Below are positions 1 through 64,000 of a stretch of 64,000 nt of DNA, piece after piece (position 1 is the stretch's first letter; the number at the start of each line of letters is the position of its first letter). The translations under genes and the position numbers were made by a program. Source of the stretch: a virus; the IMG/VR virus record IMGVR_UViG_3300026519_000011, positions 1 to 64,000 of that record, one strand, 5' to 3'. Under the pieces are notes generated by a model that worked only from the letters and a program-made list of their open reading frames with translations, did not search any database and was not told the origin of the DNA.

Positions 1-1
1 A

Positions 2-295
2 GCGGTAACCAACCTTGGTGTGTCTTCTACGGCAAACTCGGTTACGGTGACCAATAGCGACGGTACAGACGCTACTATCCCTGTAGCTACCGCTACTGAT
101 GCTGGGATATTATCAGCAGCCAATGCGGCCTTGCTTAGCCTGTTGTCAGCAACCACGGCCGTAGACTTGGATGCGCTGGCTACAGATAGCCACAAGGCGG
201 CTACGGCAGCAGGGTCGGCAACCACTAACCCTATCAATGTATCCGCAAACCAAGAACTATCATTTAGTATTTCTCAGCTGTCGCCACTAGGATAA
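2..295 (+). CDS. Tail-fibre-like structural protein, C-terminal fragment
   Basis: The reading frame is open to the left edge, so this is the last ~97 residues of a longer gene; the GTG at 20 is probably internal. The visible sequence (VTVTNSDGTDATIP, then ATATDAGILSAANAALL) matches the short segment common in phage tail-fibre and baseplate proteins, where an ATIP.AT...AGLMSA-type sequence precedes trimeric fibre domains. It is Ala/Thr/Ser-rich with no catalytic motif. The next gene starts 6 bases after its stop, so both are likely co-transcribed fibre components. Product identity is inferred from this motif style and position only. Confidence 0.6.
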   Translation, partial: AVTNLGVSSTANSVTVTNSDGTDATIPVATATDAGILSAANAALLSLLSATTAVDLDALATDSHKAATAAGSATTNPINVSANQELSFSISQLSPLG

Positions 296-301
296 GCCCT
301 C

Positions 302-2023
302 ATGCCTCTAGCCCTTGAAGATGAGTTAGCCGTACAAAAACCTGCCGTAGGTTCTGACGTGGAGAAGGTGACTGCGGGTCAGCTGGCAGATTTGACTCTT
401 GAAGAAGGTCAGAACCGTAAGGTTATCCGTAAAACTGACATAATTAACGGCGACAATCGTCAAATCGTTCTACCAAACTCAGGCAGAAAATACTTTGGTT
501 CTGTAATAAGCGAAACGTCTAAAAGTATAGTATTAACTTTCCCTGACGTTACAACTACTGCAAATAAATTTGCTGATGCAATGTTTCAACTGGGCATTGA
601 AATAAGTAATTATAGAACGCCTATTAATAAGACTACTTCAGTTAAGTTGAAAGTAGTAGGCTGGCTTTCAGGTAGTCTTATATTTAGTAGACCTTCTTTC
701 TACAGTTTAGTGCCTCAAACCCAAATGTACGACGATATACAAGTGCGATTTGGTAGAAGAGCATCTACAGGATTGCCTTGTATATCCATAAGCCTAGTAA
801 ATAAAGAGGCCAGCGTTAAATGGAACTACCCATCAGGAGGGGTAATATCTGTATCAATAGGAAAAGTTGGTGACGATAAAACTGTATTAGAACATGAAGC
901 ATGGAATGATGGATGGAACATAGAAGTAAAAGACGATACAGATATTGTCTTTCAATCAGAACAACCAGCAACCCTAAAGGCACAAGAGGTCAGAACAGAT
1001 GTTCAAATTGCCTTAATAGCTAGAGCAGGACTAGGGACACTAAACCCTAATCCAACCTTTTTTCTAGGAACTGCAGATTATGAAAATTGGTTAAACTTAA
1101 ATCCTGATTATGATGTTGTTGAAGATGTAGTGAACGGTACAGCAGGTTCACTTCACTTTAAAATAAAAACTTACCCACCTACATTAAACAGTGATAATTT
1201 TTATCCTGTGGATTTAACTAAGGATTATCGAGCAGTCATATCTACAAAGTTAAATATGACTGGTCCTGGTGTTGACCCTATAAAAGAGTATAAGTCTTAT
1301 GCCTATGTAGGCGTAACTACATACGATAGTGATAAACAAGTTATACGACCTGAGACCCTAACGAAAGAGCCTAATAGTCAGACATATTTAGCTCAGCCAT
1401 TAAATAACGGTGACACTCAAGTAGTTGTTGAGGATGCTTCTGGATGGTATAGAGATGATGCAGGACATAGACACTCTTTGTTGCTACACCCTAAACAGCC
1501 TGATGGCTCTTATCGTTATACAGGAGTTAATGGTCGTAAATACGACAACTTAGGGTACAGTCGTATCAATATGTACTACGCAACAATACTAAACGGTAAC
1601 ATAACGACAGATTATGTCGATAACGGGGATGGGACATGGACTGTTAAACTGAGAAGTCCTTGGACGTTAGGTTCGTTTGCTGTAGGTGATGCTATTCGTA
1701 ATAGTCTAGGAGGAGGGACATATAACTATTGGATTTCTGCTTTGAGTGTACCTGCAAATCAAGAGGGCTGGTTTGACTATACCTCACCTTGGTTAAATGG
1801 TGCTATTCTTGATCAGTATAATCCAGGTGGAAGGTTCAGAAACGGGACAGCTTTCGTAACGCTTATGATGCTCACCAACTACAAAGTATTTTCAAGAGAT
1901 AAAGGCAGTACAGTGGCTTGGACAGACTTAGGTCATACTACTGATGGGAATGCTGGTACACCGAATATTGAGAGAGAGCAGTGGTACTCTGTAGTTGCAT
2001 TAGATTGGAGACATAAAGTTTAA
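302..2023 (+). CDS. Putative tail fibre or receptor-binding protein
   Basis: A 573-residue protein beginning MPLALEDELAVQKPAVGSD. The first ~40 residues (KVTAGQLADLTLEEGQN) resemble the N-terminal attachment part of phage fibres. The rest is rich in Tyr, Trp, Asn, Gly and beta-prone segments (for example NGDGTWTVKL, GWFDYTSPWLNG), as in carbohydrate-binding or trimeric tip domains, but I recognise no named family. The gene is visibly more A+T-rich than the head and tail genes downstream, a pattern often seen in exchanged receptor-binding genes. It follows the truncated fibre gene and precedes two small unknown genes. The receptor-binding role is inference. Confidence 0.5.
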   Translation: MPLALEDELAVQKPAVGSDVEKVTAGQLADLTLEEGQNRKVIRKTDIINGDNRQIVLPNSGRKYFGSVISETSKSIVLTFPDVTTTANKFADAMFQLGIEISNYRTPINKTTSVKLKVVGWLSGSLIFSRPSFYSLVPQTQMYDDIQVRFGRRASTGLPCISISLVNKEASVKWNYPSGGVISVSIGKVGDDKTVLEHEAWNDGWNIEVKDDTDIVFQSEQPATLKAQEVRTDVQIALIARAGLGTLNPNPTFFLGTADYENWLNLNPDYDVVEDVVNGTAGSLHFKIKTYPPTLNSDNFYPVDLTKDYRAVISTKLNMTGPGVDPIKEYKSYAYVGVTTYDSDKQVIRPETLTKEPNSQTYLAQPLNNGDTQVVVEDASGWYRDDAGHRHSLLLHPKQPDGSYRYTGVNGRKYDNLGYSRINMYYATILNGNITTDYVDNGDGTWTVKLRSPWTLGSFAVGDAIRNSLGGGTYNYWISALSVPANQEGWFDYTSPWLNGAILDQYNPGGRFRNGTAFVTLMMLTNYKVFSRDKGSTVAWTDLGHTTDGNAGTPNIEREQWYSVVALDWRHKV

Positions 2024-2037
2024 AAGGATCAGTAATT

Positions 2038-2424
2038 ATGGCAGTAACAACATTTAGTATAACGGATATTACTCTGAATAGTTTTTTAACAGCTCAATTA
2101 GCAGTGGATAAAGGATGGAACATAGAGATGATGGGGGAAGCCTTAGAGGGGACAGGTGAGATGGCAGGTCTACCTCGTGATTGGACTGAGGCAGAAATAT
2201 TCGCGCATAAACAAGAATTTGTAAAGTGCAAGTTTAAGGAGCACATAGAGGGGTTTGCTTCTGAAACAATTATTAGGTCTATGCAGAGTGAGGCATTAGC
2301 TGCCCAAAAGAGAGTAATGGCTGAGCTAGATATAAAACGAGAAGAGCTAGAGAGGGCGCTTGTGGTTGTTAAGGATACAGTCACAGATAACATTAAGAAT
2401 AGCTTTGACGTACAAACTAAATAA
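2038..2424 (+). CDS. Hypothetical protein, possible fibre assembly partner
   Basis: A 128-residue protein not recognised as a known family. The N-terminal half contains two Trp-bearing segments (KGWNIEMMGEALEG, PRDWTEAEIF). The C-terminal third (QKRVMAELDIKREELERALVVVKDTV) has heptad-like spacing and is probably coiled coil. It lies 14 bases after the putative fibre gene, with an aaaggat Shine-Dalgarno-like stretch before the ATG. Small coiled-coil proteins immediately after fibre genes are often fibre chaperones, which is a guess here. Confidence 0.5.
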   Translation: MAVTTFSITDITLNSFLTAQLAVDKGWNIEMMGEALEGTGEMAGLPRDWTEAEIFAHKQEFVKCKFKEHIEGFASETIIRSMQSEALAAQKRVMAELDIKREELERALVVVKDTVTDNIKNSFDVQTK

Positions 2425-2435
2425 AGGTCCGCCAT

Positions 2436-2642
2436 ATGAATGATAGAGTATTACAAGTAAACACCATGACGGAGGCACAAGAAATAACACTTGTTGCGTT
2501 CAAGGAAAATGGCGATACCGTACTAAAGATAGGTGCCTCTAATTTAGCTGATCCGGCATCGGATGACGTGGAATTAGTTAAACAGTTAGGGGGGTACGTC
2601 CCTGTTAAGCTACTAATAGAACTAATAAAAGGATTGAAATAG
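2436..2642 (+). CDS. Small hypothetical protein
   Basis: A 68-residue acidic protein of unknown function starting MNDRVLQVNTM. An aaagg ribosome-binding sequence lies about 8 bases before the ATG, and the gene starts 11 bases after the preceding stop, so it belongs to the same transcript. No membrane segment or motif is visible; the C-terminus (VPVKLLIELIKGLK) is likely an amphipathic helix. Confidence 0.5.
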   Translation: MNDRVLQVNTMTEAQEITLVAFKENGDTVLKIGASNLADPASDDVELVKQLGGYVPVKLLIELIKGLK

Positions 2643-2645
2643 CCT

Positions 2646-3485
2646 GTGCTACTACTCAAGACCAATGCCCAGCTAAAAGGGAAAGACCTCCGCAGTACTA
2701 CCTATGCAATCAATGGCATAGGAAAGACACGCGAAGGGGTTATGAACGATTTTTGTAGAGTCGTTGGCAACTGCGTAAGAGTAGAAGACACCGTGTTCTA
2801 TGATGCGGCCAACACCAAGGGAGCACACTTCGACGGAATACAGCCTATTCCAAAATATAATCTGGATAGGCTGGGGAGCAGTGCCAGAATATATAATGCG
2901 CAATATGCCCTAGCAGGTATAAAAGGGCTGCATGTTGAGGGTAACTTCTTCGTCTCTAAGAGGGGTGACATGCAAGGGTTGCTGGCTACCGATGGAGTGT
3001 TTGAACATATAGAAGTTAACAGCAACTACTTCTTGCTACGCTCCGACCACTACATCACGTTCAATGGATTACTGTCAGGCACATTCAAAGGTAATTACTT
3101 AATGACGTCCTTTGGGAGTAGAGACAAATTCAAGGTGGATTGGTCAGATAAAAAAGTCCCCTTACGCTTAGGTAACGCCAGAGTAGGTGGCGCACCTAGA
3201 GCACCCGGTAAGAAGAAATATAATAATCTTTGGATACTTAGTTTCAAAGGGAAAGGGTATCAGGAAGTACAGGTAGATAGGACCCACGACTTGTACGACA
3301 CCCGAGGTGAGAAGGACTACACAACAAATTCTGGAGTTAGTCATGAATACCTCAAAGACTTTGACCTTGAAGGATTCCGAGGAGAGTTAGCTAATCGAGC
3401 AATAGCTAACACACTACCGCTGAAGACGAACCCCTTGTGTGTTGAGTACCAAAAAATAGCCAGAGAGTTCGGCACAACAGCATAA
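2646..3485 (+). CDS. Putative parallel beta-helix protein
   Basis: A 279-residue protein starting with GTG 3 bases after the previous stop, with an aaagga stretch upstream. Residues ~20-160 show repeated short strands with Asn turns (GLHVEGNFF, HIEVNSNYF, GTFKGNYL), the spacing typical of right-handed parallel beta-helix (pectate-lyase-like) folds of tailspikes and polysaccharide-degrading enzymes. The C-terminal part is basic and lacks this pattern. It sits between fibre genes and the endolysin, so it may be a depolymerase or a tail-associated protein. No catalytic residues can be assigned. Confidence 0.45.
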   Translation: MLLLKTNAQLKGKDLRSTTYAINGIGKTREGVMNDFCRVVGNCVRVEDTVFYDAANTKGAHFDGIQPIPKYNLDRLGSSARIYNAQYALAGIKGLHVEGNFFVSKRGDMQGLLATDGVFEHIEVNSNYFLLRSDHYITFNGLLSGTFKGNYLMTSFGSRDKFKVDWSDKKVPLRLGNARVGGAPRAPGKKKYNNLWILSFKGKGYQEVQVDRTHDLYDTRGEKDYTTNSGVSHEYLKDFDLEGFRGELANRAIANTLPLKTNPLCVEYQKIAREFGTTA

Positions 3486-3496
3486 CGGTATGAGTC

Positions 3497-3955
3497 ATGG
3501 AATTGTTATCAGAAGAAGAAGTACGGAAAAGAATTAAGAAGTATTTTAAGGTGGGAGAGCTTGTTGGGAGTAGAACCCATAGGGCTTCTGGTGAGAACGC
3601 GTGGTATTACCTTGACTACCGCCTACTGTATACCTTGCTCATTATTCGAGAGAAGCTGGGTAAGCCTATTACAATAAACAAGGGTCGCCAGAAGCAACGC
3701 GGTCTGCGCTCTATAGCTCAGCAAATGGTTAAGAACAAAGTCTACAAGAACAAGCTGTATCTCAGTATGCATCTGTTCGGTAAGGCGGTTGATTTCGATG
3801 TTAAAGGTATGACGGCCAAGCAAGTGAGGGGTTGGATTCGGGCTAACGAGGAATTATTTCCTTTCAAAATACGATTAGAAGGCGGGGTGTCTTGGTGCCA
3901 TGTGGATACGAAGTGGATGGATAAAAACCCAAAAATATATACCTTTACGGTATGA
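3497..3955 (+). CDS. Endolysin, peptidase M15-type (D-Ala-D-Ala carboxypeptidase-like)
   Basis: A 152-residue protein with the zinc-ligand layout of M15 peptidases: S90-M-H92-L-F-G-K-A-V-D99 (family pattern SxHxxGxAxD) and W-C-H135-V-D137 (HxD). These supply the two zinc histidines, zinc aspartate and catalytic acid of enzymes that cut peptidoglycan stem peptides. There is no signal peptide, so export would need a holin; small membrane proteins follow at 5237 and 5532. Its place just before the lipoprotein and spanin genes supports a role as the lysis endolysin rather than a virion protein. Confidence 0.8.
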   Translation: MELLSEEEVRKRIKKYFKVGELVGSRTHRASGENAWYYLDYRLLYTLLIIREKLGKPITINKGRQKQRGLRSIAQQMVKNKVYKNKLYLSMHLFGKAVDFDVKGMTAKQVRGWIRANEELFPFKIRLEGGVSWCHVDTKWMDKNPKIYTFTV

Positions 3956-3962
3956 TGTACGA

Positions 3963-4328
3963 ATGATACTAGCTAGTGCGTTCACTTGTCTCTTCTTAGG
4001 GTGTAAGACCCCTGAAACACCTCTACCAGATAGGCTAGTAGGGCAGTGGGTGGGATCGTACCAAGGATGCAAAGAGCGGTTGCAGTTTAACCAGAACCAT
4101 ACCTGGGTCTCAGTATCTAAGAATGAACATCAGACAGGTACTTGGCGACTAAAAGGCATAGTACTCACTTTTCGAATCAGTAAAGATGACGGAGGAGAGT
4201 CCTGTTTCGGGGAACGGATTGACGAAGCAGGTAAGGAAGTTAAGATCGAGGTGGATGAGCAGGATGATGTACTTATCTTTAGTAATAAATATACATTAAC
4301 TAGAGCCAGAAAGAAGGTTCATCTATGA
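3963..4328 (+). CDS. Predicted phage lipoprotein
   Basis: A 121-residue protein. I chose the ATG at 3963, 7 bases after the endolysin stop, because it gives a short signal peptide ending in a lipobox (SAFTCLFLGC, Cys +1); the longer frame from 3900 would overlap the endolysin and bury the signal. After the Cys, residues ~30-110 (VGQWVGSYQGC, GTWRLKGIVLTF, LIFSNKYTLTR) look like a small beta-barrel or lipocalin-like domain. The lysis-cassette position suggests an envelope role, such as superinfection exclusion or a lysis accessory. Its stop overlaps the next gene by 4 bases. Confidence 0.65.
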   Translation: MILASAFTCLFLGCKTPETPLPDRLVGQWVGSYQGCKERLQFNQNHTWVSVSKNEHQTGTWRLKGIVLTFRISKDDGGESCFGERIDEAGKEVKIEVDEQDDVLIFSNKYTLTRARKKVHL

Positions 4329-4780
4329 TTAAATTTATACTAACGGTAGTCATCGCAGTAATACTATCCGCGTTTATCTATTCGTGGTTAGACGATAGCG
4401 CGGAGATTTTAACCGGAGCGAAGAATGCCACCACGCAGGCGCAGAAACTAAACCAAGAGGCAACTAAAAATGAAACCGAAGTTATTATTGTTAAGCCTCT
4501 GCCTGAGTTCCCTGTGGTTGACGGGGTGCAGCAGTCAGAGGCAGAACGAGATCAACCGGTATCAAAACAAGGCGATAACCTTGAACCAGACTACAATCTC
4601 GAAGATGAACCGCACTATGAAGACTATTATCCTGAATCAGAAGGAGTTATACGAGAATCAGAAGCGTCTTGGCAAGGTGGCACACAACCATGCCCGGTAA
4701 TTATGCCTGCTGAATGTGGGTTATTTCTTTGTGAATGTGATACATTATTAGGGGTCTGGGGAATAGTAGGTGAAGAGTAG
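4325..4780 (+). CDS. Putative inner-membrane spanin (Rz-like)
   Basis: A 151-residue protein with an N-terminal membrane anchor (residues 3-20, FILTVVIAVILSAFIYSW), then a helical segment (AEILTGAKNATTQAQKLNQEATK) and an acidic Pro-rich tail. This type II membrane topology, together with the lipoprotein gene nested in its +1 frame at 4470, is the arrangement of Rz/Rz1 spanin pairs that fuse inner and outer membranes in Gram-negative lysis. The coiled-coil part is shorter than in lambda Rz, so the assignment depends mainly on gene architecture. Confidence 0.6.
   Translation: MIKFILTVVIAVILSAFIYSWLDDSAEILTGAKNATTQAQKLNQEATKNETEVIIVKPLPEFPVVDGVQQSEAERDQPVSKQGDNLEPDYNLEDEPHYEDYYPESEGVIRESEASWQGGTQPCPVIMPAECGLFLCECDTLLGVWGIVGEE
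4470..4700 (+). CDS. Putative outer-membrane spanin lipoprotein (Rz1-like), nested
   Basis: A 76-residue protein entirely inside the 4325-4780 gene in the +1 frame. It opens with a textbook lipoprotein signal, MKPKLLLLSLCLSSLWLTGC, with the lipobox Cys at residue 20, followed by a polar helical periplasmic part (NEINRYQNKAITLNQ...). Nested +1 Rz1 genes are a known lambda-type arrangement. As an outer-membrane lipoprotein it would pair with the inner-membrane spanin during the last step of lysis. The strength of the signal sequence makes this more than a shadow frame. Confidence 0.7.
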   Translation: MKPKLLLLSLCLSSLWLTGCSSQRQNEINRYQNKAITLNQTTISKMNRTMKTIILNQKELYENQKRLGKVAHNHAR

Positions 4781-5240
4781 TGATAACTGGCAGCTTACAG
4801 ATCGCGCGGCAACTCTTATTAGATTGGTTGGGGCCAGCCTTGCTCTTGTGGCTGCTTCTTATGCCGTCAAACCCATCATTTACAACTTTCTCGGCCTGTC
4901 CCGCGTGTCCGAAATCCGCAATGCCAACTTCCGTTATTCCCTTAGTTCCGGCAAGGGTGAATACACCGTGGAGGTCAGGAAGTTTAGACCAGAATGTCCT
5001 ATCATTTCGCTACACCTTGGGGCGAATATTGAAGGAAGACCTTATCACGTCAAGCTATTCACAGAACCCTACCAGCTCAGTGGAGCAGAGGGATGGATCT
5101 ATCTTCGCTTCGATGCAACTCTTGTTGGAGTCTCAGAGGTCAGTACAGGAAGACTATACGGAGTAGAAAACTACAAATGCCCTGAAGGTAAGGTGGTCAT
5201 ACAGTTACCCTTAACATCTACTGTGGAGGTAGTGAAGTGA
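4770..5240 (+). CDS. Membrane-anchored hypothetical protein
   Basis: A 156-residue protein starting at GTG 4770, overlapping the spanin gene by 11 bases. One hydrophobic segment at residues ~17-40 (LIRLVGASLALVAASYAV) is followed by a soluble domain with two Cys (C75 region and NYKCPEG). Not recognised as a family. It shares a stop/start overlap (gtgA) with the next gene, so it belongs to the lysis operon; an antiholin or accessory role is possible but not shown by the sequence. Confidence 0.5.
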   Translation: MKSSDNWQLTDRAATLIRLVGASLALVAASYAVKPIIYNFLGLSRVSEIRNANFRYSLSSGKGEYTVEVRKFRPECPIISLHLGANIEGRPYHVKLFTEPYQLSGAEGWIYLRFDATLVGVSEVSTGRLYGVENYKCPEGKVVIQLPLTSTVEVVK

Positions 5241-5527
5241 TAGAAATAATATTAAAAGCCCCTTGGTGGGCACAAGTGGCTACCGGTATATGGCTGTGGT
5301 CTGCGCTAATTTGGGTATTCATCTTAGCTAAGGCTTACCGTAGAATGTACATAGTAACAGAGCTAATCTTAGCTACCTTCGCGCAGTGGTTGATAGTGAT
5401 TTCCATCCTAGAGCATAGAGGCTTTGCGCATGGGTGGATTACCCACATGGTGGATGAGCGGTTCATTATAGGGGTTGGTATATTAGGGTTAGCTAACCTG
5501 TTTATGTATCGTCGGTACCTCAGATAA
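5237..5527 (+). CDS. Small multi-pass membrane protein, holin candidate
   Basis: A 96-residue protein with three hydrophobic segments (roughly residues 10-31, 40-57, 73-90) and a basic C-terminus (YRRYLR). The GTG start overlaps the stop of the previous gene by 4 bases. Size, topology and location beside an endolysin and spanins fit a class I-like holin, which would let the M15 endolysin reach the cell wall. The next gene is a second candidate, so which one is the holin cannot be settled here. Confidence 0.45.
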   Translation: MIEIILKAPWWAQVATGIWLWSALIWVFILAKAYRRMYIVTELILATFAQWLIVISILEHRGFAHGWITHMVDERFIIGVGILGLANLFMYRRYLR

Positions 5528-5531
5528 CGGT

Positions 5532-5921
5532 ATGGAAGCTAAGCAGTTGAATATGGAGGAGGTGCAGAACCTTATCGAGGATGCCGTAGAGCGGGCGGTA
5601 GCCAGAACGCTCAAAGAAAATAAGGCAGTATCTCCCCCAGAGAAAAAAGGCAAATGGATTTATGGTATAGCCTACGCTTTCCTAGGCTTTCTAATAGTTG
5701 ACTGGGTGTTCTTTAACCATTTCACACTAGACGGGTGGACACTTATACCTTCAATAGACCCCGACTATAAATCTATGATTAACGTAATGATGTATTCAGT
5801 CATGGGTTCCTTGCTAACCTTAGCTGGAGTCATCATAAATAACAAAGATAAGAATGAACGGCTTCCAAAGATGTTGGAAGCCGGGTCACCAACCCCGTTA
5901 AAAGGACAGGAATATGACTAA
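5532..5921 (+). CDS. Membrane protein, second holin candidate
   Basis: A 129-residue protein. Residues 1-35 form an amphipathic, charged helix (EEVQNLIEDAVERAVARTLKEN). Two hydrophobic segments follow (GIAYAFLGFLIVDWVFF, ~46-62; MINVMMYSVMGSLLTLAGVII, ~83-103), then a polar tail. This is the layout of many phage holins with a cytoplasmic coiled coil and hairpin transmembrane pair. It overlaps the start of the phospholipase-like gene by 8 bases. Confidence 0.5.
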   Translation: MEAKQLNMEEVQNLIEDAVERAVARTLKENKAVSPPEKKGKWIYGIAYAFLGFLIVDWVFFNHFTLDGWTLIPSIDPDYKSMINVMMYSVMGSLLTLAGVIINNKDKNERLPKMLEAGSPTPLKGQEYD

Positions 5922-6282
5922 TAAAGTGGAAGTAGATTGGGGTTTGTTGGAGTGGCATCCTATAGTAAGAGTAGGTATAGAATCAGGCTATTGTGGTAAT
6001 GGTTGTGGCAATGCTTGGTGGAACAATCTACTGGCTAGATTCTTCATGTGGAGGCATGACGTAGACTTCAGACCTGCGTGCCTACTTCATGATGCAGGTA
6101 TAGATCTACTTGATAAGTCAGAAGATAATAGAGTAGAGAACGACGAAATGTTTCACCGTAACTGCATGGCTTTGGTATGGGATGGCGGGTTCAATGAAGA
6201 CAAGCTGGCATTAGCGGAGAGGTTCTTCTCCATCGTAGCGTTCAATAGTTACAACAATTATTGGAAACATACTAATGAATGA
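5914..6282 (+). CDS. Phospholipase A2-like protein
   Basis: A 122-residue protein with the two hallmarks of secreted-type phospholipase A2: a calcium-loop-like Y26-C-G-N-G-C-G32 and a catalytic-site-like A-C56-L-L-H59-D60, the spacing of the PLA2 CxxHD motif. A further acidic/aromatic pair (N-D-E-M-F, ~76-80) lies where a supporting Asp is expected. If active it would hydrolyse phospholipid sn-2 ester bonds with calcium. It lies in the lysis cassette with overlapping starts on both sides, suggesting a membrane-damaging role. No signal peptide is visible. Activity is inferred from motif match alone. Confidence 0.55.
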   Translation: MTNKVEVDWGLLEWHPIVRVGIESGYCGNGCGNAWWNNLLARFFMWRHDVDFRPACLLHDAGIDLLDKSEDNRVENDEMFHRNCMALVWDGGFNEDKLALAERFFSIVAFNSYNNYWKHTNE

Positions 6283-6394
6283 CCTAAACAGAACGGTAAC
6301 TAAGACAGTGATTAAAGCGGTGGCGCTTGGCATTATCCTGTGGACCGTGGTATTGGTAGCAATTTGGGGGATTTCTAGCCTTGCGAGTGGCTAA
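6275..6394 (+). CDS. Small single-pass membrane protein
   Basis: A 39-residue frame whose ATG overlaps the stop of the phospholipase-like gene by 8 bases. It has a short basic head (MNDLNRTVTKTVIKA) and one long hydrophobic helix (VALGIILWTVVLVAIWGI). The tight overlap follows the pattern of the whole cassette, so it is probably translated. It could be a small holin, antiholin or pinholin-type component; the sequence does not decide. Confidence 0.5.
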   Translation: MNDLNRTVTKTVIKAVALGIILWTVVLVAIWGISSLASG

Positions 6395-6401
6395 TCAAAA
6401 G

Positions 6402-6431
6402 TTGCAAGTACGCCTATTGTTCGTGTATATT
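6402..6431 (+). promoter_or_regulatory. Candidate sigma-70 promoter for the HU-like gene
   Basis: TTGCAA at 6402-6407 and TATATT at 6426-6431 are separated by 18 bases and lie 30 bases before the HU-like start. This is the first clear gap between genes after the lysis cassette. Matches to consensus are 4/6 and 5/6; no mapped start exists. Confidence 0.4.
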
Positions 6432-6460
6432 CCTTACCTACTGTAATCAAGGGGCGTAAC

Positions 6461-6727
6461 ATGCAATATAAACAAGTGATAAGCAAGGTGGCTGACACCA
6501 CCGGTCTAACTCAAAAAGAGGTTAAACTAGTGGTAACAGCTTTAGTAGGTGTAACTACTGAGGAACTCGCAAAAGGTGGCACAGTGTGGCTACCCCAGCT
6601 AGGTACGTTGAAGGTGCGTGAAAATCGTCGCACCTCCTTCGTACTAAAAGGTAAAAGTTATCCAGTTAAGCATAAGAGAATAGCGGCCTTCAGCCCAGCG
6701 GCCACTCTTTTAGAAGCCTTAGTCTAA
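6461..6727 (+). CDS. HU/IHF-family DNA-binding protein
   Basis: An 88-residue basic protein aligning along its full length with HU/IHF: N-terminal helices (YKQVISKVADTTGLTQKEVKLVVTALVGVTTEELAKG), the strand pair V-W-L-P-Q-L-G-T-L-K-V (family GxxxLPGFGTF region), a beta-arm (RENRRTSFVLKGKSYPVK) and the closing F-S-P-A-A-T-L-L-E-A-L. HU-like proteins bend DNA; in phages they can assist packaging, replication or transcription. It lies directly before the terminase genes, so a role at the packaging site is plausible. The beta-arm Arg-Asn-Pro tip is not obvious. Confidence 0.85.
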   Translation: MQYKQVISKVADTTGLTQKEVKLVVTALVGVTTEELAKGGTVWLPQLGTLKVRENRRTSFVLKGKSYPVKHKRIAAFSPAATLLEALV

Positions 6728-6732
6728 TACCC

Positions 6733-6751
6733 GTTCATCACCATGACGAAC
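6733..6751. repeat. Dispersed palindrome, copy 1
   Basis: GTTCATCA-CCA-TGACGAAC. Contains the annotated ATG of the small terminase candidate. Confidence 0.9.
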
Positions 6752-7237
6752 CGAACATCCTCTCTAGTAACTAGAACGGCAGACCCTGTGTCACCTGATG
6801 GTATACGTCTATCCCAGCATGTAGAAATGCTGATAAGAAGTGTAGACTATGTATCGGAAGCTGATCGGGAGAAGCTGTTAAAGGTGCTGGGCGCTGAGAC
6901 TTTACAGGATGGTGTTAATTATGAGATGGCCGAGGACCAGCTAGAGCACATCTCAGTATCTGAAGAGGTCCAGGCCACTGCCACTCTATTGAAATTCCTT
7001 CGTAAGAATATCAATAGGCAGACAGATACCGTGGATATAGACACCATCAAAGCCATCCAATCCATTAACACCGCACTGAATACTGTAGGTAAGATGTTGC
7101 CGCTATTGAATAGTGCCAGCAGGGTTATCCGTCTTGAGAACGCACTCATACAGTTCGGCAAGTCGCTACCAGAGGAGCAACGTGGGGAGTACATGGACAA
7201 TATGAGAAGTGCCTTAACAGATAACATCGAGAGCTAG
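6743..7237 (+). CDS. Putative terminase small subunit
   Basis: A 164-residue, mostly helical protein ending one base before the large terminase start. Position and size fit a small subunit that recognises the packaging site, but I see no clear helix-turn-helix match. The annotated ATG (6743) lies inside a copy of the dispersed palindrome (6733-6751), and there is no recognisable ribosome-binding site upstream; an internal ATG at 6827 is possible. If the palindrome binds protein, it could couple regulation to this gene. Function is inferred from gene order. Confidence 0.5.
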   Translation: MTNRTSSLVTRTADPVSPDGIRLSQHVEMLIRSVDYVSEADREKLLKVLGAETLQDGVNYEMAEDQLEHISVSEEVQATATLLKFLRKNINRQTDTVDIDTIKAIQSINTALNTVGKMLPLLNSASRVIRLENALIQFGKSLPEEQRGEYMDNMRSALTDNIES

Positions 7238-7238
7238 A

Positions 7239-8984
7239 GTGGCTATTGACCACGGGCAATTTTCTGAGGAGGTACTGTCTCGGGTATCTGAGGGGATAGC
7301 CGAATCAGACAGTAACTTGCTCCGCAACAGTGAGTGGATGACTAAGTTCCTATCGCACCCACGAATACCCGACGTGCCTTGGTCCTTTGATGGGTATGAG
7401 TATCAAAAGGACATTGTAGATTCTACATCGCTTAAGCGTTCCGTAATTAAGTGTTCGCAGGTAGGTCTGTCTGAGATAGCCGTAGCGGTGATACTTACCA
7501 TCCTATCAAGAGAGTCTCGTGTCAGGGCAATCTACACCTTGCCAACTAAAAAACTCGCTGAATTGTTCATGGCAGACCGGGTCAACTCAGCCATAGAGAA
7601 TAGCTCTTACGTCTCAGGTATGATGGTACCTGAGGTGAATAACCTGACTGTGAAGAAATTCTCCAACGGTTCCTACCTGTACGCAGATGGTACTGAGGGG
7701 TCCAGATCAGGTATCTCCATCCCTGCGCCTTACCTGTTTAAGGATGAGGTAGACTTCTCGAATCTTAAAATGCTCGATCGACTTTCCTCCCGACAAGCTT
7801 CTTGGCCAGATGATGAGACCATCGACATGCAGTTCTCCACCCCCACGCTTCCTGGATACGGTATATCGGAGTCTTACGGTAAATCATCTAAAGGTATTTA
7901 CGCCTGTAAATGCCCTGCCTGTAACACCATCAGCCCTCTGGATTTCTTCACGGATGTAGTAGTGCCCGGTTACGATAGACCTTTGATCGAATGGACGGCT
8001 TCTGACTTGCTGAATGCTAAATACAAGGTTGACAAAGCGTACTTGAAGTGCCCTAGTTGTGGCAGGCCTATTCTTCCTCAGGCCCTTGCAGACCCTTCAC
8101 ATAGAGAATGGGTGCATGAATTTGACAGTCTACGGGAGAAGCATGAAGGCTTTAGGGTACAGCCTTTTGATGTCTACTCAACAAACCCCCCGTCCAGAAC
8201 CTTGAAGCAAGTAGAGGACTATGACGATAAACAGGAATGGGTCAACTTCCGAGTGGGTGCGCCCTATGTGGATGCCACCTCCAGAATAACACCGCCATTC
8301 GTAGTATCTAGTACGCCTACCGCCAGTGGCGGTAAGTACTTCTTAGGGTCTGACGTAGGTAAGACTTCATGGATTGTGGTGGGGTATGTAGAAGGTACTA
8401 AAGTAACGGTAGTACATAAAGAACAGCTACGGAATGAGCTTGACCCTGCCACTAAGCGGTCATCTGTAGCCGAAAGAATTGCGGTACTAAAAAACCGGTA
8501 CAACATAATACGTATAGTGGTGGATGGAATGCCAGACCTGACGTTAGCCGCTACCATCGTGGATATGTTTCCCGATGGCTACATAGCTAGGTACGTTCAA
8601 AACGCCCCAGAGCCTGGTGAGTTTGTAAAATTCAAAGACTCTGGAGAAGTGGTCATTATGAGGACTGAGGCGTTTAATCTCCTTGCGGCAAAGTCTGGCA
8701 TGAGTCATATAGCACAAGTGAACTGCCCTGAGACCCGTCTATTCAACTTACACGTAACCAACATGGCCAAAGTCTTTGATAGAGGTAAATCCGTGTGGAA
8801 AAATATAGGGGATGACCACTACGCTCATGCCCTACTTTACATGCTAATAGCGTCCAATACCCTATCAGTAAGGCGACGTAGAGAGGCGGATAGCCCTGAT
8901 AAATTTTTTACAGGAGACATTACTTCCGTTAAACTAAAGCAAAATAACGACAAGCCTTTCAACCCTCTACCGAAATTATACTAA
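7239..8984 (+). CDS. Terminase large subunit, GpA-like
   Basis: A 581-residue packaging ATPase/nuclease. The Walker A-like element K71-C-S-Q-V-G-L-S78 has the variant Q-V-G-x-S form typical of lambda GpA-type terminases; Walker B is D169-E-V-D. Two CxxC pairs (CKCPACN near 222 and LKCPSCG near 272) form the zinc-binding insertion common in this family. The nuclease domain begins around residue 370 (FLGSDVGKTSW, RNase H-like first Asp) and includes D(G)MPDL near 432. The start is GTG, two bases from the small-subunit stop; its TAA overlaps the portal ATG by one base. Confidence 0.9.
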   Translation: MAIDHGQFSEEVLSRVSEGIAESDSNLLRNSEWMTKFLSHPRIPDVPWSFDGYEYQKDIVDSTSLKRSVIKCSQVGLSEIAVAVILTILSRESRVRAIYTLPTKKLAELFMADRVNSAIENSSYVSGMMVPEVNNLTVKKFSNGSYLYADGTEGSRSGISIPAPYLFKDEVDFSNLKMLDRLSSRQASWPDDETIDMQFSTPTLPGYGISESYGKSSKGIYACKCPACNTISPLDFFTDVVVPGYDRPLIEWTASDLLNAKYKVDKAYLKCPSCGRPILPQALADPSHREWVHEFDSLREKHEGFRVQPFDVYSTNPPSRTLKQVEDYDDKQEWVNFRVGAPYVDATSRITPPFVVSSTPTASGGKYFLGSDVGKTSWIVVGYVEGTKVTVVHKEQLRNELDPATKRSSVAERIAVLKNRYNIIRIVVDGMPDLTLAATIVDMFPDGYIARYVQNAPEPGEFVKFKDSGEVVIMRTEAFNLLAAKSGMSHIAQVNCPETRLFNLHVTNMAKVFDRGKSVWKNIGDDHYAHALLYMLIASNTLSVRRRREADSPDKFFTGDITSVKLKQNNDKPFNPLPKLY

Positions 8985-10423
8985 TGCCCTCACCTCTTTT
9001 TAAGGACACTACTAAATCCAGCAGGAAGAAGAAATCCCCTAATAAGCAGGTTACCGATACCCGACAGCACAGAAAACCGTTCGGCTGGTTACGGTCTGGA
9101 GGATCGGTAACCAGGAATGCACACGGGGTAGACATCCTAAATATATTGGGGTCTTGTCGGTCTGAGACAGAGGTTCTACGGATATTGAACCGACATAGTC
9201 CGGTATTCTCCACCGCAGTATTCAACTTGGTGGAGATAGCGCTGGAGGATTTGAAGGTTAAGTGTACGCACGTAGACGGCACGCACGATGCTGGGTCTAC
9301 TACGTTATGTCGTCAGTTGTTACACAGATTAGACGAGCCAGCAGAAGCCCTCCAAGGGTTTAACATGCGTAAGTCTACTAAAAGCCTCACCGCTACGATG
9401 CTTCAAGAGGTGATACTTTCTGGCGGGGTGTTCAGCGAGGTCGTACTTAAAAACAAGGGACTGGACCGCGTGGTAGTAGTCCCCTTGGAAACTATAGATT
9501 TCAGAGAAGAGAAAAACGGGGTGGTGCCCTTCCAGTATGGTACGGCACTTAATTACCCTACCATGCTTTATGCGTCGCTACATCAGCAGGCTACCACCCA
9601 TAAAGCCTCCTCAATGATGTCCCCAGCAGTAGGTACTATCCTGTCGTTCACCGAGTTCGTAACCTCCATGGAGAAGGCGCTGGATAAGGCAGGACACGCA
9701 AGGTTAACGGTCACGCTTAACAAAGAATTATACGTGACAAACGCCCCTGATAACTGTAAAGACGACTCTAAGAAAATGTTAGAGTGGTTGGAGCTTAATC
9801 GCGCGGCCATAGCTAATACCGTATCTGAGACCAGCCCAGAAGACGTGTTGGTAATGTTCGATGATCAGGCGGTGGACATCGTTCAAGGTGAGAACGTAAA
9901 GGCGGACTACTCAGAATTACTTAACACTATGGCAGGCATACTTGCCCTATCCCTTAAATCGCACCCCTCGATATTAGGTCTACGGTTGGAAGGCTCTCAA
10001 TCCCTATCTAACATAGAGGCGCTAACTTACCTACATCTAGCCAAAGGGGTTCAGCGCCCCGTAGCAGAAGTGTGGAGTCGTATACTGACGTTATACCTTA
10101 GACTCATGGGTATTGTAAGTATTGTAGAGGTTGAGTTTGAGCCTATAAACCTTAGACCTGAGACAGAATTAGAAACACACCTACTCACTAGGCAGACACG
10201 ATACATGCAGTTGCTGTCCTTGGGTATGATGACGGATGCAGAATTCAGATATAAGATGGGGTTGCCTGAGCCTGGTCCTGAGTATGTGAACCTCTCTGGG
10301 ACGCGATTTATGTCAGTGACCTCAGACGTACAATCAACAGGCGGGGCTAGTAACCCTCAAAACGGGGGAGCAGAACAAACGCTTAACCCTGACTCTAAAC
10401 GGAATAAAGTTAAAAAGGACTAG
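8984..10423 (+). CDS. Portal protein
   Basis: A 479-residue protein in the position of portal genes between large terminase and head protease. The N-terminus is basic and disordered (KSSRKKKSPNKQ). Residues ~60-90 (HSPVFSTAVFNLVEIALEDLKVK) resemble the early helices of siphophage portals, and ~325-345 (SHPSILGLRLEGSQSLSN) the segment before the long stem helices. The C-terminus is disordered, Asn/Gly/Lys-rich. It forms the 12-mer ring at the DNA entry vertex. Its ATG overlaps the terminase stop. Confidence 0.85.
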   Translation: MPSPLFKDTTKSSRKKKSPNKQVTDTRQHRKPFGWLRSGGSVTRNAHGVDILNILGSCRSETEVLRILNRHSPVFSTAVFNLVEIALEDLKVKCTHVDGTHDAGSTTLCRQLLHRLDEPAEALQGFNMRKSTKSLTATMLQEVILSGGVFSEVVLKNKGLDRVVVVPLETIDFREEKNGVVPFQYGTALNYPTMLYASLHQQATTHKASSMMSPAVGTILSFTEFVTSMEKALDKAGHARLTVTLNKELYVTNAPDNCKDDSKKMLEWLELNRAAIANTVSETSPEDVLVMFDDQAVDIVQGENVKADYSELLNTMAGILALSLKSHPSILGLRLEGSQSLSNIEALTYLHLAKGVQRPVAEVWSRILTLYLRLMGIVSIVEVEFEPINLRPETELETHLLTRQTRYMQLLSLGMMTDAEFRYKMGLPEPGPEYVNLSGTRFMSVTSDVQSTGGASNPQNGGAEQTLNPDSKRNKVKKD

Positions 10424-10425
10424 GT

Positions 10426-11268
10426 ATGTTTGCAAATGAACTAATGATGACAGGGGCCCCGGAACAAGCGGCGAAGATGCTTGAGCAGATGCAGACGTTA
10501 ATGAATAACGCTGAGCACTACCCAGAGGCTCAAGCATCTAAAGACGTTGACGAGTTGTTAGGTTATGCAGAAACCTCGGCGATCACCAGGATCACCCCTG
10601 AGTTTTCTCTCCTGACTATTTCAGGTATGTTAATACCTCAGTACTCATGGATGGAAGAATACCTTGACATAATATCTTACGACACCATTCGTGCGGCGGT
10701 AGATATATTGATGAAGGACGAAGAGGTCACCAAAGTTATTACGGTGGTGAACTCTCCAGGTGGGTACGCGAGAGGATGTGGGACAACTCACGATATTCTT
10801 TATGGACTAGCAGAAGCTAAAGAAATGTCAGCCTGTTTTACTGAGACTACGCTGGCATCGGCAGGGTATTGGTTAGGGTGCGCCATGCCTATGGTGGTAG
10901 GGTCTAAGTACGCGTTGGTGGGTTCGATAGGGTCGTACACTATCATAAGCTCACAGTACCGTAGGGCTGAAGAGGATGGCGTGGACTTCTTTGTAGCGCG
11001 ATCAGGGGATAAGAAAGGGATACCCAGCGGGGTAGAACCCTTAACCGATCTTGATAAGGAAGCCGTAACTGCACTGAATGACGCGCAGGCCGATTTATTT
11101 CTTGAGTCGGTAAGCGACTCTCGATCAGGTAAATTGACCTCAGATGAATGGATAGCTGGGGAAACTTTCCCAGCGTCTAAAGGACTGGAATTAGGGCTAC
11201 TAGACAGCGTATCGTCCCTTCCAGAGTTAATAAACGTATTCAAAAACATTGAATTCAGACGTACATAG
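10426..11268 (+). CDS. Head maturation protease, S49 (SppA/ClpP-like)
   Basis: A 280-residue serine protease of the S49 fold. Visible features are the N-S-P-G-G-Y oxyanion segment (~108-113), the nucleophile S145 in T-L-A-S-A-G-Y-W, and a candidate general-base lysine (K196 or K197 in SGDKKGIPSG). Such enzymes degrade scaffold and trim the capsid protein during head assembly. It lies two bases after the portal gene and upstream of the scaffold-like gene, the usual order. The first ~45 residues are a variable helical extension. Confidence 0.85.
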   Translation: MFANELMMTGAPEQAAKMLEQMQTLMNNAEHYPEAQASKDVDELLGYAETSAITRITPEFSLLTISGMLIPQYSWMEEYLDIISYDTIRAAVDILMKDEEVTKVITVVNSPGGYARGCGTTHDILYGLAEAKEMSACFTETTLASAGYWLGCAMPMVVGSKYALVGSIGSYTIISSQYRRAEEDGVDFFVARSGDKKGIPSGVEPLTDLDKEAVTALNDAQADLFLESVSDSRSGKLTSDEWIAGETFPASKGLELGLLDSVSSLPELINVFKNIEFRRT

Positions 11269-11304
11269 ATATACACTTTCAACTACTTTAAAAAGGTAAG
11301 AACC

Positions 11305-11973
11305 ATGAGCAATCGTACAAAAATAGCTGCAAGGCTGGCAGAAGCGTTAGCTAAGAGTCGAGAGACTAAGGCTTCTGGGAACATTTCTGCTGAAGACGAG
11401 GCTATAGATAAAGCTAAAGTGGATGCTGAGGCTAAAGCTAAAGCTAAAGTGGATGCTGAGGCTAAAGCCAAGGGTGACGCAGGAACAGCTGGTGACGCAG
11501 GAACAGCGGGTGACGCAGGAACAGCTGGTGAAGATGTCATGACCCAAGCGCTGTCTCGTATCGAGACCCAAGCGCTGTCTCGTATCGAGACCTTGGCTGG
11601 ACAAGTGACTGCCGCTAACACCACAATCGCGGAGTTAAAAGCGGAGAAAGCAGAAGCAGAAGCAGCTGCTACTCAGACTGCCTTAGCATTAACCGATGCT
11701 GAAGCGGGTGCGGAAAGTCTGAAAGACATGGCATGTGCCTTACTTGCCACCTTCGATGTACGTCTAGGCATGACTATGAAAGACCGCTCACAGATGAGCG
11801 CAGGAGAACTTGTTGAAGCCTTCAGCATAAGCGAAGCAGAATTCGATAAGAAGTTCCCTAGCTCTCAGGTTAGCGATACCCAAACATCAGACGATTCAAC
11901 GGATACAGGAGCTAGTCACAGTCAAGCTACTGGATTCCCTATTAGTAGAAAGAACGCATCAAGGAGAACATAG
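11305..11973 (+). CDS. Putative scaffold protein with tandem repeats
   Basis: A 222-residue acidic/alanine-rich protein between protease and capsid genes, the usual scaffold position. Residues ~37-95 consist of three adjoining perfect or near-perfect tandem repeats (a 10-residue AKVDAEAKAK unit twice, GDAGTA three times, TQALSRIE twice), followed by coiled coil (VTAANTTIAELKAEKAEAEAAA) and a Ser/Thr-rich tail ending in basic residues. Disordered, helical and repetitive composition fits a scaffold; the repeats look recently duplicated at the DNA level. Confidence 0.6.
   Translation: MSNRTKIAARLAEALAKSRETKASGNISAEDEAIDKAKVDAEAKAKAKVDAEAKAKGDAGTAGDAGTAGDAGTAGEDVMTQALSRIETQALSRIETLAGQVTAANTTIAELKAEKAEAEAAATQTALALTDAEAGAESLKDMACALLATFDVRLGMTMKDRSQMSAGELVEAFSISEAEFDKKFPSSQVSDTQTSDDSTDTGASHSQATGFPISRKNASRRT
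11413..11589 (+). repeat. Three adjoining in-frame tandem repeats
   Basis: Within the scaffold-like gene: a 30-bp unit twice (11413-11472), an 18-bp unit three times (11473-11526) and, after a short spacer, a 24-bp unit twice (11542-11589). Copies differ by at most one or two bases. All unit lengths are multiples of three, so the reading frame survives. Confidence 0.9.
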
Positions 11974-11974
11974 T

Positions 11975-12460
11975 ATGGCTGGTTTTGATACAGCAGGAAT
12001 GCGAGTAGGTAAGCGTAAGCTACCAGTTCAGCTTCCTCAAGAAGCAGTACAGGACTTCATGGCTGTTGGTTCAGCAGTGAAATCAACTTCTGATCGAGGC
12101 AAGCCATTAAAGTTTGCCGCAGGGTCGGACATGGAAATCTGTGCAGACGGCGATGAGATTATAGGTTTCATCGAAGGCGTAGAATTACCCAATGATTCAG
12201 GTAGAATCCCTATCGGCTGCCGAGACCGTGGAACGGTATTCGCTCTTGATGAGGCTGGTAGTTTAACAGTAGGTGATTTAGTGGTCTCTGGTACACAAAC
12301 CCCAGCTGGTCAGCATCCTTTAGGGGCTGGGTCGAACAGCCTAGGCGGAGTAGATTCTGCGGGTCGCGTTAAGATAGGTACACCAACTACTCATATGTGG
12401 GTGGTATGGGAAGTTTATGGGGCTGGTGCAGACCGCCCAGTTCTACTACGGAGAGCATAA
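11975..12460 (+). CDS. Putative head decoration protein
   Basis: A 161-residue protein starting one base after the scaffold-like stop and ending 4 bases before the capsid start. Predominantly beta-prone (DEIIGFIEGVEL, IPIGCRDRGTVFAL, GDLVVSGTQ), it resembles the small beta-rich decoration/cement proteins encoded just before capsid genes; a DUF2190-like decoration fold is possible. A role in stabilising the capsid lattice is inferred from location and composition. Confidence 0.55.
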   Translation: MAGFDTAGMRVGKRKLPVQLPQEAVQDFMAVGSAVKSTSDRGKPLKFAAGSDMEICADGDEIIGFIEGVELPNDSGRIPIGCRDRGTVFALDEAGSLTVGDLVVSGTQTPAGQHPLGAGSNSLGGVDSAGRVKIGTPTTHMWVVWEVYGAGADRPVLLRRA

Positions 12461-12464
12461 GTTT

Positions 12465-13697
12465 ATGTCGTTAGAAATACAATACATCAAATCCAATGGC
12501 GACCAAGCCACGGGTGAGATCACGCTTGCGCAGGTTGCACAATGTAAAGCCACTGGCACTACACTGTCTGCCCGTTTAAACAGTGAGTTCTCTGACCATG
12601 ACCCGGAGCGCGGGACCGTAGTAGAGCAAGCTATGAACTCTTTAGGGGTTTACCTAGAGGACGATCCGTCTATTGGCGTTAGAGCGTCATCTATGGCTAG
12701 TGCCTTAGGTGAGTCGCAGATGGCATCTGGCACAGCGGCAGGAGCACCTATCGTTTCTGCTACGCCTAGCACCGATAATGATGCTGATGGCACTATCCGT
12801 CGCCTATTATTCGGTGAGACTATTTTAGGTCTTGTTGAAGACAGCTTACAAGGCAATAACGAAGAGCGCACTGAAGCCGCGTTCCGTCGTATGATTGCCA
12901 CCAGCTATAGCATCCCCGGCGGCGTGTTCGTACAGCCTAAGATTAACTCATCAGCAGCACTTGATGATGAATACGAATCTTCCCCAGTAGAGAACACGTT
13001 ACCTCCTCAAATGGTGGGTATCTCACTCTCTGCTAATACGCAATCTATTCCGGCTTATACTATCGGCTTAGAGATTACGGACAAAGCACGTCAACAAGTC
13101 ACACTACCTATGGTAGCTATGATTATTGCACAACACTCTCGTATCTTGCGTAACCGAGGCATCTGGCGTGACATCAGCCGAATCTTCACAGGTAACCCTA
13201 CGGTACCTTCTGAAGGCGCATTAACAGGGGTAACTGCTACATCTCTTGACGCGTCAATCGGTGGTACGGTTAACACCTTGACCGAGAAGGCTTGGTTTAC
13301 ATTCCTTAATGACCCTAACGACCCGTACACACGCGACGTTGCGGTAATGGATTCAGCAGCTTACCTAGCGGTCGTTAATCGTTCTGGTAGAACTGAAATC
13401 CCAGCAGGTGGGTACGCAGTACACGGTATGACCGTAGACTCTAACCCTACCTTGCTTAACTGGATTAACGTAGGTGTTCCTGACGTTATCGTGGTACCTA
13501 CAGGCGTACTACCTGCTGGTACCATCTTAACTTTCGACAGCTCAAAAGCAATCGCTGAAGTTAGCGACGCTACTGCACAGTATCAAGCAGAAGAGTCTAA
13601 CGCTATGCGCAGAAACACCGCATTCCGTTGGGACTGGTCTCGCTTGTTATATCGCATGATGGGTGACGCACCGTTTAAAGTTCTTACGCTCGTATAA
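12465..13697 (+). CDS. Major capsid protein
   Basis: A 410-residue protein, presumed HK97 fold. I chose ATG 12465 (preceded by ggagag) over the longer frame from 12417, which would overlap the decoration gene. The N-terminal ~95 residues are likely a processed delta domain. Segments such as IPAYTIGLEITDKARQQ, IGGTVNTLTEKAWF, DVAVMDSAAYLAVVNRSG and GVLPAGTILTFDSSKAI resemble the E-loop/P-domain layout of siphophage capsids. It is followed by a strong intrinsic terminator, as expected for a highly expressed gene. Confidence 0.85.
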   Translation: MSLEIQYIKSNGDQATGEITLAQVAQCKATGTTLSARLNSEFSDHDPERGTVVEQAMNSLGVYLEDDPSIGVRASSMASALGESQMASGTAAGAPIVSATPSTDNDADGTIRRLLFGETILGLVEDSLQGNNEERTEAAFRRMIATSYSIPGGVFVQPKINSSAALDDEYESSPVENTLPPQMVGISLSANTQSIPAYTIGLEITDKARQQVTLPMVAMIIAQHSRILRNRGIWRDISRIFTGNPTVPSEGALTGVTATSLDASIGGTVNTLTEKAWFTFLNDPNDPYTRDVAVMDSAAYLAVVNRSGRTEIPAGGYAVHGMTVDSNPTLLNWINVGVPDVIVVPTGVLPAGTILTFDSSKAIAEVSDATAQYQAEESNAMRRNTAFRWDWSRLLYRMMGDAPFKVLTLV

Positions 13698-13721
13698 CCT
13701 AGTGCTGGTTTAGTAAGTAAA

Positions 13722-13748
13722 AGAGAAGCGTAATGCTTCTCTTTTTTT
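13722..13748 (+). terminator. Intrinsic terminator after the major capsid gene
   Basis: A perfect 8-bp stem (AGAGAAGC / GCTTCTCT) with a 5-base loop is followed directly by a run of seven T. It starts 24 bases after the capsid stop and would limit read-through from the highly expressed head genes into the connector genes. Confidence 0.9.
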
Positions 13749-13762
13749 ATGGGCTGAAAATG

Positions 13763-13774
13763 TGCTAGTATGCT
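13763..13774 (+). promoter_or_regulatory. Candidate late promoter box TGCTAGTATGCT
   Basis: An extended -10-like element (TGnTAGTAT) lies 14 bases after the capsid terminator and 51 bases before the next start codon, where a new promoter is needed. The same 12-mer with one change (TGCTAGAATGCT) occurs at 17922 before the tape measure gene. No good -35 hexamer is present, as expected if a phage activator is used. Confidence 0.4.
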
Positions 13775-13825
13775 ATGACGAATTAACCATTCGGATAAAT
13801 ATCATTATAAATTTTGGAGAAAAAT

Positions 13826-14149
13826 ATGGACAAGGGAAAAACAGGTGCAACTAAAGACACTAAGGACAAAGTAACTACCGACACTAAGGACAAAGTAACT
13901 ACCGACACTAAGGTTGACACTAAGGCTGATACAGCTGACCGCTTTGACATGGGTTCAACGCCTGCCGCTGTACCTTTAGAAGGTGAAGCCGAAGCAGGGG
14001 TGTATGTATCACAGTACCCTATCCCACACCCTACTGACCCTACTAAGGTTTATCCAGGTGGTGGCATATCTTTCACTATCGACAAGGCTGCGATGGAAGA
14101 CCCATGGGTAGTGATGCAGATAGAGGCTGGCGTGTTCATGGCACGTTAA
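13826..14149 (+). CDS. Hypothetical structural protein with Lys/Thr/Asp repeats
   Basis: A 107-residue protein. I chose ATG 13826 with GGAG at 13816-13819 over the TTG at 13814. Residues ~8-35 are low complexity (KDTKDKVTTDT duplicated), followed by a compact C-terminal region (GVYVSQYPIPHPTDPTKVYPGG...). A charged flexible head with a small C-terminal domain could suit a head-fibre or connector accessory protein, but no family is recognised. Confidence 0.5.
   Translation: MDKGKTGATKDTKDKVTTDTKDKVTTDTKVDTKADTADRFDMGSTPAAVPLEGEAEAGVYVSQYPIPHPTDPTKVYPGGGISFTIDKAAMEDPWVVMQIEAGVFMAR
13859..13906 (+). repeat. 24-bp perfect tandem duplication
   Basis: Two identical 24-bp copies (13859-13882, 13883-13906) plus part of a third, encoding TKDKVTTD-type repeats in frame within the 13826-14149 gene. 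Confidence 0.9.
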
Positions 14150-14154
14150 TTGTT

Positions 14155-14622
14155 ATGCTTAATATCATCCCCGGATACTTAATAGGAGAACAGCTCAGAG
14201 CAAATACTCTGGTACCTGTGATCCATTGCGACGACACCCTTAAACTTATGGGCGTGTCGAGTCTGGGGGTGTCTCAAACATTAACGTGTGCAGGGCTTCC
14301 TGACATTGACACTATTATAGCAGATCACCCGAATGCGATAGAGGTACTTACCTCTTGGGCTTTCTACTGGTCTTTGGATACAGTATTGTCGCTACAGGAT
14401 ACTAGCCTCACAGAAATAAATGACGGGCATGTGGTCACTAAGTTCAGCCCGAAGAATAAACAAGACCTTCCCTTGATGGTAAAGGGACAAATGAAAAAAG
14501 CTATGGCAGGCCTAAGTAATGCTCTGGGGGTAGTCCAAGAGCCACTAACTATAGGGATTGCGGTAGGTAAAAGCAGTAAGGTACGCTGGGCACACCACGT
14601 CTGCGTAGAGAATGCGCTATAA
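14155..14622 (+). CDS. Putative head-tail connector protein
   Basis: A 155-residue protein; ATG 14155 is chosen because the longer frame from 14104 overlaps the previous gene out of frame. Unrecognised by motif. It has one internal segment (EVLTSWAFYWSLDTVLSLQD) of helical character. Its location, first in the run of four genes between capsid and tail tube, is where head completion/adaptor proteins are encoded. It ends directly before the next ATG. Confidence 0.5.
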   Translation: MLNIIPGYLIGEQLRANTLVPVIHCDDTLKLMGVSSLGVSQTLTCAGLPDIDTIIADHPNAIEVLTSWAFYWSLDTVLSLQDTSLTEINDGHVVTKFSPKNKQDLPLMVKGQMKKAMAGLSNALGVVQEPLTIGIAVGKSSKVRWAHHVCVENAL

Positions 14623-15237
14623 ATGTATGCTCACCATCTTGCCCATTCAGTACGCTTTCACGCCAAGACACCTATACAGGTATGGGATGGCGAACAATTC
14701 GTAAAACACTCTACCCTTGTTAATCTAAAGGCTGGGGCGCATAGCGCGGATGCTAAGGCTACCAATACTATGGGGGCATTAGGCAATGACCCTCTGAGTG
14801 GCGTCAATACCTTTAAAGACCCCGCAGGTCAGGTATATAATATCCTAGAGGATCAGGCCAACACTTACGAAGGCACTACCTACGGTACCACGTACTATAT
14901 ACGAAGAGCACCTTTTCTTGCTGAGATAATCAGCAACCCGGTGAAGGATGTTAAGTCTGGGTCTGGATTCGCTTATAAGACTACCGAAGGGGCTAAGTAC
15001 AAAGACTGGGCATTGCTTGAGCATGACCGGTATTTTAACGCCCCAGCCCCTGTAGTCCGTCAAGGGGTTAATCAAATTTTCCTAGGCTACCTGCCGAGTA
15101 AACTAAAACCAGCGAAAGGGTTTGTCGTACATCTTGACAATGGATTTAGTTACGAAGTTGTTACCGCAGAACAGTCCACATCAAGAAGTACTAAGTGCTT
15201 CATGATGCTTTTGGAGGCTAATCATGAGCGTGCTTAA
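14623..15237 (+). CDS. Putative head-tail joining protein
   Basis: A 204-residue protein starting immediately after the previous stop and overlapping the next gene by 14 bases. No recognised family. The sequence is mixed alpha/beta with several Tyr-rich stretches (YEGTTYGTTYYIRRAP). Gene order suggests a connector, stopper or neck component. Confidence 0.45.
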   Translation: MYAHHLAHSVRFHAKTPIQVWDGEQFVKHSTLVNLKAGAHSADAKATNTMGALGNDPLSGVNTFKDPAGQVYNILEDQANTYEGTTYGTTYYIRRAPFLAEIISNPVKDVKSGSGFAYKTTEGAKYKDWALLEHDRYFNAPAPVVRQGVNQIFLGYLPSKLKPAKGFVVHLDNGFSYEVVTAEQSTSRSTKCFMMLLEANHERA

Positions 15238-15724
15238 CGACATAGCTGCTGTTAAATCAACGGTGGACAAGTGGGGGCTGTCTATCGCTCAGACAGCCCT
15301 AAACTCACAAGTGGCGCTAGACCTTGATGACCGCGCCTTGGTGCAGAGCGTGCTAATGGAAGGTTCTGAGGATGCGCTTGCGTGGAAACTGATGGATTTT
15401 TCATCTACCGAGCGACAAGGTATAAGCAATTTTGCTATCGCCATGGGCAGTGCAGTACAGCATGACGCAAACAACATAAAAGCCCTGACCATAGCCGGAG
15501 AGGTTAATAGTTTTTTCTGTGCAGGTAAAACCTTGCCCGTATTTAATTACTTGGCGGATGACACCACTAAGCAAGATCCTCCAGTGCCTGTGGAGTACCC
15601 TGAAGTAGGGCGGTTCGCTATACGCAACGTGGATATGAACCCGCAAGTATCTGACAGCCTAACCGGGTATCGCCTCGTGGTAGTAGAGGGCTTCCTTTAC
15701 TTCCACCCATCATACTATGGCTAG
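15224..15724 (+). CDS. Putative tail completion or neck protein
   Basis: A 166-residue protein beginning MSVLNDIAAVKSTVDKWG with ATG inside the end of the previous gene (14-base overlap; ggagg lies upstream). Not assigned to a family. It overlaps the next gene by 8 bases, so these connector genes are translationally coupled. The C-terminus ends in an aromatic strand (FLYFHPSYYG). Confidence 0.45.
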   Translation: MSVLNDIAAVKSTVDKWGLSIAQTALNSQVALDLDDRALVQSVLMEGSEDALAWKLMDFSSTERQGISNFAIAMGSAVQHDANNIKALTIAGEVNSFFCAGKTLPVFNYLADDTTKQDPPVPVEYPEVGRFAIRNVDMNPQVSDSLTGYRLVVVEGFLYFHPSYYG

Positions 15725-16424
15725 GCTAAAACTATCCAGCGTAGCCTTGAACCAACTACGAAAGCAAGTGGTTGAAAAGGGTGGTGCCAGGTCTTCCCGC
15801 GTGGTGAAGAACGCACTCCATGTCCGAGGAAAGAAGATGGAGCGAAGGATAGAAAAAGCCTACGCCAGCGCCCTCAATGACATGGTATCCACGCTTGCCA
15901 CTAAGACCCGCTTACCTAGTAGCCCAAGCGTATCAGGACCTAAAAGCGTCTCCGTGAAACCTTACGGGAGTGCCACACGAGTTTCTGCACTGACCCCTTA
16001 TTATGCCAAACTATCCTCAAGAACCTTGGAGATACATAAAAAGCGAGGGCATGGTACCAAAGTGTTCTGGCATGAATCAGGGTGGTACGCTAAACGTATG
16101 GCAGATAGGGTGGGAAGGGCATCGAAAGATTGGTCTATGAGGCAGGTACAATTTTCAGGTAGGTTAGGGCTACACGGAAAGATGAAGATGCGCGCAAAAA
16201 TACAAGCACCTTCCTTCTATTCCAGCACCTTAAATAAAATTATTATGGAACCTTTTTTCAATCCAAATATGGGAGATATTGACGTCCCTTCTACCTCTTT
16301 AAGCGTAGCTAATAACGTAGTAGGAAGGACAGCCTTTCTTGAAAGCAGGCGACCGTTGCTATCTATTATCATGAGAAAGCATGGCAGGGAGGCTTGGAAA
16401 TACTTGAAAGCTGACGTGCTTTGA
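15717..16424 (+). CDS. Putative tail completion protein (HK97 gp10-like)
   Basis: A 235-residue, strongly basic protein with N-terminal helical region (NQLRKQVVEKGGARSSRVVKNALHVRGKKMERRIEKAY), common in HK97 gp10/tail-completion proteins, which join head connector and tail tube. It is the last gene before the tail tube gene, the normal place for it. Longer than the usual ~120-160 residues; the C-terminal half is not recognised. Confidence 0.5.
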   Translation: MARLKLSSVALNQLRKQVVEKGGARSSRVVKNALHVRGKKMERRIEKAYASALNDMVSTLATKTRLPSSPSVSGPKSVSVKPYGSATRVSALTPYYAKLSSRTLEIHKKRGHGTKVFWHESGWYAKRMADRVGRASKDWSMRQVQFSGRLGLHGKMKMRAKIQAPSFYSSTLNKIIMEPFFNPNMGDIDVPSTSLSVANNVVGRTAFLESRRPLLSIIMRKHGREAWKYLKADVL

Positions 16425-16446
16425 CTTAAACTCAGGGCACAAAATG

Positions 16447-16465
16447 GTTCGTCACCGTGACGAAC
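16447..16465. repeat. Dispersed palindrome, copy 2
   Basis: GTTCGTCA-CCG-TGACGAAC, perfect arms extended by one G/C pair. In the leader of the tail tube gene. Confidence 0.95.
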
Positions 16466-16511
16466 CACACCTTATTCGTAGTATCTTATTTATAAAGTTC
16501 AGGAGTTAGAC

Positions 16512-17339
16512 ATGGCGGGTTGTAGTTCAAAAATCGGAGCACCAAAAACGAACAAATATGTGTTCGGCTCGGCTGAAGTCCGCGTAGGCGTTCTAAGCAA
16601 AGTAAACAGGCTAAAGCACGAAGACTCTCTTGGTGTGTTATCGGATGTTACGCTATCCTTCACTAAGGAGTTCACAGAACTTCGTGGTGGACCAGGAAAT
16701 GCTGTACTAGGTCGAGGACTTACAGGTACTGATTCTAAAATTACCGCCACGCTTTCTGAACATACGCACCGTAACTTAATGCTCATGGTAGGAAATGGTC
16801 TTACCACTGCTACCAAAGAACATGCAACTACCGTTAATGCTTCAGCGGCGGTTGGCGATACAAGTATCACCATCGCGGCAGACGGTACAGGTCTTAACGC
16901 AATAGCGCAAGGCGACATCCTAAGTGTGTATAATCAAAGTAGACCTGAAGACGTTCAGATACTCCGTGTAGATTCTATTGCTGGAACTGCTGTGACGTTA
17001 GATGCCGGTACTCCATTACTCTTCGCGGTGGAGCCTTTGGACATTATTACCTTGGTAAATCCTGTTGGCGGTGGCGCTAACTGTGGAGAGCAATATCTCA
17101 CGATACAAGTTGTTGCTGAGTCTAGCAACGGCGGAGCACCTACTGTTATCCAAGGCTGGTACGGGTCGGTTACTTCTGGTCTTGATTATTCACAGAACAA
17201 TCAGGGCTTCTCTGAAGCTACTGTGGAGTTCAGTCTCTACCCTGTGCCTTCTAACTTAACTAAGACTGGCGCAATTATGGAACACGCCGCTGAGTTAATC
17301 GCGGGCGCACCTACATTCCAGATGTATTCTGATGTGTAA
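16512..17339 (+). CDS. Major tail (tube) protein
   Basis: A 275-residue protein, with aggag 8 bases upstream of ATG. Beta-rich and Gly/Thr-rich, with an internal insertion (residues ~105-170, VGDTSITIAADGTGLNAIAQGDILSVYN) resembling an added Ig-like or beta domain, and a C-terminus (SEATVEFSLYPVP) like the closing strands of tube subunits. Gene order (completion protein, tube, chaperone, tape measure) supports the role. A copy of the dispersed palindrome (16447-16465) lies in its leader. Confidence 0.7.
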   Translation: MAGCSSKIGAPKTNKYVFGSAEVRVGVLSKVNRLKHEDSLGVLSDVTLSFTKEFTELRGGPGNAVLGRGLTGTDSKITATLSEHTHRNLMLMVGNGLTTATKEHATTVNASAAVGDTSITIAADGTGLNAIAQGDILSVYNQSRPEDVQILRVDSIAGTAVTLDAGTPLLFAVEPLDIITLVNPVGGGANCGEQYLTIQVVAESSNGGAPTVIQGWYGSVTSGLDYSQNNQGFSEATVEFSLYPVPSNLTKTGAIMEHAAELIAGAPTFQMYSDV

Positions 17340-17344
17340 GCACC

Positions 17345-17378
17345 ATGAGTAAAAAAGATTCAAATCTTTTTTACTCAT
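17345..17378 (+). promoter_or_regulatory. Perfect hairpin covering the chaperone start codon
   Basis: A 16-base arm beginning with the ATG itself (17345-17360) is repeated in inverse at 17363-17378 with a 2-base loop. The stem is A/T-rich in its centre and contains the coding sequence MSKKDSNLFYS. It starts 5 bases after the tube stop. It could hide the start codon until translation of the tube gene opens it, or act as a partial transcription barrier because a T6 run lies in the 3' arm. Confidence 0.7.
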
Positions 17379-17872
17379 TACAGAACCAAACAAAAATAGC
17401 CTTGGCGAAAGTTGAGGCTATTTTTATGGCTATGGATACCTCCCCAGACACCTCTATGGAAGAGGTGCTTCTTTCGGTGGGTGTAGATGAAAGCGACCTA
17501 GAACAAACAGCTCTGGCGATTACCGACTGGTTCAACCCTGAAAATTCAGAAGACGTAAAGAGTAAATCAGCAAAGAATTCTGTAAAAATAGGAACAGCGT
17601 TTCACGACACCCTCTCGAAAGCGGGGTTCACCGATGTCTGCCTTTTAGTGGCTGACTACGACATAGCCCATGCCTTGCATCTTTATCATGAGGAAGATTT
17701 CAGGCTTGTGCTATACAGTTTCAAGTTAAAAACTAAGATGATAATGGCTGAGGCCACCACTACTTACGAGGCTATGGCCGCCGTATTTGGTGGCGGAGAA
17801 GGCGCATCCTCAGGGGAAGAGACTGTCATAGATATGTCTGAAGGTCTAAAAGGCGGTATGATCACCGGCTAG
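17345..17872 (+). CDS. Tail assembly chaperone
   Basis: A 175-residue protein between tail tube and tape measure, the invariant location of the chaperone that coats the tape measure during tail assembly. Mostly helical and acidic (TSMEEVLLSVGVDESDLEQ), with a Gly/Ser-rich tail (GGGEGASSGEE). The start codon lies in a perfect 16-bp inverted repeat. Two short continuation frames follow the stop (see 17842-17955 and 17894-17977), relevant because many such genes make a longer frameshift product. Confidence 0.65.
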   Translation: MSKKDSNLFYSLQNQTKIALAKVEAIFMAMDTSPDTSMEEVLLSVGVDESDLEQTALAITDWFNPENSEDVKSKSAKNSVKIGTAFHDTLSKAGFTDVCLLVADYDIAHALHLYHEEDFRLVLYSFKLKTKMIMAEATTTYEAMAAVFGGGEGASSGEETVIDMSEGLKGGMITG

Positions 17873-17955
17873 TTTTGTACGTCAACCCCCTCAATGCAAC
17901 ATTCCCAAAAACTTCACCACCTGCTAGAATGCTGGGACATTTTACTGCATATTAA
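17842..17955 (+). other. Open -1 frame after the chaperone: possible frameshift extension
   Basis: The -1 frame relative to the chaperone is open from 17842 to the TAA at 17953-17955, spanning the chaperone stop (17870-17872) and most of the gap to the tape measure gene. A slip near CTAAAAG (17846-17852) would add ~34 residues. The slippery site is weak compared with known heptamers such as GGGAAAG, so this is only a candidate. Confidence 0.25.
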
Positions 17956-17977
17956 AGAGAGACATCCTCGTGGATAA
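17894..17977 (+). CDS. Possible 27-residue ORF between chaperone and tape measure
   Basis: ATG 17894 opens a frame (MQHSQKLHHLLECWDILLHI...) in the same frame as the chaperone, one TAG downstream, ending at 17977, 8 bases inside the tape measure gene. The helical look and the stop/start overlap are protein-like. It could be a separate small chaperone piece or a read-through product. No convincing ribosome-binding site is seen. Confidence 0.25.
   Translation: MQHSQKLHHLLECWDILLHIKERHPRG
17922..17933 (+). promoter_or_regulatory. Candidate late promoter box TGCTAGAATGCT
   Basis: Same 12-mer as at 13763 with one change, 37 bases before the tape measure start. TTCCCA lies 17 bases upstream of TAGAAT but matches the -35 consensus poorly. 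It would give the very long tape measure and distal tail genes their own start point. Confidence 0.35.
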
Positions 17978-20900
17978 TAGCATTCAGATAGAAGTTCTAG
18001 CCTTACTTGATCCTAAATCTGGTGGTGTGATAAACGAGGGAAAGTTCGCCAAAGAACTCACTAAAGACCTCAAGAAACTCATAGCGGATACCGAGAAGAC
18101 ACTTAAACAGCTTTCGGTAAACCCCACTCTAGCCGTACACCCTAAGTACGCAGGTATGCGTGACAAGTCCAAGTTCTTGGCGGCCATTAAAGCAGATGCA
18201 GGCAAGTTACAGAAGGAAGCCAAGGCAGTCTTCGAGAAGATGCCTATCCACGCTAAAATGGCGGTTGCTCTTGATATAGACGGGGCTACCAGAGAGTTCT
18301 CTAGACAGCTAGATACCTTGCAAAGAAGCTTGGTTGCCGTGGCGAATAGTCGTGGTGGGCGGATAAGTAAAGAAGTATCCAAGGCGCTCAACCTAAACCC
18401 GAAGGCGTTAGTTAATCTTGGTACCTTAACTAAAGGACAGAACGCTACCGTGTCGAGACGTGTCCAGCAGTCGTCCACTGCCACGTCAAAAATAGCGGAG
18501 GTTGGTAATAGCGCCGCATTAGGTAAGCAGGTACTGAAGTCTGTCTCAGGAAATATCGACAGGGTGGCTGAGAAACATCTTGCCGCAGTGAACACCTTCC
18601 TTAAAAGTGAGCAGAAGAAACTAACAAAACTCCTCGCCACCTCTAAGACCACCAGTGACAAGGTAATAAGCAACAGAGAGGCGCGCCTTGATGCTATCAA
18701 TGACAGCCTACAGCAAAACAATAAACGCTATAGTACTTACGTTCGTAACCTTGAGGCTGCTGAGGCTCACAGAGCGCGTATACGACGCACTGCTGATCGA
18801 ATCAACCAACAAGGTGCTGGGTCATCTTTACGTCCAGACAACCTTCGACTAGGTAAGGATAAGTTAGACGCGGAATTAATCCGGGAGCGAGCCGAGTACC
18901 GAAAAGAAAGACAGACATTATCCAGCAGGGAACGAAGTGACCGACTTGCTTATCAAAAGAGTATTTCCAATGCCAGCAGGGAGATACAGAAGAGTCTCCG
19001 ATCAGCACAGAACCACCAAGATCTGCTAAGAAAAAGAGAAGGAATAAATAAAGTAATAGGATCTACTAACCCTATTAAGCAACTCACCTCGTACACCAGA
19101 GGGCAGGCTAGAACCATTAACCAGATGTATAAATTGGTTAATGATAGTGATGTTATACGAAAAGGTAAGGTGGTAACGGTAGATAGCTCACACGCTACCA
19201 GAAGCCGTAAGGCGCTACTCACAGCGTTCAATGATGGGCAGGCAGAAAGTCTGTTCGAGAACCGCAAGCAGACCCGTGTATTTAAAGACTTGCACAAAGC
19301 CGTCAGCAGGACGGACAATAAGCGTGGTAAAGAAAAAGAGGATGCCGTCCTTAGAACCATAGCGGATACCCAAAAGAAGTTAGATACCTTCTTGGCCAAC
19401 CCCAACAAGTTGGATGAAGATGGCAGAAGGGCGTTACTAAAAGATACCAGAGACGCCGCTAGAGCGGCGAAACGTCTGCGCCAGACCTCCTCAATAGGTA
19501 GTGAGGCTAACGCGTCATATCGTAGACAGGAGCAGTTACTTGATAAAGGGGTGAGACAGCTCACTAAATCCATAGATAACAACTTGTCTAACGACGTTAA
19601 GCAAAGGGTAGCAGATCGAATCTCGAAAGGACTTACGGGCAGTAAAGGCCACGTAACCGTACCGGATAACGTAACCCCTGCACAGGCTTCGTTTATAAAA
19701 GACCTATCCAACTCCTTCAAGGATACCTCCCTCGTGGAGTCGGTTGGAAAGAAATTCGAGGACATGACTCGGGACGATTTCCGTCGGCTAAACAAGTGGA
19801 AGGATGATGTAACCAAGGCACAAAGGTTAGGTCTTATTAACGAAGCCACCGCTAGGACCGCTCACGAGCGCCTGACCTTAGCAGGGGCTAGACCAACAAT
19901 AGGTGGCACTGGCAACCTTGCCTACTCGCGTCAGTTCCAGTCAGATTACACCGCTGGAAAATTATCGGGGGCTAACACCGCTTCAGGGCTGGTTCAGAGT
20001 AAGGAACTGTTAGGGGCGCTTAACAAAGAGATAAACGCGACCACCAAGGCTCAAAGAGAAGCCCGAGTAATACAGGGTCAGCTTTCTGATCGTCTGCGTA
20101 CTGATAATTCCCTCGATGACGCTCAACGTAAGCAATTACGGGATACCATAGGGGTATTAGATAAGGCGTATAAGAAGCACGGGGAGCGCTTAGGTAATCT
20201 CACCCGCCATTATGAGAAAGTCGGAGGCATTCGGGGCGCACTTCGAGACTCCACCGATGGCAGAAGAATCCCTACGGGGTTAGGTGGTGGAGGCGGTCGT
20301 GGAGGTAGTGGTAGCGGAAGTAACAGCAGTATCGGGTTACTGCTACGACAGTTCGCCAGATTGTATTTAGGTTTTGCCGTATTGGGAACTGCCGTTAGCG
20401 GGGTAGTCGCGCTAGTAGGTGAACTGGCTACCTTAGACACCAATATGAAATCGGTGCAAGCGGCCGCACTTGGCACCACCGAGCAGATGCACGGCATACG
20501 TTCAGCCATAAAAGCTGTAGGTATCACCACTAAATTTACCATCGGGGAAATCTCTGATGCGGCAAGAGTGCTGGTACAGGCTGATGTTCCGTTAAGTGAA
20601 GTACCGGCCACCTTGCGAGCCACTGCTAACCTAGCGGCGGCAACGGACTCCGATGTAGGTATATCCGCTGACTTGCTGACCTCTTTCTCTAAAGTGTACT
20701 CAGAGTACAGTCCAGATCAAGTGGCGAGCTTGCTGACCAAGACGTTCAACTTGTCTAAACTAAACGCTGAAGACCTGCAAACTATTCTAGGAATATCCAC
20801 ACAAACCGCTAAGACTATGAACCTGTCTGGCGAGCAGTTCTTGGCCGCCGTATCCGTGTTGAGAAACCAAGGTCTTAAAGCCTCAACCGCAGCCACTGGT

Positions 20901-23900
20901 TTACGTCAAGGATTGAATGAGGTCTTCACGCCTAACACTAAGACTACGGAGAGACTAGGGGAACGATATGCAGCCATAGGTGAGAACCGATCAGCCGAAG
21001 AAATTCGCAGACGTTTCGCTGATTTCAGAGATGGCATGTCACCCTTGGTCGAGGTAATTTCAGAGCTTCGTCGTTTAGGTTTCGGAGGATCGGCGAAGAA
21101 AGAATTCAGTCGCTTCATAAACATTCGAGGTGAGAACGCCCTAAACGCCTTAGCGCGTGGACAGGACGACTTGGCCACCAAAGAGTTCCAATTACCTTTT
21201 GGTGACTCTGCTACCCGTGCGTCGGAAATTCAATTACAAGGTATCACAGCCACTATTAAAAACTTAGGGGCAGCTATTACGGTACTGTCTGATTCGGCGT
21301 TAGAACCGTTAATCTCCTTAGTTAAGGACGGGGCGAGGTATATGACCACCTCCCTCACCGACTTGGATAAAGCCAATACGAAAGCACTTGCTGAAGGTAG
21401 GTCAGGCATAGGTAGTACCGTCCTCACCTCCTTGATAGGGGGTGCGGCAGGTAACGCTCTGACCAGAGGAAGATCCTTAGGGACTCGTGTGGGGGCTATA
21501 GCAGGAGGCGCAGTAGCCGGTGGCGCATTGGGTGGGGCTACCTTATCGTCTGACAGGGATGTAGCACAGGTTAACGCAGGGCTAGTAGCTTTAGTCACTG
21601 CGTATGAAGCCTACAGCCTGTTCGCTAGGAGAAGCACGGCAGTATTGTCTAAACAAAGTGCTATGACCTTGCCAGCCCTTAACACCGCGTCTAAAAGCGT
21701 CGGTAAGATCGGTTCTGGTATCTCAAAGTTAAGAAGTGTTTCAGGCGCATTGGTCACGGGAATCCGTAGTTTCTTTGGGCCGGTAGCGTGGTTAGTCACT
21801 TTCGCCCTGCCGACTATTCTAGATATATTCAGTAGCACTGGAGTAGAGGAGCAAGCCGTAGCCTTAGACAAAGCATTATTGGATTCACAGGCGAAGATAC
21901 AGGCGGCCAAACAGGCGGCTGAACAGTTCACGGACACCCAAGGTGCTACTGCTGCCTCGGTGTATGAGAAACATGCCACGGCTGTTACTGAATTCAATAA
22001 GACGATGCACGACGCTGGGCTTAAAGTAGAGGACCGCACTACCTTGGTGGAGAAGGTAGGTGCTGTTATCGAGGAGGGTCTTGATGCGAATAATGAAAAT
22101 TACAAACAGCTGGCCACCTACTTAACGAGTAACTCTACGCTGGATAAGGACACCGTAGGTGACTACATACGCACGTTCCATAACCTACAACAGGCGTCGA
22201 ACAATTCACTGAAAGCCGCAGTAACAGAAACCAAAAACGTTATAGCGGGAATCGAGGATAAGGTTAAAGACGGGCAAGCTGTCTCAGAAGTTGAGACAGA
22301 AATGCTGGCTGCGTGGGAGTCCATGATCTACTCCAACGCAGATGTGTACGCCTTGTTCATGGGGGACATAGGTAACCTCAGCGCTGACGCCATACAAAAG
22401 GCTACTGGGTTACTAAAGAACGTGCAGGCGCAGTTTAACGCGAGGATTGCTAAAGCCTATAAAGGGGTGTTGACCGCCGAGCAGGAGACCATAGACAAAA
22501 CCTCCAGAGAACAATCTAAACTGTTCTTGGATAGGTTAGGTAAAGCCAGTGCGAAGCTAACCAATGCAGATGCCTACGATGACCCAGGAGGAAGCAAGGA
22601 GGACAAGGCTCGGTCTAAGAAGGAGTACGTTAGTTACCTTACCAACAAAGGTAAGGAGATATACTCCGTTTACCTGAAAGAGATCCTAAACCTTAACACC
22701 CGCTTAAAGGCTAACCCTACCACCGAAAACATAGCGAACGTACAGGCTGAGAAGGAAGAGCTGTACAAAACTGTGTCTAAGCTCCTTAAACGATCCTCGG
22801 ACGGCCTGAGGTTCTCCGGAGGTTTCATCCGAGATGCTAAGCAGACAGCTGAGTTGAGAAAGGTCTACAGCCAGACCCTTACCAACATCTCCCAGCTCGC
22901 TCTGGAGGATCATAAGAGCACTGTAGGTAAGGTGGCAGGGGCAGAGAAGTTAGCCATAAATAAGGCAGGATCACTAAAGGCTACCCTCGGCACCTTGATA
23001 AGCACGTTCGAGAAAGAGCGTAGCGCTGAAGGTAGTAAAAGTCTCCAGACCTTAGAAGATGTGATGTTAAAGCTCACAGACTCTCAGCGGGAAATGATCA
23101 AGACCGTAGGTTCTGGGTCTGCCGAAGATTTTGCTAGACAGTACTTGATAGCAAAGGATGGCGTACTTACCGATGATGCCAGCGTTAAACATAACAAAGC
23201 GCAGACTGAGAAATTATTCAACCTGCTAAAAACCTACTTGGTCTCTTCTGAGAGGTATCAAAAGGAGGTTGCCAAAGGGCTTGGAGGTTCTGATGAGTCC
23301 CTTAAATATGAAAGCGATGCGGTAGCGCTGAAACTAAAAACCCGTAAAGATGGGGCTACCAAAGAGAATAAAGCCCTTGTAGATCACTCCATATCGCTTA
23401 GAAGAAAAGCCCTAGAGTCCCAGCTTGCTAAGGCTAAGGCTACCTTACGCGCCACCCCTAAAAGTAGCGATAGAAATAATTACGTCTACGATGACTTGGG
23501 AAAGGCGAAGGCGGCTGTAGCTAAAATAGTAGCTGAGATAGGTATGTTAGGTGACCAGCGGAAACTACTGATACAGGGCCTGGAGAAGCGCAAACCTAGG
23601 GCGAAGCGTGACACTACCAAAAAGGACAAGGCTAAGAAGCAACGGGAGAAGGATAAAAAGAAACGGGAAGCTGACCGGAAGAAAGAACAAATCCAAGCGG
23701 CGATAGAGGCTGACCAGAAGAAACGGGCAGCAGATGCCTTGAATACGCTGAAGAAACGCTTACAAGGTCTCACGTTTGATGACACCTTGAACTCTGACGA
23801 ACTCAAGAAGGTTATGCAGGATCGCGCAAACCTCATGGCTATTATCAACGCCAAAGAGTTGGAGAAGGCTAACTTAGAGGCTATCGCTTCTGAGAAATAC

Positions 23901-25466
23901 CTCGACGGTAAACGTAAAGCGGCGGCGCTTGAGCGACGTAAGAACCAATCTACCCTCCGCTTAACAGAGGCGCAGAACCAGAATATTGAAGCGTATGAGA
24001 CCGCTAAGGCCGCCCTATTCTCTGAGAACATTACGGAAGCCATCACTAAGATAGAGAGAGAAGCATCGCCAAAGCCTTCTTTCTTACGACCTACCGATCA
24101 GAAGAAAGACAGTCGTGACAACCTGCTTGCCTCCGCAGTAGCCTCAAAGAAATTGCTGGCGTTACTGAATACGATAGATCCTAACGATGGAAAATTGAAA
24201 GCCACTAGAGAGAACTTACTGGCAAAAATTTCTCAGTCCTCTCAGACCATGGCAAACAATCTACAGGTGTTCGTTAGCGGTAGTAGTTTTGGTAAACAAC
24301 TAGAACTCATGGACACCTTGATAGCCATTCAGGAGTCTAGCCCAATATGGGACACCGTGGCTAGACTGCCTGACCTTCTATCTACCGCCATCATATCGCC
24401 ATTCTTTGAGAGCAAGCAGGACTCAGAAGGCAATGACATAGATTTAGCAGATCGCATCCTGTCTGCACTTGAGCAAGGCTTCAAAGCTGAGGTCCAGAAC
24501 ATTGCTACGGAGTACTTCAAACAAGGTATTGCTGGAGGTATAGGGGCGATTCTCGAGGACCTCCTCCCAGAAGATGGGGCGATAGAGGTTCAGAAAGACC
24601 TTAAACTTGCCAATGAGAAAAACACCGCTGCACTTATTAGGCTCACTACGCTTTATCAGAAATTAGCCGAAGGTAAAGACGTTACTAAGGCTTTCGAGGA
24701 TTATAAGGGGGATGGTACTACACCGCCTCCTGAGGCAGGAGACAAACCTCCGTACTCAATGGAAGAAGTAGTAGGAGGCGACAAACCTCCGTACTCAATG
24801 GAAGAAGTAGTAGGAGGTGAGGACGGTGAGGACGGTGAGGACGGTGGCGTTATGTCGGGTGTCCTTGAGGATTTCAAGGACGGCTTCTCAGCGCTGTTTA
24901 ATAAAGATGGTTCCTTATTTGAGAACATTGGGTCGTTCTTCTCGGAGATATTTGGTAAAGGCTCTGGCCTAGATGGGGCGTTATCCGGACTACTAGGTAA
25001 TATCTTTGGTAATGACGCAGGTGGAAAAGGGGAAGGTGATTTCTTTTCTTCTGTGGTTAAAGGTATATTTGGTGCCGCTAGTGGGGGCGCTAAATTTGCT
25101 AAAGGCGTAGCTGGATACGGTAAGATTTCAGGAGCTAAGGGACGAGACAGAATTCCTGGTCTAGGGGTTAGTGGTGGCGTGGTAGCCCCTATTATGGTTA
25201 GCGATGGTGAGTCTATCCTTACTCGATCTGCCTCTGAGTTGTTAGGATATAACCACATAGATGATTTAAACGCTGGGCGGTTCACTTCCGCTCCCTTGTC
25301 GGTGGAGAGCGCCGCTGGGTCAGGTGGGACATCCCAAGCCCCTGTTAACGTTTCTGTTGAGCCAGGAGTAACACAGGTGTTTGTGGGTAACGACGAAATA
25401 GAACGAGCTATGAACACGCGAGCAGGAAGGCAGGTCATTAGTCGTATCGCTAAGGAGTCCAAGTAA
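17970..25466 (+). CDS. Tape measure protein
   Basis: A 2498-residue protein starting at GTG 17970 (aaagagag upstream). The first ~780 residues are charged helix/coiled coil; a Gly/Ser-rich hinge (~770-785) is followed by hydrophobic segments (~790-815 and around 1140-1220), a typical tape-measure layout; 1970-2020 is highly charged Lys/Arg/Glu helix; the C-terminal ~300 residues include duplicated GDKPPYSMEEVVG units and Gly-rich membrane-like stretches. Tail length scales with this protein at about 1.5 angstrom per residue, predicting a tail near 370 nm. Its TAA overlaps the next ATG by one base. Confidence 0.9.
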   Translation: MDNSIQIEVLALLDPKSGGVINEGKFAKELTKDLKKLIADTEKTLKQLSVNPTLAVHPKYAGMRDKSKFLAAIKADAGKLQKEAKAVFEKMPIHAKMAVALDIDGATREFSRQLDTLQRSLVAVANSRGGRISKEVSKALNLNPKALVNLGTLTKGQNATVSRRVQQSSTATSKIAEVGNSAALGKQVLKSVSGNIDRVAEKHLAAVNTFLKSEQKKLTKLLATSKTTSDKVISNREARLDAINDSLQQNNKRYSTYVRNLEAAEAHRARIRRTADRINQQGAGSSLRPDNLRLGKDKLDAELIRERAEYRKERQTLSSRERSDRLAYQKSISNASREIQKSLRSAQNHQDLLRKREGINKVIGSTNPIKQLTSYTRGQARTINQMYKLVNDSDVIRKGKVVTVDSSHATRSRKALLTAFNDGQAESLFENRKQTRVFKDLHKAVSRTDNKRGKEKEDAVLRTIADTQKKLDTFLANPNKLDEDGRRALLKDTRDAARAAKRLRQTSSIGSEANASYRRQEQLLDKGVRQLTKSIDNNLSNDVKQRVADRISKGLTGSKGHVTVPDNVTPAQASFIKDLSNSFKDTSLVESVGKKFEDMTRDDFRRLNKWKDDVTKAQRLGLINEATARTAHERLTLAGARPTIGGTGNLAYSRQFQSDYTAGKLSGANTASGLVQSKELLGALNKEINATTKAQREARVIQGQLSDRLRTDNSLDDAQRKQLRDTIGVLDKAYKKHGERLGNLTRHYEKVGGIRGALRDSTDGRRIPTGLGGGGGRGGSGSGSNSSIGLLLRQFARLYLGFAVLGTAVSGVVALVGELATLDTNMKSVQAAALGTTEQMHGIRSAIKAVGITTKFTIGEISDAARVLVQADVPLSEVPATLRATANLAAATDSDVGISADLLTSFSKVYSEYSPDQVASLLTKTFNLSKLNAEDLQTILGISTQTAKTMNLSGEQFLAAVSVLRNQGLKASTAATGLRQGLNEVFTPNTKTTERLGERYAAIGENRSAEEIRRRFADFRDGMSPLVEVISELRRLGFGGSAKKEFSRFINIRGENALNALARGQDDLATKEFQLPFGDSATRASEIQLQGITATIKNLGAAITVLSDSALEPLISLVKDGARYMTTSLTDLDKANTKALAEGRSGIGSTVLTSLIGGAAGNALTRGRSLGTRVGAIAGGAVAGGALGGATLSSDRDVAQVNAGLVALVTAYEAYSLFARRSTAVLSKQSAMTLPALNTASKSVGKIGSGISKLRSVSGALVTGIRSFFGPVAWLVTFALPTILDIFSSTGVEEQAVALDKALLDSQAKIQAAKQAAEQFTDTQGATAASVYEKHATAVTEFNKTMHDAGLKVEDRTTLVEKVGAVIEEGLDANNENYKQLATYLTSNSTLDKDTVGDYIRTFHNLQQASNNSLKAAVTETKNVIAGIEDKVKDGQAVSEVETEMLAAWESMIYSNADVYALFMGDIGNLSADAIQKATGLLKNVQAQFNARIAKAYKGVLTAEQETIDKTSREQSKLFLDRLGKASAKLTNADAYDDPGGSKEDKARSKKEYVSYLTNKGKEIYSVYLKEILNLNTRLKANPTTENIANVQAEKEELYKTVSKLLKRSSDGLRFSGGFIRDAKQTAELRKVYSQTLTNISQLALEDHKSTVGKVAGAEKLAINKAGSLKATLGTLISTFEKERSAEGSKSLQTLEDVMLKLTDSQREMIKTVGSGSAEDFARQYLIAKDGVLTDDASVKHNKAQTEKLFNLLKTYLVSSERYQKEVAKGLGGSDESLKYESDAVALKLKTRKDGATKENKALVDHSISLRRKALESQLAKAKATLRATPKSSDRNNYVYDDLGKAKAAVAKIVAEIGMLGDQRKLLIQGLEKRKPRAKRDTTKKDKAKKQREKDKKKREADRKKEQIQAAIEADQKKRAADALNTLKKRLQGLTFDDTLNSDELKKVMQDRANLMAIINAKELEKANLEAIASEKYLDGKRKAAALERRKNQSTLRLTEAQNQNIEAYETAKAALFSENITEAITKIEREASPKPSFLRPTDQKKDSRDNLLASAVASKKLLALLNTIDPNDGKLKATRENLLAKISQSSQTMANNLQVFVSGSSFGKQLELMDTLIAIQESSPIWDTVARLPDLLSTAIISPFFESKQDSEGNDIDLADRILSALEQGFKAEVQNIATEYFKQGIAGGIGAILEDLLPEDGAIEVQKDLKLANEKNTAALIRLTTLYQKLAEGKDVTKAFEDYKGDGTTPPPEAGDKPPYSMEEVVGGDKPPYSMEEVVGGEDGEDGEDGGVMSGVLEDFKDGFSALFNKDGSLFENIGSFFSEIFGKGSGLDGALSGLLGNIFGNDAGGKGEGDFFSSVVKGIFGAASGGAKFAKGVAGYGKISGAKGRDRIPGLGVSGGVVAPIMVSDGESILTRSASELLGYNHIDDLNAGRFTSAPLSVESAAGSGGTSQAPVNVSVEPGVTQVFVGNDEIERAMNTRAGRQVISRIAKESK
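24741..24845 (+). repeat. In-frame tandem repeats in the tape measure gene
   Basis: A 39-bp unit occurs twice (24741-24779, 24780-24818) with one mismatch, followed by a 9-bp unit GAGGACGGT three times (24819-24845). They encode GDKPPYSMEEVVG twice and EDG three times. Confidence 0.9.
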
Positions 25467-28400
25467 TGCCCACGCAGTACGCCTTTAATAGGCTGGAGGA
25501 ATTACGACCTTCTCAACCTGAACCAGATATAATAGTAGCCTTAGCCAGTAGCTCCGTGGCTAGAGCGGAATCGCAGGTAGTTACTGTGGTTGACTTAGGA
25601 CTGGTATCCGAGGAGGTAAGCTTCACGGCTGTTGCTTACGTCTCAGAAGCGGGAATTCCCGTATCGCACATAAACACCTTTGACATACCTAAACCACTAG
25701 TTCTGCTCCACAGAACCCCGGTTGCTGTGAGAAACGACCTACCTACTCTGTATGCTATTAACTCCCCAGAACTTGAGCAGGTACTTGATGGGGCGGTCTT
25801 TGGTTACAGCGCCAGTGCGGTAAAGAACGCAACTAAACAAGAGGCGTATGTGGATACGCCTAAGCTAGATTTTAAGACCACCTTTAAGACGGACATCTAT
25901 AAGCCTGCTACATTTATCCCACCCTCTAATGGCACACTATCTCACCCAGTAGGTGAAGCGGTGTATGGCGCAGGGCTTAAACTGAAATGGGATGGGAATA
26001 TACCCGCGCCAGAGTCTTGGGCTATCTGGATAGGGACACAGCCCTTACAACGTGACCTAGAAAGCCGAGAAGTACCACTCACCCCTGCGGTAGGAGGTAA
26101 GTACGTTTATGACCTTTCAGGGTATACGCTTACGGGCGATGATTTTTACGTCACGCTGTATGCCGTGAACGCAGGTGTGCCTACTTATGTTGATTTCAGG
26201 AAATTCCACTTCGATACGTTAAACAGTATTAGTCTGGTGTCACATCCTCTTGATACGGTTAAGATCCTCGATGATGATGAGGTGCTACAGTTCCGAGCCA
26301 TGCCAACTGTGGCAGACACCTTTACCATGAGCGCCACTGATAACACCGGTACGGTACTAGCCACCGATGCCACGTTACTGCCGGACAGTAACTACCAGTT
26401 CTCTAATCTTGATAGTACGCTCACCTCGGTGTCGATACGCGCTACACTAAAGCTTACTGGAGACCCAGATAGTGAATACTATACGGAGTTCACGAGACAG
26501 TACGACCCATTTGCCCCTGTCACTTTACTTCCTATCACGCTAACAGGTAACAGTGGAATAGTGCAGTGGGTATCGCCAGGCTGGTCTGATGATCTTTCTT
26601 GGGATATAGCAGCAGGAACACCGGCTAACCCTACCAGTGCAGTGAACCTGACAGGGCTTCCTGCTGGGGCTAGACAAGTATCTGGCATTAACTTCCGACC
26701 AGAGCAAGGTCCGCTTGTGCTTACCGTCACTTGGACAAGAGAAGGCAATCAGCCTCAGTCCATTGTCGGGGCTGTGGACTCCCCTTCTCTTGGGTTGACT
26801 AAAGCTAGTGAAGGTACCACGCTCGGGGGCATCACGGAGGTAGTATCGTGGACTGAGATGCCTTTCACCGATAACTACAAGGTGGTGGCTACTCAAAATG
26901 GGGCGGTACTGTTCGACAGCGGAGAGTTAGTAGGGGTCACCAGCACCACGATGACTAACCTGCCGTTAGGTTCTCCAGACCTCATTACCGTCACCCTGTA
27001 TCACACCTACCAAGGGGTAGTCACAGAAACACAAAAAGTATGGGCACCCTCCTCCTCTCTCTTTCAAAATGACTTAGACAAGCCGTTATTGGGCAATGCT
27101 TTGTTGCTGAAGTGGCTACCTATCTCAGGCGACCACGACAGCCTACGCGTGTACGTGGCTGGAAGGTCTGGAGGTACGGAGCTACCGGCTAACGCCACCG
27201 AGTCTTGGGTATACGACATCCCTCTAAACCTAGACCCAGCAAGGTTCCACTTGGTATCAGTTAAGGCGGACGTAGAGACCATCATTCAGACGATGCCTCT
27301 CACTATAAGCAATCAAGCACCGGTACTTACCGCCCCTGCCCTGGCCATTACCAGTAATACTACACAGGTGGCGTGGACACGGTCGGTACAAAGCGTAGCC
27401 TTCCAGAAAGCTATCCTACTTGCCACAGACAACTCCGTAATAGCTTCAACAGGTCCGCTATCTAACCTTGACTCATCCGCACTGCTGACAGGGATACCAG
27501 ATGTACCTAACCCTATTCGTATCTTGCTGTCTGTAGGTTTTGGTGGGGCTGAACACGGATCTACCTTTGCGCTTGAGAATACCCGACTATTCCAGAATCT
27601 CACCTTTCCTGATGACGCTTTCTACGCAGATTCCGAGCAGATCACGTGGGATATAATAACGTTAAAGACGTTGGAGAACGTAAACGTACAAGTAAAGAGC
27701 AAAGCCTCTGGGCTTATCTATTACACCTCTGGTCCTCTAGCGCCTGAGATTAGGGAAGCACCTGCTACTGGGTTACCTACCGATGGAAGTGATTTAGTAG
27801 TTACCCTGTATGCCAAGGCAGTAGGCGATGACTGGGTGGCTAAGGAATTCCCAGTAAAGGCATACGACCAAGCGTTAGTAACGCCTTACATTGTATCCCC
27901 GAATGCCAGCGATACATTGCCTGTAGGTCCTAATACCTTCAGACTGTCCACTAATGGGCTACCTATAGCGTATTGGAGGTTCGTCATGGTGACGAACCAA
28001 GATGACCTGTCAAACCCCATTTATGACAGCGGGAATGTGCCTCCCAGTACGGTACTTTTTCCTGTACCTGCTATAGGCACAGGAGCACCCGTATACGCGG
28101 TGATAACGTACACGGACGGTACGATAATTAAGAAGATAGTTAAGCGGTTCACTGCCCCTTTGACCGTACCAGAACTGACTACCCCAATAATTTATGACAG
28201 TGAGGACTTTACCTACACTTGGGGTACTATGGGTGCTATCGTGACTGCGTGGAGATTTACCGCAGAGCAAGGTGGAGGTGAGTTCTACGACTCAGGGGTG
28301 CTGGCTGCGGGGACGTACAATGCTTTCGTGACAGGGCACAATGTTGTGGGGTTACCTGTTACGGCGAAACTACATTATCAATTAACAGATGGAAGCTGGC

Positions 28401-29815
28401 ACGTTGTGACCGAAATTAATACCGGATTTACGCGACGTCCTACACTGGTGTCACCTACCTCAGGAACTTTGCTCACTACGGATTCACCGCTATTCACTTG
28501 GGACTCTAATGGTGTTGTGGCTGAGTCTTGGGTACTCAAGATGGCAGGAACGGGGGATATACCTGAAGTAATCTACGAAGGTATTCCTACAGGCACGCTA
28601 CAGAAGACCTTGTACGGTATTACCCCTGATGGTACGCCGCGTAACGTATGGCTTGGATTCAGAGAGACTGTTGATGCGCCTTACAAGATGGAACTCTACA
28701 CGTTCCCTACGTTAGGTTCTCCGGTGTTCATTAATAGTTACCCTCCTGTGGAGAGCTTCACGGCTAATTGGGATAACCGAGGTACTCAGGTGAATTACTA
28801 CACAGTTAGGCTTGGTAGCACTGCGGGAGCACAAGATTTAGGAATATCTCCGTCCCTGCCTAATGCTAGAAGGGCGTTCAGTTTCTTCAACCTTCCTAGA
28901 GACGGCAGAGTTATGTATGTAACACTAGAGTGGGTTAAGGTAGGGGGTACTGCCCCTTCTTCGGTAAGTAAACAAGTAAGGGCCCAGCTTTACGCCCCTA
29001 GTATTATCCCTGTAGAAGCGCCGTTGGTGGGGTCTAAAATAATCTCTTGGCAGGCAGGCGGGGTGGCGGTTTCAGAGTGGGGCTTAGAGGTTGGTACCTC
29101 TTATGGTGGTTCTGATGTGTTTAGCATACCTACAGGAATTCCCGCAGATGACACTACGGAAGCCGTAGACCTGCCAGTGATACAAGGTACAGCATATTAC
29201 ACCTTGCATTATAAGCGGGCTGATGACGGGACATGGCACACCTCTGAGTACTCTCATCCCTTGGTGCAAGCGCCTTACCTAATAGCGCCTAGTGAAGGTA
29301 CGGTACTTGCGGGGGATAAGGTTACAGTGTCATGGGGTCCAGGAACTGACAACAAACTGGACAGATGGCAGGTGCTTGCAGGTCCTGTGGCTGGCGCTAA
29401 CACCTTCTATGACTCGGGTGAGCTACTCACCTTCAGGCCTCATGAAGAGGTCACAGGGCTTCCTATTGACGGTTCTGAGGTGTGGGTGACGTTACGGTAT
29501 CACGATGGTGTGGCGGACACATGGGACGAAATAACCGCACGGTACATTGCCTTCTTGAAGTTACCTGAGTTTTCCAATACGGTACTAGGGCAGAACGGTT
29601 TGATAAAGGAGCGCCTACACGACTTCGAGCACACCTTCCAGTGGGACTTCTTTAACCTACCTATAACCTCCTTCGAGCTTCTTATGGGGTCTACTCCCGG
29701 AGCGGATGATGTCTATCATTCTGCGGTATTGTCTGGGAGCGCAACTTCAGATACCGTTACGGGCATCCCGTCAGACGGCAGGGATTTGTACTTAACCTTA
29801 CGATGGACCTTCTAA
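25466..29815 (+). CDS. Large repeat-rich distal tail protein (Fn3-like units)
   Basis: A 1449-residue protein. After ~150 residues it consists of about 14 units of ~90-100 residues, each with a Trp-containing strand, a YDSG-type turn, a G(L/I)P.DG turn and an ending such as VYVTLRY or LYLTLRW. This is the beta-sandwich repeat style of Fn3/Ig-like phage tail proteins, probably forming a long flexible fibre or sheath at the tail end that touches the cell surface. One unit carries the dispersed palindrome in frame (27979-27997, coding VMVTN). The repeat continues into the next gene. Confidence 0.65.
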   Translation: MPTQYAFNRLEELRPSQPEPDIIVALASSSVARAESQVVTVVDLGLVSEEVSFTAVAYVSEAGIPVSHINTFDIPKPLVLLHRTPVAVRNDLPTLYAINSPELEQVLDGAVFGYSASAVKNATKQEAYVDTPKLDFKTTFKTDIYKPATFIPPSNGTLSHPVGEAVYGAGLKLKWDGNIPAPESWAIWIGTQPLQRDLESREVPLTPAVGGKYVYDLSGYTLTGDDFYVTLYAVNAGVPTYVDFRKFHFDTLNSISLVSHPLDTVKILDDDEVLQFRAMPTVADTFTMSATDNTGTVLATDATLLPDSNYQFSNLDSTLTSVSIRATLKLTGDPDSEYYTEFTRQYDPFAPVTLLPITLTGNSGIVQWVSPGWSDDLSWDIAAGTPANPTSAVNLTGLPAGARQVSGINFRPEQGPLVLTVTWTREGNQPQSIVGAVDSPSLGLTKASEGTTLGGITEVVSWTEMPFTDNYKVVATQNGAVLFDSGELVGVTSTTMTNLPLGSPDLITVTLYHTYQGVVTETQKVWAPSSSLFQNDLDKPLLGNALLLKWLPISGDHDSLRVYVAGRSGGTELPANATESWVYDIPLNLDPARFHLVSVKADVETIIQTMPLTISNQAPVLTAPALAITSNTTQVAWTRSVQSVAFQKAILLATDNSVIASTGPLSNLDSSALLTGIPDVPNPIRILLSVGFGGAEHGSTFALENTRLFQNLTFPDDAFYADSEQITWDIITLKTLENVNVQVKSKASGLIYYTSGPLAPEIREAPATGLPTDGSDLVVTLYAKAVGDDWVAKEFPVKAYDQALVTPYIVSPNASDTLPVGPNTFRLSTNGLPIAYWRFVMVTNQDDLSNPIYDSGNVPPSTVLFPVPAIGTGAPVYAVITYTDGTIIKKIVKRFTAPLTVPELTTPIIYDSEDFTYTWGTMGAIVTAWRFTAEQGGGEFYDSGVLAAGTYNAFVTGHNVVGLPVTAKLHYQLTDGSWHVVTEINTGFTRRPTLVSPTSGTLLTTDSPLFTWDSNGVVAESWVLKMAGTGDIPEVIYEGIPTGTLQKTLYGITPDGTPRNVWLGFRETVDAPYKMELYTFPTLGSPVFINSYPPVESFTANWDNRGTQVNYYTVRLGSTAGAQDLGISPSLPNARRAFSFFNLPRDGRVMYVTLEWVKVGGTAPSSVSKQVRAQLYAPSIIPVEAPLVGSKIISWQAGGVAVSEWGLEVGTSYGGSDVFSIPTGIPADDTTEAVDLPVIQGTAYYTLHYKRADDGTWHTSEYSHPLVQAPYLIAPSEGTVLAGDKVTVSWGPGTDNKLDRWQVLAGPVAGANTFYDSGELLTFRPHEEVTGLPIDGSEVWVTLRYHDGVADTWDEITARYIAFLKLPEFSNTVLGQNGLIKERLHDFEHTFQWDFFNLPITSFELLMGSTPGADDVYHSAVLSGSATSDTVTGIPSDGRDLYLTLRWTF
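27979..27997. repeat. Dispersed palindrome, copy 3 (inside a gene)
   Basis: GTTCGTCA-TGG-TGACGAAC. In frame within a repeat unit of the large distal tail protein, coding F-V-M-V-T-N. Confidence 0.95.
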
Positions 29816-29819
29816 CACC

Positions 29820-31619
29820 ATGCCAACTTTCATTCAACAAGAGTACTTAGCGCCTGACGCACCTAAGGTGGTAAGCCCTGGACCTGGCTCAGGGATAGGG
29901 GGTAGTTCCGTCGTATTTACGTGGGTTTCCCCTACGCTTAACGTGGATAGCTATCGACTTACGTTAGGATCTACGCAGGACGGTACTAACTATCACGATT
30001 CCGGTGCGCTTAATCAGACTACGGATGTGGTTACAGGCATCCCCTATGACGCAGGGGCTATACACGCGACGCTGTACTTCACTAACTCCGGTGTCACGCG
30101 TTTCGTTCGTTACCAGTACACGGAGTCCCACCCTAGGATACGCACCCCTGTGGCCTATTCTGAACAGCCTATTGGCAACATCCCAATAAAATGGGCACCA
30201 GCAGATGCAGACCTAGGGTGTGATGTAACCATCACAGGTAAGCAGTCAGGGGTAGTGTATTTCCTGAGCTCGGCCAATAAAGGTAAATCAGCGTTTTGGC
30301 GGGTATCAGCAAGCGACTTGAACGCCCAAGATACACAGTTTGTAACTACCGTTAAGTGGCTGTCAGGTCCACTGACATTGACTAAGGAATTCATACTGCA
30401 CTCCTTACCTGCGTTGAATACCCCATATGACGTGGTTACCCCAGACCCTAGCGCCTTTAGTATCCTTGGTACCTTGGTAGGCAGTACGGACACCCTGAGC
30501 TTCCCTACTACGGTAAATCTGTTTAGGGATGGAAAGGAGACACGCTTCACTACCTCTGAGACACCGCTGTATTCTCAGCAAGCCACAGTAGCCTTGCCAG
30601 GCATAAAGCAAAATGAATTTATGCACTATGTGCGCAAGGTGGGAAGAAATTACACATGGCTACCAGCCCCTGCTCATACGCTTTGGGGTTCATTGCTTGG
30701 TGACCTTTTCACATTAGGTACTGGCGTAGAGTTCTCTTGGATGTGGACGATAGCTTCGCATGTAATGGTGGTAGTACCTACTACGGATCAGTTCATGGTA
30801 ATACCACTTGTTACGCTTAATAGTAGTAGGGTGGCTAGACTAGGATTCACAGGATTCTCGGATGCAGAGTCTGGCGAGGTATCAGTGCAGGTGTGCCCTT
30901 GCATACCTCAAGTGCCTGACTTCTTGGAAGTGACTCATGCTGGCAGGAGAAGCGCTTCGGCTAAGGTTAAAGGGCTACCCACCGCCTTACCTGTGAATAG
31001 CCAGAGACCGTTGTCTGAACTCAGCCTTGCCCATGACGTAAACGGTAAGAAGGTGCTTCCTGTGCTGTCACCGTTCTCCTCCAGAAAGTTTACCCAGCTC
31101 ATAGAGAGCACTACCGCTACGCACAACCCTGAGTATTTCCCTATAGGGAAACAAGCCATAGATTTGTCGGCGTACACGTTTGCATGGACTGACAGCCAGC
31201 AACTTATTGGGCTGGTTAATTTTTTCCTAGACATAAAAGGGGCGCAAGAGTCTTTCATCTTGACAGATTATATGTCCACGCTTCCCGTGGTGGCATCCCC
31301 TACCGTTAACTCCGTGAGGCTATCCTACGCCTCAGATAAACAGAGACCGGTCACGGGGGATTTCAGGTATCTCGTCGTGCTTAAAGGACAGAATCCGGTA
31401 TCCATCCATAAAGTTACTGGCTTTACCTTTGAGGATTACGATATGATAGTCACTCTTGATGAGCCGTTATCTTCAGATGCACAGAGTAAACTCACCGATT
31501 GCTCCTATTCACTTTGTGAAGGGGTTATGGCTAGAGTTACCGACAGCACCATAACTATGACGCATCAAGGCATGGGCAAAGGGTCTTGCAGTTTATCTTT
31601 TACGGAGGTGGTTGAGTGA
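29820..31619 (+). CDS. Distal tail protein with N-terminal repeat unit
   Basis: A 599-residue protein whose first ~95 residues are one more unit of the repeat of the preceding gene (YHDSGALN, VTGIPYDAG, IHATLYF). The C-terminal ~200 residues (FAWTDSQQLIGLVNFFLDIKG...) resemble the distal-tail domain with a W..(x)..L..FL...G pattern that precedes BR0599-type proteins in many siphophages. It overlaps the next gene by 4 bases. Likely a tail hub/tip component. Confidence 0.55.
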   Translation: MPTFIQQEYLAPDAPKVVSPGPGSGIGGSSVVFTWVSPTLNVDSYRLTLGSTQDGTNYHDSGALNQTTDVVTGIPYDAGAIHATLYFTNSGVTRFVRYQYTESHPRIRTPVAYSEQPIGNIPIKWAPADADLGCDVTITGKQSGVVYFLSSANKGKSAFWRVSASDLNAQDTQFVTTVKWLSGPLTLTKEFILHSLPALNTPYDVVTPDPSAFSILGTLVGSTDTLSFPTTVNLFRDGKETRFTTSETPLYSQQATVALPGIKQNEFMHYVRKVGRNYTWLPAPAHTLWGSLLGDLFTLGTGVEFSWMWTIASHVMVVVPTTDQFMVIPLVTLNSSRVARLGFTGFSDAESGEVSVQVCPCIPQVPDFLEVTHAGRRSASAKVKGLPTALPVNSQRPLSELSLAHDVNGKKVLPVLSPFSSRKFTQLIESTTATHNPEYFPIGKQAIDLSAYTFAWTDSQQLIGLVNFFLDIKGAQESFILTDYMSTLPVVASPTVNSVRLSYASDKQRPVTGDFRYLVVLKGQNPVSIHKVTGFTFEDYDMIVTLDEPLSSDAQSKLTDCSYSLCEGVMARVTDSTITMTHQGMGKGSCSLSFTEVVE

Positions 31620-32434
31620 GTGACGCTACAGTAGGAACCTACCTATTACTGGTAGACATATTCAGAGGGGCTGAACACTTCGCTATGGTGGCTTCTGGTC
31701 GCCCCTTTAGTTTCCAAGGCACTACTTACGAACCCGCTGACATGAAGTTTAGAGAAGCTAATATGCGCTCGTCAGGAAAGGCTTCTTCGCAAGGGTTTAA
31801 CTTCTCCATCCCTGCTTCTTCCGATGCGGGTAAGTTCTTAAAATTACCCGTGGATTCCGACGCTACAAAGGTCATCATGCGGATGGTGTCCACGGGAGGA
31901 GAGCAGGTGTTCTTGTTGCGGGGTGTCGTTCAGAATGTCTCTGATGAAGTCCGTATGATTGGGCTTGAGATAGGTACGCTACGCGTCAGCCTAGGGCACG
32001 TAGGACTTAACCTAAAGTATGCGAATACGTGTAGCCACTCCCTGTATAATTCCAGATGCAAAGTTCCTAAACAAGGATTCCCTCAACAGATATTAGGTGG
32101 CTTTAAGGCTACTACCGGAGGCGGGTATGTCATCCACCTCTCGGTAGCTGTGACTGACCAAGAGCATTACGACGAAGGATTTCTCACGATAGACCATCAA
32201 GGTGTTAAGCTGTACTCACCTATCACCAAGATAGTGTCCTACGGGACGGGTAGTTTAGTTTTCTTGCCTCGATGGTTGGGCGTTGACCTACAGAATGGGG
32301 TGGCGATATTATACAAAGGGTGCGACCTAACTTTCACTACCTGCAAAACAAGATTCAATAATACGGAAAACTTTGGCGGGTTTCCGTTCTTTACAGGGTC
32401 TGAAAACCCTTTCAATAACCACGTCTTGGATTAA
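31616..32434 (+). CDS. Tail protein of the BR0599/DUF2163 type
   Basis: A 272-residue protein. The C-terminus carries the family signature: G-C-D-L-T-F-T-T-C-K-T-R-F-N-N (C..(T)..C..RF.N), then N-F-G-G-F-P-F. Two further Cys near residue 140 (NTCSHSLYNSRCKVP) match the conserved paired cysteines. These proteins lie in the tail tip cluster in siphophages and gene transfer agents, between the distal tail protein and the tip attachment protein, exactly as here. GTG start overlaps the upstream stop. Confidence 0.85.
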   Translation: MSDATVGTYLLLVDIFRGAEHFAMVASGRPFSFQGTTYEPADMKFREANMRSSGKASSQGFNFSIPASSDAGKFLKLPVDSDATKVIMRMVSTGGEQVFLLRGVVQNVSDEVRMIGLEIGTLRVSLGHVGLNLKYANTCSHSLYNSRCKVPKQGFPQQILGGFKATTGGGYVIHLSVAVTDQEHYDEGFLTIDHQGVKLYSPITKIVSYGTGSLVFLPRWLGVDLQNGVAILYKGCDLTFTTCKTRFNNTENFGGFPFFTGSENPFNNHVLD

Positions 32435-32439
32435 TCGTT

Positions 32440-35178
32440 ATGTTCTGGCTCACCAAATTAGCAATATCGCTTGTCATATCCTACCTGTCCTCAGAATTTT
32501 TCGGTCCATCAGAACAGAAGCGAAGTGGTTCTGAGGATGCTAACTCACTCGATCAGAGCGAAGTACCCACCGCAGAAATGGGCAAGACTATCCCTGTGGT
32601 GTTCGGTAGTCGCTGGATAACCTCGCCTAACGTAGTGTTCTGGCGTAAGTCAAAGACGGAGAATGTAGGGGCTTACCGAAAGCATTTTGTGGATATGCAC
32701 ATGGCGGTGTGCCACGGTCCCGTAGATGCCGTAAGGAATATAGGCATAGACAAGAAGCTACCTGTGATGACAGCTCCTGTCACGCCTCAGGAGTTATTGG
32801 CTAAGCCTTCTAAGCTAAGCGTTACCATGTCTTACGTTGCTGAAGATAATTCAATATCAAAAACTACCTTGGCTACATGGGCTGAACCTACGTTTAAAGA
32901 GGTTGCAGGTCCTTTAGTAAATGATGGAGGTGGAAATAATTCCCGTACTTACCTCGTAAGCCTTCATGACCTAGCTACTTCCGAAGGTTATACCTTCCAG
33001 AAACTCCCTATCTCAACTACCCCTTATTCAGTAACAGTTGATGGGGCGTTCACCATTTTCAGTGCGTTCTCTAGGGTACTTACCGAAGACGAGTGGGATT
33101 CTATAGCAAACGACTCTTCAGGCAGTCTGCCTTTGGGTTTAACCTTGGACGCACCCGGTGCTATACAATCGGCGCTTAACCTTCCTGCGATTAAAGGGGG
33201 CAAGGACGGGGAGATAACGATAAAAGTAGAGGTAGACGGTAAGACTGTAGCGTCTAAAGCCATATTCGTAAGGGATGCTTATCTGCCTGGTTTTTTAACC
33301 GAAGATCTGATGCCTTCAGACGTTATCCACGCACTGACCAGAGCTGGAGCAAGTATAAGACACGTAGGTGAAACTTACCCAGACGGTACTGTTAACCCTC
33401 TATTCACCATAAAGGCTCAGCTGGTGTTCGACGCCCCAGGAGTAGTGAGAAAAATAAGCTCCGGAAGCGAAGCGGAGTATGCTCACGTCACCCAGATCCT
33501 TGATTACCAGTTCGAGGAACTAGCGATGTTCCTATCCAGCAACACCCTTGAAGACGTTAGTGGTGTAGTCCCTTTGGGTATGCCTACGCTGTTCGGTGGG
33601 TATAAAGAGGGAGGAGGAATAGAAGGGGAGTTGTGCGTAGTAAACGGGGATCAAGATACCAGCACAGAGGTCTCCAACACCTTGGATTGGTTGCACCTTA
33701 CTTCCACCCAGTTTGGCGGTAAGCTACTTGACGACCGGTACGCTGCGGATTACGCCTCATTCCCTGCTTGCCGCTATCGCTCTGTGGTTAGCGCGATACT
33801 CAAAGACACCTACGTTGTGGCTAATGCAGGTAGCATACGTCCGTGGCATTTCGGGATAATGAGAAGCCCTAACACCTTGCCTGGTGCTGGAAACTACTCA
33901 AGAATAGGCATGAATGCTAATGCCGCTTGTGTGCTATATGAGGTGCTGACTAACAAAGATTGGGGAAAGGGATTTGATCCTAAGGACATACAAACCGATA
34001 CCTTTGTGGCTGCCGCTAGGACGCTCCATGGGGAAGGGTTGGGAATATCCATTGTATGGAACAAGGCTACAACGGTAGATGACTTCCTAGGAATCATAGC
34101 CAAGCACGCCTTTGGTACTTGGCGTGTGGATATTTTCGGCACAGGTAAAGTACAGTTCCATTTATTCCGAGACTATCAAGGGGACATATCAGACCTGCAT
34201 GTTATCAACCCATTAAAAGTAGGTGTGTTTAAGCGAAAGGCATCCCATGAAGTAACTAATGAAGTACAGGTGAAGTGGAAAGAATACACCGACGTAGGTG
34301 ATGTTGATCGAGTAGCGTATGCCAGAAACATGGCACATATTCATAGAAATAATGGGGCAGTCAATGCGACCACTATGGTGTTGGGAGGCATAGCGGATGA
34401 GAAATCTGCGAAGTACTTGGCGCAACTTAATTTAGACAGCGACGGATACCCTCTTGCTGTAATAGATTTTACAGAAGACCTTATGTCAGGTAATTATCTT
34501 GTTGGTGACCATATCGTGGTTGACATACCTAAATATGTGAGTAAGCCTACCATATTCCGAGTTACCGACATCCGTACCGTGGATACCCACAAGTCTGTGA
34601 TAGCCATAGAGGACGTTTTCGTCTACACCTCTGGAGGTGTTTCAGGAGATCTTCAGGTAGTGCCTGTCGGTATTCTAGTAGGGGTAAAACCCACCACCTT
34701 CCGCATTAACCCTTTCAGAGGGTCTAAAGGGGAGTTCTTCCTGACATCAGTAAGTGGTGCAGACATATTTGCTTCTCTTGAGGACGGAATAATTTCGGTC
34801 ACAGCCTCGATAAATAATATCGGGGATAAGCTAATCTCGTACCAAGGGGTAAACGCAGCAGGACTTGTGACAAGTGGGTATTTCACCGTGAATGTTCGCG
34901 ACACTGCTTCGCATAATTTCTCTGTAACCCCTGAGTCAGTGTCGCTACCATCTGGAGGTTCCACTACCTTGTTGTTACCTGATCCATCTACCGTTAGGGC
35001 GGTCAGGGTACATAAAGAAGTGCCAGAGGTGTCTTTGTCAATTCATGAAGAGGGCAGTGGAGTTAGTATATTTTCAGAGACCTCTGACTACAGCCAGTGG
35101 TCACCTCCTTACCAAGTATCCGTAGTGGTTAAGGACGTTTACAACGCCGAAGCAATCCTTAATATAACAATCAACTAA
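32440..35178 (+). CDS. Tail tip / host attachment protein
   Basis: A 912-residue protein, last gene of the structural arm. The N-terminus has a hydrophobic helix (WLTKLAISLVISYLSSEFFG), then a typical tip-protein segment T-I-P-V-V-F-G-S-R-W-I-T-S-P-N. Residues ~560-720 (GTWRVDIFGTGKVQFHL, HEVTNEVQVKWKEY, LVGDHIVVDIP) resemble the baseplate-like hub domain of gpJ/GTA gp15-type proteins. The last ~180 residues are Ig-like beta domains. Likely the central hub and host-recognition component. No catalytic motif is seen. Confidence 0.65.
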   Translation: MFWLTKLAISLVISYLSSEFFGPSEQKRSGSEDANSLDQSEVPTAEMGKTIPVVFGSRWITSPNVVFWRKSKTENVGAYRKHFVDMHMAVCHGPVDAVRNIGIDKKLPVMTAPVTPQELLAKPSKLSVTMSYVAEDNSISKTTLATWAEPTFKEVAGPLVNDGGGNNSRTYLVSLHDLATSEGYTFQKLPISTTPYSVTVDGAFTIFSAFSRVLTEDEWDSIANDSSGSLPLGLTLDAPGAIQSALNLPAIKGGKDGEITIKVEVDGKTVASKAIFVRDAYLPGFLTEDLMPSDVIHALTRAGASIRHVGETYPDGTVNPLFTIKAQLVFDAPGVVRKISSGSEAEYAHVTQILDYQFEELAMFLSSNTLEDVSGVVPLGMPTLFGGYKEGGGIEGELCVVNGDQDTSTEVSNTLDWLHLTSTQFGGKLLDDRYAADYASFPACRYRSVVSAILKDTYVVANAGSIRPWHFGIMRSPNTLPGAGNYSRIGMNANAACVLYEVLTNKDWGKGFDPKDIQTDTFVAAARTLHGEGLGISIVWNKATTVDDFLGIIAKHAFGTWRVDIFGTGKVQFHLFRDYQGDISDLHVINPLKVGVFKRKASHEVTNEVQVKWKEYTDVGDVDRVAYARNMAHIHRNNGAVNATTMVLGGIADEKSAKYLAQLNLDSDGYPLAVIDFTEDLMSGNYLVGDHIVVDIPKYVSKPTIFRVTDIRTVDTHKSVIAIEDVFVYTSGGVSGDLQVVPVGILVGVKPTTFRINPFRGSKGEFFLTSVSGADIFASLEDGIISVTASINNIGDKLISYQGVNAAGLVTSGYFTVNVRDTASHNFSVTPESVSLPSGGSTTLLLPDPSTVRAVRVHKEVPEVSLSIHEEGSGVSIFSETSDYSQWSPPYQVSVVVKDVYNAEAILNITIN

Positions 35179-35183
35179 GAACC

Positions 35184-35202
35184 GTTCATCACGGTGATGA
35201 AC
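35184..35202. repeat. Dispersed palindrome, copy 4
   Basis: GTTCATCA-CGG-TGATGAAC with arms extended to 11 bp. Just after the tail tip stop in the convergent boundary. Confidence 0.95.
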
Positions 35203-35244
35203 GGGATACTCACACACATTTGACTAATATTCGCTTTGCGAATG

Positions 35245-35284
35245 TAGCTTATATCCGCCATTTTCAAGAGGTGGATATAAGCTA
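35245..35284. terminator. Long inverted repeat, possible bidirectional terminator
   Basis: TAGCTTATATCC (35245-35256) pairs with GGATATAAGCTA (35273-35284) over a 16-base spacer that adds two or three more pairs. It is 67 bases after the tail tip stop. Neither side has a strong T-run, so terminator function is uncertain. Confidence 0.4.
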
Positions 35285-35296
35285 AGAAATAAGTCC

Positions 35297-35315
35297 GTTC
35301 ATCATGATGATGAAC
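35297..35315. repeat. Dispersed palindrome, copy 5
   Basis: GTTCATCA-TGA-TGATGAAC with 11-bp arms. Second copy in the convergent boundary. Confidence 0.95.
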
Positions 35316-35556
35316 GGAAAGAAGGGTAGAAAGATGAGTAAATACCCTTCGATGCGTTAGATTGGGAGCCTTAACGACTAAAAGGCGTTCCTACCTAAAA
35401 CAGTTTAACGTGGGTAACTATTAATATACCTGTGCCCACGGCATGAACAACGGATGAGACCTCTACTGGGGGTGTCGGTATCCGAGATGAACCCGATCCC
35501 GTACAGTGAAACCCGCTTTCATGCTGTCAGTGTTTTTACCCACCGCTGACTGGGGC

Positions 35557-35582
35557 GACTATCGCGCCTCGGCGCGATAGTC
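35557..35582. terminator. 12-bp perfect hairpin just after the helicase stop
   Basis: GACTATCGCGCC and GGCGCGATAGTC are separated by two bases. It lies 10 bases beyond the stop of the - strand helicase gene. It is the most stable hairpin in the boundary region but lacks an adjacent U-tract, so it may rather be an RNA 3'-end protector or Rho-assisted terminator. Confidence 0.5.
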
Positions 35583-35591
35583 TTCACAACA

Positions 35592-36914
35592 TTATCTTTG
35601 AGCAATCACCACGTCTTTCCTTGACCGTGTTATGGCTACGTTTAACAAGTTTATCATATCAGGTGCGCGATGTTTAGGGTTCTGAATATCCACGCAATCC
35701 ACGTACACCGTATGGTTATAGCTTTTACCTTGTGACTTGTGCGCGGTAATAGCATAGGTGTGTCTTAGGTTAGCCACACTGAGTCTGAACTGGTGGTACT
35801 TACGCCAATCGTAGCTACTTCCAGAGGATCTAGCGGTAGCCCTTAATACCGATAGCGCGGTCTCATAAGCCTTAACCCCTTCCTCATTAGGGACTAGACA
35901 CACATAAGTCATCCCATCAAAATCAACATGGAGTGACCAGCATTTTATAGGGTGTTCCGGCATAATATCCATAGCCTGCTGACTGTACTCAGAGTCACCT
36001 ATTACTCGTATAATCCCTGTGGCGTTGGTGTTTACCTCAGTAAACCCATCACGTTGAAGAGGGCTTAACAGGGTAACCTCCTCACCTTCTAACCAATCAG
36101 GGCAATCCACACCGTGTAAGCCTCGTCTAGCTAAAGCATTCAACTGTCTGACTCTCACATTCGTGTAGGCTATAGCCACTATGTTATGAGGCGTATACTC
36201 AGCACTAGACACGGCTCTTGCAAATGACTCATTAAATTTTTTCAAGCCCGTCACATAGATGTTCCCATGCTCGCTACGCTCCGGCTGAAATTCTATCGTG
36301 CCTCGATACCCCTCATCAATAAGCTCACGCAACTCTAAAGCTGTGGATAACACAGGAGAGTCCTTGTGCATCCTCATACTCTCCCTGAGTTCAAAACTAG
36401 GGTTAGTCAGGTACTCTTGAAAGAACGAAGAAATAGGGTTCTTAGGAGGTCGTAGCTGGTATCGGTCTCCCACCAATATGAATAGTATATCGGGGAATAG
36501 CGACCGCATTTCTTGGAATCGCTTATACAGCCCATCCCCACACATCGACACTTCGTCAATAACTACTACCTTGTATTTTGCTAAAGACAGGGCGGAAGCA
36601 GCCACCGCAAACTGTTCCTCTCCTGAGTCCGTGACACGCATACCCGCTAGCTTGTAGATGGTCTGTACGTCTGACTTCTTGGGCAAGTCTAATGCCAACT
36701 GCTTACAAGCCTCATGCGTGGGTGCAGTGAAGACCGTGGAAGATAGTAACCCTAAACGTAATAGCAAGGTTTTAAGGCAGAAAGTCTTACCGAACCCTGC
36801 CGCCCCCTGTATGCCTACCACGCGAGACCCCTCATAATACGCCTCTACCGTGCCCTCCACGGCCTCTCGTTGAGATGGAGTTAATTTACTGATTAAGTCT
36901 TCAAGAGGTTCCAC
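35592..36914 (-). CDS. SF1B helicase, RecD/Dda-like
   Basis: A 440-residue DNA helicase. Motif I is GAAGFGKT (~35-42), motif II V-V-V-I-D-E-V-S-M (~117-125), motif III G-D-R-Y-Q-L-R-P, motif V-like A-I-T-A-H-K-S-Q-G-K-S-Y and motif VI N-V-A-I-T-R-S-R-K near the C-terminus. This matches the RecD2/Dda branch that unwinds 5'-3' at replication forks. The likely start is GTG 36914, 14 bases inside the polymerase gene, so it is translationally coupled. It is the last gene of the - strand arm. Confidence 0.9.
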   Translation of the reverse strand: MEPLEDLISKLTPSQREAVEGTVEAYYEGSRVVGIQGAAGFGKTFCLKTLLLRLGLLSSTVFTAPTHEACKQLALDLPKKSDVQTIYKLAGMRVTDSGEEQFAVAASALSLAKYKVVVIDEVSMCGDGLYKRFQEMRSLFPDILFILVGDRYQLRPPKNPISSFFQEYLTNPSFELRESMRMHKDSPVLSTALELRELIDEGYRGTIEFQPERSEHGNIYVTGLKKFNESFARAVSSAEYTPHNIVAIAYTNVRVRQLNALARRGLHGVDCPDWLEGEEVTLLSPLQRDGFTEVNTNATGIIRVIGDSEYSQQAMDIMPEHPIKCWSLHVDFDGMTYVCLVPNEEGVKAYETALSVLRATARSSGSSYDWRKYHQFRLSVANLRHTYAITAHKSQGKSYNHTVYVDCVDIQNPKHRAPDMINLLNVAITRSRKDVVIAQR

Positions 36915-39900
36915 GTAGTACCTCCTCCATTTTATCTTCTGAAACCTCAGCTATAACACCCAACTCCGTGCCTGTCTCCAGACGGTTTTGGTGTAGAGTA
37001 AACTCAGCCACTTGGGGTATCTCATGACCCGGCGGGATTATGCTCATGCACTCGTCAATCTCTTTACAAAGAGGCATAAGTATCTTTGGATCAGCGGGGC
37101 AGTTTACTACTATTTCATCGTAGATAGGGTAAAACACTTTACAGTTGTATCGCTCCCTAATGTCCCGTGCGTTAAAGTTATCGAGCGTCTCGTAAAGCAC
37201 ATGAGCGGCGGTACCTTGCATCTTAAAATTAAACGCAGTTCTGCCTGCTTTTCCCCGCAAGAACCTTGAGTTAAGTGTCCGTCTGCTGGGACGATATATA
37301 GCCCCATAAGCGTTTCTGACGTACCCTTTTTTATCTAGTTCAGCAACACATGCTTCCTGTCCTTCTCGTATTCTAGGGTACATGGTATGCAGGTCATCGA
37401 TGTACTCCTCAGCCTCCTCCAGAGGTACCAAGATATTACCTGATAAGGCGTGACCCGTACCCCCGAAAGCCACCGTAAAATTACACGCCTTAGCTCGCTT
37501 CGAGCGACAGAATTGTGCGGCCTTTAGGTGTTCCTCCCCTGCCTCACCACTAGACCAAGCAAGGAATTGTGCGTAGTCCTGTACCGATCTGACCACCCCT
37601 CCCCGCTTCATTTCCGTGAAGGTAATATCCTTCTCTACCTGTGGAAAGTACCCTCGATACACTTTTTCAGCAATGGCGGTAGCTGTTAAGGTGTGTACGT
37701 TCTTTTGGTCGTCCCCAAGGTAACAGGATTTTAGCCCTTCGTCACCTGTAACGTCCGCCATGATGCGTAACTCTTGATTGGCAAAGTCGATACTTAAAAA
37801 ACACCTACCCTCTCCTGCGTAAAAAACATTACGAACCCCGCCCTTTCCTGGTAACTGTAAGAAGTTAGGGCTAGATCCTCCTGGTCTTCTTGTTACGGTA
37901 TGGTTCACTCTGAACTGGGGGCGCATCCTATCGTCATGGTGTCGCCAATTCTTCCATGGGTGATAAAATAAGGAGAGCTTTGTGCTAGAAGTAGTATAGG
38001 TTAGAACGTCCTGTAACACCTCAGCCTTGCCACTCTCGTCGTCTTTTAAATCTACCGCAAGTGCTAGGGAGATGGCCTTGTCGTCAGTGGCAGGTGAGCC
38101 TGGTATCCTTGCCTTTTGACGGGATGAACCAGCACTAGGTTTTGACCTCATTCGTATAGGCAGACCTAGCATTCCGTACAGTAGATGTTGCTTTTGGGTA
38201 GGGCTAGCTAGAGAGCACTCAAAGCCTGACGTTCGTTTTGTAGGGGTTTTTGTGGTGTATTTTAGGCACAGCTCCTTGAATGTTTCCCACTCCTCTCCTG
38301 CCCGTTTCGCTGAGGCAAAGAAAGGAATGGCGGCAAGCATAGCTTCCACAAATTTGCTTTGCTCCTCTGTGTAAGTCTTCCCAAAGTATGTCCCATATAA
38401 ATAAGTCTTAGTCATCTTTTCTGGCAGAGGTAAGGATAGGGCAGGCATAACGGTAGCCATAAATGTGGGTGAAGGGGTTACCGCCACCGGTATATCCTCC
38501 TCCACATATTCCACGTATTGCGTGTTGGTGAGGATTCCATCGTAAACCCTATCCATCTGGTCTGACAACTTCATCGGGTCAATTTTCTTGTACTGACCTA
38601 GTTGTATCAGGTCGTCACGGATGGTGTCGAAGAAAGCGGATGCCCTTTTCTCATCCTGTTCAGTAGCGATACTTGCTAAGCCTTTGCGTATTTTAGGTAA
38701 GGTTTCTGCTAACACCTCTTCCGCTTCTTTAGTGAGCTTTTCCAGCATATTCCAGTCGGTTAACGTGCCCTCAATGTAAGCTTCGGCTAATTCTATCTGG
38801 GCTGATACAGTGTCTTGTAACAGGTGGTCCACATTCATGACTGCCGCTTTTATGCGTTGAAGAGCGAACAGGTGGGCGGTAACCAGCGCATCATCTATAC
38901 CGTATTGGAACACTTGATGGGCGGTAAGCTCTGCCATGTTGCTTACCCCTGCATGTTCCAGGGTCTCGGCGTAACTTGCTTGGTGATACCTAAGATGAGT
39001 CTTGGATTGGTGTTTAAGCCCAGAGGGTTCAGGGTGATCGAGTAAAGAGCAGACGGCGGCGGTGTCGTACAGCTTTTGCACGGGGAATAGTTTTGCGGGA
39101 ATACCTACAGAGTTCCTGCTGACGACGTATTCAAAGGTGAGGTTGTGCGCCACTGATTTTTTGGTTTGGATATGATGGGATGCGAAGTCCCTGAACTCCT
39201 CAGCACTCCAGTTGTCGCTATCCTTGTGGTCAGTTGGAATATATACCACCCGATTGAGGTTGTACCCAGAACACCAAGACCCTCCCGTGATCTCTGAATC
39301 TATGGCTGATACAAAATTATCTACATGCCACTTGATGTCCGTTCGGTTAGTGGTCTCATAGTCGAATGCTACTAGATCTTCAGTATTTCCCGATAAGAAT
39401 TTCAAGGTTTTTGCTTTCTGACCCCGCGAAGGTAAAACTGCTACTGTCAGCAATTTTACCTTCTCCTCCTTACCCATACGGATGTTTAGTGACGCAAGAT
39501 ACTCGTCGGTTGATTCTCCTAGGGGAAGCGGTACACGTTTATCCCAAGCTATTCCTGCCGCGGCTCCTTCAGTTAGCCATTCTGGGTGCATTGAGGCTAC
39601 CGTGTATGCAGTACGCCACCCCATGTAGTTATTGAATAGCGGCAGGAGTGAGTTATCCCCTGCGTTAGCTTCGACAGCTTCGGCGAAGTCTGCCTTAGAT
39701 GTGACGCCCTTGGCGATGTCCTCCAGCTCTTCCAAGCCGTCCTCTCCAAAGTTCTTTAGCAAGTTAGCGAAAGCCTTAGCGCCCATACGAGGTACACCTT
39801 TTGTCTCGTTAGGTTTCCCTACGATAGACTTCCGTAACGTGGTGAACCTTGTGGGGAAATCTATACGCTCTTCCAATGGCGTACCGTCAATATCCAGCAC

Positions 39901-40329
39901 GGCGCAAGAGGCTGACTGTAGTTGGAGTAAGTCAGAGTCTTGCGTGTAGATCACACAAGTCCCTAGGTTGTTAGCGAGCAGGGAGATCAAGTCATCCGCG
40001 TCAGCTTTTAATTTTTCTGGTGAGCAAGTAACATACCCTAAGTTAGCCATAAGGTCTTGGCACTTGCGCAGGAATCTGTATCTGACAACTTTCTCGGCTT
40101 TCTTTACCGGGTCATCTGAAACGGGTTTGTAATCTGAAGATAACTTACGTCTACCCATGCCATTACCTTCCTTGTCGAAAACTAGGATAGTGTTGTAAGG
40201 TGGTGCGTGGTTAAATTGTTTTAGTACTTCTAGGCAGTTGTTGAGACCGTCTTTCTTTACGTCCTCCGTGCCCTTCATTACTCTGGTGAATATGGCGGAG
40301 CCATCTACCACTTGGTACAGTGTGTCCAT
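36901..40329 (-). CDS. DNA polymerase I with FEN-like, 3'-5' exonuclease and polymerase domains
   Basis: A 1142-residue family A polymerase with all three Pol I domains. Residues ~1-290: FEN/PIN-like 5' nuclease (LVFDKEGNGMGRRK, ADADDL, YTQDSDLLQL, GVPRMGAKAF). Residues ~315-500: proofreading exonuclease (AFDYETT; AHNLTFEY; YGIDDALVTAH). Residues ~600-1142: polymerase, motif A D-F-A-N-Q-E (~845), motif B K-A-C-N-F-T-V-A-F-G (~950), motif C I-Y-D-E-I (~1071). Motif C has Tyr where most Pol I have His, and motif B Phe where E. coli has Tyr766. GAGGA precedes the ATG. Two palindromes occupy its leader. Confidence 0.93.
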   Translation of the reverse strand: MDTLYQVVDGSAIFTRVMKGTEDVKKDGLNNCLEVLKQFNHAPPYNTILVFDKEGNGMGRRKLSSDYKPVSDDPVKKAEKVVRYRFLRKCQDLMANLGYVTCSPEKLKADADDLISLLANNLGTCVIYTQDSDLLQLQSASCAVLDIDGTPLEERIDFPTRFTTLRKSIVGKPNETKGVPRMGAKAFANLLKNFGEDGLEELEDIAKGVTSKADFAEAVEANAGDNSLLPLFNNYMGWRTAYTVASMHPEWLTEGAAAGIAWDKRVPLPLGESTDEYLASLNIRMGKEEKVKLLTVAVLPSRGQKAKTLKFLSGNTEDLVAFDYETTNRTDIKWHVDNFVSAIDSEITGGSWCSGYNLNRVVYIPTDHKDSDNWSAEEFRDFASHHIQTKKSVAHNLTFEYVVSRNSVGIPAKLFPVQKLYDTAAVCSLLDHPEPSGLKHQSKTHLRYHQASYAETLEHAGVSNMAELTAHQVFQYGIDDALVTAHLFALQRIKAAVMNVDHLLQDTVSAQIELAEAYIEGTLTDWNMLEKLTKEAEEVLAETLPKIRKGLASIATEQDEKRASAFFDTIRDDLIQLGQYKKIDPMKLSDQMDRVYDGILTNTQYVEYVEEDIPVAVTPSPTFMATVMPALSLPLPEKMTKTYLYGTYFGKTYTEEQSKFVEAMLAAIPFFASAKRAGEEWETFKELCLKYTTKTPTKRTSGFECSLASPTQKQHLLYGMLGLPIRMRSKPSAGSSRQKARIPGSPATDDKAISLALAVDLKDDESGKAEVLQDVLTYTTSSTKLSLFYHPWKNWRHHDDRMRPQFRVNHTVTRRPGGSSPNFLQLPGKGGVRNVFYAGEGRCFLSIDFANQELRIMADVTGDEGLKSCYLGDDQKNVHTLTATAIAEKVYRGYFPQVEKDITFTEMKRGGVVRSVQDYAQFLAWSSGEAGEEHLKAAQFCRSKRAKACNFTVAFGGTGHALSGNILVPLEEAEEYIDDLHTMYPRIREGQEACVAELDKKGYVRNAYGAIYRPSRRTLNSRFLRGKAGRTAFNFKMQGTAAHVLYETLDNFNARDIRERYNCKVFYPIYDEIVVNCPADPKILMPLCKEIDECMSIIPPGHEIPQVAEFTLHQNRLETGTELGVIAEVSEDKMEEVLRGTS

Positions 40330-40351
40330 CTTTATGTCCTCGGATAATTTG

Positions 40352-40370
40352 GTTCGTCAGGATGACGAGC
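40352..40370. repeat. Dispersed palindrome, copy 6
   Basis: GTTCGTCA-GGA-TGACGAGC, one arm mismatch. In the polymerase gene leader, 5 bases from copy 7. Confidence 0.85.
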
Positions 40371-40375
40371 GACCC

Positions 40376-40394
40376 GTTCATCACCATGATGAAC
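40376..40394. repeat. Dispersed palindrome, copy 7
   Basis: GTTCATCA-CCA-TGATGAAC with arms extended by CCC/GGG. In the polymerase gene leader. Confidence 0.95.
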
Positions 40395-40414
40395 GGGGCG
40401 GTACTACTTACTAC

Positions 40415-41167
40415 TTACTCAGCTCTAGGGCCAATAACTTTAAATGCCCAAGGGTAATAAGATATTCTGTCTTTATTAATCTTATCCCCTACAAACGCCT
40501 CTAGTAACACCTCAGAAGGGTGGTTTACAGTTACCTTCTTAGTGACTTGGTACATCATCAATGCACCTGCTACCTTACCTTTACTAGCAGGAGGCACACT
40601 CAATGAAGCCATGCCAAGAGGCTTCTCGCCTTCTGTATCATTCTTGGTGTAGAGTACTACAGTGTAATCTGTGTACTCCTTACGCTGGTGAGTCGCTCCA
40701 TCCGCTTCGGCTAACGCAAGAATGTCGGCGATCTTATCCCCTGTGTGCGTAGTCTCAGCATCAACCATCACGTAGTAATCACCTTCGTTATCCTTCGCAC
40801 CTTCTGGTGTTATGGTGTACGACACACGACCTTTGTACGCTATGATGTTAAAGATGAACCCTTTAGATAGGTCTGCACCTTCCATTTCAAACGCCTGCTT
40901 TGAGATACCGTCCACAAACTCACTACCATCTAACACGATAACGGGGAACGACGTTCGGTCTAAGGTCATACCATCATTGCCAGTGTCTTCCCCGGCAGTT
41001 AGGAATGAGGTCATGTTCAAGTTAGAAATGTCCGAGGCGGCAGCAATACTTCTTGCCTCAGCTTCTGCGATAGCGACCGTTTGGTCCTGCTCTTCAGCAG
41101 CACCACCTGCTGGCGCTGGTCCTGATTTACTGCTTGTTTTTGGTGTGTCTTTCTTAGCTAAAGCCAT
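40415..41167 (-). CDS. Hypothetical replication-region protein, possible ssDNA-binding protein
   Basis: A 250-residue protein: a Lys/Ala/Ser/Pro-rich flexible N-terminus (~1-40), then a mixed beta-rich core (FIFNIIAYKGRVSYTI, DYTVVLYTKN, SEVLLEAFVGDKI). It lies between the polymerase and helicase genes and directly follows a consensus promoter, implying strong early expression. Single-stranded DNA-binding proteins are often encoded here, but the usual acidic C-terminal tail is absent and I recognise no family. Its leader carries a palindrome copy (41222) and an AACGTAA box. Confidence 0.45.
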   Translation of the reverse strand: MALAKKDTPKTSSKSGPAPAGGAAEEQDQTVAIAEAEARSIAAASDISNLNMTSFLTAGEDTGNDGMTLDRTSFPVIVLDGSEFVDGISKQAFEMEGADLSKGFIFNIIAYKGRVSYTITPEGAKDNEGDYYVMVDAETTHTGDKIADILALAEADGATHQRKEYTDYTVVLYTKNDTEGEKPLGMASLSVPPASKGKVAGALMMYQVTKKVTVNHPSEVLLEAFVGDKINKDRISYYPWAFKVIGPRAE

Positions 41168-41221
41168 TATATTTTCCTTTACAATTTACGTTATATTTTA
41201 AGTTAAGTTTATAGCCAGACC

Positions 41222-41240
41222 GTTCATCACGGTGACGAAC
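41222..41240. repeat. Dispersed palindrome, copy 8
   Basis: GTTCATCA-CGG-TGACGAAC. Between the promoter at 41286 and the start at 41167, so downstream of the promoter. Confidence 0.95.
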
Positions 41241-41285
41241 GAACAAGGTATGCCAATACCAAATCCTTTCTTCTAACTACCCCAC

Positions 41286-41314
41286 ATTATACCACATATT
41301 TAGTCAAATGTCAA
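41286..41314 (-). promoter_or_regulatory. Consensus sigma-70 promoter
   Basis: On the - strand TTGACA (41309-41314) and TATAAT (41286-41291) are perfect consensus hexamers with the optimal 17-base spacer, preceded by CTAGGGG. The same flank and elements occur at 59788-59816. It directs transcription into the putative ssDNA-binding protein and polymerase genes. The -35 overlaps the stop codon of the 41311-41673 gene. Confidence 0.9.
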
Positions 41315-41673
41315 CCCCTAGCGCCGTAGTTACGGTGATTAGAGGCTTTGATCAAGAACGTAGCTCGCGCTTCTATTCCCGCCAAAACCTCGGAAGCGTA
41401 GGTGTACTTGTCGTCATTAATGGCCTCGTAGAACAAGACGCCTAGCCTGAATAGTTCTTCGTCAGCAGGTCTTCTACCACCTTCTACCTTTTCTATCCCA
41501 CTCTGAGACTCGCCACACGCACAAGAGACCCAATTACCGGACGCGCCTTTCTCCTCTGGGGTGAACCCGCCTACCTTACTCGCATTTAGTATTCTCAACC
41601 CCCATACGGTTTTGCTCAGCCCGTGGTTTGCTAGGGTTTTAATTACTTCATTGGTTTCGTCGGTGCGTAACAT
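41311..41673 (-). CDS. CACG-motif protein, paralogue A
   Basis: A 120-residue protein sharing a pattern with 62384-62782: an N-terminal helical part ending in V-W-G-(L/Q)-R-I-L-(N/T)-A, then (N/S)-W-V-(S/T)-C-A-C-G, ~25 residues later D-E-x-L-x-x-L-G-x-x-F, then a helix ending in I-E-x-R-A. The C-A-C-G is a candidate metal or redox site. Function unknown. Its 3' end overlaps the promoter described at 41286. Confidence 0.6.
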   Translation of the reverse strand: MLRTDETNEVIKTLANHGLSKTVWGLRILNASKVGGFTPEEKGASGNWVSCACGESQSGIEKVEGGRRPADEELFRLGVLFYEAINDDKYTYASEVLAGIEARATFLIKASNHRNYGARG

Positions 41674-41683
41674 GACTATGTCT

Positions 41684-43060
41684 CTATCCTAGTGAAAAAT
41701 CAGTGGGTACTACTTTACAATTACTCTCGTGCCGGTCTCTGGATTTCTTTAACAAAGAAGTCACGTACAGGGTGTCCTTTACGTGCGGGAGGTAAAGAGT
41801 GGCCCGCCCTAGCTGACCAGGACGGTACACGCGGTTAGCTGCCTGCTCCAGCCAGCCAGGTACAGGCATATATTCCGCTAAGTAGATGTGGCTACTGACC
41901 TTCTGAAAGGAGTACCCCTCAGCCCCAGCGCCTAGCGTAGATACTAATATCCTACAACTGTCATCCTCTTTAAATTTCACGTCCTGTTTAATACTTCCAG
42001 TAATTAATGCAGGGTTGTACTGCTCTAACTGCTCGGCATAATACGTCGCCGTGGTGTCAAACAAGGTGAAGATGATTAGTTTGTTATCTTCGGTAACACT
42101 ATCAGACACTAACAAGATGTCTTCCAGTACACAGGACTCAGTACCCCTCTCGAACATAGCAGGATTAGTTATGGACATGATGCCCTTGGAGAACTTGAGT
42201 GTAGGGGAGTACGAGGCATCAAAAAGCTCACCGTCGGTACTCTCGTAAATTAGGTACTCTTGAAAATCCTCGTACACCTGCTTTTGGGAGTCCGTTAGAC
42301 TCAGGTAACGGGTGGACACCATGGGGGCTTCCAACGCAGGCCACACGTCCGCCTTCATTAATCGTCTACTCTTCACGCCTAACCGTTTCCTGAGTAGCTT
42401 CTCGTTCTTAAAGCCAGAGGTTAGTCGGATGGTTGAGGTGCTACCTCTTCTTTGCATATCCCGATAGGTTACGTGCAACTTGCAGAAGGCGTAAAAGGAC
42501 TTGTATGCAGTAGGGTTGGTGATGGATACACAGGAGTAGGAGTCCCTGAGGTCTTTGGTTATAGGTGTACCAGTGGCTATCATTACTGCCATTTCCTGCC
42601 GACTGGTTAACGCTTTTAGCGTTTTAAACCTACGGCCTTCAGGGTTTCTAAACTTATGGTACTCGTCTATTACCAGTACGTCATACTCTTTCATTATCGC
42701 CTTGGTGTATCTGGATATGGTGATCCCAGCGTGCGTCATCAGCAATATTCCCGAACCTATTCTCAGACTAGGTCTCTCAGAAAGCCCTATGAATATCTCG
42801 TCCCACTCAGACAGTAATTGGTTGAAGAGACCTGGCTTAGTCATGAGCACTACTTTATTACCTAACAAGCGCCACGCCAGCACGGATAAAAACAAGGTCA
42901 AGGTCTTGCCTACGCCTGTTTGATCGTACAGCCCGTAAACCACGTTATCCACAAAGGCTTTAGCCCCTGCTATCTGAAAGTCTCTAGGCTGAAAACCACC
43001 AAAGGTTGCTCCAGTGTTGGCTTCTACGCCTATTTCTGCTAATGCTTCGTCAACGGTCAT
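41684..43060 (-). CDS. SF2 helicase, SNF2-like
   Basis: A 458-residue helicase. Motif I D-Q-T-G-V-G-K-T (~47-54), motif Ia region VVLMTKPGLFNQ, motif II V-L-V-I-D-E-Y-H (~128-135), motif III A-T-G-T-P-I, motif V-like G-A-G-A-E-G-Y-S-F and motif VI Q-A-A-N-R-V-Y-R-P-G-Q. The R-x-x-R-x-G-Q ending is typical of SNF2-type proteins, which translocate on duplex DNA. In phages such enzymes sit in replication clusters and may remodel forks or recombination intermediates. Starts three bases after the upstream stop. Confidence 0.88.
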   Translation of the reverse strand: MTVDEALAEIGVEANTGATFGGFQPRDFQIAGAKAFVDNVVYGLYDQTGVGKTLTLFLSVLAWRLLGNKVVLMTKPGLFNQLLSEWDEIFIGLSERPSLRIGSGILLMTHAGITISRYTKAIMKEYDVLVIDEYHKFRNPEGRRFKTLKALTSRQEMAVMIATGTPITKDLRDSYSCVSITNPTAYKSFYAFCKLHVTYRDMQRRGSTSTIRLTSGFKNEKLLRKRLGVKSRRLMKADVWPALEAPMVSTRYLSLTDSQKQVYEDFQEYLIYESTDGELFDASYSPTLKFSKGIMSITNPAMFERGTESCVLEDILLVSDSVTEDNKLIIFTLFDTTATYYAEQLEQYNPALITGSIKQDVKFKEDDSCRILVSTLGAGAEGYSFQKVSSHIYLAEYMPVPGWLEQAANRVYRPGQLGRATLYLPHVKDTLYVTSLLKKSRDRHESNCKVVPTDFSLG

Positions 43061-43063
43061 AGG

Positions 43064-46000
43064 TCACGCGTAAGGGGAAATGTCAGGGTTATAAGCATAC
43101 AACTTGTCCAAGTACTTAGAGCAAATCATCTCGAAAGAATCTAGGTCAACCACGCCTCGCTTGTCTAGCATCTCTAGGTTCAATGCTATCTCGTTACGCG
43201 TGGTCTCCACCGCAGGGCTTCCTTTGTCTCGCAACTGCCACAGTCTGGCACGGAAATCAGGCAAAGATGCGGCGGCAAAGTTAAGTGAGTCCTTGCCTCC
43301 CACTTTCTTAGCGAGGGAAAACCCTAGCGTGGCATTTATCACTAAGTAACCAGACTCCCGAGTAAACAACCCTCGCTCTCCCGTATCACAAGGTCTAAAA
43401 TTGTCGCGATTAAGTAACATCTGCTTTCTCATATCTTGTTCAGCCACACCAAGCAGTAGATGTACCAGCTGTTCTCCATCTGTTAGACGAATCTTACCTG
43501 CCTGCTCTTTACTGGTTATAGCGGAATCAGGTTGTTCCTTTTCCCCGTCATTCCCTATCTTCACACCTAGTTGATAATGAATGACCTTGTCCTTGAGTTC
43601 TGCCATCTTAGATACCGCTAGGGCAGGGGCTAACTGGTACGTCAACATCACCTCTATAAGTAAGTCTATGCCTTGCAGTACTACCGCTATGGCGGTACGT
43701 TTTCTCGCATCTAACGTGATGCCATTCTCTATGCAGACCGCCTCCACGTGAGCTAGGCTCTCTTTCCTGCCCTCTAATATCATACGTCTCACCTCGTTCT
43801 CATCTTTACTTGCCAGAAAGAAGAACATGAAATCGGCTATTCCTGAAAGTGCCTGATGGTACGTCTGATCCTCTTCTCCTTTGTAAGAGGTTATGTCCTC
43901 ATAAGCCTTCACATACTGTGCTGAATGGGCGTTATCTAAGCGATCTAAGTAAAGCCAAATACAGCGATGGTTTAAGGACTCGGTGCTGGCATCAACCTCC
44001 CCCAGTAGAACTACAGGGTTGGTCATAGCGTAGGCGGTAATACCAGTAGTGCCAACCCCTGTACTCTTCACCACTTGGTCGCCATTCCAGCTATTCTTAA
44101 CCGCCTCCAAGAAATCTTTAAGCTTGTTATGGTACCCAGACTCTGTTCCCGTAGCATTAACCTCCTCCCATATTATCGGCAAGGATTTTGAAGAGGCCAT
44201 GGCATGGCTTCCCCCTACGATACTAGAGCCTCCTCCAGCCCCTCCGAACATTAAAGAGATACGGTCAGTCAGTCCTGTAAGTTTTACGAAGTGCTGTATG
44301 AGCGTAGATTTACCTGTCCCTGTAGTGCCCGTCATGCGCAGAATAGGAAATTCAGGTGGGATATGTTTCAAGGTCTTTAGATAAGGGTTGAGCCAACAAC
44401 TCATCATCCACCCTAATAACGTCCCTGAGATATGCTGGTCTCGAATAGTTAAGCTGGCTAGGATTGCCCTACCCAGTAGCTCCTTATCTTTTACGGATAC
44501 ACTGTTAGGGTGCTTGAGGTCGGACCATATGCTCCCTCTGAAGAGTTTGGCTTGAGGCAAGTGCAGATGCACCGTGTCGGTCATTCCGTTGCTCTCCCAT
44601 GTCTTCTCTGGTGTTATCCAGTAACCTTTTCCTGTGGTACCAATGTATAGTCCTAACTGCTCCACTACGTCTATCATTTTAATTTCCTGATTACTGCGTA
44701 TCTCCACTTGAAACCAAGCTAGAATATCTGCTTGGCATTTTAGTATGTTAGCTCCACACACTACCCCTTTAGCTCTTAGCGCCCGTATGAATTGCGTCGG
44801 ACCTACATACTCCTCAGCCTCTAGGCTCACTTGATAGGTGCGGTTACTGCGTAAATCTCTTACGGACAAATTCATCCCCACAATGTCACCAGTTACGTCG
44901 GTAAGCTCAGACTCAGGGGTAATGTGCGCACCGGGGAATACTATCATCCGATTGTTCGTATCAAAGTTGACGAGGTATGTCCCTTCTTTACCTAGTTCTA
45001 ATTGATTGTTAAGTCCTGAACTCCCCCTACGACTCTCGGTTAAAGCACACCCTTTGCACATATTCCTAGGTACGGTAAAGGTGGATCGAATGTAGCTACA
45101 GCCGAAGCGTTTGTTACTTCGCTTAACGCTACTGTAGATATGTTTTAAGGACTTCTTAGCCTCCATAGCCGAGCCGAACCTACTGCTCGCTCGATTATCC
45201 ACGAAACGCGTTATGGTGTTAGCCACCACGTTATCGTTCTGACCGGTTCTGGCTAAGTAGATCATCACCTGCATAGCAGAACCGTTAAAGCTTCTTACCT
45301 TTAAGTCTTTGTTGCTTATTAGCTGAGTAACGCAAGGTGGTCGATCCTTTATGACCTCCATTTCGTCGTCAGTTAAGGGTTCCTGCTCCTCAGCCTCCCG
45401 ATCCTCTTTAACTAATAATCTAGCACGCTCAAAGTGCTGTTTGAATCGCCTACATACGTTATGAGGTCCTGGGGGGTGCTGGTAAGTGCTGGGGAGTCTC
45501 ACTAATTTCTGATAAATCTCAGGAGTCAAGGTTTTCAGGTCTTCCAGACTGATACGGGTGCGCTTAATGTCCGTGCCTTCCCGAATGATCTCGGTAAGTC
45601 TCCAGCTAACCCCCTTACCTGACGAGTACACCTGATAATCTACACCAGGCATCATGAAGTAGGAGACCATGTGGTTGTATATTCTTGGTAGGTCTGCACA
45701 AGGTTCCACTAAGCCGAAAACTTCGTTAGGTATCGTTAGGTGGAATCCTTTCTTGCCTGACAGAAACACATGGATGCTTTTTTTAGGTACGCTGAAGTTA
45801 GATACCAGTTCATTAACCACAGAGGTTACCGACTGTATCCCTACCTCTAAAGCGCGGTCAATATCCCCTTGCACTTCCTCAGGCTTAACATCTATATCCA
45901 TATAAAACGGACCGATGTAACGTAAGGATGCGAAGTCAGAATCAAAGTCATCTACGGGTCGTGTCAAGGCTAAGATGGTAGCCTTCTTAGCCCCTTTGTC

Positions 46001-46093
46001 CCTAACCAGCGTCTCCCAGTCAACCCCTTCGGTATACGTGAACGGTATCCACTTGGTAGTCTCCCCTGTTTGGTAGTATCTAACTAATTCCAT
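43064..46093 (-). CDS. Primase-polymerase / helicase fusion
   Basis: A 1009-residue protein. The N-terminal ~130 residues show archaeo-eukaryotic primase motifs: Y-M-D66-I-D68 (DxD metal ligands) and S112-G-K-K-G-F-H118 (sxH motif). A Cys cluster near 350 (MCKGCAL) may bind zinc. The C-terminal half has Walker A G-T-T-G-T-G-K-S-T (~586-594), a candidate Walker B (VVLLGEVD) and resembles DUF927/SF3-like helicases. Such fusions both unwind DNA and lay primers, fitting its place among replication genes. Confidence 0.8.
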   Translation of the reverse strand: MELVRYYQTGETTKWIPFTYTEGVDWETLVRDKGAKKATILALTRPVDDFDSDFASLRYIGPFYMDIDVKPEEVQGDIDRALEVGIQSVTSVVNELVSNFSVPKKSIHVFLSGKKGFHLTIPNEVFGLVEPCADLPRIYNHMVSYFMMPGVDYQVYSSGKGVSWRLTEIIREGTDIKRTRISLEDLKTLTPEIYQKLVRLPSTYQHPPGPHNVCRRFKQHFERARLLVKEDREAEEQEPLTDDEMEVIKDRPPCVTQLISNKDLKVRSFNGSAMQVMIYLARTGQNDNVVANTITRFVDNRASSRFGSAMEAKKSLKHIYSSVKRSNKRFGCSYIRSTFTVPRNMCKGCALTESRRGSSGLNNQLELGKEGTYLVNFDTNNRMIVFPGAHITPESELTDVTGDIVGMNLSVRDLRSNRTYQVSLEAEEYVGPTQFIRALRAKGVVCGANILKCQADILAWFQVEIRSNQEIKMIDVVEQLGLYIGTTGKGYWITPEKTWESNGMTDTVHLHLPQAKLFRGSIWSDLKHPNSVSVKDKELLGRAILASLTIRDQHISGTLLGWMMSCWLNPYLKTLKHIPPEFPILRMTGTTGTGKSTLIQHFVKLTGLTDRISLMFGGAGGGSSIVGGSHAMASSKSLPIIWEEVNATGTESGYHNKLKDFLEAVKNSWNGDQVVKSTGVGTTGITAYAMTNPVVLLGEVDASTESLNHRCIWLYLDRLDNAHSAQYVKAYEDITSYKGEEDQTYHQALSGIADFMFFFLASKDENEVRRMILEGRKESLAHVEAVCIENGITLDARKRTAIAVVLQGIDLLIEVMLTYQLAPALAVSKMAELKDKVIHYQLGVKIGNDGEKEQPDSAITSKEQAGKIRLTDGEQLVHLLLGVAEQDMRKQMLLNRDNFRPCDTGERGLFTRESGYLVINATLGFSLAKKVGGKDSLNFAAASLPDFRARLWQLRDKGSPAVETTRNEIALNLEMLDKRGVVDLDSFEMICSKYLDKLYAYNPDISPYA

Positions 46094-46099
46094 TATCCG

Positions 46100-46348
46100 T
46101 TATTTCTCTAAAGAAGGGTCTAACTCAAGAATGTCATCGAAGTCCGGTACGGATAGCACTACGGTGAGTGTTCCTTGCACTTTATCTATGTGCTGGAAGT
46201 CCGCGCCTAAGTCTTCTATCGAGTCCAGTTCCTCTTCAGTCAGAGAGGATACGTCCAGCACGGTGCGTACTGAAGCCGAGGTCTCTAACACAGGGTAAGG
46301 TAGATCGAGCAGTAGGTCATTTAATAGTGTGTGGTCAGGGTTGCTCAC
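46100..46348 (-). CDS. Small acidic hypothetical protein
   Basis: An 82-residue, strongly acidic protein with no recognised motif (LTEEELDSIEDLGADF; SVPDFDDILELDPS). It overlaps the upstream gene by 4 bases and lies 6 bases before the primase gene, so it is part of the replication operon and may be a small partner of a replication enzyme. Function unknown. Confidence 0.55.
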   Translation of the reverse strand: MSNPDHTLLNDLLLDLPYPVLETSASVRTVLDVSSLTEEELDSIEDLGADFQHIDKVQGTLTVVLSVPDFDDILELDPSLEK

Positions 46349-46899
46349 GCTTTAACCTCCGCTAGGTCTTCACCTATGCATGAGGTACAGTAAGCGGTGA
46401 ACCCTTTATCAGCAGGGTGCTCCTTAACCGGTATTGTAAACACCGCCTCCCAGACCGCCTCATCCTCGGTTACTTTAAGTAGCTCATCTTGAGAATAGAC
46501 GTATGCCTTCCGGCGCTTTTTGAGGATACGATAGAGGGGCGCAAATAACCCATCATACGGTAGTTGGATGGAATCCAAAGGAACTCTTGTTGGCTCCTGC
46601 GAGAACTCAACGGCATGTATACAGAAAGGGGTAAGGATTGTCTCTGGTATCACTTGCTCACTTAGTCCTCTCAAACAGGATTGCAGAGATTGCACACCTG
46701 CTACCGCATATTCAGTGACGTCGGTAGAGAACACCCCATTAAACGGTTCACACACTATCGCCTCGGATATAACATCCCAAGAACCTAGGGGGAGTGTCTT
46801 CATATCCTGAATAACCAAGGTAAGTTTCCCTTGGTTATTCAAGGTCACTCTTATTATGTCGAAATAGTAAGGGTCGTGAGGTAATAGTCTTGCTTTCAT
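46345..46899 (-). CDS. Hypothetical protein
   Basis: A 184-residue protein starting at ATG 46899 (MKARLLPHDPYYFD), 5 bases after the nuclease stop; the longer frame from 46956 would overlap that gene. A C-terminal CxxC (YCTSCIGEDL) is its only visible motif. No family recognised. Gene order places it with replication/recombination genes. Confidence 0.5.
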   Translation of the reverse strand: MKARLLPHDPYYFDIIRVTLNNQGKLTLVIQDMKTLPLGSWDVISEAIVCEPFNGVFSTDVTEYAVAGVQSLQSCLRGLSEQVIPETILTPFCIHAVEFSQEPTRVPLDSIQLPYDGLFAPLYRILKKRRKAYVYSQDELLKVTEDEAVWEAVFTIPVKEHPADKGFTAYCTSCIGEDLAEVKA

Positions 46900-46904
46900 G
46901 GTGG

Positions 46905-47369
46905 TTACTCGAATAAGTTTAAAAAATCTTCCACAAATTTCTCCCTCTCCGACCACGATCTATGAAGGATCGGGGCGGGGAAATTTGTGGATTTCCTGTG
47001 GTAACAACGGACAACGTCCCCCCCTTCATACAGGTACAACTCATGATCTACTCTGGATAAGAAGGGGAAGACGTACTGCCCTTTGTAATGCGTAATCATC
47101 CTACAAGCCGCCGCTTGCTCCTTCCTTATGTGTGTGCGGTAACATGCTGAAAAATCAGAAAAATCAGTAGAGGTTTTACACTCCTGATATACCGGTCTGC
47201 CGTTGATAACGGACAATATGTCACTGGGTTGTGGGTTGACGATGTTACCTGCTGAACGGGTATCAAGTAAAGGATGGGAGTAACATCTTTTACTTTTTCT
47301 TAGTAAAGATAACCACTGTCCCTCGAACCAGAACCCGAATTCTTGCGGTGATAGCTCAGGTTGTAGCAT
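46905..47369 (-). CDS. PD-(D/E)XK nuclease, possible junction resolvase
   Basis: A 154-residue protein with a nuclease core: Q-P-S-D50-I-L-S-V-I-N-G-R-P-V-Y-Q-E62-C-K64, the D...ExK arrangement, with an upstream acidic helix (PQEFGFWFEGQWL) that may provide the first Glu, as in RecU/VRR-type enzymes. Candidate roles are Holliday junction resolution or trimming during recombination. It overlaps the upstream small gene by one base and is next to the SbcCD genes. Confidence 0.65.
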   Translation of the reverse strand: MLQPELSPQEFGFWFEGQWLSLLRKSKRCYSHPLLDTRSAGNIVNPQPSDILSVINGRPVYQECKTSTDFSDFSACYRTHIRKEQAAACRMITHYKGQYVFPFLSRVDHELYLYEGGDVVRCYHRKSTNFPAPILHRSWSEREKFVEDFLNLFE

Positions 47370-47647
47370 TACGGTTTGTGGTAAAAACTAATTAAAGATA
47401 CTTTTTTATACCAGCTGTCCACATAGTAAATCACTTCGTCATAAGGGGCTTCTCGATCAGTTGAGGCTCGGCATCCTACCACGCCAAAATAATCAGTCGT
47501 GGCACTTATACTTGATAAGGTGAGGTTGATATGTAGTTTCTTACGCAAGGTGCTCTCCACTTGATGCGTCACTCCGGAAGATGCGCACAAGTTTTTCTGG
47601 TTGTTTAGGGGTAGCGCTAAGGTTATTGAAAGTAGAAGTATGTTCAT
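47369..47647 (-). CDS. Small hypothetical protein with N-terminal hydrophobic segment
   Basis: A 92-residue protein. MNILLLSITLALPL could be a short signal sequence or membrane anchor. Two Cys (NLCASS, VGCRAS) might form a disulphide if exported. Its leader TATCAACGAAG...AGG is shared with the LysR-like gene leader at 60965, and a palindrome lies 37 bases upstream (47684). Function unknown. Confidence 0.5.
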   Translation of the reverse strand: MNILLLSITLALPLNNQKNLCASSGVTHQVESTLRKKLHINLTLSSISATTDYFGVVGCRASTDREAPYDEVIYYVDSWYKKVSLISFYHKP

Positions 47648-47674
47648 GGTCTTACCTTCTTCGTTGATAGTTAA

Positions 47675-49846
47675 TTAATCGTCGTTCGTCATGGTGATGG
47701 ACGAGAAATCTATGGTGTCCAACATAACATCTTCGGAGTCGCTGTGACTCACCAGAATTTTTTGATACCCCTGAGAAGACATCTCTGAGATAAAGTTAGC
47801 CCTGTAGGTGTGGCTCAGTCGTCCAGTAACCTCATCAAGCAGTAAAGGTAGGGGGTCATTCTGTAGTTGTTTTCTGGCTAGGCGTAACGCTAAACCTATG
47901 ACGGTTCGCTGTAGCCCACTGCCAGCAGCCACGGAGCGTATCACCCCGCCCTCGGTGTATGTGAAGCCTTTATCCCCTCGGTTAAGTTCGTATATCTTCC
48001 CCCCAGTTACAGCCTCACAGAAAGCGGAAGCACCCTGCAATAGTTTTGACCACAGTTCGGTACGAACTTTCGCTGTAGCCTTCCTAAGCGCTGACTGGAA
48101 TGCCTTTAACTCGTCATAACGTTCTCTAGCAGATTGTACTTCTGCATTATGTGCCTTGTGCCTCTCGTCCTCCTTAACCATCTGTGGATAATCCACAAAA
48201 GTTAATTCAGGGGGGTTTTCCCTAAGTTTATTGAGTCCCTCCTCGGCCAGTTTTATGGACTCCAAGCTAGGCAAGTTAGTCTTTTCTATTAGTAGCTTAT
48301 CCCGTATTCTGCAGTGCTCCAGATATGCTGATCTACTCTCTATTAGCGCCCTAACTTCCTCCTCGCTAACCTCTTTCTCCACAGGTTCTTTAAGATCCCC
48401 CATAAGCGTTAACTGTTCGTTGTGATCCCGTATCCACTTACTGTCCGCATTTCGTGGAAGGAATCCTTCTATTATTTCATTTATCTTGAACGTGTTTTCT
48501 CGGTACTTCTCGTCCTCCACACCTGCCAGCGCTTTCTGGGCATCGGCATACTGTTTAGTGGTGTCATACCTCTTCTTGGCTTCGACGTAATCCTCCTCAA
48601 CGAAATTTGGTTCAGGTGGGTATTTCTCCAGCTCCAACTCAGCTTCGTAGTGGTGTTTAGTTCTTGCGGCAGTGCTGTTGAGGCCCGCTGGTAAGTTAGC
48701 TAACGTATTCTTAGCGTCCTCCACCGCCTCTTCAGAAAGTACTGTGCCACACTTATCACAAACCCCTTGCTCTATGATCCCATCGGCGGTCTCTTTCAGT
48801 TTATATTGGTTTACTAGCGCCAATAGCTCCTCCGAGTTTAGCCCTGTACCAGAGCCACTTGGTTTTGCATCACGCCAAAGTCGCAAGGCAGTTCTAGCTT
48901 CGCTAAGGGTCTCTAACGTCTCTTTTATTTGTTCATGAACTGCTGACCAATCACCTTTTGGTATTTCCAGCCACTCCTTTTTTCTCTCTTTTAGAGAGGC
49001 ATTGTACTTCTGATCCTCCTCATACCTCTCACGTTCCTCAAGATAGTTTTCTGGTACGGCACAAGGGTGAGAATCAAGGTAGGCTGATACATCCTGTTGG
49101 ACCTGCCACCGTTCCCTAAGATTCTTGGCGTGGGCTATCTGTGATCCTGTCACCTCCATAGGGGCTGGCATAGTTAGTGCGTGCTTCACCTCCAATGCCC
49201 TAGCCTTATGTGCTACTAGCGTTATCAGGTCGGCTACCTTTGCATCATGTGCTTGTTTTACTTTTACAGAGTTGTCGTACTGTTCCTTATATACCGACAG
49301 CTCATCCTTTGACAAGACATCGTAGGTGGGAGTCTGTACAAGGTACGCGTTCAGTTCCTTCAGCTCATCCTTAACCTCGGAATCCACCGCAGAGAGGCGA
49401 TCGAACCCTGCTATACCTACCACGTTTTCTTCCAGCACCAGAGGGTTAATTAGGTCCACTATTGACGAGGCAGTAACCAGCATTTCTGCTGATGTTGTCA
49501 CCCCTAGTAGTCTGGTTATGTAGTCCGTGGTGGCCGACTTACCATTGGCTAACCTATCCCCTCCAGAACTTATCGTGGCGGTAGTCTTAGTTCTCACCAC
49601 CAAGTACTTTTTTCCTTGGTAGGTGAACGCTACGACTACTTGGCTAGACTCTGTACCGGTACGGTATAAGTCCTCTCCCGTTACCCCTGTGCCTGAAAGA
49701 CCGAATAACGCAAACTGTATGGCATAAAATAACGAGGTCTTACCAGTCATGTTCTCCCCTTTTATTTGCGTAAAATCCTCGGTAAAGTTAATCGTTAGCT
49801 TTTCTATTTCTCGTATATTGGTTACTTCTACTTTTCGTATAAACAT
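47675..49846 (-). CDS. SbcC/Rad50-like recombination ATPase
   Basis: A 723-residue SMC-type ATPase. Walker A G-E-N-M-T-G-K-T-S (~33-41), long coiled coils (~170-340 and ~390-580) flanking a zinc-hook C-D-K-C-G (~362), then signature motif G-S-G-L-Q-R and Walker B L-L-L-D-E-V near the C-terminus. With the SbcD-like nuclease two genes upstream it forms the T4 gp46/47-type complex that processes DNA ends. The last residues (SITMTNDD) are encoded by a palindrome copy (47684-47702). Confidence 0.92.
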   Translation of the reverse strand: MFIRKVEVTNIREIEKLTINFTEDFTQIKGENMTGKTSLFYAIQFALFGLSGTGVTGEDLYRTGTESSQVVVAFTYQGKKYLVVRTKTTATISSGGDRLANGKSATTDYITRLLGVTTSAEMLVTASSIVDLINPLVLEENVVGIAGFDRLSAVDSEVKDELKELNAYLVQTPTYDVLSKDELSVYKEQYDNSVKVKQAHDAKVADLITLVAHKARALEVKHALTMPAPMEVTGSQIAHAKNLRERWQVQQDVSAYLDSHPCAVPENYLEERERYEEDQKYNASLKERKKEWLEIPKGDWSAVHEQIKETLETLSEARTALRLWRDAKPSGSGTGLNSEELLALVNQYKLKETADGIIEQGVCDKCGTVLSEEAVEDAKNTLANLPAGLNSTAARTKHHYEAELELEKYPPEPNFVEEDYVEAKKRYDTTKQYADAQKALAGVEDEKYRENTFKINEIIEGFLPRNADSKWIRDHNEQLTLMGDLKEPVEKEVSEEEVRALIESRSAYLEHCRIRDKLLIEKTNLPSLESIKLAEEGLNKLRENPPELTFVDYPQMVKEDERHKAHNAEVQSARERYDELKAFQSALRKATAKVRTELWSKLLQGASAFCEAVTGGKIYELNRGDKGFTYTEGGVIRSVAAGSGLQRTVIGLALRLARKQLQNDPLPLLLDEVTGRLSHTYRANFISEMSSQGYQKILVSHSDSEDVMLDTIDFSSITMTNDD
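47684..47702. repeat. Dispersed palindrome, copy 9 (gene end)
   Basis: GTTCGTCA-TGG-TGATGGAC. Encodes the last residues of the SbcC-like protein and precedes the 47647 gene. Confidence 0.85.
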
Positions 49847-49848
49847 AC

Positions 49849-50139
49849 TTAGACTTCCAATGTTGGGGTTACTTTTTTAAACGTCTTTTTAAGTTGGTCA
49901 TACGCCCGTACCAACGCCAAGCCTTGTCCTGTGGCTACCACTTCCTTTTGGATAACTTCTACCAACGCCACACCTGCACATTTTTCCAGCTTGCGTACTT
50001 TATAACGACAGTAGGATTTATGCTGGTCTAACGCCTCACTCGCCTTAATAAACGATCCTTTCTTTATAGTCATCCGAAGGCTTTCTAGCCCGGTGTCCTC
50101 AAAAAGCATGTCATGCACTCCTCTACTATCCACGGTCAA
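49849..50139 (-). CDS. Small basic hypothetical protein between SbcD and SbcC
   Basis: A 96-residue protein overlapping the SbcD-like stop by 14 bases and ending 2 bases before the SbcC-like start. Basic, helical, with paired Cys (SYCRYKVRKLEKCAG). Small genes between the two nuclease-complex genes also occur in T4-type phages, but no homology is visible. It could be a complex accessory; function unknown. Confidence 0.5.
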   Translation of the reverse strand: MTVDSRGVHDMLFEDTGLESLRMTIKKGSFIKASEALDQHKSYCRYKVRKLEKCAGVALVEVIQKEVVATGQGLALVRAYDQLKKTFKKVTPTLEV

Positions 50140-51190
50140 GGTACCTCCCTAGAGTTTCATTATGTGCTTCACTGAGGTGGGTCTTCACCCGCTCCACTAC
50201 ATCAAAGGAGTCTTCCTCCCTTACCTCTTTTCGATCGGCATGAGGGGTGAGCATCAAGTCACTTTCCAGTTTCCAAGAGATCGCCAGCGCCCCTTTCCCA
50301 TAGCATGTCTTAGCTATTTTTACTAAGTCCGCTCCAGTCTGACGTTCCCCAGCTATTCTTACTAACTGAGGGAGGGCGTTCGTCATCATGACGAATGATG
50401 CCTCGTTAGCAAAATCAGCTATATCCACCTCCATAAAGCATTGTTCCTTTTTTAGCATGGGTACGTGCGTAACCTCCCCAGTATCGGTGTCGTAAGACAC
50501 GTACCCAAACCCTTTAGCCCCGCCTACATCAGAAAAACTAAGCGGGAACGGGGTACCTATACTGACGATCTTCCCTCCATTAAACGTCCTATGCTGGTGG
50601 TTATGCCCTACAAAGGTTACCTTGAAGGTGTCTGACACACACTTCATTAGTTCTTCTGTAAGGTTCAGGCTGGTCTCATCCTCCATGTGCTCAGCCATGC
50701 GTATGTTGCAGTGTAGGAGTAGCGTCTTATCCTTCCCTGCGTACTCGATACAGAGTTCCTTTATCTTGGTCTCAAATAACGCTTGGTCTGCTACGTGTGG
50801 GAGACATACCAACCCTAAGCCAGGTATCTCAATATGTTCAGTGTCCCCGTACCTCGTGGTGATTAGCTTAGGGGCAAGCTCCTTCACTTGCTTCATCACC
50901 TCGAAAGCTGAGTCCTCTCGGTGGGTGTTAGTTACGTCATGGTTACCAGCCAGTACCCAGTCACACGCGGACGCTTGCTGAAGGGCGAATCCTAAACCTT
51001 CAGAATCCTTAGGGTTTTTCCCATGGAATAGATCCCCCGCGTGTATCTTTACACTGTCTGGTGAGGCATTTTTTAAGCACTCAATGGTAGCCCAGTGCCG
51101 TAACCGTCTTAATTCTAGGCGGTTGGCTGGTGATGTACCTGACATTAGTAAGTGGTCTGCGTGTGTGTCTGATATAAAGTTTATGATCAA
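50126..51190 (-). CDS. SbcD/Mre11-like nuclease
   Basis: A 354-residue metallophosphoesterase. Motif I S-D-T-H-A-D (~7-12), II H-A-G-D-L-F (~51-56), III A-G-N-H-D-V (~79-84), then L-L-L-H-C-N and G-H-N-H-Q-H, giving the two-metal site of Mre11. The likely start is TTG 51190, overlapping the upstream TGA, with GGAGGGG about 8 bases before it. A palindrome copy lies in frame at 50378-50396, encoding F-V-M-M-T-N in the C-terminal domain. Pairs with the SbcC-like ATPase. Confidence 0.92.
   Translation of the reverse strand: MIINFISDTHADHLLMSGTSPANRLELRRLRHWATIECLKNASPDSVKIHAGDLFHGKNPKDSEGLGFALQQASACDWVLAGNHDVTNTHREDSAFEVMKQVKELAPKLITTRYGDTEHIEIPGLGLVCLPHVADQALFETKIKELCIEYAGKDKTLLLHCNIRMAEHMEDETSLNLTEELMKCVSDTFKVTFVGHNHQHRTFNGGKIVSIGTPFPLSFSDVGGAKGFGYVSYDTDTGEVTHVPMLKKEQCFMEVDIADFANEASFVMMTNALPQLVRIAGERQTGADLVKIAKTCYGKGALAISWKLESDLMLTPHADRKEVREEDSFDVVERVKTHLSEAHNETLGRYLDRG
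50378..50396. repeat. Dispersed palindrome, copy 10 (inside a gene)
   Basis: GTTCGTCA-TCA-TGACGAAT. In frame in the SbcD-like gene, coding F-V-M-M-T-N. Confidence 0.85.
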
Positions 51191-52515
51191 AATATCGCCC
51201 CTCCTCGGGCGGCTAGAAATACTAGAGGTGAAAGAACCCTAACCCATAGAGGGCGGTCCTTGAAAGCCTTATCTTTTTCTGTCCTAGCGACTGTGTTGGT
51301 GTAAGTTACGGGACAAGATAACGCATCACCTTGGGTAGTGTCCACTCTTAGTCGTTTAAATGGAGTCAAAACTATCTCCACTATTTCCGGTGAAGAGGCA
51401 GGCTTCATTACCAGATCCACTAACTGTTCTGCTACGCCCTCCACATCCTCGATGCCACCCACCCCTCTCAACATAGCGCGGTAAAGCGCCCTAGTTCTCC
51501 GCGTCTTTTCTGCCTTTAACCTCTGTTTAATTTCCTTTTGGGTCGGCTTATGTAAGCGAGGCTTCGCATACCGTCCTAAATCCATCGGCCGATCATGCAC
51601 CCCAAACCTAGGAGGTACGGCATAGAAAGGTGAACGCTTAGGTCGGTACGACTCGGGATTACTCACTAGCAAACTAAGCACCTCGTACAGGTTGACCATG
51701 CCTCCCTTACGCAGCGCGTTCCATGGTCTCGCTTTTAGTCGAAGGGGAGGGCGCACGTCTTTCAGTATCGCAGCTAAGCCTCCAGTACCTATCCAAGGCA
51801 CGCCATCCTTAATCTCCCTAACACTTACCACCCCTTGATAAAACGTGCCGTCTAGGTACATATTCATAACGGATGGCAGTTCCTTATTAAACTTCTGGAA
51901 GGTCAGCCTGTCCGTAGAGAACACATCCCACGGCTGTACGCTACATTCCTCTGGTACACCTACATGGTGTGATGGGGTCTTACCAAGGAATATTTCCAGC
52001 GCCTGTTTATCCGTATAGTCTCTGGCTTCTGACCAGCCTACGTTAGCACTGTCGTAAGCGTATGCAGCAGGGAACTTAATCTGACGGGTTGGAATCAACT
52101 CTTTAGAGTACAAATAAGAAGGCAGGGAGAATACGCGGTAAGGTTCCGCTATGACCCTTCTCTTAGGTATGCCCGTTGCTCTCTGAAAACACTCAGAAAA
52201 TCGAGACCACCACAAGGAAAGTAACGGGCGCTGGACCTCTACCGCCACGTTATATTCCCAAGACCCTCTTGCTTTAGCTATTAGCGCCTTCCATACAATG
52301 TCGTGCTGGTATATCTCCTCCTCGGTTAGAAAACAATTAAGCCCCACCTCGGTTAAAGGTAAAGGAAGGAAATCGTCTTGCCCCGCTGGAGGGGTCATGA
52401 ATTGGGCTTCCATCCTTTTTGCTGTGTACCCCTCTACAGAAAACATTTCCCATAAGGGGGCAGGAAACAGCTCCTCTACATCCAGAGGGTCTCGTCCGTT
52501 AGGTAGATAGATCAT
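51187..52515 (-). CDS. Hypothetical protein, coupled to SbcD and to the E1/E2 cassette
   Basis: A 442-residue protein with no recognised domain. The N-terminal half contains several Trp/Tyr-rich segments; residues ~320-370 are strongly basic and helical (KPTQKEIKQRLKAEKTRRTRALYRA), suggesting nucleic-acid contact. It overlaps the regulator gene upstream and SbcD downstream by 4 bases each. By position it might be a recombination partner or a target/adaptor of the conjugation cassette. Both ideas are inference. Confidence 0.5.
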   Translation of the reverse strand: MIYLPNGRDPLDVEELFPAPLWEMFSVEGYTAKRMEAQFMTPPAGQDDFLPLPLTEVGLNCFLTEEEIYQHDIVWKALIAKARGSWEYNVAVEVQRPLLSLWWSRFSECFQRATGIPKRRVIAEPYRVFSLPSYLYSKELIPTRQIKFPAAYAYDSANVGWSEARDYTDKQALEIFLGKTPSHHVGVPEECSVQPWDVFSTDRLTFQKFNKELPSVMNMYLDGTFYQGVVSVREIKDGVPWIGTGGLAAILKDVRPPLRLKARPWNALRKGGMVNLYEVLSLLVSNPESYRPKRSPFYAVPPRFGVHDRPMDLGRYAKPRLHKPTQKEIKQRLKAEKTRRTRALYRAMLRGVGGIEDVEGVAEQLVDLVMKPASSPEIVEIVLTPFKRLRVDTTQGDALSCPVTYTNTVARTEKDKAFKDRPLWVRVLSPLVFLAARGGAIF

Positions 52516-52919
52516 GTTATTTTAAGGTAGGTCCGTCCGGGTGGTATACTTTCCACGGGCTTAGTGCTGATTTCCTCTGCTATTTTAATTGCGTCGAGAA
52601 GTCCGGTAAGTCCGTGATCTTCCACGTAAGCAGGTAGGCATGCCACCAAACAGGCTGGCAAATGTGCCTCCTCCACGGGTATATGAGGGTGATACTCCCG
52701 TGTTACCTTATCCTCTAATAGCGACGTAACGAACCCAGACATGCTAATACCCATGGCGCAACACAGGGACGTGAAAACCTCGTAACTGCGTATCCCTTCG
52801 TGTAGTATCTGGTACACCCTTTGCCTAGACACCCCCATGTTACTGGCCACCGTCTTCATAGGTATCCTAGGCTCTTGGTTAAGGAGTGGCATAATTCTAC
52901 CCTGTATTACTATACTCAA
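52512..52919 (-). CDS. Helix-turn-helix regulator candidate
   Basis: A 135-residue protein. Residues ~19-45 (IPMKTVASNMGVSRQRVYQIL) form a good helix-turn-helix (A..MGVS...V..I), followed by helical segments with Cys (SLCCAMGIS; ACLVACLPAY). It overlaps the next gene by 4 bases and is 11 bases downstream of the 94-residue gene. It could regulate the - strand arm, perhaps through the dispersed palindrome, which is untested. Confidence 0.6.
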   Translation of the reverse strand: MSIVIQGRIMPLLNQEPRIPMKTVASNMGVSRQRVYQILHEGIRSYEVFTSLCCAMGISMSGFVTSLLEDKVTREYHPHIPVEEAHLPACLVACLPAYVEDHGLTGLLDAIKIAEEISTKPVESIPPGRTYLKIT

Positions 52920-52930
52920 AACCCTACCCC

Positions 52931-53215
52931 TTACGCCGTGCGTTCAAGATAATGAAGCAGTAGCGTTAGGTGTGGGTTAGGTCCTTCGCACACGTCTCGC
53001 ATGGTTTTGTAATACTGACATGGCGATAAGGCCTTCTTTAGCCATGCTGACAATAGTATCTCGTCATTCTTCTTTATAGCCAGCGTTAGCGCGTATTTAG
53101 TAGCCAGAGAAATACTACCACTGCGGTCTAATTCGATAAGACACTTTTCTTGTAAACCTCTTGTGTCTTCCCCTTCGATAATTTCTTCCATACTGTTTCC
53201 TTTTATTGACATCAT
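52931..53215 (-). CDS. Small hypothetical protein after the E1-like gene
   Basis: A 94-residue helical protein overlapping the E1-like stop by 4 bases; an internal ATG (residue 9, MEEIIEGEDTRG) is an alternative start. It has three Cys (KCLIE, SPCQYY, DVCEG) and is otherwise unrecognised. Tight coupling to the E1 gene makes it a possible accessory subunit of the conjugation cassette. Confidence 0.5.
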   Translation of the reverse strand: MMSIKGNSMEEIIEGEDTRGLQEKCLIELDRSGSISLATKYALTLAIKKNDEILLSAWLKKALSPCQYYKTMRDVCEGPNPHLTLLLHYLERTA

Positions 53216-53937
53216 AATATTTTCGCCTCACTCTGAAGTAATGGAGGGGTCACCCCTCCAGCTCCGTCTCTAAAGCTATACTTTCTAGCAAAATCCACTT
53301 CCTGTGGGCCATTAAGCGCGTGAACCATTTGCCATAAGGCTGTACATGCTAAACTGTCCGCTGTAGCGCCTACACTTAACGCGCTACCACAAGCACTCAC
53401 TTCCTCGTAAACGTCCTCTGCGGGGAGACTAGCCTCCCACGCCTCTACTTCCACAGGGTTGTCTGGTCTTACCACATAAGTCTCATGGTGAGATACCGCC
53501 ATGCGAGTCTCCACTACTAAAGCAACCATTCCTGAAAGCACCAGCTCATCCATGATCTCCTGTCTTGCCTTGATGGTATCGACAAGAAGAAAAACTATGT
53601 CTCGCTGTTCGGTTAGCTCCAAGTCTTCTGAGGTGGTTACCCACCCCTCCACCGCTGTAACAAGTTGCTGTTCCATGTTCTCATTCACGAACTCAGCGAT
53701 CTGGGTAGCTTTCTTTCCTCCCACATGCCGAGGGAAAAACAACTGGTTGGCTAGGTTGTGCGCCTCCACGGAATCGTCGTCATAGACGAATATATCGGAC
53801 ATACCGAGTTTGGCTAGATGGTATACCACATGGGAGCCTACTGCACCTGCTCCTATGACATGCACCCTGCGGTCATTCATTATTGGATTAAACACCTCTT
53901 GGTGTCTTGCTATATCTATCGTGTTACGTTTTTTCAT
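53212..53937 (-). CDS. ThiF/E1-like adenylating enzyme
   Basis: A 241-residue E1-superfamily protein. The nucleotide-binding motif is V-I-G29-A-G31-A-V-G34; D53-D-D-S-V ends the second strand; N61-L-A-N-Q and G73-G-K-K76 match the ATP-binding N-L-x-R-Q / G-x-x-K region, but with Asn64 where many E1s have Arg. L-V-D120-T-I-K-A-R125 is the magnesium/ATP Asp motif. C183 (SACG) is the best catalytic-Cys candidate; C198 is another. It overlaps the E2-like gene by 4 bases (ATGA). It would activate a ubiquitin-like C-terminus by adenylation and pass it on as a thioester. Confidence 0.9.
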   Translation of the reverse strand: MKKRNTIDIARHQEVFNPIMNDRRVHVIGAGAVGSHVVYHLAKLGMSDIFVYDDDSVEAHNLANQLFFPRHVGGKKATQIAEFVNENMEQQLVTAVEGWVTTSEDLELTEQRDIVFLLVDTIKARQEIMDELVLSGMVALVVETRMAVSHHETYVVRPDNPVEVEAWEASLPAEDVYEEVSACGSALSVGATADSLACTALWQMVHALNGPQEVDFARKYSFRDGAGGVTPPLLQSEAKIL

Positions 53938-55262
53938 GGTCTGTATTCCTCGGAGGATCTGTATTCCTCGGATGGTGTGGTTGCTGTTGATTCATTAGTG
54001 GTTGCGGGTTCTGGTTCTGGTTCTGGTTCTTGTTCTGGTTCGTCATGGTGATGAACGACTACTTTTCTCTGGTATTTCTCGACATCGTATAAGCTATCCA
54101 ACTTATACCCATCCCAGTTACTGGCGGTAAAGTTAGCGAAGTCATAAAAATCCGTTACACCTTCGTCTGCCGCTTCATCAAGCATATTAGTGTTAGATAA
54201 AAATAGGATAAGGTGGTCTACCAGAGACTCGTAATTCCCTGTCTCAAGACAATCCATCACCACGCCCTCATAAGAGCCGAGACAAGGCTGAGTTGCAGCT
54301 TCCCAGGAGTTTGTGTCCAACTTCTCAGAAAAAGGCATAATGCCCCATACGACGTGCGGGTGCGGTATAAGGGCGGAATCTAGTAGTCCTGCCTCATACC
54401 GTGACAGATTATAAATCCGTATGGCATCCCGAACGTATCTCATGCGTGTCGCTCCTTTAGTTAGGTCTACGTGGACAAGGAACTTGCCGCAATATATATC
54501 ACGATCATGATCAGACTGCCCTTCTTGATATTCATCATCGTGAGGATCGAACGTAGCCCTGCCTTGGATATACTCAGTCTCAAAGATTAGCTTCCCATCT
54601 ACCGTACAATAATTCATCACCTTTGGGTGCGTTATTACTGGAATAGAGTCTGCTGGGGGAGACTCTTCAAGCAGAAGTAACTCGGCTTGAAGAGTCTTAT
54701 ACGTATCAACCTGAGCGGCAAGACGCGTCTGCAAATTACTTAGCATTTCCTGCGCATCCACTATCTCTGCGCGAATTCTAGCAGTCCGATCTAGGTTCAC
54801 GATACGCAAGGATTCTGGTATGTTCATGGGGTTAGCGAGAGTAGCGTTCTGCTTCTCTACCCCGTATTTTTGGTACGCGTCTATCACCATGTTCTCAAAG
54901 TGGACATGTGCTTCTGGGTCTCGTTCAAAACTACGGAAATCTGACTCCTCCACCGCTAGGAACAGCCCACCGTCGTAGACGAAGACCGCCCCAGATACCT
55001 GATCCCCTAAGTAAAGTGGTGCGTAAGGGATACCCACCACACCCCAAGAAGACCCAGCCATTGCGTGGCTAAGACCTCTGTACAGAAATATCCCTGCTGG
55101 TATCGCCCCCTTTGCTCCGTTAAATTTCGCATAAACCTGTGCATTACCTATAAATTCAGAGAATAATGCACGTCTCCGGCCTTTGCCGGTGTCGTAATGC
55201 TCATCTATGAATACCGGTAGGCTATACGTCTCTAGAGGCATTCGTCCTATGTATCTAAGCAT
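53934..55262 (-). CDS. E2-like ubiquitin-conjugating-fold protein
   Basis: A 442-residue protein; ATG 55262 with GAGGAGG upstream is preferred to 55304. An N-terminal domain (~1-155) and coiled coil (~160-200) precede an E2-like domain (~215-365) containing H301-P-H-V304 and, 23 residues later, P-C327-L-G, then a helical segment with G-N-Y-E-S-L. HP and CLG motifs are characteristic of bacterial E2-fold proteins, C327 being the thioester Cys. The C-terminal ~40 residues are low complexity (Glu-Pro repeats, duplicated SSEEYR) and include a palindrome-encoded V-H-H-H-D-E. Transfers an activated Ubl from the E1. Confidence 0.8.
   Translation of the reverse strand: MLRYIGRMPLETYSLPVFIDEHYDTGKGRRRALFSEFIGNAQVYAKFNGAKGAIPAGIFLYRGLSHAMAGSSWGVVGIPYAPLYLGDQVSGAVFVYDGGLFLAVEESDFRSFERDPEAHVHFENMVIDAYQKYGVEKQNATLANPMNIPESLRIVNLDRTARIRAEIVDAQEMLSNLQTRLAAQVDTYKTLQAELLLLEESPPADSIPVITHPKVMNYCTVDGKLIFETEYIQGRATFDPHDDEYQEGQSDHDRDIYCGKFLVHVDLTKGATRMRYVRDAIRIYNLSRYEAGLLDSALIPHPHVVWGIMPFSEKLDTNSWEAATQPCLGSYEGVVMDCLETGNYESLVDHLILFLSNTNMLDEAADEGVTDFYDFANFTASNWDGYKLDSLYDVEKYQRKVVVHHHDEPEQEPEPEPEPATTNESTATTPSEEYRSSEEYRP
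54007..54036. repeat. GGTTCT hexanucleotide repeat x5
   Basis: Four perfect GGTTCT units and one TGTTCT run directly into a palindrome copy (54038-54056). They encode the Glu-Pro repeat of the E2-like protein C-terminus. Confidence 0.9.
54038..54056. repeat. Dispersed palindrome, copy 11 (inside a gene)
   Basis: GTTCGTCA-TGG-TGATGAAC. In the low-complexity C-terminus of the E2-like gene, next to GGTTCT repeats. Confidence 0.95.
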
Positions 55263-56649
55263 TACGCGCCTCCTCGTCCTCAGACACTGCTCTGGCACTC
55301 TCACTACCTGCTGATGGTAATAGGTCAGAGCCTCTCTGCCAGCACGCTATCGCCTCGTTACTCATTCCGTATAGATTTGTGAATTCTCTCTCTAATATCT
55401 GTGCCATTTTCTTGACATCCCCCGCTATGAAGGCTTGGTACAGTTGACCGTACAGCATGGATGGTGGCGGTGAGTCTACTATAATTATATTGCTTATGCT
55501 GTCTACGCCAACATATACCTTAGACAGTATTTCCTTTAAAAACTCGCTGTTACTATCTTCTGTTGACCTTGTGGGTAACGTCGTGGAATACTTATAAGGA
55601 TCCTCGAATAACGGGGACACCATAGTGCAAGGATGTATGTGGATTTTTACGTCATTACCTCTATTACTAATGTACATGGAGGATAGGGGTGCAACTCTCT
55701 CCAGCCTTAGAGAGGTGGAGTAGGTCTTAGTACTATTATGGATATGCACCACCACCTCTGGAGCCTTTACCTCCTTGCCTCGCACCTTTATGGTTAGTTC
55801 TGGTATCCGTATGGCCCAAGTGTAATCATCATACACGGTGAATACACTGCCCTTTTTAGTTGTTATCGAACCTACTTCTAGTGTTGGTGATACACCATCA
55901 GCCCTCGCTCTGAGAGCTGCCATTTCATCCTCAGTCTCTTGCACTTCCTGCCCTAGCTTAGCAATATTTTCCCATTCCCTACTCAGAGCGTGCTTCTTAT
56001 CGTGTAAAACGTAGGTAAGCTCTGTTAACCTACCGTTAACCGTGTCGGAATTTTTAGCAGGAATTACTATTCTAGTACTTCCCTGAGGTAAATCTCCATC
56101 AGAAATCTCGCCAAATATTCGTTCGACGAGTGGCTCCAGAACCTTGATCGAGCCTGATGATGAGAAAATATCCCGCGAGGATATTAGCACCTTCTCGCCT
56201 CCTTCTAGCTGTACCGCGATGGCTACTATCTTATTCTCATACTGGAAAAGTATATTATTCACTTTGTCCAGTCCTTCTGCGACGTACACGACACTATTTA
56301 ACGAGGTATACTCAGTCTGGAATATGTGCAGGGATTTAGGGTCTTTCAGGCTGAACACCGCTTCGGTCTCTACTAGACCTTCAGCCTCCACCGTGTTATT
56401 TAAGTAATTCCCTAAGCCAATTCTCTTGGAGTATACAAAAGGTATTGGCGGGTGGTTCAAACACCAAGGTAATATATCGGCATCGGATACTATCGTTCGT
56501 CGGTTTCCTTGCTCGTTTACATCATTAGGGCCTGCCATCCAGCCCCAAATATGCGGGTAATTAGGTATCCTTTCTGGTGTGACCACCAAAGCACCTTTGA
56601 CTACTGCTTCGTAAAGGTTTCCCTCAAAAGGTATTATGTTGTCGTTCAT
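55255..56649 (-). CDS. Second E2-fold-like protein, probably lacking the catalytic Cys
   Basis: A 464-residue protein built like its downstream neighbour: N-terminal domain, coiled coil (~215-250), then a beta-rich domain with I-H-I-H339-P-C341 where the partner has PHPHV, and a closing helix L-Y-Q-A-F-I-A-G-D-V-K-K matching the partner's V-V-M-D-C-L-E-T-G-N-Y-E. Where the partner has P-C-L-G this one has P-S397-M-L-Y-G. I infer an inactive E2 paralogue, analogous to E2 variants that act as cofactors. Overlaps the active E2-like gene by 8 bases. A (GA)n ribosome-binding leader and a palindrome lie upstream. Confidence 0.5.
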   Translation of the reverse strand: MNDNIIPFEGNLYEAVVKGALVVTPERIPNYPHIWGWMAGPNDVNEQGNRRTIVSDADILPWCLNHPPIPFVYSKRIGLGNYLNNTVEAEGLVETEAVFSLKDPKSLHIFQTEYTSLNSVVYVAEGLDKVNNILFQYENKIVAIAVQLEGGEKVLISSRDIFSSSGSIKVLEPLVERIFGEISDGDLPQGSTRIVIPAKNSDTVNGRLTELTYVLHDKKHALSREWENIAKLGQEVQETEDEMAALRARADGVSPTLEVGSITTKKGSVFTVYDDYTWAIRIPELTIKVRGKEVKAPEVVVHIHNSTKTYSTSLRLERVAPLSSMYISNRGNDVKIHIHPCTMVSPLFEDPYKYSTTLPTRSTEDSNSEFLKEILSKVYVGVDSISNIIIVDSPPPSMLYGQLYQAFIAGDVKKMAQILEREFTNLYGMSNEAIACWQRGSDLLPSAGSESARAVSEDEEARNA

Positions 56650-56689
56650 AATTAGTTCTCTCTCTCTCGTTGTGTTTCTAAAAAATATC

Positions 56690-56708
56690 GTTCATCATCG
56701 TGATGAAC
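56690..56708. repeat. Dispersed palindrome, copy 12
   Basis: GTTCATCA-TCG-TGATGAAC in the leader of the second E2-like gene. It overlaps another palindrome, AACGGACGTCCGTT (56706-56719); on the - strand a T6 run follows 5 bases later. Confidence 0.95.
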
Positions 56709-56739
56709 GGACGTCCGTTAAATTGAGGTTTGTACGCTC

Positions 56740-58098
56740 CTAAGTAGCTTTACATTCGTTAAACCTAAGCACCTCAAACCCAGTAAATAGCCACCCAGCC
56801 CCGTCTTCTGATGATGCCTCTAGTAGCGTTTTAGTGGGTGTTAAGTCACCCATAACACCCTTCTCGTTTAATCTCTTATAGGCCTCCTCGTGCTCAACCA
56901 GCACGCCTGTACCTATTACCTCTCCGAATAGGAGAATAGGTATCTCATGTCTGAGATTTCTTAATCCTTTCTCAGCCAAAACATCCACCGAACCACCTTC
57001 TGCTATAGTCTTACCGCAGTCCCTCCCTAAGCTAAACCCATAATCCCATACAGACCTTATACGGGCGATATTTTTCTCGTACCCAGCGAACTCTATGTGA
57101 GTCTCCACCACGGATAATAACCCGTCTCCTACTACCGTGAGCTGGCTGTCCTCCAGCACTTCGTCCAGCCATGTCTTACATCTTGATTCAGGGTCCACAT
57201 CATGTATGCCTACCACAATGCCTTGTGCAATACCTAACAAGGCTACCTCGCTTAGCTCTTGATAAGCATCCAAAAATAGGGAATCACCTCTCGCCAGCCC
57301 CTTCCCAAGAGAGATCAGATCACTGTCAAATGCCGCTAGATGTTCACCCCATAGTTCGAGTTCGCTAAGTGAGTGGGTTATCCCCAACTCCAGATAGCTA
57401 ATAGCTTCTGCATATTCTTCATCCATATCCTCATCATAAATTTCATCTACGAAAGGGTCTGGAGAGGTGTCCACTTGACCTATATACCCTGACAAACCCC
57501 TTCCTCTCCCTTGCCAACCCCCTACTCTGGAACCTTGCCACCCGTATTGGGTTGAATTTGTAGCCACTTTGACATGCTTCAACTGCTTTTTGAGCGCCTT
57601 TATTCTGTCTGTATTGGTATAGACAATCGCCACCGAGAGGTTCTCCCATACAAGGTTAAGCCCTAGGTCGATAGCATCGAAGCGTATTTCCTGCTTCTTA
57701 TTTATAATTATCCTTACCATCTTTTCTCCGTCGGAATAGTTAGACAGAAATTTCTGAATAGTTACCTCATCGTCCGCTGATGGCTTTACCGGCATGTCCA
57801 CATGGGAGTGGCAGTGAACCAGTAGGTCTGATAATTCCTCATCTTCGTCCATCATGTCTTCCCGCATCTTTGCCTCTTGCTCAGGCTCGATGTCGGCATC
57901 CACGGAGGTTACCGTCTGCTCTGGTATTCGTATTGGTCCATGCACTAGCCACACGTTGTCCTCGCTTACGGATAGGTGGGCATAGAATGCTACCTCGGTA
58001 GCTACGGCATTTATTGCGTATAGCATTTCATTGTAGGTGTCATAGGCTATTTGACCTATAGGTGGGGTTTTCTCGTGTAGCACTCTCAGCTTACTCAT
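56740..58098 (-). CDS. JAB/JAMM metalloprotease (deubiquitinase-like)
   Basis: A 452-residue protein; ATG 58098 with GAGGAA upstream is preferred over 58140. The JAMM zinc motif is complete: E35 (TEVAF), H97-S-H99 and D110, with H99 to D110 spaced 11 residues as in AMSH-type enzymes, and S107 before it. A Gly/Arg-rich linker (~200-225) leads to a helical C-terminal domain (~240-450) that is not recognised. It would cut iso- or C-terminal peptide bonds of a ubiquitin-like protein, either maturing the precursor or removing it from targets. Unlike lambda gpK it is far from tail tip genes and lacks an NlpC/P60 part. Confidence 0.82.
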   Translation of the reverse strand: MSKLRVLHEKTPPIGQIAYDTYNEMLYAINAVATEVAFYAHLSVSEDNVWLVHGPIRIPEQTVTSVDADIEPEQEAKMREDMMDEDEELSDLLVHCHSHVDMPVKPSADDEVTIQKFLSNYSDGEKMVRIIINKKQEIRFDAIDLGLNLVWENLSVAIVYTNTDRIKALKKQLKHVKVATNSTQYGWQGSRVGGWQGRGRGLSGYIGQVDTSPDPFVDEIYDEDMDEEYAEAISYLELGITHSLSELELWGEHLAAFDSDLISLGKGLARGDSLFLDAYQELSEVALLGIAQGIVVGIHDVDPESRCKTWLDEVLEDSQLTVVGDGLLSVVETHIEFAGYEKNIARIRSVWDYGFSLGRDCGKTIAEGGSVDVLAEKGLRNLRHEIPILLFGEVIGTGVLVEHEEAYKRLNEKGVMGDLTPTKTLLEASSEDGAGWLFTGFEVLRFNECKAT

Positions 58099-58161
58099 AT
58101 CATTTCCTCGGATGTATAACGTAAAATTACCAGCCACCATTGGCCTGTAATTGTTGAATTT

Positions 58162-58195
58162 AAAATAGAGGTCGGAACACGACTATCGACCTCTA
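58162..58195 (-). terminator. Intrinsic terminator between the Ubl candidate and JAB genes
   Basis: On the - strand TAGAGGTCG (58187-58195) pairs with CGACCTCTA (58166-58174) over 12 bases, followed by TTTT. It starts 43 bases after the Ubl-candidate stop. It would make the upstream gene more abundant than the enzymes downstream. Confidence 0.75.
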
Positions 58196-58238
58196 GCCTA
58201 CTTAGTAGGGCTTGGTGCTACTGACTACAACATTAAAC

Positions 58239-58961
58239 TTAGTCTTGTGCTTTGTCATCGACATGCTCTGATTCAACATTTTTAGTTCCAGTAAGGTCTA
58301 TGGCACAGGCTTCAACCTCTTCAGGTAGTTCCTTACTCACGGCGTTTATCGCTTCTACACGACGTGCTAACTCTATCGTCTGCTCAGCACATGAGGTAGC
58401 TACCTCAAGGCGTATGTTCCAGTCCTTGACCGTGTTATCCATTTCTGTAGCATTAAGTACGCTAATGACTAGCGGGTAATCCGTGTCATCAGCTTGCGCC
58501 TCCTGTACGCTCATTGCACGCTTCTTGGTAACTACTCCTATCATGCCTGGGTTACCTGTTATAACTAGAGAACCTACCTCCACTTTGTTCTTAGCTACGA
58601 CAGGTGAGAGTATGCAAGGCGTGCTCAAACCTTCTGGATTACTACGACGTTTAATCGCCTTCTTGTTACCGAACTCCAAAGGGTCTGATAAAGCTACCTC
58701 ACACACCGTCAATCCCTCAGTCATTAGTAACGCTAACTGGGTAGCTCTGTTAGATGACTTAGAGCCTCCTGCAAAAGAGATTCTAGTGTAGGTATGTGCC
58801 AGCGCTGACCCAGATAACTCCACCCCTCCAGATGATGGCTTTAAACCTGAATCAAGCCCTAGTTTTTCTTTAAGACCATCAATAGTCAGGGTGTCGTCGA
58901 TGGTGACTGGTCCCGTAGTAGACATTGATGGGGTTATTACTCGTATAGTTGTAGTACTCAT
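58239..58961 (-). CDS. Candidate ubiquitin-like (beta-grasp) domain protein
   Basis: A 240-residue protein. The N-terminal ~68 residues read as a beta-grasp pattern: strand (TTTIRVIT), strand (GPVTIDDTLT), helix (IDGLKEKLGL), strand (GVELSGS), then TRISFAGG at G65-G66 followed by Ser-Lys. A JAB cut after the Gly-Gly would expose a ubiquitin-like end, but this is speculation. The rest (~75-240) is a separate alpha/beta domain with an acidic tail. It is upstream of the JAB/E2/E1 genes, separated by a terminator; leader has a palindrome (59000) and AACGTAA box. It could instead be an unrelated abundant early protein. Confidence 0.4.
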   Translation of the reverse strand: MSTTTIRVITPSMSTTGPVTIDDTLTIDGLKEKLGLDSGLKPSSGGVELSGSALAHTYTRISFAGGSKSSNRATQLALLMTEGLTVCEVALSDPLEFGNKKAIKRRSNPEGLSTPCILSPVVAKNKVEVGSLVITGNPGMIGVVTKKRAMSVQEAQADDTDYPLVISVLNATEMDNTVKDWNIRLEVATSCAEQTIELARRVEAINAVSKELPEEVEACAIDLTGTKNVESEHVDDKAQD

Positions 58962-58999
58962 TTATTTTTCCTTACGTTAAGTTTTAGTTAAATGGCTTC

Positions 59000-59018
59000 G
59001 TTCATCGCCATGATGAAC
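59000..59018. repeat. Dispersed palindrome, copy 13
   Basis: GTTCATCG-CCA-TGATGAAC in the leader of the Ubl-candidate gene. Confidence 0.9.
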
Positions 59019-59061
59019 GGAGGTTAAGAGGCTGAAGCCGTGCCTCTGTCGTTACTTCTTA

Positions 59062-59472
59062 CTAAAAAATATGTTTACCTAATGTAATACTTCCCATAAG
59101 TCCGCTATCGACTTCGCGACCTTCACCGTCACCGTCCCCATTAAAACTACTCTGTCGCTCCTCTAGGCAAGACTTACACAAGGCTGTCGGTAGTGGGTCA
59201 TCTTCGTTATAACTAATGCCATACTCGTTGTAGTCATATTCACTATCTAGTACGACCTCGCCTAGGTCACTCAACGTAGCCGCCAACTGCTCTTGTTCTC
59301 CTTCAGACCAAGAATGCTCCTCTATCTGAGTAAGTACCGAGTAGTCGTCCCCATTATCAAGGTCATATGTACATCCTTGTATTCTTGATACTAGGCCACC
59401 ACAGTCCTCACAGGTCACCTCTATCGTATAGGTAACGGTTGAGTCAATGTCTTGAATACTGGTACTAAACAT
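59062..59472 (-). CDS. Zinc-ribbon-like acidic protein
   Basis: A 136-residue protein; ATG 59472 overlaps the upstream stop by 8 bases, the overlap style common in this arm. Two CxxC pairs (T-C-E-D-C-G-G near 20 and L-C-K-S-C-L-E near 99) probably bind one zinc; between them is a very acidic, Tyr-rich stretch. The C-terminus is Gly/Asp-rich. Function unknown; possibly a nucleic-acid mimic or protein adaptor. Confidence 0.55.
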   Translation of the reverse strand: MFSTSIQDIDSTVTYTIEVTCEDCGGLVSRIQGCTYDLDNGDDYSVLTQIEEHSWSEGEQEQLAATLSDLGEVVLDSEYDYNEYGISYNEDDPLPTALCKSCLEERQSSFNGDGDGEGREVDSGLMGSITLGKHIF

Positions 59473-59689
59473 CTTTTGGTACCACCTTGAAGGTTCTTGA
59501 TAGGTTGTCGTAATCCACCTCACAACCTGTAAGATGCTTGAGGTTTCCTATTATCAGTTCGTCTCTCATATCTACATCAACCCCGCCCACTAAGGCTTGG
59601 ATGATTATGGATCTAGCCTCCCATACAGGAAGCTCCTCTTCGTCTATATCGAACTTTGCTGATAGCGTTCGTTTCTTTGGTATTGTCAT
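59465..59689 (-). CDS. Small hypothetical protein
   Basis: A 74-residue protein of unknown function (MTIPKKRTLSAKFDIDEEELPVW...). It is the first gene after the consensus promoter at 59788, with a palindrome (59724) and an AACGTAA box (59702-59708) in its leader, so it is probably an early gene. Overlaps the next gene by 8 bases. Confidence 0.55.
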   Translation of the reverse strand: MTIPKKRTLSAKFDIDEEELPVWEARSIIIQALVGGVDVDMRDELIIGNLKHLTGCEVDYDNLSRTFKVVPKDV

Positions 59690-59723
59690 GTTAATCTCTT
59701 GTTACGTTAAGTTAATGTTCAGC

Positions 59724-59742
59724 GTTCATCACCATGATGAAC
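59724..59742. repeat. Dispersed palindrome, copy 14
   Basis: GTTCATCA-CCA-TGATGAAC between the promoter at 59788 and the 59689 start. Confidence 0.95.
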
Positions 59743-59787
59743 GGAGGTTAAAACAGATGAAATCTCTCTCATTTGTATATAGCACCC

Positions 59788-59816
59788 ATTATAGCACACT
59801 TTAAGGCGTTTGTCAA
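59788..59816 (-). promoter_or_regulatory. Consensus sigma-70 promoter
   Basis: On the - strand TTGACA (59811-59816), 17-base spacer, TATAAT (59788-59793): a perfect match to the host housekeeping promoter, preceded by CTAGGGG as at 41286-41314. A palindrome copy lies 46 bases downstream, inside the transcribed leader. Confidence 0.92.
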
Positions 59817-59901
59817 CCCCTAGCATTGTCATTTTCAGCTAGGGTCACTAAATGCGCTACTCTTCTCAGATACTCAAAACACTCAGTGTGTGCGTATGTC
59901 C

Positions 59902-60387
59902 CTAACCCTCTGAGTAGGTCGCCACCGTAATGTTACTCATATCCAACTTATTTCCTGTTATGGTTTCGTAAGCCGTCCCTATATCGGCGTGATCGGATAT
60001 TATCTTCGTTGATTTTGGTCCTTTCATACCGTCAGCTATACCCGCTATCACCAGCTCTGCCTTCCCGCTATTCTCTAGGAATAATAGCGTCATCACACCC
60101 TGCTTATTTCCCACTATGTGTCGCCCTATTAGGGCGTTCTTCTCTGAATGGTATAGGGCGTCCAATACTGGATTCCCTCCTTCATTCAGGATGTGCGCAA
60201 GGCAGGCTGCGTGGATAGATACCCCTAACGCTTGATACACTAGTTGTCCTAATTCCACCACTTCCTCGTTGGTCTTTGCTATCGGCATCTTAACCTTAAT
60301 CTCCTTTAACCGTGCGTTAGCCTCTTTATATAGTCCAACTACTGTGTCTACGCCTATCCCTGTACTAGGGTACTCTGATTCACTCAT
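59902..60387 (-). CDS. Hypothetical protein
   Basis: A 161-residue protein, unrecognised. The first half is helical (VGLYKEANARLKEIKVKM; EEVVELGQLVYQALGVSIHAACLAHIL), the second half is beta-prone with a Gly-Lys segment (IADGMKGPKSTKI). The leader is a (GA)n run preceded by a palindrome (60414), like the leader of the 55255-56649 gene. Confidence 0.5.
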   Translation of the reverse strand: MSESEYPSTGIGVDTVVGLYKEANARLKEIKVKMPIAKTNEEVVELGQLVYQALGVSIHAACLAHILNEGGNPVLDALYHSEKNALIGRHIVGNKQGVMTLLFLENSGKAELVIAGIADGMKGPKSTKIISDHADIGTAYETITGNKLDMSNITVATYSEG

Positions 60388-60413
60388 ATTTCTTTCTCTC
60401 TCTCTTTGTTTTG

Positions 60414-60432
60414 GTTCGTCATGGTGACGAAC
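60414..60432. repeat. Dispersed palindrome, copy 15
   Basis: GTTCGTCA-TGG-TGACGAAC in the leader of the 59902-60387 gene. Confidence 0.95.
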
Positions 60433-60440
60433 CGATAATA

Positions 60441-60965
60441 TTACGTATTATTGGGGTCTAATGGCGTACCGTTTTTAGTAAACAGCCTACCATCATTAAC
60501 ATCTACACCAGCCTTCAAGGATAGGGCGGTGTTGTCTCCTTCTGCTAAGTCTTTTAGTACACTTGATAGTGCTACTTTCTTCGCGGTTCTACCAAGACTT
60601 GAGAACACATACGCTCTAGGTTTATTTGGGTTGTCCGCTGAAGACAGCTTATGTCGACGGTACTCTTCTGAAGCTCTCACAAACTCCTCCAAACCCTCTA
60701 TCAACTCCATAAGCACATCCCCAGCATAGGTTGGTTCGCACCCTGTTTTCGTCCGAGTCATAAGCCGTACACCCATGATCTTTTCCACCTTAACTATCTT
60801 TAGGCTTACCGCGGGCTGAGAAACCCCAAGCGCAAGGGCTGCCCCAGTGAAACTCTCCGCCTCGTAGACCGCTTTGAATACTCTCAGCTCGTTACTCATG
60901 AAGAGTTCATCCATAATAGACCCCCGTATCACTGGGGGTTTCTTGGTGTCGTGCTTACTTTTCAT
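60441..60965 (-). CDS. LysR-type HTH protein without effector domain
   Basis: A 174-residue protein. Residues ~25-85 match a LysR-family winged helix: N-E-L-R-V-F-K-A-V-Y-E-A-E-S-F-T-G-A-A-L-A-L-G-V-S-Q-P-A-V-S, followed by L-M-T-R-T-K-T-G and a linker helix. The usual ~200-residue ligand-binding domain is missing; only ~65 residues follow. It may therefore be a constitutive DNA binder controlling phage or host genes. An internal ATG (residue 18) is an alternative start. Overlaps the 56-residue gene upstream by 11 bases. Confidence 0.75.
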   Translation of the reverse strand: MKSKHDTKKPPVIRGSIMDELFMSNELRVFKAVYEAESFTGAALALGVSQPAVSLKIVKVEKIMGVRLMTRTKTGCEPTYAGDVLMELIEGLEEFVRASEEYRRHKLSSADNPNKPRAYVFSSLGRTAKKVALSSVLKDLAEGDNTALSLKAGVDVNDGRLFTKNGTPLDPNNT

Positions 60966-61125
60966 TTTCTTTCTCCTTCGTTGATAACTTTACGGTCATA
61001 TTACAAACAACCGCTTGTTCGACTTCACCTGTTGATACGTCCTGCATCCTATAGTGTACGCCCAACGCGGTGTCCTTAACCTCGCCGATATCTGCGTAAT
61101 GCAAGACGTATCTACGATCAGCCAT
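60955..61125 (-). CDS. Small hypothetical protein (56 residues)
   Basis: A short frame starting ATG 61125 (MADRRYVLHYADIGEVKDTALG), overlapping the upstream stop by 8 bases and the LysR-like start by 11 bases, exactly the overlap style of its neighbours. It is the only good frame in what would otherwise be a 150-base gap. It has beta-hairpin character (GVHYRMQDVSTGEVEQAVVCNMTVKL). Function unknown. Confidence 0.6.
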   Translation of the reverse strand: MADRRYVLHYADIGEVKDTALGVHYRMQDVSTGEVEQAVVCNMTVKLSTKEKENEK

Positions 61126-61519
61126 TATCGGGTCTCTCCAATGTCATTAAATCCGACAGAGATTTGATAGATGCCCCACTCGCTGTTTTTACTTCTTCAC
61201 TAAGCCCTTCTATAAGGCTGTTTGCATACTGACGATGCTCAGCTGGCACATACTTAAGCAAGGCCAGGACCAGTCCTCTGCAGATTTTGAACGGCTCCTG
61301 CTCCTTCTCACAATGATCTACTAATTGCTCCACCCCTGAGTTGATGCTCCCACTTATTGGGGCAAGTTCTGCAGGGCAAGGGTGAAGGTACTTAATATCC
61401 ACCATAGCTTTCAAGGTCACCGTTAGGTGACTTTTTGAGCCTTTAACATACGCACAATTATTGCAAAATTTTTCACGCACTTGGATTAGTTCCTGTATGG
61501 TCTTATTACTATTTTTCAT
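61118..61519 (-). CDS. Cys-containing hypothetical protein
   Basis: A 133-residue protein; ATG 61519 with GGGAGAG upstream, overlapping the previous gene by 11 bases. Cys residues (FCNNCAYV, HPCPAE, DHCEKE, ICRG) could bind zinc. The C-terminal half is helical. Family not recognised. Confidence 0.5.
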   Translation of the reverse strand: MKNSNKTIQELIQVREKFCNNCAYVKGSKSHLTVTLKAMVDIKYLHPCPAELAPISGSINSGVEQLVDHCEKEQEPFKICRGLVLALLKYVPAEHRQYANSLIEGLSEEVKTASGASIKSLSDLMTLERPDNG

Positions 61520-61988
61520 TGTGAAATCTCTCCCAGCACTGCGCTTTATTGGGTTGGTTAGAGCAATCATCTACCATCTTCCCCAGTAAGCTACCCCCAT
61601 CAAGTTTGTCGCACTCGACCATAAAGCCTTTTATCTCTAAGCAGTCATCTGTCCGTGCCTTAAAAGGGCAAACCAACTCCTCTATGTGCCCTGGCTTCTC
61701 TCCTTGTAGGAATGCACTGTAAGCAACTCCTTTGGTGTCCATGTCTATCACTCTATTGCCATAGTTGTTCTTACCTGTGGCGATTACTAAACCGTAGTTG
61801 TCACGGTACACCCGCTTAACCCCAGTAGCTTCTAGTCTTCCTGAGAACCGTTCAAATATTTTGTGTTGAGCGCCTGTTCCTTCACACTGATAACACATTA
61901 TAGCAGCTCCGTTACGTTCTAATGGGCTGGCAAGTACGCCAGTACCGTTACATTTTTCGCAATTTATCGTTAATTCAATCGTTTCCAT
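61509..61988 (-). CDS. DnaJ-type zinc-finger protein
   Basis: A 159-residue protein with two C-x-x-C-x-G-T-G repeats (C-E-K-C-N-G-T-G ~10-17; C-Y-Q-C-E-G-T-G ~32-39), the motif of the DnaJ cysteine-rich domain that binds zinc and unfolded protein. No J domain is present. The remaining sequence has three more Cys (VCPFKA, DDCLEI, VECDKL). Possibly a modulator of host chaperones or a nucleic-acid-binding protein. Leader has an AACGTAA box and a palindrome (62020). Confidence 0.65.
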   Translation of the reverse strand: METIELTINCEKCNGTGVLASPLERNGAAIMCYQCEGTGAQHKIFERFSGRLEATGVKRVYRDNYGLVIATGKNNYGNRVIDMDTKGVAYSAFLQGEKPGHIEELVCPFKARTDDCLEIKGFMVECDKLDGGSLLGKMVDDCSNQPNKAQCWERFHNEK

Positions 61989-62009
61989 GTTGTCGTCCTC
62001 TTACGTTAT

Positions 62010-62174
62010 TTATAGGTTGGTTCGTCGCCATGACGAGCCGACCACCTTACCCCTACTTCTATAGCCCGTGCCTCTATTTCTACAAGACATTTCGTAGTCA
62101 TCGTCGTCATCGTCGTCATCGTCGTGTTCCTCTATTAAAAATTTACAGCAAGGGTGATCCCATGCCTTCCGCAT
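62010..62174 (-). CDS. Possible small protein with Asp-9 run
   Basis: A 54-residue frame from ATG 62174 (MRKAWDHPCCKFLIEEH, then nine Asp, YEMSCRNRG...). It overlaps the end of the 62143-62397 gene by 32 bases and fills a gap of ~150 bases. The Asp run is a (GTCATCGTC)3 repeat on the + strand. Its C-terminus (GSSWRRTN) is encoded by the palindrome at 62020. No ribosome-binding site is clear, so it may not be translated. Confidence 0.35.
   Translation of the reverse strand: MRKAWDHPCCKFLIEEHDDDDDDDDDYEMSCRNRGTGYRSRGKVVGSSWRRTNL
62020..62038. repeat. Dispersed palindrome, copy 16
   Basis: GTTCGTCG-CCA-TGACGAGC upstream of the DnaJ-type zinc-finger gene; preceded by an extra GGTT. Confidence 0.85.
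62097..62123. repeat. 9-bp repeat x3
   Basis: GTCATCGTC three times without mismatch, encoding Asp-9 on the - strand if the 62010-62174 frame is translated. Confidence 0.9.
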
Positions 62175-62397
62175 ACGCTTCTGGACACTGCTCTTTTGAG
62201 GGGTAATAAGGTGACCCTCTATCCCATGCTATGTCCTTACTAAGTACCGATACCACGCCTGGCGTTATTACCCACGAATTGCTAATCCTCCAGCACGCTT
62301 GCCACGTCTCCGTGGGATTCGGGTTCTGCTCTACCGGCACGACGAACCCGTCTCCACCTCCTACCAGCGGGTACTTAGTGTTACTAATGCGTATCAC
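62143..62397 (-). CDS. Small hypothetical protein
   Basis: An 84-residue protein starting at GTG 62397, overlapping the CACG paralogue B stop by 14 bases. Trp-rich (ETWQACWRISNSWVI) with a late Pro/Ser/Lys/Cys segment (YYPSKEQCPEAYAEG). Unrecognised family; possibly a single compact beta domain. Confidence 0.5.
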   Translation of the reverse strand: MIRISNTKYPLVGGGDGFVVPVEQNPNPTETWQACWRISNSWVITPGVVSVLSKDIAWDRGSPYYPSKEQCPEAYAEGMGSPLL

Positions 62398-62782
62398 AAG
62401 AGGTACCTCTGAGGCGGTGTTCTTTTGCCACTTCTAGGGCGCGTTCTTCTATTTCTACCAAGGTCTTAGTGGCTAATAAAAACTTATTCTCCTCAACCTC
62501 GGTAGCAAAACTGTTTCCAAGACTGACCAAGGTTTCATCGTGCGGGATGTGCATATTAACCTCGTCTCCTCGTGGTATGTCTGTGGTGGTCTTACCACAG
62601 GCACAAGTTACCCACGAGCCTGCATCCATATAATCCTGAAGGGTGAACCCTCTAACGATCCTAGCTTTATCCGCATCCCAAGTACCTTTAATAGCCGTTA
62701 GAATGCGCTGACCCCATACGGAGTTCTGTAAACCTGCTTCCGTCAGTATTTTAGTTACTTCGCTTAGCTCTTTACTTCCCAT
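62384..62782 (-). CDS. CACG-motif protein, paralogue B
   Basis: A 132-residue protein related to 41311-41673: shared S-V-W-G-Q-R-I-L-T-A, S-W-V-T-C-A-C-G, D-E-T-L-V-S-L-G-N-S-F and a final helix with I-E-E-R-A. The match covers nearly the full length with similar spacing. It overlaps the C-terminus of paralogue C by 11 bases, so B and C are adjacent duplicates. Function unknown; the CxCG may bind metal. Confidence 0.6.
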   Translation of the reverse strand: MGSKELSEVTKILTEAGLQNSVWGQRILTAIKGTWDADKARIVRGFTLQDYMDAGSWVTCACGKTTTDIPRGDEVNMHIPHDETLVSLGNSFATEVEENKFLLATKTLVEIEERALEVAKEHRLRGTSCDTH

Positions 62783-63290
62783 GACGGGTCTCCTTCGCCA
62801 CTTCTATGGCGAACTCAAGTCCGAGGTTACGAAGCCTATGATCGAGAGGCGCGCCTTCGCCGCCCTTCCTAGGCACCCCTATTGCCTCCCCACAGGCGCA
62901 GGGTTCCTCGTCAGGGTAACGAACGAAGTTTTCCTTGCAAGGTTCAAACATCCGCATCATCAGCCACTGACTATCCGTCATTTCAGCAGCTTCAGCATGG
63001 GGGCTTTTGTACTTCGTCCACCCACAAAGCGGTAATCCTGTGATTTCCCACGCCTTCGCTATTTCCGCCACCTCATCAAGCGTGAACCTATCGTTAGGAT
63101 AGCAAAACCTGTGATAGAACATCCTACCTAGCGGGTTGGGTTCAACATGAGTTATTAATCCCCATGTGAATATGAACTTTTTCACCCCGTATATTACACC
63201 ACCAACGATCTTTACCAGAGTTATATCGTTGGCGATTAAAAATTCACGGTCTGCTTCAGTTAATTCTATTACTTCTATTACTTCTGGCAT
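62772..63290 (-). CDS. CACG-motif protein, paralogue C
   Basis: A 172-residue protein. The last ~70 residues share the motif pair with A and B: E-P-C-A-C-G-E-A-I-G, then D-H-R-L-R-N-L-G-L-E-F-A-I-E-V. The N-terminal ~100 residues are different, with Trp/Tyr-rich segments (GVKKFIFTWGLITH, GRMFYHRFCYP). A degenerate palindrome copy overlaps the codons just before CACG (62906-62924). Starts ATG 63290, overlapping the upstream gene by 13 bases. Confidence 0.6.
   Translation of the reverse strand: MPEVIEVIELTEADREFLIANDITLVKIVGGVIYGVKKFIFTWGLITHVEPNPLGRMFYHRFCYPNDRFTLDEVAEIAKAWEITGLPLCGWTKYKSPHAEAAEMTDSQWLMMRMFEPCKENFVRYPDEEPCACGEAIGVPRKGGEGAPLDHRLRNLGLEFAIEVAKETRHGK
62906..62924. repeat. Degenerate palindrome copy
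   Basis: CCTCGTCA-GGG-TAACGAAC matches 13 of 16 arm positions. Inside CACG paralogue C. May be a decayed copy or chance. Confidence 0.45.
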
Positions 63291-63499
63291 GTCGGTATCT
63301 CATTCTGGTTTTGGTTTTGGTTCTCCGTTACACTGATAACCTCTAGTACCCCTATTGTCAGGAAGCAGGAGAACCATATTAGGGCCAGGAGGTAGCGTAA
63401 GTCTAAAGAAGTGAACTTCATCTCTAGGAGTCCGTAGATGGCGATGCACCCAAATAGGATGGTCATTATGATTTTCAGGTCTGTTATATCTATATCCAT
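63278..63499 (-). CDS. Small two-pass membrane protein
   Basis: A 73-residue protein with hydrophobic segments at ~8-25 (LKIIMTILFGCIAIYGLL) and ~36-56 (YLLALIWFSCFLTIGVLEVI) and a Gln/Asn-repeat tail (NQNQNQNE). Its leader contains seven TTGG tetranucleotides and a palindrome. Possibly an early membrane protein acting on the host envelope; function unknown. Confidence 0.5.
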   Translation of the reverse strand: MDIDITDLKIIMTILFGCIAIYGLLEMKFTSLDLRYLLALIWFSCFLTIGVLEVISVTENQNQNQNEIPTCQK

Positions 63500-63512
63500 G
63501 TCGTGTTTTCTC

Positions 63513-63540
63513 TTGGTTGGTTGGTTGGTTGGTTGGTTGG
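63513..63540. repeat. TTGG tetranucleotide repeat x7
   Basis: Seven perfect TTGG units run directly into a palindrome copy (63540-63558). They sit in the leader of the membrane protein gene at 63278-63499, about 13 bases before its start codon. Confidence 0.95.
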
Positions 63541-63558
63541 TTCATCACCATGACGAAC
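63540..63558. repeat. Dispersed palindrome, copy 17 (gene end)
   Basis: GTTCATCA-CCA-TGACGAAC at the end of the zinc-binding gene (contains its TGA) and beside the TTGG repeat. Confidence 0.95.
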
Positions 63559-63964
63559 CGATGGTTAAAGGATGTGCGCCACCGTCTTTGAAGTCCTGAT
63601 ACACAGGGCATAAGTCGATTGATTCTGCACCTTGCGACACCGCGCAATTCAGGTTGCCCGTACCGTCTAGATTCTCTATACAGTTCTGGCACAATCTGTG
63701 GTACGGCATGTCACACAATGTCGCTAGAGTTATCTTATTAAGGGTTAAATACTTCGCGTTCCTTAGCGACTGCTCATAGCGCCCCTTAACAGAGTTACGG
63801 TAACGGCGGTGCATCGCTTCCCCTTGTGCCGATGCTCGGTATGCTCGTTGCCTGGCACGGGTACAAGCCACGCACCGAAGCCTCCTTGAATCCTGGTAGA
63901 ACTCTGGGAATGCTTCCTTGCAAGTGTGAGAGGAACATTTCTGCTGTGGTTGTGTTTTGTTCAT
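63545..63964 (-). CDS. Zinc-binding hypothetical protein
   Basis: A 139-residue protein. The N-terminus has C-S-S-H-T-C ... F-P-E-F-Y ... L-R-C-V-A-C-T, a treble-clef/zinc-ribbon pattern common in small phage proteins. A second Cys set occurs later (LCQNCIENL, NCAVS, DLCPVY). The middle is basic (RARQRAYRAS). Its final codons and TGA lie inside a palindrome copy (63540-63558), giving a G-S-S-W ending. Function unknown, likely nucleic-acid binding. Confidence 0.55.
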   Translation of the reverse strand: MNKTQPQQKCSSHTCKEAFPEFYQDSRRLRCVACTRARQRAYRASAQGEAMHRRYRNSVKGRYEQSLRNAKYLTLNKITLATLCDMPYHRLCQNCIENLDGTGNLNCAVSQGAESIDLCPVYQDFKDGGAHPLTIGSSW

Positions 63965-63982
63965 AATGTTGTCGTGTTTGTC

Positions 63983-64000
63983 GTTCGTCAGGGTGATGAA
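63983..64000. repeat. Dispersed palindrome, cut by window edge
   Basis: GTTCGTCA-GGG-TGATGAA, one base short of full length at the right edge; in the leader of the 63545-63964 gene. Confidence 0.9.

Follow-up and report, generated by a model that had tools for sequence, protein, structure and literature searches.

Relationship to described systems

Bacteria are known to use ubiquitin-like conjugation chiefly in anti-phage defence, and in the case of BilABCD the proteins tagged are reportedly structural proteins of phages. BilABCD is an ISG15-like conjugation system in which the ubiquitin-like protein (Ubl), E2, JAB and E1 are separate (PMC11354881). In type II CBASS (Cap2/Cap3), Cap2 is an E2-E1 fusion encoded beside a CD-NTase. 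PRTRC plasmid clusters have separate genes for a Ubl (C), an E2-like protein (B), a JAB (A) and an E1 (ThiF), in the order C-F-B-A-ThiF; we ourselves equate them with the operon type 6d that Iyer, Burroughs and Aravind described in 2006 (PMC1779556). Phages encode Ubl and JAB domains in the tail proteins I and K of lambda and T1 (Ubl plus JAB/NlpC), which belong to a tail module without E1 or E2 (PMC1779556).

The locus described here lies at 53212-58961 of a 64,000-nucleotide stretch of viral DNA (the window). With a probability of roughly 70%, we believe it to be a phage-encoded ubiquitin-like protein conjugation cascade set among replication genes. It is neither a JAB/Ubl tail gene of the lambda kind, since here the Ubl candidate and JAB stand in a replication module with E1 and E2, nor a CBASS Cap2 fusion, since the phage E1 and E2 are separate genes.

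In gene content the cassette is related to PRTRC clusters, which the initial annotation had named among systems where such proteins co-occur. Relatives of the cassette have all four PRTRC activities (Ubl, E2, JAB and E1), while the window has three and a Ubl candidate. The E2 motif of PRTRC protein B, DGSVCWG, resembles the phage NGSICWG; when profiles of phage E2 and PRTRC B were compared, the Cys motif alone aligned (E = 0.0095, two sequences), which is not decisive. In contrast, the window E1 scored 54.3 bits with the PRTRC_ThiF model, whose cutoff is 144.75, and phage E1s form a separate branch of the E1 tree. PRTRC ThiFs have Arg in NxxRQ where phage E1s have N, G or S, and type 6d lacks the upstream HPH/HPN that phage E2s retain. 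No match to the PRTRC A, B, C, E or F models, or to the ParB-related protein, was found in a scan of ten proteins of the cassette and its neighbourhood.

Compared by the description in PMC11354881, and for gene content only, BilABCD has the same four separate activities. It differs in that BilA has two Ubl domains whereas the phage Ubls appear single, and in that Bil is a host defence system whereas this cassette is carried by phages. Type II CBASS and 6A-MBL share with the cassette a related E1 adenylation domain and the presence of a JAB. The window E1 matches NCBIfam 6A-MBL cap2_3 (8.5e-19), PADLOC E1-E2 (6e-13) and PDB Cap2 (4e-4); among defence models its best matches are CBASS E1-E2 proteins, of which the E1 domain alone matches. 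However, a Ubl is present in sister phage cassettes, and no cGAS-like nucleotidyltransferase or metallo-beta-lactamase was recognised among the proteins scanned.

Components of the cassette

All five ORFs are on the minus strand at the coordinates originally assigned to them and are tightly packed. The claim that they occupy one strand within 5 kb stands as to strand; the span is 5.75 kb.

The E1-like Ubl-activating enzyme (53212..53937, minus strand) matches Pfam ThiF (PF00899) at 2.2e-24. The motifs by which it had been recognised, GAGAVG, GGKK and LVDTIKAR, are all present, together with DDD, NLANQ and C183 (53389-53391, minus strand), which in alignment corresponds to a ThiF Cys (NCRTAG...). 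Its PDB matches are ThiF, NEDD8 E1, UBA1, SUMO E1, UBA5 and Cap2. It has the Rossmann adenylation domain of the superfamily with GxGxxG, D, K and D, and a Cys at the catalytic position. In an alignment of 54 E1s, G29, G31, D53, D55, N61, K76 and D120 are invariant, and C183 occurs in 52 of 52. The catalytic Arg of NxxRQ (MoeB Arg73, UBA1 Arg515), located at the ATP gamma-phosphate site, is replaced by Asn64 in the window E1. At this position 38 of the 54 have N or G and 12 have S, Y, T, V or H; Arg is kept only in PRTRC ThiFs and in two other loci (L067 and L075). The window E1 is therefore a variant rather than a standard member of the ThiF/MoeB/UBA superfamily, and the activation chemistry of E1s without this Arg may differ. 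An Arg at position 145 may compensate for the lost Arg64, an idea that may reflect an alignment effect.

The E2-like conjugating enzyme (53934..55262, minus strand) is recovered at 37.7 bits (E = 5.7e-11) by an E2 family profile built without it, and on this profile similarity we classify it as an E2. Four residues, HP, C and G, are invariant across the 21 proteins of the family alignment. The HPHV...PCLG motif was found as annotated, with H301 at 54360-54362 and the catalytic-position C327 at 54282-54284 (both minus strand, numbered from the ATG at 55262). The protein consists of a coiled-coil-like stretch in the centre and an E2 domain. An HPN-like motif, a following Cys and E2 similarity are all present, although with a stretched spacing, the 26 residues from His to Cys being 16 more than the usual 10. 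This spacing sets it apart from eukaryotic E2s, as do the N-terminal coiled-coil-like region of phage E2s, the prevalence of HPH over HPN and, in some, large inserts. Compact phage E2s, in contrast, share with enzymes such as UBE2L3 the HPx-x7-C spacing, a beta-meander and fold similarity. When a profile of these compact relatives (A13) was compared with all PDB sequences, 33 of 33 matches at E<=10 were ubiquitin-conjugating enzymes, the best being UBE2L3 (E = 0.0015) with an alignment running through HPN-x7-C.

The initial annotation would have been contradicted by a structure of 53934-55262 without an E2 fold. The sequence profile identifies an E2, and an AlphaFold model of a compact relative (L073; pLDDT 92.3, pTM 0.85) is E2-like: Foldseek placed UbcH7 on top (probability 0.99, E = 0.024) with a modest TM of 0.51, and lower ranks held Cdc34 (TM 0.50) and Knl1, an RWD protein of the kinetochore. 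The model of the window's own E2 domain, from a 21-row alignment, was too poor (pLDDT 69) to show the fold and gave no meaningful Foldseek match. Of the two E2-like proteins originally proposed, this is the one that stands. The other, a protein of 464 aa between JAB and E2 (55255..56649, minus strand), reached just 0.8 bits in the E2 profile search and lacks a Cys where the catalytic one should be. It is not similar to the E2 at 53934-55262 and matches no family, and its E2-like label is unsupported.

The JAB/JAMM metalloprotease is encoded at 56740..58098 (minus strand). Its ORF opens at 58140, and the ATG at 58098 is preceded by a good ribosome-binding site, GAGGA. Counted from this ATG, E35 (57994-57996), H97 (57808-57810), H99 (57802-57804) and D110 (57769-57771, all minus strand) are where they had been reported, and the zinc motif E-(n)-H[ST]H-x7-S-x2-D is complete, here with HSH; E, HSH, S and D are invariant with the relatives. 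The Pfam Prok-JAB match, 4.6e-4, is below the cutoff. By phmmer the protein matches JABs of related loci (L033, 7.7e-15; L008, 9e-14; L007, 2e-12), and its C-terminal extension of ~260 aa is not alignable with relatives.

The first gene of the cassette (58239..58961, minus strand, 240 aa) is a candidate Ubl by position. Residues ~1-66 are a possible beta-grasp N-terminus with GG at 65-66, followed by a long C-terminal tail. The Ubl gene also comes first in most relatives, and the Ubl candidates of crAss-like phages and FpV4 have a comparable design, a domain followed by SGA/GG and a tail of ~150 aa. The sole Pfam match of residues 1-68 was OTU1_UBXL, a ubiquitin-like domain, at E = 0.058. A Ubl profile run against the whole 67.8 kb record found no Ubl, 58239-58961 included; an alignment test of this protein gave a mean z of 0.9, which is not significant; and neither profile and hhalign searches nor Pfam and shuffle tests turned up a significant Ubl in the window. 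A first rank for 58239-58961 in hhalign was discarded, the aligned stretch lying only past its GG. The protein, originally listed as a Ubl candidate, thus stays a positional candidate. Since a Ubl in this genome is unproven, the description of the system as autonomous is likewise unproven. The interference with host Ubl-type defence that the initial annotation had suggested is unproven too.

Recurrence in other phages

We gathered 50 loci by E1 alone and then checked each for JAB, E2 and Ubl nearby. JAB adjoins E1 in 42 of them, an E2 or crAss-type E2 candidate is near E1 in 36, and 33 have a small Ubl or a candidate for one; this grouping exceeds chance. The crAss-type E2 is a candidate by motif and position, its E values with the E2 profile being 0.03 or worse. 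Five component profiles, seeded partly from ORFs near E1, gave zero matches far from E1 or on the opposite strand in 659 kb. Carriers are crAss-like, Flavobacterium, Xanthomonas and environmental phages, and the gene order is often Ubl-E2-JAB-E1, as in PRTRC. Among cultured phages, Bacteroides PhiCrAssBcn1 and Flavobacterium FpV4 have the cassette; in Xanthomonas PhiXhv-12 an E1, an E2 and a Ubl candidate are present and JAB was not found.

Judged by sequence, genuine small Ubls exist in many sister cassettes. A nine-sequence Ubl profile recovered unseeded Ubls in six loci (L070, L033, L072, L059, L056 and L057) at 67-27 bits. Best Pfam matches of the small Ubls include ThiS, Ub-Mut7C, SAMP2 and RnfH, with that of L072 to ThiS (2e-5) above the cutoff. 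At the C-terminus they have GG, KGG or GAKGN, in most cases together with a short tail.

Scanning viral contigs with one protein at a time, E1 or JAB, confirmed no relatives, the pattern search being too narrow, and tblastn of JAB and E2 against phages gave no matches. Alignments of two or three E1s recovered relatives; a six-E1 alignment was too divergent. In crAss-like phages, parts of the cassette are annotated 'thiamine biosynthesis protein' and 'hypothetical protein'. We found no description of such cassettes in the literature covered, including the main text of crAss papers; subscription journals and preprints were outside this scope, and a prior description is possible.

Proposed function and alternatives

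The most probable function of the module is to attach a phage Ubl to proteins of the phage or its host. In the catalytic order that we infer, JAB would expose the C-terminal glycine(s) of a small beta-grasp Ubl, for which 58239-58961 is our guess in this genome, by trimming its tail. E1 would adenylate the glycine with ATP and form a thioester on C183, and the Ubl would pass to C327 of the E2, in which HPH replaces the eukaryotic HPN. The E2 would then join the Ubl to a lysine in a protein of the phage or host, presumably during infection, and JAB could take it off again.

The same enzymes could be a weapon that tags structural proteins of competing phages or host defence proteins, in superinfection exclusion or counter-defence. 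The match of the four activities to those of Bil, the CBASS best matches of the E1 and the patchy, strongly divergent distribution over unrelated phages are consistent with this. However, the E1, E2 and JAB set is phage-borne and sited in the DNA replication/recombination arm, as first annotated, with PolA, SNF2 helicase and SbcCD-like genes nearby, and in annotated phages the neighbours are primase, uracil-DNA glycosylase, exonuclease and topoisomerase. This is not a moron or defence position, and the cassette is common to diverse crAss-like phages, suggesting that its role is a housekeeping one. No defence-specific effector was recognised adjoining it, and we consider the weapon unlikely.

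We are as doubtful that the set is incomplete here, with E1, E2 and JAB serving a host Ubl or decaying as remnants and 58239-58961 unrelated. The failed profile search of the record and the weak tests of the candidate point that way. Against it, E1 (but for the Arg replaced throughout the family), E2 and JAB retain their catalytic residues, the ORFs are closely packed, a small, divergent Ubl gene is easily missed, and the record may be incomplete.

A sulfur-carrier (thiocarboxylate) system, in which E1 and a ThiS/MoaD-like protein would transfer sulfur for nucleotide, tRNA or cysteine chemistry, JAB would free the product and the E2-like protein would be a non-catalytic scaffold, is suggested by the ThiS-type Pfam matches of the Ubls and by ThiF being among the closest PDB relatives of this E1, but is very improbable given the invariant HPx...C of the E2 in the same cassettes, the window E1 having just two Cys (183 and 198) and hence no zinc-binding CxxC pairs of ThiF/MoeB, and the lack of any rhodanese or sulfur gene among the scanned neighbours.

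For the conjugation cascade, we lean towards a broader view: that tailed phages own a lineage of complete Ubl conjugation systems, each made up of a Ubl, an E2 of the HPN/HPH type, a JAB and an E1 that lacks the usual ATP-contacting Arg. Such systems would be located in the DNA-replication module of cultured crAss-like and other phages, and modifying proteins of the phage or host would be routine for them during infection. crAss-like phages are the commonest human gut viruses, and here the cascade is carried by phages themselves, these lineages included. An enzyme set resembling a self-contained ubiquitin tagging machinery, recurring beside the DNA-copying genes of many unrelated phages, is a trait hardly described in phages. 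Since cultured phages carry the cassette, protein tagging by bacterial viruses is open to immediate testing. The near-canonical phage E2s are also relevant to how eukaryotic ubiquitin systems arose.

Candidate expression signals

A pattern scan placed a terminator-like hairpin of 9 pairs with a ATATTTTTTA tail at 56689..56709 (minus strand), where JAB and 55255-56649 are separated by a gap; such sites are ~1.7 times as frequent as in shuffled sequence, which makes the hairpin merely suggestive. Upstream of the cassette, at 59788..59816 (minus strand), is a candidate sigma70-like promoter, TTGACA-17-TATAAT with TG before the -10, which matches the consensus at 12 of 12 positions and is the sole such site in 12.5 kb.

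Evidence for an E2 protein

The five open reading frames described in the initial annotation are present on the minus strand of the window, and the start codons proposed for the E2 (ATG 55262) and JAB (ATG 58098) proteins are backed by ribosome-binding sites. The E1 and E2 genes overlap by four bases, and the E2 gene overlaps 55255-56649 by eight bases.

Pfam gave no convincing match for the scanned E2-like proteins of the cassette family; evidence for an E2 was drawn from relatives. About 48 loci were collected by E1-alignment scans of viral and genome contigs, and in twenty loci, the window counted, a protein encoded beside E1 carries HP[HCN] and, after it, C-x-G. Examples of the motif are HPHIHENGSICWG (relative locus L057) and HPNISSDGDICWG (L062); in both proteins the His-to-Cys spacing is ten residues, as in eukaryotes. 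A family profile of ten compact members was searched against every PDB sequence (E<=10). All 33 matches were ubiquitin-conjugating enzymes, with UBE2L3 at the top (0.0015) and the alignment running through the active site. The compact E2 of locus L073 was modelled by AlphaFold2 with a pLDDT of 92.3 and a pTM of 0.85; the best Foldseek match for this model was UbcH7 (probability 0.99, TM 0.51, E 0.024); Cdc34 and Knl1, a kinetochore RWD protein, ranked lower. Using a profile built without it, the window E2 scored 37.7 bits (E=5.7e-11), while the second-ranked window ORF was at 0.34. This protein (53934-55262, minus strand) is a predicted E2. The model of the window's own E2 domain was poor (pLDDT 69) and gave no match with Foldseek; consequently, the call for the window phage rests on sequence.

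The second E2-like protein proposed initially (55255-56649) has no support as an E2: it scored 0.8 bits with the E2 profile, lacks the catalytic Cys and has no similarity to the E2 at 53934-55262. Tandem E2 gene pairs were observed in loci L056 (4744-6280) and L013 (4674-6608). E2 duplication does occur within the family; in the window it is not supported.

E1, JAB and Ubl candidate

The window E1 (53212-53937, minus strand; Pfam ThiF 2.2e-24) has NEDD8, ubiquitin, SUMO and UBA5-type E1s, ThiF, MoeB and Cap2 as relatives in the PDB. G29, G31, D53, D55, N61, K76 and D120 are invariant among 54 compared E1s, and C183 is kept in all 52 that are long enough to cover the position. In the alignment, C183 of the window protein falls on the Cys in the NCRTAG motif of E. 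coli ThiF, the catalytic Cys184 of that enzyme. The E1 tree groups the window with L007, L070, L008 and L033 (support 98/86), in a 22-row clade separate from the ThiF of PRTRC plasmid clusters. The Arg of the NxxRQ motif (MoeB Arg73, UBA1 Arg515) is located at the ATP gamma-phosphate site (PMC12355090). Residue 64 of the window E1 (53746-53748) is Asn in place of this Arg, and among the 54 E1s nearly all those of phage cassettes have Asn, Gly or another residue there. Only PRTRC ThiF, L067 and L075 retain the Arg, and L075 clusters with ordinary ThiF. Across the same set, Arg145 is conserved in nearly all E1s without the NxxRQ Arg and is missing where that Arg is kept; it may be a relocated Arg, or else an alignment effect.

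The JAB protein (56740-58098, minus strand) has a weak Pfam Prok-JAB match, below the cutoff (4.6e-4). It has a full JAMM motif, unchanged between the window protein and relatives, and single-sequence searches tie it to the JABs of L033, L008 and L007 with values of 8e-15 to 2e-12. About 260 additional C-terminal residues (56740-57540) do not align to relatives.

Small proteins that are clearly of the beta-grasp type are encoded in sister cassettes; they measure 69-98 aa (L009: 126 aa) and have Pfam matches to ThiS, Ub-Mut7C, SAMP2 and RnfH. They end in GG, KGG or GAKGN and in most cases carry a short tail after it, the form expected of a precursor that a JAB trims. A profile of nine of these sequences picked up six further Ubls outside its seed (67-27 bits) and matched none of the window ORFs. 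As to the proposed Ubl at 58239-58961 (minus strand), what stands is its position and its design, a domain with GG at 65-66 and a long tail, a layout shared with the Ubl candidates that crAss-like phages and Flavobacterium phage FpV4 encode. Its sole Pfam match is a ubiquitin-like domain (E 0.058), and pairwise tests of it as a Ubl were not significant. We retain it as a candidate by position and design.

Conservation and carriers

Co-occurrence was determined in 50 loci selected by E1 alone. A JAB lay close to E1 in 42 of them. In the same neighbourhood, 36 loci had an E2 (HPx type or crAss-type candidate) and 33 had a Ubl or Ubl candidate; crAss-type E2s and Ubls were linked to the others via motif, position and order, without significant profile scores. 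Several loci missing a component end at a contig edge. No component-profile match was distant from E1 or on the other strand, the profiles having been seeded in part from near-E1 ORFs.

Cultured carriers include Bacteroides phage PhiCrAssBcn1 and FpV4. Xanthomonas phage PhiXhv-12 has an E1, an E2 and a Ubl candidate whose C-terminus is GG, with no JAB found beside them, and Erwinia phage Ep032 carries E1. In public annotation these genes are a 'thiamine biosynthesis protein' and hypothetical proteins. The record containing the 64,000-base window is 67,782 bases long (IMG/VR); by terminase and major head protein its closest phages, though distant, are Pseudomonas PMBT3/Lana and Vibrio phages such as SHOU24.

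Proposed function and related systems

The simplest reading of the cassette is a conjugation cascade, in which the JAB would mature the Ubl, E1 would activate it, E2 would attach it and the JAB would later take the mark off. PolA, SNF2 helicase and SbcCD-like genes accompany the window cassette, and in annotated genomes the neighbours of such cassettes are primase, uracil-DNA glycosylase, exonuclease, ligase or topoisomerase genes. The placement among replication genes and the presence across crAss-like phages make an accessory weapon the less likely reading; more probably, the cassette would serve the takeover or replication programme of the phage itself. A bare sulfur-carrier role would leave the E2s unexplained.

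In 2006, operon types that combine Ubl, JAB, E1 and E2 were predicted in bacteria, with the lambda/T1 tail module as the phage case (PMC1779556). The proposed conjugation cassette is similar to PRTRC clusters in gene content and order. However, the window proteins fall short of the PRTRC models and the E2 and E1 motifs are unlike those of PRTRC, so we would class the cassette as a phage branch within this broad type of system, outside PRTRC proper.

A perfect extended sigma70 consensus promoter, the sole 12/12 match in 12.5 kb, lies 5' of the window cassette (59788-59816). In the same gene arm, 60441-60965 encodes a protein with an N-terminal LysR-type helix-turn-helix, recognized by eye. Locus L055 encodes a ClpA/ClpC-like AAA+ unfoldase (7962-10478; Clp_N, AAA_2, ClpB_D2-small) about 300 bases 3' of E1. 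No Clp-like unfoldase was seen beside the other cassettes examined; the one in L055 may point to unfolding or proteolysis directed by a Ubl.
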